A stretch of 11,690 nt of DNA from the NCBI GenBank assembly GCA_947165805.1, contig CAMVBT010000049.1, forward strand, positions 1-11,690. Direction: 5' to 3'. Source of the DNA: an uncultured Clostridia bacterium. Lineage in GTDB: Bacteria > Bacillota > Clostridia > Oscillospirales > Ruminococcaceae. A program made the position numbers and the translations under genes. The notes under the pieces were generated by a model. The model did not search any database, was not told where the DNA came from, and saw only the letters and a list, made by a program, of their open reading frames with translations. Shown here piece after piece: positions 1 through 11,690 of the stretch. The number at the start of each line of letters is the position of its first letter. The stretch's first letter is position 1.

Positions 1-1
1 C

Positions 2-100
2 GAGCTGATCGCCGAAATCGACCGCATTAACGAGGAATACAAAGAACAGGGCGTATTCAGAGAGGTCAAAGGGGAGATCAGAAAGGCACTGAATATATAG
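2..100 (+). CDS. C-terminal end of an unidentified protein (5' partial)
   Basis: An open frame enters from the left edge and ends at TAG 98-100, giving 32 residues that begin ELIAEIDRINEEYKEQ and finish in RKALNI. The piece is charged and probably helical. Its codon choice (ctg, gcc, gac, ggc) resembles the main genes of the window rather than the AT-rich ORF that follows. No family can be assigned from so little sequence. It stops 8 bases before the ATG of the next ORF, so the two could be cotranscribed. It is called coding because of the clean frame to the edge and the base composition, but it is short. Confidence 0.5.
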   Translation, partial: ELIAEIDRINEEYKEQGVFREVKGEIRKALNI

Positions 101-108
101 AGTAATAT

Positions 109-360
109 ATGAAAAAGACAGAATATGGTATAGTTTATGAAACTTTGGACGAACTTTTAGACTCAGATTGTATTGAAATTGCTGAAGACGATGACTTTTA
201 TTATTTTAGAGTAAAACCCGAAACCCATTACGATAATTCTTCTTGGAAAGTGAATAAAAACAATAGGCAGGTTTCATATGGGCTTTATACAGAATTGTTC
301 ATATCGAACCGATACTTTATAAAAAGTATTACTAAAGAAGAGATAAAAAAAATAATTTAA
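109..360 (+). CDS. Small acidic hypothetical protein (83 aa)
   Basis: I do not recognise this protein. It is 83 residues long, rich in Asp, Glu, Tyr and Lys, with an acidic patch (EIAEDDDFYYF) near residues 24-34 and a lysine-rich tail ending in TKEEIKKII. It has no signal peptide, membrane segment or visible catalytic motif. The ATG at 109 lies 8 bases after the preceding stop and has no convincing Shine-Dalgarno sequence. The reading frame is markedly more AT-rich than the partial gene before it and the operon after it, which suggests recent acquisition. Size, acidity, composition and position directly behind another gene recall immunity proteins of polymorphic-toxin loci, but the upstream protein is outside the window, so that is only a guess. 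Confidence 0.5.
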   Translation: MKKTEYGIVYETLDELLDSDCIEIAEDDDFYYFRVKPETHYDNSSWKVNKNNRQVSYGLYTELFISNRYFIKSITKEEIKKII

Positions 361-503
361 ATAAGGCAATCGTAAAATATATTCTGTACATAGTTGTCGG
401 AATAAGTGACATTATAGAAGGTACGGTTGCAAGAAAATTGGGTACAGTCAGTGGTTTCGGATCAAAACTGGATAGCTTAGTTTATATATTCATTCATTCA
501 TAA
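360..503 (+). pseudogene. Remnant of a CDP-alcohol phosphatidyltransferase gene
   Basis: Frame 360-503 reads NKAIVKYILYIVVGISDIIE and continues GTVARKLGTVSGFGSKLDSL, then VYIFIHS and stop. This matches the core motif of CDP-alcohol phosphatidyltransferases (PgsA/PssA type), D-x2-D-G-x2-A-R-x8-G-x3-D-x3-D, set in a hydrophobic helix. These membrane enzymes transfer a phosphatidyl group from CDP-diacylglycerol to an alcohol. The usual N-terminal segment is missing and no start codon is present. The second motif aspartate is Glu and the fourth is Tyr. The frame then ends in an AT-rich tail with little resemblance to the remaining transmembrane helices. It is a dead internal fragment, and the hypothetical ORF sits where its N-terminus would be. 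Confidence 0.72.
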
Positions 504-534
504 ATATTTTTATTAAATAATCCTAAAAAAGGTA

Positions 535-563
535 TTGACAAATCACAGAATAATTATTATAAT
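535..563 (+). promoter_or_regulatory. Consensus sigma-A/sigma-70 promoter of the catabolic operon
   Basis: TTGACA at 535-540 and TATAAT at 558-563 are both perfect consensus hexamers with an ideal 17-base spacer. Transcription should begin near 570, giving a leader of about 39 nt before the TTG start at 609. A promoter this strong normally needs tight repression, and a palindrome overlaps the predicted start site. Confidence 0.88.
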
Positions 564-565
564 AT

Positions 566-593
566 TTGTATGACAAACATACAATCATACAAT
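566..593. promoter_or_regulatory. Palindromic operator with an extra tandem half-site
   Basis: TTGTATG (566-572), five bases, then CATACAA (578-584) form a perfect 7-bp inverted repeat. CATACAAT is then repeated head-to-tail at 578-585 and 586-593, so there are three half-sites in all. The array begins 2 bases after the -10 box and covers the expected transcription start, the position of a repressor site that blocks initiation. The likely binder is the GntR/FadR-type regulator encoded at the end of the same operon. That assignment is inferred from location and regulator class. Repression relieved by a sugar-acid ligand is the simplest model. Confidence 0.72.
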
Positions 594-595
594 AC

Positions 596-602
596 AAAGG
601 AG
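596..602 (+). promoter_or_regulatory. Ribosome binding site that fixes a TTG start for the dehydratase
   Basis: AAAGGAG at 596-602 is followed after 6 bases by TTG at 609, in frame with the dehydratase. The upstream in-frame ATG at 570 coincides with the predicted transcription start, lies inside the operator and has no ribosome binding site, so TTG 609 is the better start. Confidence 0.85.
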
Positions 603-608
603 AATATC

Positions 609-2315
609 TTGAAAAGTATCGGCGAAAGAGAATTATGGGCGCAGTTTGACGCATTGCAGCTTGGCTCCGGCTTTACGACCGGGGATATACGAAAGCCGCA
701 GATATTGGTCGAGGATGTGTACGGCGACTCGCACCCCGGAAGCGTTCACCTGAACAGACTGACCGAGCAGGTGAAGTACGGGGTATATCAGTCGGGCGGA
801 GTACCGTGTATGTATCACACGACCGATGTATGTGACGGGTGCGCTCAGGGGCATGACGGAATGAACATAGTTCTTGCTTCCCGCGAGGCTATTTGCGATA
901 TGGTGGAGGTACACGCCTCCGCTGTGCCGTGGGACGGTATGGTGCTGTCCTCGTCCTGCGACAAGTCCGTTCCGGCTCACCTTAAAGCTATGGCAAGAAT
1001 GGATATACCCGCGGTCTTTCTTCCCGGAGGTTCGATGCGTCCCGGTCCGTATCAGACCACATCTCTAAAAGCGGGAGAAATATCCCTTAAACAAAGGCGC
1101 GGGCAGGCAACTAAAACAGAGATACGCGACTACAAGCTTACAGGCTGTCCGTCTGTCGGAGCCTGTACATTCCTCGGTACCGCCTCCACAATGCAGTGTA
1201 TGGCGGAGGCTCTCGGAATGGCGATCCCCGGAAGCGCACTCGCTCCCGCTACTATGCGAGATATTCTTGATCATGCAAGGGCTTCCGGCATAGCTGTTAT
1301 GGCGCTTGTCGAAAAAGGCATAACGCCCTCGAAGATAATGACAGCCGAAGCATTCGAGAACGCGATCATTGTTCACAGTGCTATCGGCGGCTCGACAAAC
1401 GCGACCCTGCACCTTCCGGCGATAGCAAAGGAGCTTGGTATCGTGATAAAGCCGGAACTGTTCGACCGTATCAATCATAAGATACCTCATCTCGGGAATA
1501 TTGACCCGAGCGGACAGCATCTGACCGAGAGCTTCTGGTTTGCAGGCGGCGTTCCTTATGTTCAGCTTATGTTAAAGGATCACCTTCACCTTGATGTTAT
1601 GACGGTCACGGGAAAGACACTCGGCGAGAACCTTGAGGAACTGCGGGAGAACGGCTTTTTTGAAAGAAATCTCGGTTATCTCGCAAATTACGGGCTCAAA
1701 CGCAGCGATGTTATCCTGCCGCCGGAAAAGGTTAAGGAGATCGGAAGTATTGCCGTACTGAAAGGAAATATCGCCCCCGAAGGCAGTGTCATAAAATACT
1801 CAGCCTGCGTGAAGGAGATGCTTCATCATAAAGGAGCCGCCCGTGTTTTTGACAGCGAGGAGGACGCTCATAGCGCCGTGGTGGAAGGTAAAATAAACCC
1901 GCACGATGTAATGGTGATACGCTATGAAGGACCGCGGGGCTCGGGAATGCCCGAGCTTCTTATGACCACCGAAGCCATTGTCTGCGACGAACGGCTGAAC
2001 GGCACGGTGGCGCTGATAACAGACGGTCGGTTCAGCGGTGCAACAAGAGGCGCGGCGATAGGTCATATCTCCCCCGAAGCGGCAAGAGGCGGTCTTATCG
2101 CGTTTATCGAGGACGGAGATATTATTGAATACGATGTTGAAGCAAGGACGCTGAATGTTGTCGGGATAAACGGAAAGGAAATGCCGATAGAACAAGTCAA
2201 TGAGATACTGACCGAACGAAGCAGGCGCGGGATCATCCCAAGACCGGCACGCCGCGGCTTATTCGGGCGCTACACACGATCCGCTGAATCCGCAATGGAA
2301 GGAGCAGGCTACTGA
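609..2315 (+). CDS. IlvD/Edd-family sugar-acid dehydratase (YjhG/YagF-like)
   Basis: This is an iron-sulfur-dependent dehydratase predicted to turn an aldonate or related sugar acid into its 2-keto-3-deoxy derivative in the cytoplasm. Counted from the TTG start (568 aa), it shows [14 protein letters not shown] (C75, C78), [16 protein letters not shown] (C117), [15 protein letters not shown] (C180, C186), [34 protein letters not shown], and the C-terminal swivel motif [18 protein letters not shown]. The N-terminal cluster cysteine of IlvD and arabinonate dehydratase (PCxxH) is Gly44 here (HPGSVHL). As I recall, E. coli YjhG also lacks it, and other stretches look closest to YjhG/YagF, D-xylonate dehydratases of about 655 aa. 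Its stop overlaps the start of the aldolase (TGATG), and pairing with a YagE-like aldolase repeats the yjhGH/yagFE arrangement. It is not the branched-chain biosynthetic IlvD judging by context. The exact substrate (xylonate, gluconate, galactonate or other) is not determined. Confidence 0.88.
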
Positions 2316-3220
2316 TGAACGGACAGACAATAAGGTATATGACTCCGGCTGTTACTCCGATGCTGCCGAACGGAGAGCTCGACAAAGATTCCTGCGGGAA
2401 GCTGTACGAGCATCTGCTAAGCGGCGGAGTTGACGGTATCCTGATACTCGGCAGTATAGGCGAATTCTTCGGCTTTACACTTGAACAGAAGAAGGAGCTT
2501 ATCTGCTGTGCGGCGGGAGCGTTCGCGGGACGGTGCAGGCTGCTTGTCGGTACAACGTCAATGGTTTACAGAGAGATCGTTGAGCTGTCCGACTACGCGC
2601 TCGGACAAGGAGCGGACGGGATCGTGATAATCCCGCCATATTACTTCCACTTTACCGATGAAAGCGTATATGAGTATTACGATTCGCTCGCAAAAGACAT
2701 ACACGGGAATATTTATCTGTATAATTTCCCCGAACGGACCGGATATGAAATATCCCCGGATGTTGTCGTAAAGCTCGCGGCGGCACACCAGAATATCGTC
2801 GGTATAAAGGATACGATAAGCGGCGTCGATCACACGCGGGAGCTTATAAAGCGGGTAAGGCCGGTGCGGCCGGATTTTGAGATATATTCGGGCTTCGACG
2901 ACAATTTCGCGCATAATGTTCTTTGCGGAGGAAACGGCTGTATCGCGGGACTTTCAAATCTCTATCCCGAGCTTACCTCCGCGTGGGCGGAGGCTATGAG
3001 AAGCTCCGACCTGCAAAAGACCGCGGATTGCCAGCAAAGGATCGACAGGCTTATGGATATCTATTCGGTCGGTAAGCCGTTCGTACCGTTTATAAAAGCA
3101 GCTCTTGCCGCAAAGGGAGTGATCGCTCACTCTGTCGCAACAAAGCCTATGCCGACGGCAGCGGCGGAACAGCTTGCACGGATAAAAAACATTATGGAGG
3201 AATACGAAAATGGAAGGTAA
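2315..3220 (+). CDS. DapA-superfamily 2-keto-3-deoxy-sugar-acid aldolase (YagE/YjhH-like)
   Basis: This is a class I, Schiff-base aldolase of the dihydrodipicolinate synthase/N-acetylneuraminate lyase superfamily. It probably cleaves a 2-keto-3-deoxy acid into pyruvate and an aldehyde, such as glycolaldehyde or glyceraldehyde. It has 301 residues, the normal size. The GSIGEF motif stands at the GTTGES position of DapA, the catalytic Tyr136 is in YLYNFPERTGY, and Lys165 in GIKDT is the pyruvate-binding lysine. LYNFP, GIKDTI and the G(F/Y)DD segment match E. coli YagE rather than DapA. The gene starts at ATG 2315-2317, overlapping the dehydratase stop by one base, with AAGGAG at 2299-2304. Lysine biosynthesis is unlikely because the gene sits between a sugar-acid dehydratase and a glycosidase. 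Family is firm; substrate chain length is open. Confidence 0.9.
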   Translation: MNGQTIRYMTPAVTPMLPNGELDKDSCGKLYEHLLSGGVDGILILGSIGEFFGFTLEQKKELICCAAGAFAGRCRLLVGTTSMVYREIVELSDYALGQGADGIVIIPPYYFHFTDESVYEYYDSLAKDIHGNIYLYNFPERTGYEISPDVVVKLAAAHQNIVGIKDTISGVDHTRELIKRVRPVRPDFEIYSGFDDNFAHNVLCGGNGCIAGLSNLYPELTSAWAEAMRSSDLQKTADCQQRIDRLMDIYSVGKPFVPFIKAALAAKGVIAHSVATKPMPTAAAEQLARIKNIMEEYENGR

Positions 3221-4591
3221 GATCAAAATAGCCTATATCGGCGGCGGTTCAAAGCTCTGGGCGCGCACCTTTATGTCCGACCTCGCGGTCGCGGAAAACC
3301 TGTCCGGTGAGATAGCGCTGTATGATATAGATATGGAAGCCTCGGAGCGCAACGCAAGGATCGGCGGCTATATCAACAAAGACCCGCGGACAAAGTCAAA
3401 ATTTGAGTACCGGCTTTATGAGCGACTTGAAGACTCCCTTGACGGCGCGGATTTTGTAGTTATCTCCATACTTCCCGGAACATTCAGGGAAATGCGAAGC
3501 GATGTACACACCCCCGAAAAGTACGGTATCTATCAGTCTGTCGGCGACACGGTGGGACCGGGCGGCATACTTCGCGCAATGCGCACCGTGCCGATATACG
3601 AGGATTTTGCGAGGGCGATACGCGACACCTGCCCTAACGCTTGGGTCATCAATTTCACAAATCCCATGAGTGTCTGCACCAAAGTTCTGTATGATGTTTT
3701 CCCCGGTATCAAGGCGTTCGGGTGCTGCCATGAGGTGTTCCACGCGCAGGAATTTCTGTCCTGTGTGCTGAAGGAGATCAAGGGGATAAATGTTCACCGC
3801 AGCCGGATATACACCGATGCCTGCGGAGTCAATCACTTCACTTGGATAACGGAGGCAAAATACGGGAATATCGATCTGCTTTCATTGCTGCCGGAATTTA
3901 TTGACAGGTTTTATGAAGAAGGCTATTTTGAGCGCGAGGGACAGGATCGGTTCGCGTTCAGGACAGACCCGTTCGCTTACGGCAATTCCGCAAATACGGT
4001 GTGCTTGCCGCGGCGGGAGACCGTCATCTGGCGGAGTTTATGCCGAACCAATGGTATCTTAAAGATCCCGAGACCGTCAAGGAATGGCAGTTTGGACTTA
4101 CGACGGTCGATTTCCGCGAGAAACAACAGGCTGAGCGGATAGCTGAGAGCATAGAAATGGCGGAAGGACGCAAGGAGTTCCCGGTAGTGAAATCCACCGA
4201 GGAAGCGGTAGATCTGATGAAAGCGCTGCTCGGTTTTCAGAATATAGTATCAAACGTAAATATGCCCAACCTCGGACAGATGCCGCAGATGCCCCTCGGC
4301 AGCATTGTGGAAACAAACTGCGTCTTTTCCAACGATCAGGTGAAGCCGGTGGTGTCAAAGCCGCTTCCCGTGACTGTCGCAAATCTTGTATACAGGAGCT
4401 GCGCGAATATCGACGCGACCTACGAAGGGATAAAGGAACGCGACCTCGGTAAGCTCTACGCCGCGTTCGTAAATCAGCCGCTTTGCAACACGCTGACTAT
4501 GGAGCAGTCTATGGCTCTTTTCAAGGAAATGTGCTATAATACACGCGAATATCTGGACGATCATTTTGCGCTGGATAAATATTTCAAGTGA
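3210..4591 (+). pseudogene. GH4 alpha-glycuronidase-like glycosidase (LplD/AguA type), frameshifted
   Basis: GH4 enzymes hydrolyse alpha-glycosides using NAD+ and Mn2+ through an oxidation-elimination route. Seen here are the Rossmann motif IAYIGGGS (G11-S14), YQSVGDTVGPGG (D113), NPMS (N151), the metal-binding GCCHEV (C173, H174) and GVNHFTW (N208, H209). CHEV together with VGDTVGPGG fits the LplD galacturonidase/glucuronidase branch, not 6-phospho-glycosidases. The gene starts at ATG 3210 with GGAGG at 3196-3200, overlapping the aldolase by 11 nt. The first frame leaves the family after about residue 253 and ends at 4142. The family sequence resumes in the -1 frame as FRKYGVLAAAGDRHLAEFMP and runs to 4591. 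Adding one C to the CCC at 3968-3970 rejoins both parts into about 460 residues without loss. Either the gene is newly broken or the base is a sequencing error. Confidence 0.85.
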
Positions 4592-4620
4592 TCGGTAATT
4601 ATAAAGGACGGTGTGAAGAA

Positions 4621-5304
4621 ATGGAAGTAAATTCGATAAAAAGAGAGTCTGTCGCGGAGCAGATATTCGGTCAGCTCAAAGCAAAGATCGTAAGCGGTGA
4701 ATTGCGCCCCGGAGATAAACTGCCTACGGAAATGGAGCTCTGTGAGATGTACGGAGTGTCCCGCACAAGCGTTCGTCAGGCGCTTACCAATCTTTCTTCA
4801 ATGGATCTGATCGAAGCAAAGACCGGCGGCGGTACATTCGTGAAGAAAGCCGACGCGAGCAGGATAATGGATAAGCTCGTGCTGTTCACCTTCCTTGACG
4901 AGCGTTCTCTTTCGGAGATCGCGGAATTCCGCAGCATATTGGAGCCTGCCGTTGCAAGGCTTGCCTGCCAAAGAGCAACACCGGACGATATAGAAAAGCT
5001 GGACGGGATATACAGCCAAATGGAAAAACACCGGAATGATCTGACCGAATTTGCGAAGCTCGATCATCGGTTCCATACCGAATTGGCGCGGATAAGCCGG
5101 AACGCTTATATCATCAGGACATACGAGGCTATGGAGGAAATTCTTATCAATGCCTTTTCTCAGTTCGTTGTGGAAAACGGAAACCGCGGCGGCTGGCGTT
5201 ATCACAAGCAGATCATAGAGGCGTTCAGAAGCGGCGACGCGGGGCTTGCGGAAAGTATCATGCGTGAGCACATGGACAGGCTGGTCGAGGAACACGGGAA
5301 ATAA
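4621..5304 (+). CDS. GntR-family transcriptional regulator, FadR subfamily (FCD domain)
   Basis: This DNA-binding regulator probably controls the operon it terminates. With ATG 4621 as start it has 227 residues. The N-terminal winged helix-turn-helix spans about residues 10-75, with PGDKLPTEMELCEMYGVSRT and the wing TGGGTFV. The C-terminal all-helical FCD ligand domain follows. Its four usual metal ligands are all present: Asp148 and His152 (LDHRFH), His195 (YHKQ) and His217 (REHM). In this family they bind a divalent metal that contacts carboxylate effectors, which suits a sugar-acid inducer. An in-frame GTG at 4588 overlaps the GH4 stop and would add 11 residues; ATG is preferred because homologues normally start just before this KRESVAEQIF-like region, although AAAGGA at 4602-4607 is rather far away. 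The palindrome at 566 is the probable target. Confidence 0.9.
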   Translation: MEVNSIKRESVAEQIFGQLKAKIVSGELRPGDKLPTEMELCEMYGVSRTSVRQALTNLSSMDLIEAKTGGGTFVKKADASRIMDKLVLFTFLDERSLSEIAEFRSILEPAVARLACQRATPDDIEKLDGIYSQMEKHRNDLTEFAKLDHRFHTELARISRNAYIIRTYEAMEEILINAFSQFVVENGNRGGWRYHKQIIEAFRSGDAGLAESIMREHMDRLVEEHGK

Positions 5305-5345
5305 TAAAAAGCGAGAAGGCACGATAGTCTTCTCGCTCTTGTTAT
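5305..5345. terminator. Bidirectional rho-independent terminator between convergent operons
   Basis: AGCGAGAAG (5310-5318) pairs perfectly with CTTCTCGCT (5329-5337) across a 10-base loop. On the minus strand the stem is followed by TTTTATTAT, a good U-tract; on the plus strand by a weaker T-rich run (CTTGTTATTTATT). It lies directly after the GntR stop and 35 bases beyond the stop of the beta-glucuronidase gene, so it can end both transcripts. Confidence 0.85.
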
Positions 5346-5372
5346 TTATTCGGTATTTGCCGCGGAATGATA

Positions 5373-7091
5373 TTACATCATTGTCAGATAGAATTTCTGC
5401 AGGACGGAAAACGCGAGCTTTTTATGTGTCCTGTCGGCGGAAAGCAAACCTTTGGTGTTGAAATATCTCTGATATGCCGAAGTTCTGCGCGGGGAGCGGA
5501 AATCATTCAGTATCCACGGCGACATTCCTTTTATATAGCCTATTTTCGCTATCTCCTCGGTCTGCCGCTCGATAATATAAGCCTGACATTCCTCCGTGCC
5601 TTTGTCGTTTACGGTTCCGTGATGTCCGGCGTATGCGTCCGCGCCGAACTCCGATATTATTACCGGCTTTTCAGGTCGGCTGTTTTCAAAAAGCTCCGGG
5701 AGCTTGCTCCAATCCGCGATGTACCAGCCCATATACTCGTTAAGCCCTATTATGTCGAGCTTCTGTTCAAGTCTGTCCTCGATAGCGTTTTTGGCGAAGT
5801 TTGCAAGACAGGCTGCCGAGACAAGTCGGGTGCGGTCGAGCTCGTGAGCGGTATCGGCAAGACCTCCCATAAACTTAAGTCTTTCGTCCGTGTCGAAGTT
5901 TTCGTTGCCGACAGACCATATTATCACACTTGCGCGGTTGAAATCCCTTGTTATCAGCTCGCGGAGCTGGTTCTCCGCGTCATTTCGGGTGTCGTCGTTG
6001 CCGAACATAACGCCCCAGTAAACGGGAAGCTCCTCCCACAGCAGCAAGCCCTCTTCATCACACTGCTGCGCCATTCTTTCGCTGTGAGGATAGTGCGCGG
6101 CACGCATAAAGTTGCAGCCGAGATCCTTCGCGTTTCTTATATTTATGAGTCTGTCGTCATCGGTCAGCGCCCTTCCGTGATAAAAGTCGTCCTCGTGACA
6201 GCACACCCCGCGCAGAAATATCGGCTTGCCGTTAAGCAGTATCTCCATGCCACTGACCCGTATCTCGCGGAAGCCCACACGGTCGCGCACCTCGTCGTTT
6301 CCGCATCTGAGCGTAACATCGTAAAGCCGCGGCGATCCGGGCGACCACAGCTCCGGAGCCGCGTCGAATACAATTTCCCCTGTTCCGTCAGTAACGGGGA
6401 TATCGACACGCACATCAAGCTCGGATATGAACAGCTCCGCGATTTCGCTTACCGATTCGGACAGCTTTACAAAAGCGCGTATTTTACCGAAGCCGCTGTC
6501 GGGTTCGAGAGCAATACGAAAATCCTTGATGTGCAGCTTAGGTACCCGTATAAGCTCAATATCACGATAAACGCCGCCATAGTTGAACCAGTCGGTCACG
6601 GCGGACGGCACCTGCTCTTCACGGCGCGTACTGTCGGCGTGGATATGTATGCGGTTTTCGCGCTCAAGACTGTCCGTTATATCAAAATACGCCGGGGTGT
6701 TTCCGCCTTTATGTGTGCCGATATATTTCCTGTTCAGGAAAACTCTGCAATAATAATTGCAAGCGCCTATTTTAAGTATCACACGCTCGTCTTCCCGCTG
6801 TTTCTCATAAGTAAATCTGCGCGTGAAGTCCATACTCCCGTCGTACAGCTTGAATTCCGGCGCGGCTGTGTTCCAGCAGCACGGCAATGTCATAGTATCC
6901 CACTCATCGAACGAGAAATCCACGGGCAGAGTATTCCCGTTTTCGTCGTACAGGTTCTCCTCATACCATTTCCCGCTGAGAAAAGCATTGTACTGATCGA
7001 CCGCGTAGTGCCAAGTGCCGTTCAGCGACTCTTTTTCGCGGAAACGGTCGTATATCATATTTTCCGAACCGATGAAAACCTCGTTATCCAT
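5373..7091 (-). CDS. uidA: Beta-glucuronidase, glycoside hydrolase family 2
   Basis: This retaining enzyme removes beta-linked glucuronic acid from glycans or conjugated small molecules. It has 572 residues with no signal peptide, so it should be cytosolic. An N-terminal sugar-binding jelly roll (about 1-180, ending in [14 protein letters not shown]) is followed by an immunoglobulin-like domain (about 185-275) and a TIM barrel. Glu397 in VGNENF is the predicted acid/base and Glu481 in ISEFGADA the nucleophile. Asn545 and Lys547 in FNTKG form the N-x-K motif that recognises the uronate carboxylate and separates glucuronidases from galactosidases in this family. NEYMGWY also fits. The segment after WEELPVYWG is short compared with E. 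coli UidA, suggesting a gut-type enzyme without the long active-site loop 1. ATG 7091 lies 2 nt after the FBPase stop, with AAAGGAC 5 bases upstream, so translation is probably coupled. Confidence 0.92.
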
Positions 7092-7093
7092 TT

Positions 7094-9037
7094 TCAGTCC
7101 TTTATCCTCCGCTGACTTTCCTTTATCTCTCCCGAACGATACGCATTAAGAAGCTCCCGCAGGTCGTTTATCTGCGCAAGTATCTCGCGTCCTTTGTCGG
7201 TGTCGGAGATGTTCGCGCGGCGGTCGAGACGCTCGACAAGATGTATTTTCGGGGTATGCTCGCTCTCGCCGGGAATGAATGGATAATGCTCCGCGAGGTT
7301 CAGGCTGTGCGAGTCGAAGATAAGCGTGTAGCCTGCGATTCCCGTCGTTTTCTGATAGGCTTTGGAAATTCCGCCGTCTATGACGAACAGCCGTCCGTCC
7401 GCCTTGACGGGGTGTTCGCCGTTCTTGATCTTGACGGGAACATGACCGTTGATGATATGCCCCTTGTTCACATCGCCGACGAACAATCCGAGCAGCTTCT
7501 TGCACACATCGGCATTTTCCGAGAAGGCGTAGTACGAATTGTAATGCTCCTCGTGCAGCTCCTTGTCGTCGAGAAAATACCGCTCGAAGAACGCCATTTT
7601 GTCCTTGCCGTAAAGCGGCGACTTTGACCCGCACCACAGGTACAGCATAAAGTCACGGGCGTAGTCCTTCTGGGCTCCGTGCGGCAGGAAGTAAGCCTGA
7701 TTAGCTGTCTCGTCGAGCTTGTCGAGCAGCTCGCGCCCGCTGTACTCCGTGCCGTCTATCCAGAGGCTTTGCAGCTCGCAGTTCTCGTCCAGCGGGATAC
7801 ACCCGTGGAACAGCACGTTCCCGTTGCAAATCTTGTACATCGAGCCGTGGGTATATAGGAAGCGTATGTGCCTCTGTAATTTCTCGCTGTGACGGAACGT
7901 CGCCGACAGTACGGACATCAGATCCTTTTCGCCGTCCGAAAGCTCCAGCGGGTCGGACTTGTCAACAGTCGGAAAGCGGGTGTCCTTGAGCCTGTGGACT
8001 GTTCCGTTTATCTCAATTGTGCCGTCATCGAAGTTCACCCGCCTGAACATCACGCGGTCGCGCATTTCCCACTCGGGGTACTTTTCCATGAGCTGACCCT
8101 CGAGCTTGAGCTGAATGACAGTTATCGCCTTGTGCATTTTCGCCACCAGCTTCGTGTCAACGGGGTCATAGATGTTGTCGTCGAGCGTGCTCGGCATGAA
8201 CAGAGCGCATTCGTCGTCCTTATAGGTCTCGGCGGCGAATACCGCCAGCGCTCTTAGGTTCAGCCCGTAGCCGTCCTCTAAGATGTCGAAATTGTTGTAG
8301 CGCATAGAAATGCGAATGACGTTCGCGATAAGCGCCTGATTGCCGGCGGCAGCGCCCATCCAAGAAATGTCGTGATTGCCCCATTGAATGTCGATGTCGT
8401 GGAACTTCATCAGCTCGTCCATAATGATATCGGCGCGGGGTCCGCGGTCATAGATATCGCCGATGATGTGCAGCATATCTATCGAGAGCGCCTGTATCGT
8501 CCTGCACAGAGCCGCGATAAACTCCTCGGCTATCTGCGTATCGAGAATGGTGTTGATTATCTCGTCATAGTAAAAGTCCTTGTTCACATCGTCGGTAACG
8601 TTGAGCAGCTCGTCGAGTATGTACACAAGATCGCGCGGGACGCGCTTGCGGATGCGTGAGCGGGTGTATTTTGCCGAGACCGCTTCAAGCACGATTATCA
8701 GCCGATAGATCGTGAGCCTGCGCCATTCGTCGGTTATCTCGTCCGCCGCCGTCAGGCGTTTAATCTCCTTTTCGGGGTAGTAGATAAGCGTTGCGAGACG
8801 CTCGCGCTCGGCGTTCGGCACGGTCTTTCCGAGTACCATATCTATCTTGTTCTTTATCATTCCCGACGCGCTGCGCAGCATATGCAGGAACGCCTCATAC
8901 TCCCCATGCATATCGCTGAAAAAGTATTCGGTGCCTTTCGGAAGGCTTCGGATAGCCGAGAGATTGATTATCTCCGCGGCTGCACTTGCTGCAGTCGGGT
9001 ATTCCTTTGCAAGCAGTTCAAGGTATCTTTTGTCCAT
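7094..9037 (-). CDS. fbp: Fructose-1,6-bisphosphatase, class III
   Basis: It hydrolyses fructose-1,6-bisphosphate to fructose-6-phosphate, the committed gluconeogenic step, in the cytoplasm. The 647-residue length fits the large class III enzymes of Firmicutes. Metallophosphatase motifs are in order: [10 protein letters not shown] (D42, H44), [11 protein letters not shown] (D194, D197, R198), [10 protein letters not shown] (N221, H222, D223), THGSMYK and NGHVPVK near the C-terminus. ATG 9037 has AAAGGAT 8 bases upstream and starts 21 nt after the stop of the sensor-phosphatase gene; it ends 2 nt before the beta-glucuronidase start. Location beside a glucuronidase fits growth on uronic acids, where hexose phosphates must be rebuilt from trioses. 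That link is inferred from context. Confidence 0.96.
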
Positions 9038-9058
9038 CGGGTGTGATCCTTTCAGAGT

Positions 9059-11254
9059 TTATTGCCCGTTTCCCAAAAAATCGAAGCAAAGAATCGTAAC
9101 ATCGTCAAAATGACCGGCATTTCCCGTAAATTCATCCACACGGGCTCCGAGAAGCTTTACCGTTTCGGAAGCGGAAAGATCAATATTGCTGTTCAGAGCC
9201 TCAAGCATTGCTTCGATACCGAAACGCGCACCCGCCGCGGATTTAGCTTCCGGCACGCCATCCGTATAAAGCAATACTCTGTCGCCGGATTCCAGCTTCA
9301 TCTGCTCGTCATAATAATCAATATTCTCAGCAGCTGCAAGCGGCGGACAATTATCTGAAACCGCGATCTCATATTCGGAGCCGGCTCTTCTGAAAACAGG
9401 GTATTCATGTCCTGCATTGGAATACGTCATCAGACCGGTCGAGAGGTCTATTATAGCAAGCCAAACCGTAACAAACAGACCGGACGCATTATTTTCGCAA
9501 AGTCTGGTGTTAACATTGGAAAGCACTTCTGCAGGCGAGCCTCCGCCCATAGACTGATCATGTATAAGTGTCTTGGCTATGACCATAAATAATGCAGCCG
9601 GAACTCCTTTTCCGGAAACGTCAGCCATTACAAGAGCTATTCTGTCATCATCTATAAGGAAGAAATCATAGAAATCGCCGCCGATCTCCTTCGCGGGAGT
9701 CATAGTAGCGTAAATATCGAAATCCGTTCGGCCCGGAAATGCCGGAAAAACTGACGGCAGCATATCGGACTGTATTTTTGCTGCGACACCGAGCTCTGCT
9801 GCTATTCGCTCGTTTTCGCTTACAAGATTACGGTTCTTTCTGTCCAATTCCGCAAGAAGTATATTCTGGTTTTTCAGTGCGTCTATAGTTCTGACGGCAG
9901 AGCTCAGCTGATATGTTACCAGTTCAACTTCATCAAAAAATGACTCGTTTCCGGGTTCAACAAGAGCTATGCCATACTGATTTTCAGCACTGTACAAATC
10001 AACAGCGATAAAAGTCCGGCGCCTGTCATTCGGAAGATGAATGTTGTCAAAGGCTTCCGGAACCGTCAGTTTCTGTTCATTCTCCGGTACCGAAAAGAGA
10101 GTCTTGCCGTAGCAATATGATTTAAAAAGCAAGGGAAGGTTTCTTGGGAACGTATCTTCCATCCGATGCCTGATCGGCTTCTCATAGACATAAATATATC
10201 CTGTATCGGCACCAATGCAGCTTAATTGCTTCAGAATCTCAGAATAGCTCTTTTCGGTGTCTCCACCAAACATCATCGTATCACGGATAAAAATGTTTTC
10301 AAGGTGTGTGCGTTCCTCGTATTTTTCAACGGCATACTTTTTGTGACCCTTGTCAACGGTTTGCGGCATATCGTCGGTAGGACAGGATGCTCTCTGAACA
10401 AAGCTCGTTTTTACATAGTGCCTGTCATCCGGGATCTTGTTAAGAAAGTTCACAGCCTTTTCGACCGAGACTGCTCCAAGCATTTCTGCATCAGCACGGA
10501 CAGATGACATTTCGGGCGAAAGGACACGACAGAACGGCTGGTCATCAAAGCCTATCACGGCAATATCCTCACCGACTCTGATACCTCTTTCCGCAAGAGC
10601 TTCGTATACTTTTGATGCTACTATATCATTTATGCACAATATGGCATCAAGTTCCGGATTTCTTTCAAGAAACGGACGTGCATCATAGATACTTTCATGC
10701 GCAAGATCACATTCGGTGATATATTGTTCTCTGTACCTGATCCCGTTACGCTCAAGACTTTCTTTGTAGGCTTCAAACCTTTCCGCACATTCGGAATTGT
10801 TCAGGTTTCCGACCATATATCCTATATTCTTATAACCGTGTTCTATCAGAAAATCGACAGTTTCCGAAACACCTGCGCGATTATCGTATTGCAGGAAATC
10901 ATAGCCTTCTATCTCAGATGCCACACTAAGAACAGGCGTATCACCGAGACTGTCAAGAAACGCTTTTCTCTGATCGCCGGCGTAAGCGTAAGCTATTGTT
11001 CCGACTGCAGTTATAAGATAATCGAGTTCAGCCGCAGCCGCAATGTCGAATAATACATTATATTGGTATTCATATTTTATATCGTATTGTTCATATTTGT
11101 TCTGTATTCCGATATATTTCCCCGGGAAGATAACAAGGTTTGCATCAAGTTCCGCGGCTCGGCGAATCGCACCCTTTGCAATGCCGTTACTGAAAGCGTC
11201 AGTGATATTTGCTATCAGCAGACCGATGTTATATCGCTTTTCGTGCTGTGCCAT
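9059..11254 (-). CDS. Cytosolic LacI-type ligand-binding domain fused to a SpoIIE/RsbU-type PP2C phosphatase
   Basis: This is a 731-residue sensor phosphatase. Residues about 8-285 form a periplasmic-binding-protein-like fold of the LacI/GalR kind (IGLLIANITDAFSNGIAKG, HGYKNIGYMVG, AILCINDIVASKVYEAL, IAVIGFDDQPFCR). There is no DNA-binding helix-turn-helix, signal peptide or membrane segment, so it should sense a cytosolic ligand. A middle domain (about 310-450) resembles the GAF-like linker seen in some PBP-GGDEF proteins. A helical stretch (about 455-490, LLAELDRKNRNLVSENERIA) leads into the phosphatase: GGDFYDF (D527), ADVSGKG (D545), NAGHEYP, YTDGVPEA and FDDVTIL (D717, D718), the metal ligands of this family. 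Such phosphatases dephosphorylate STAS anti-anti-sigma factors; no STAS partner lies in the window. ATG 11254 is 6 nt past the GGDEF stop. Its GGGAGG (11269-11274) is 14 nt away, so coupled translation is likely. Confidence 0.88.
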   Translation of the reverse strand: MAQHEKRYNIGLLIANITDAFSNGIAKGAIRRAAELDANLVIFPGKYIGIQNKYEQYDIKYEYQYNVLFDIAAAAELDYLITAVGTIAYAYAGDQRKAFLDSLGDTPVLSVASEIEGYDFLQYDNRAGVSETVDFLIEHGYKNIGYMVGNLNNSECAERFEAYKESLERNGIRYREQYITECDLAHESIYDARPFLERNPELDAILCINDIVASKVYEALAERGIRVGEDIAVIGFDDQPFCRVLSPEMSSVRADAEMLGAVSVEKAVNFLNKIPDDRHYVKTSFVQRASCPTDDMPQTVDKGHKKYAVEKYEERTHLENIFIRDTMMFGGDTEKSYSEILKQLSCIGADTGYIYVYEKPIRHRMEDTFPRNLPLLFKSYCYGKTLFSVPENEQKLTVPEAFDNIHLPNDRRRTFIAVDLYSAENQYGIALVEPGNESFFDEVELVTYQLSSAVRTIDALKNQNILLAELDRKNRNLVSENERIAAELGVAAKIQSDMLPSVFPAFPGRTDFDIYATMTPAKEIGGDFYDFFLIDDDRIALVMADVSGKGVPAALFMVIAKTLIHDQSMGGGSPAEVLSNVNTRLCENNASGLFVTVWLAIIDLSTGLMTYSNAGHEYPVFRRAGSEYEIAVSDNCPPLAAAENIDYYDEQMKLESGDRVLLYTDGVPEAKSAAGARFGIEAMLEALNSNIDLSASETVKLLGARVDEFTGNAGHFDDVTILCFDFLGNGQ

Positions 11255-11260
11255 AGTATG

Positions 11261-11690
11261 TTACATCGCCTCCCGCTTTTTCTTTTCCTTTTTCTCGATA
11301 TACAGCAGATTGTCGGCAACGCTTATCGCGCTTTGAAGGTCATAGCCGTTGCGGATATACGCGTCGTGAACGCCGAGAGAGATACTGAATTTGTACGGCT
11401 TGTTTCGTCCTGCGTTGATTTCGTTTATAAACCTGTCACGCTCCGCGAGGATATCCCACGGTCTCAGATCGGCACCGGACGGCATTATGGCGGCAAATTC
11501 GTCTCCGCCCATTCTTCCGATCACGGCTTTGTCTCCGAGTATCTTATACAGACATTTTGCAACGAGCTTTATGCAGAAATCACCTTCTTCATGACCGAAC
11601 GTATCATTTACGGCCTTGAGATTATCCATATCCGCGTAACATACGATGAACGAGCTGTCCGGGCAGGCTTTTATCAGCTTCTCCGCTTCG
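11261..11690 (-). CDS. GGDEF-domain diguanylate cyclase (N-terminus beyond window)
   Basis: The frame is open to the right edge and gives 142 C-terminal residues. They hold most of a GGDEF domain: ADMDNLKAVNDTFGHEEGD (substrate- and metal-binding Asp and Asn), GRMGGDEF with an intact GGDEF signature, and FSISLGV. The tail is strongly basic (EKKEKKKREAM). The domain should make cyclic di-GMP from two GTP. The inhibitory I-site RxxD, expected five residues before GGDEF, reads GDKA, so product inhibition through that site is unlikely. The sensory part lies outside the window. It directly precedes the sensor phosphatase with a 6-nt gap and is surely in the same transcript. A LacI-type sensor domain in the missing part is plausible because such PBP-GGDEF proteins are common in Clostridia, but this is not visible here. 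Confidence 0.9.
   Translation of the reverse strand, partial: EAEKLIKACPDSSFIVCYADMDNLKAVNDTFGHEEGDFCIKLVAKCLYKILGDKAVIGRMGGDEFAAIMPSGADLRPWDILAERDRFINEINAGRNKPYKFSISLGVHDAYIRNGYDLQSAISVADNLLYIEKKEKKKREAM

Follow-up and report, generated by a model that had tools for sequence, protein, structure and literature searches.

The gene at positions 9059 to 11254 (minus strand) of the DNA analysed here, an 11,690-nt stretch of contig C49 from an uncultured Clostridia bacterium (hereafter the window), encodes a real, rare sensor–output combination, i.e., a LacI-type sensor joined to a PP2C phosphatase (LacI-PP2C). The window genome (G000) is a metagenome-assembled genome (MAG) that is 80% complete. 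We regard the chances as evenly balanced that LacI-PP2C is a cytosolic one-component sensor phosphatase that arose by output exchange, with a mannan ligand, a STAS-domain target, and a twin that sets c-di-GMP. The features relevant to this reading are as follows:

9059..11254, minus strand: protein of 731 aa with LacI sensor, middle domain, coiled coil, and PP2C module of the SpoIIE–RsbU type (ORF and domain scan)
10385..11233, minus strand: LacI-type ligand domain with periplasmic-binding fold, residues 8-290
9947..10333, minus strand: middle domain, residues about 308-436, conserved, probably undescribed, and common to LacI-GGDEF proteins
9761..9946, minus strand: long linker helix, residues 437-498
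9815-9835, minus strand: apparent crossover between residues 474 and 480, where the sequence changes from the sensor family to that of the phosphatases
9062..9814, minus strand: PP2C phosphatase module, residues 481-731, with metal residues D527, D545, D665, D717, and D718
11261..11689, minus strand: C-terminal end of the twin LacI-GGDEF with intact GGDEF motif; the contig end cuts the gene (domain scan)
7094..9037, minus strand: Firmicute-type fructose-1,6-bisphosphatase (fbp), 21 nt downstream of LacI-PP2C (FBPase_2, 913.5 bits)
5373..7091, minus strand: GH2 glycosidase, 2 nt downstream of fbp (domain scan)

A Pfam scan of the 731-aa protein recovered the ligand-binding core typical of the LacI/GalR family and a SpoIIE domain (157.1 bits, cut-off 25), and found neither a helix-turn-helix (PF00356) nor a GGDEF domain. 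A longer N-terminus carrying a helix-turn-helix was ruled out, because an in-frame stop lies two codons upstream of the ATG. All PP2C metal-binding Asp residues are kept, and the metal site is intact on alignment. The initial annotation, which had described a LacI ligand domain without helix-turn-helix and a SpoIIE/RsbU-type phosphatase with its metal-binding Asp residues, was thus borne out, and its proposal of a cytosolic LacI-type sensor on a partner-switching-type phosphatase is further supported by STAS proteins in the genome. LacI-PP2C shares the PP2C fold, the metal site, and a long helix leading into the PP2C domain with phosphatases of the RsbU, RsbP, and RssB type. However, the sensors of the latter are given as PAS, GAF, receiver, HAMP, or RsbU N-terminal domains in the available text of PMC12143880, whereas LacI-PP2C has a LacI-type ligand domain. 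Unlike the repressors of the LacI/GalR family (CcpA, RbsR, and CelR), it lacks the helix-turn-helix and has an enzymatic output. In a full-length AlphaFold model the PP2C domain was good and the N-terminal half poor, as only seven rows covered the sensor, which was then folded separately.

Between sensor and linker lies the middle domain, whose mean column identity is 59% in our alignment of the LacI-GGDEF/LacI-PP2C family (A3, 20 rows). It had no Pfam match at E-values up to 10 in the four members scanned and no match in a PDB sequence search; the one weak NCBIfam match, to Nudix (E = 0.012), occurred in one of 20 members. Its order of helices and strands is only suggestive of a GAF domain, and the structure search (VIA-align) covered model residues 3-295 only. 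A comparison with 14 GAF_2 rows by hhalign gave a probability of 0.2%, and the assignment as GAF is therefore unsupported by any of the sequence and profile comparisons (Pfam, PDB, NCBIfam, and hhalign). The domain probably represents an undescribed family.

LacI-PP2C directly follows its twin LacI-GGDEF in the window. Another contig of this genome, C28, breaks off within a LacI-sensor gene, just ahead of the expected start of GGDEF, and this gene is 69% identical to LacI-PP2C over residues 5-480; it is likely to be the N-terminal part of the twin (L037:12155-13616). In G058, a genome of the same genus, one contig (L068) holds a complete LacI-GGDEF gene with its TAA and, after 6 nt, LacI-PP2C as far as codon 23, and a second contig begins at codon 23 of LacI-PP2C and continues into an fbp gene with 91% identity to that of the window. 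Read across these two contigs, which meet at codon 23, the gene order in G058 is LacI-GGDEF, LacI-PP2C, fbp. The ends of C28 and C49 map 22 nt apart on the G058 sequence, and the same order presumably holds in G000. The GGDEF gene ends in a stop codon that shares its frame with the LacI-PP2C ATG (TAA CAT ACT ATG; window 11255-11260), and a GGGAGG motif is found 14 nt upstream of this ATG, within the GGDEF gene. LacI-PP2C, fbp, and GH2 lie on the same strand and form a probable operon.

The window comes from a metagenome assembly, and its contig breaks off within a neighbouring paralogue, so that LacI-PP2C could in principle be a chimera assembled from a LacI-GGDEF gene and a PP2C gene. We rejected this explanation, which appears next to impossible, because separate copies exist: the G058 copy is 94% identical over residues 23-731 and precedes the same downstream fbp, and a third LacI-PP2C (P0001), representing 12 member sequences, is 96% identical. 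All three have the same junction. Likewise, we consider it very unlikely that LacI-PP2C is a dispensable, decaying hybrid gene without function. Only three sequences represent it, the dN/dS between G000 and G058 reaches 0.83 for the last 60 PP2C residues, and the nucleotide differences between the two genes are patchy. However, dN/dS is 0.03 for the PP2C core (residues 480-671), 0.18 for the LacI part, and 0.22 for the middle domain, and these parts are under purifying selection in this comparison. In addition, the frame is open in all three records, with the G058 copy lacking its first 22 codons at the contig end, and LacI-PP2C keeps the common residue at 110 of the 114 sensor columns that are conserved in at least 90% of 78 relatives. 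The two genes differ at 89 of 2130 nt, compared to 83.9% identity in the fbp stretch behind them, which hints at an exchange of the LacI-PP2C gene between strains. We read the patchy differences as mosaic recombination. Residues 672-731 (window 9062-9241, minus strand) are strongly unlike the two other copies, most of the remainder being near-identical; apart from the G058 copies, the best match to this tail among the top 12 rows from the retrieved loci was 51%.

With respect to descent, the sensor and the phosphatase point to different families. Both protein searches scored about 8000 candidates each. Among the best 120 of 162 sensor relatives, 117 list GGDEF, P0001 alone lists SpoIIE, and the remaining two (P0056 and P0071) are listed without an output domain. 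LacI-PP2C shares 64–72% identity with the LacI-GGDEF relatives P0002-P0012 across its first two thirds. A periplasmic-binding domain appears in P0001 alone among the best 120 of 7992 PP2C relatives; the majority of the rest have HAMP, Cache, or HATPase domains or no further domain listed. In a tree of 33 sensors, one clade (100/100) united the three LacI-PP2C proteins and was nested in a clade of 18 rows (100/100) whose other 15 rows are LacI-GGDEF proteins. The initial annotation was therefore right about the type of sensor, but the direct rewiring of a LacI repressor that it proposed is not what we found: LacI-PP2C is most closely related to LacI-GGDEF proteins, and GGDEF appears to be the output that was exchanged. 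The own-genome twin, whose row in the tree ends ahead of its GGDEF, is not the sister of LacI-PP2C, and a plain tandem duplication is thus not shown. Between the twins, synonymous sites have reached saturation (dN 0.16), which points either to an old split or to an origin of the hybrid in a different LacI-GGDEF lineage.

The junction could be placed within the linker. Residues 471, 473, and 474 match the LacI-GGDEF type, and residues 480, 483, 484, and 487-488 match the PP2C type, which puts the crossover between residues 474 and 480. The phase of the hydrophobic repeat, taken in three windows, is nearly the same in both sets of relatives, one residue corresponding to 103 degrees: the values were 116–144 degrees for 118 of the 119 LacI-sensor relatives P0002-P0120 (two of these rows list no GGDEF) and 103–152 degrees for all 119 PP2C relatives P0121-P0239, and by our own estimate a fit this good would arise by chance in about 1 of 3.5 cases. 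At residues 474-480, PP2C appears to have taken the place of GGDEF with the coiled-coil phase kept, and the exchange would have run from GGDEF to PP2C. The matching phase fits the model in PMC12143880, the available text of which proposes a shared dimeric coiled-coil linker for sensors driving phosphatases, diguanylate cyclases, and kinases, and describes the degree of modular sensor exchange as still to be determined.

The genes next to the sensors make a cytosolic beta-mannan product the likeliest ligand of the LacI domain. On C28, genes for a solute-binding protein and two permeases are divergent from LacI-GGDEF, followed by ManA, GH130, a LysR regulator, an EAL-domain protein, and a GH2 with mannosidase Ig domains; G058 has the same mannan-type set except EAL, its GH2 being split into two ORFs. 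The GH130 phosphorylase gene is frameshifted in G000 (L037:5822-7013, minus strand) and open in G058 (396 aa; L068:7138-8328). The best solved matches of the binding protein were BlMnBP1 entries with mannotriose or mannopentaose (E = 2.6e-84; next protein 3.4e-11), and the manA equivalog match in the cluster was above its cut-off. The binding protein and both permeases adjoin the LacI sensor gene at seven of 18 loci, a count that leaves out L067, the locus holding LacI-PP2C: at all four close loci (L037, L068, L069, and L070) and at three of 14 distant loci (L158, L161, and L166), several of which are cut by contig ends. A further locus (L156) has the binding protein without permeases. In the stretches fetched from G033 and G048 (L069 and L070), the transporter was present, and ManA, GH130, and mannosidase were unmatched. 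As far as the available text of two papers on beta-mannan loci of Firmicutes goes (PMC6385246, PMC8262883), such transporters and GH130 enzymes are paired with a LacI-type regulator; the loci of Roseburia intestinalis and Faecalibacterium prausnitzii resemble the present one in their mannan-binding ABC transporter, GH130 phosphorylases, and LacI-type regulator, but this regulator is described as transcriptional, whereas here the LacI sensor is joined to GGDEF and PP2C outputs. Mannan-type neighbours, BlMnBP1 match, and published loci together make a mannan product our best guess. Regarding other genes of the C28 cluster, the EAL-domain protein (L037:3092-4777, minus strand) has matches adjoining LacI sensor genes in two distant genomes (L159 and L161). 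EAL and LacI-GGDEF possibly form a pair that makes and breaks c-di-GMP.

The same sensor phosphatase might also bind a ligand other than a mannan product, e.g., a uronate or aldonate from the convergent window genes or a general sugar phosphate, which we consider rather unlikely. Convergent to LacI-PP2C (window 570-5304, plus strand) lie genes for an IlvD/EDD-family dehydratase, a DHDPS-family aldolase, a GH4 glycosidase, and a GntR/FCD regulator, a cluster that looks like a sugar-acid route; furthermore, the GH2 of the probable operon resembles a beta-glucuronidase (below NCBIfam cut-offs), the gene directly downstream of LacI-PP2C, fbp, belongs to central carbon metabolism, and the sensor family also occurs at loci without the transporter. 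However, the sugar-acid-type genes lie on the other strand, next to a GntR regulator of their own, and all close loci have the divergent transporter, accompanied by ManA, GH130, and GH2 in G000 and G058. A sugar acid, one guess of the initial annotation, is consequently not favoured; of its other guess, a sugar phosphate, mannose phosphate is still a possible ligand, with C28 favouring the beta-mannan product. As a side observation, the GH4 gene consists of two overlapping ORFs in different frames (window 3210-4142 and 4001-4591, plus strand) with the N- and C-terminal GH4 domains, respectively, which is a frameshift or an assembly error.

Turning to the output, STAS domains, proposed as a test of partner switching, are present in the genome, with 12 matches in G000 (20 in G058) alongside 11 HATPase_c_2 matches, eight of them above cut-off. 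Several PP2C paralogues of G000 adjoin STAS or HATPase_c_2 genes; no STAS gene was found beside LacI-PP2C in the window or on the 4-kb contig of G058. A search for SigB/F/G in G000 (80% complete) returned SigG-like, SigF-like, RpoD, and FliA-type sigma factors and one partial match, none of which is best described as SigB. The SigF-like gene stands with SpoIIAB (above cut-off) and a STAS gene, and the genome encodes a separate SpoIIE (SpoIIE_N plus SpoIIE); SigF is probably not the target of LacI-PP2C, since it has this dedicated phosphatase. The expectation of a STAS target therefore stood, while that of an alternative sigma factor was weakened, and the likeliest, albeit unproven, target is another STAS protein. 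An unlikely alternative is that LacI-PP2C dephosphorylates a non-STAS phosphoprotein, possibly tied to c-di-GMP signalling as in SiaA/SiaD; in Pseudomonas aeruginosa, SiaA is tied to SiaD. The adjacent GGDEF twin, the lack of a visible STAS gene at the locus, a weak similarity to the SiaA model (65.3 bits against a cut-off of 700), and the SiaA-PP2C structure 6k4e among the closest solved matches would agree with such a target. However, the closest solved matches also include P. aeruginosa RssB and the RsbU domain of Rv1364c, a protein in which, according to the available text of PMC12143880, this domain is joined to an anti-sigma and an anti-anti-sigma domain, and the genome is rich in STAS and HATPase_c_2 genes.

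We found LacI-PP2C in two of 71 genomes of the genus, including the window genome (up to 15 candidates scored per genome, best first among the matches listed), and, in draws of 396 genomes from the family and 394 from the order, only in G000 (two candidates scored per genome; genomes overlap between the draws). Of 87 loci on GTDB contigs, 80 were kept, and among these the G058 contig alone has both halves. Viral contigs held no relative of LacI-PP2C, and none of 2997 matching plasmid records covered 80% of the query (20 rows among the matches listed). As all searches used LacI-PP2C as query, these figures apply to its relatives, and unrelated fusions with a diverged LacI part would be missed. 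Among the papers listed, titles and opening lines of abstracts named no LacI-PP2C protein. In G000, only two LacI helix-turn-helix domains were found (C16 and C120), and LacI sensors on signalling outputs comprise LacI-PP2C, its twin, a second LacI-GGDEF (C35), and a LacI-GGDEF-EAL (C300). The latter (L201:3-3314, plus strand) is cut by both contig ends and misses its N-terminus.

Taken as a mechanism, the starting point would be a LacI-GGDEF lineage with genes divergent from a manno-oligosaccharide-type ABC transporter. In one copy, GGDEF would have been swapped at the linker for a PP2C module of a kind common in the same genus, leaving LacI-PP2C in tandem with an unswapped LacI-GGDEF. The LacI domain would bind a beta-mannan breakdown product in the cytosol and close, and this change would pass through the middle domain to a dimeric helical linker, which would set the dimer state of PP2C and thereby the dephosphorylation of a STAS-domain protein; both the dimeric allostery and the sign of the response are what we infer here. 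The twin would sense the same or a similar signal and set c-di-GMP. More tentatively, and with a lower probability than this scheme, the two paralogues could form a two-output unit in which one mannan-derived sugar controls both c-di-GMP and a partner-switching phosphatase. Given their common sensor and linker, the paralogues could assemble into mixed dimers, which could adjust the two outputs relative to each other.

LacI-GGDEF proteins of Ruminococcaceae/Oscillospiraceae-like bacteria (P0002-P0012, C28, G058, G033, and G048), whose sensor is a Peripla_BP_3 domain, have sensor, middle domain, and linker in common with LacI-PP2C and differ in their output, which is GGDEF instead of PP2C. Our literature search turned up no functional study of them, and in the available text of PMC8846402 the LacI-like Periplas_BP domain of c-di-GMP proteins is mentioned only as putatively sensory. 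The finding directs attention to a family of cytosolic sugar sensors of the LacI type that is sizeable, apparently unstudied, and found in Clostridia of the gut and rumen; within it, LacI-PP2C would link mannan sensing to partner switching. Evolution seems to have carried out the sensor/output exchange itself, in neighbouring genes with 69% identical sensor and linker and a different output. The pair is therefore a natural test of the exchangeable-linker hypothesis and, if our reading is true, would demonstrate from nature that one coiled-coil linker accepts either output, GGDEF or PP2C.
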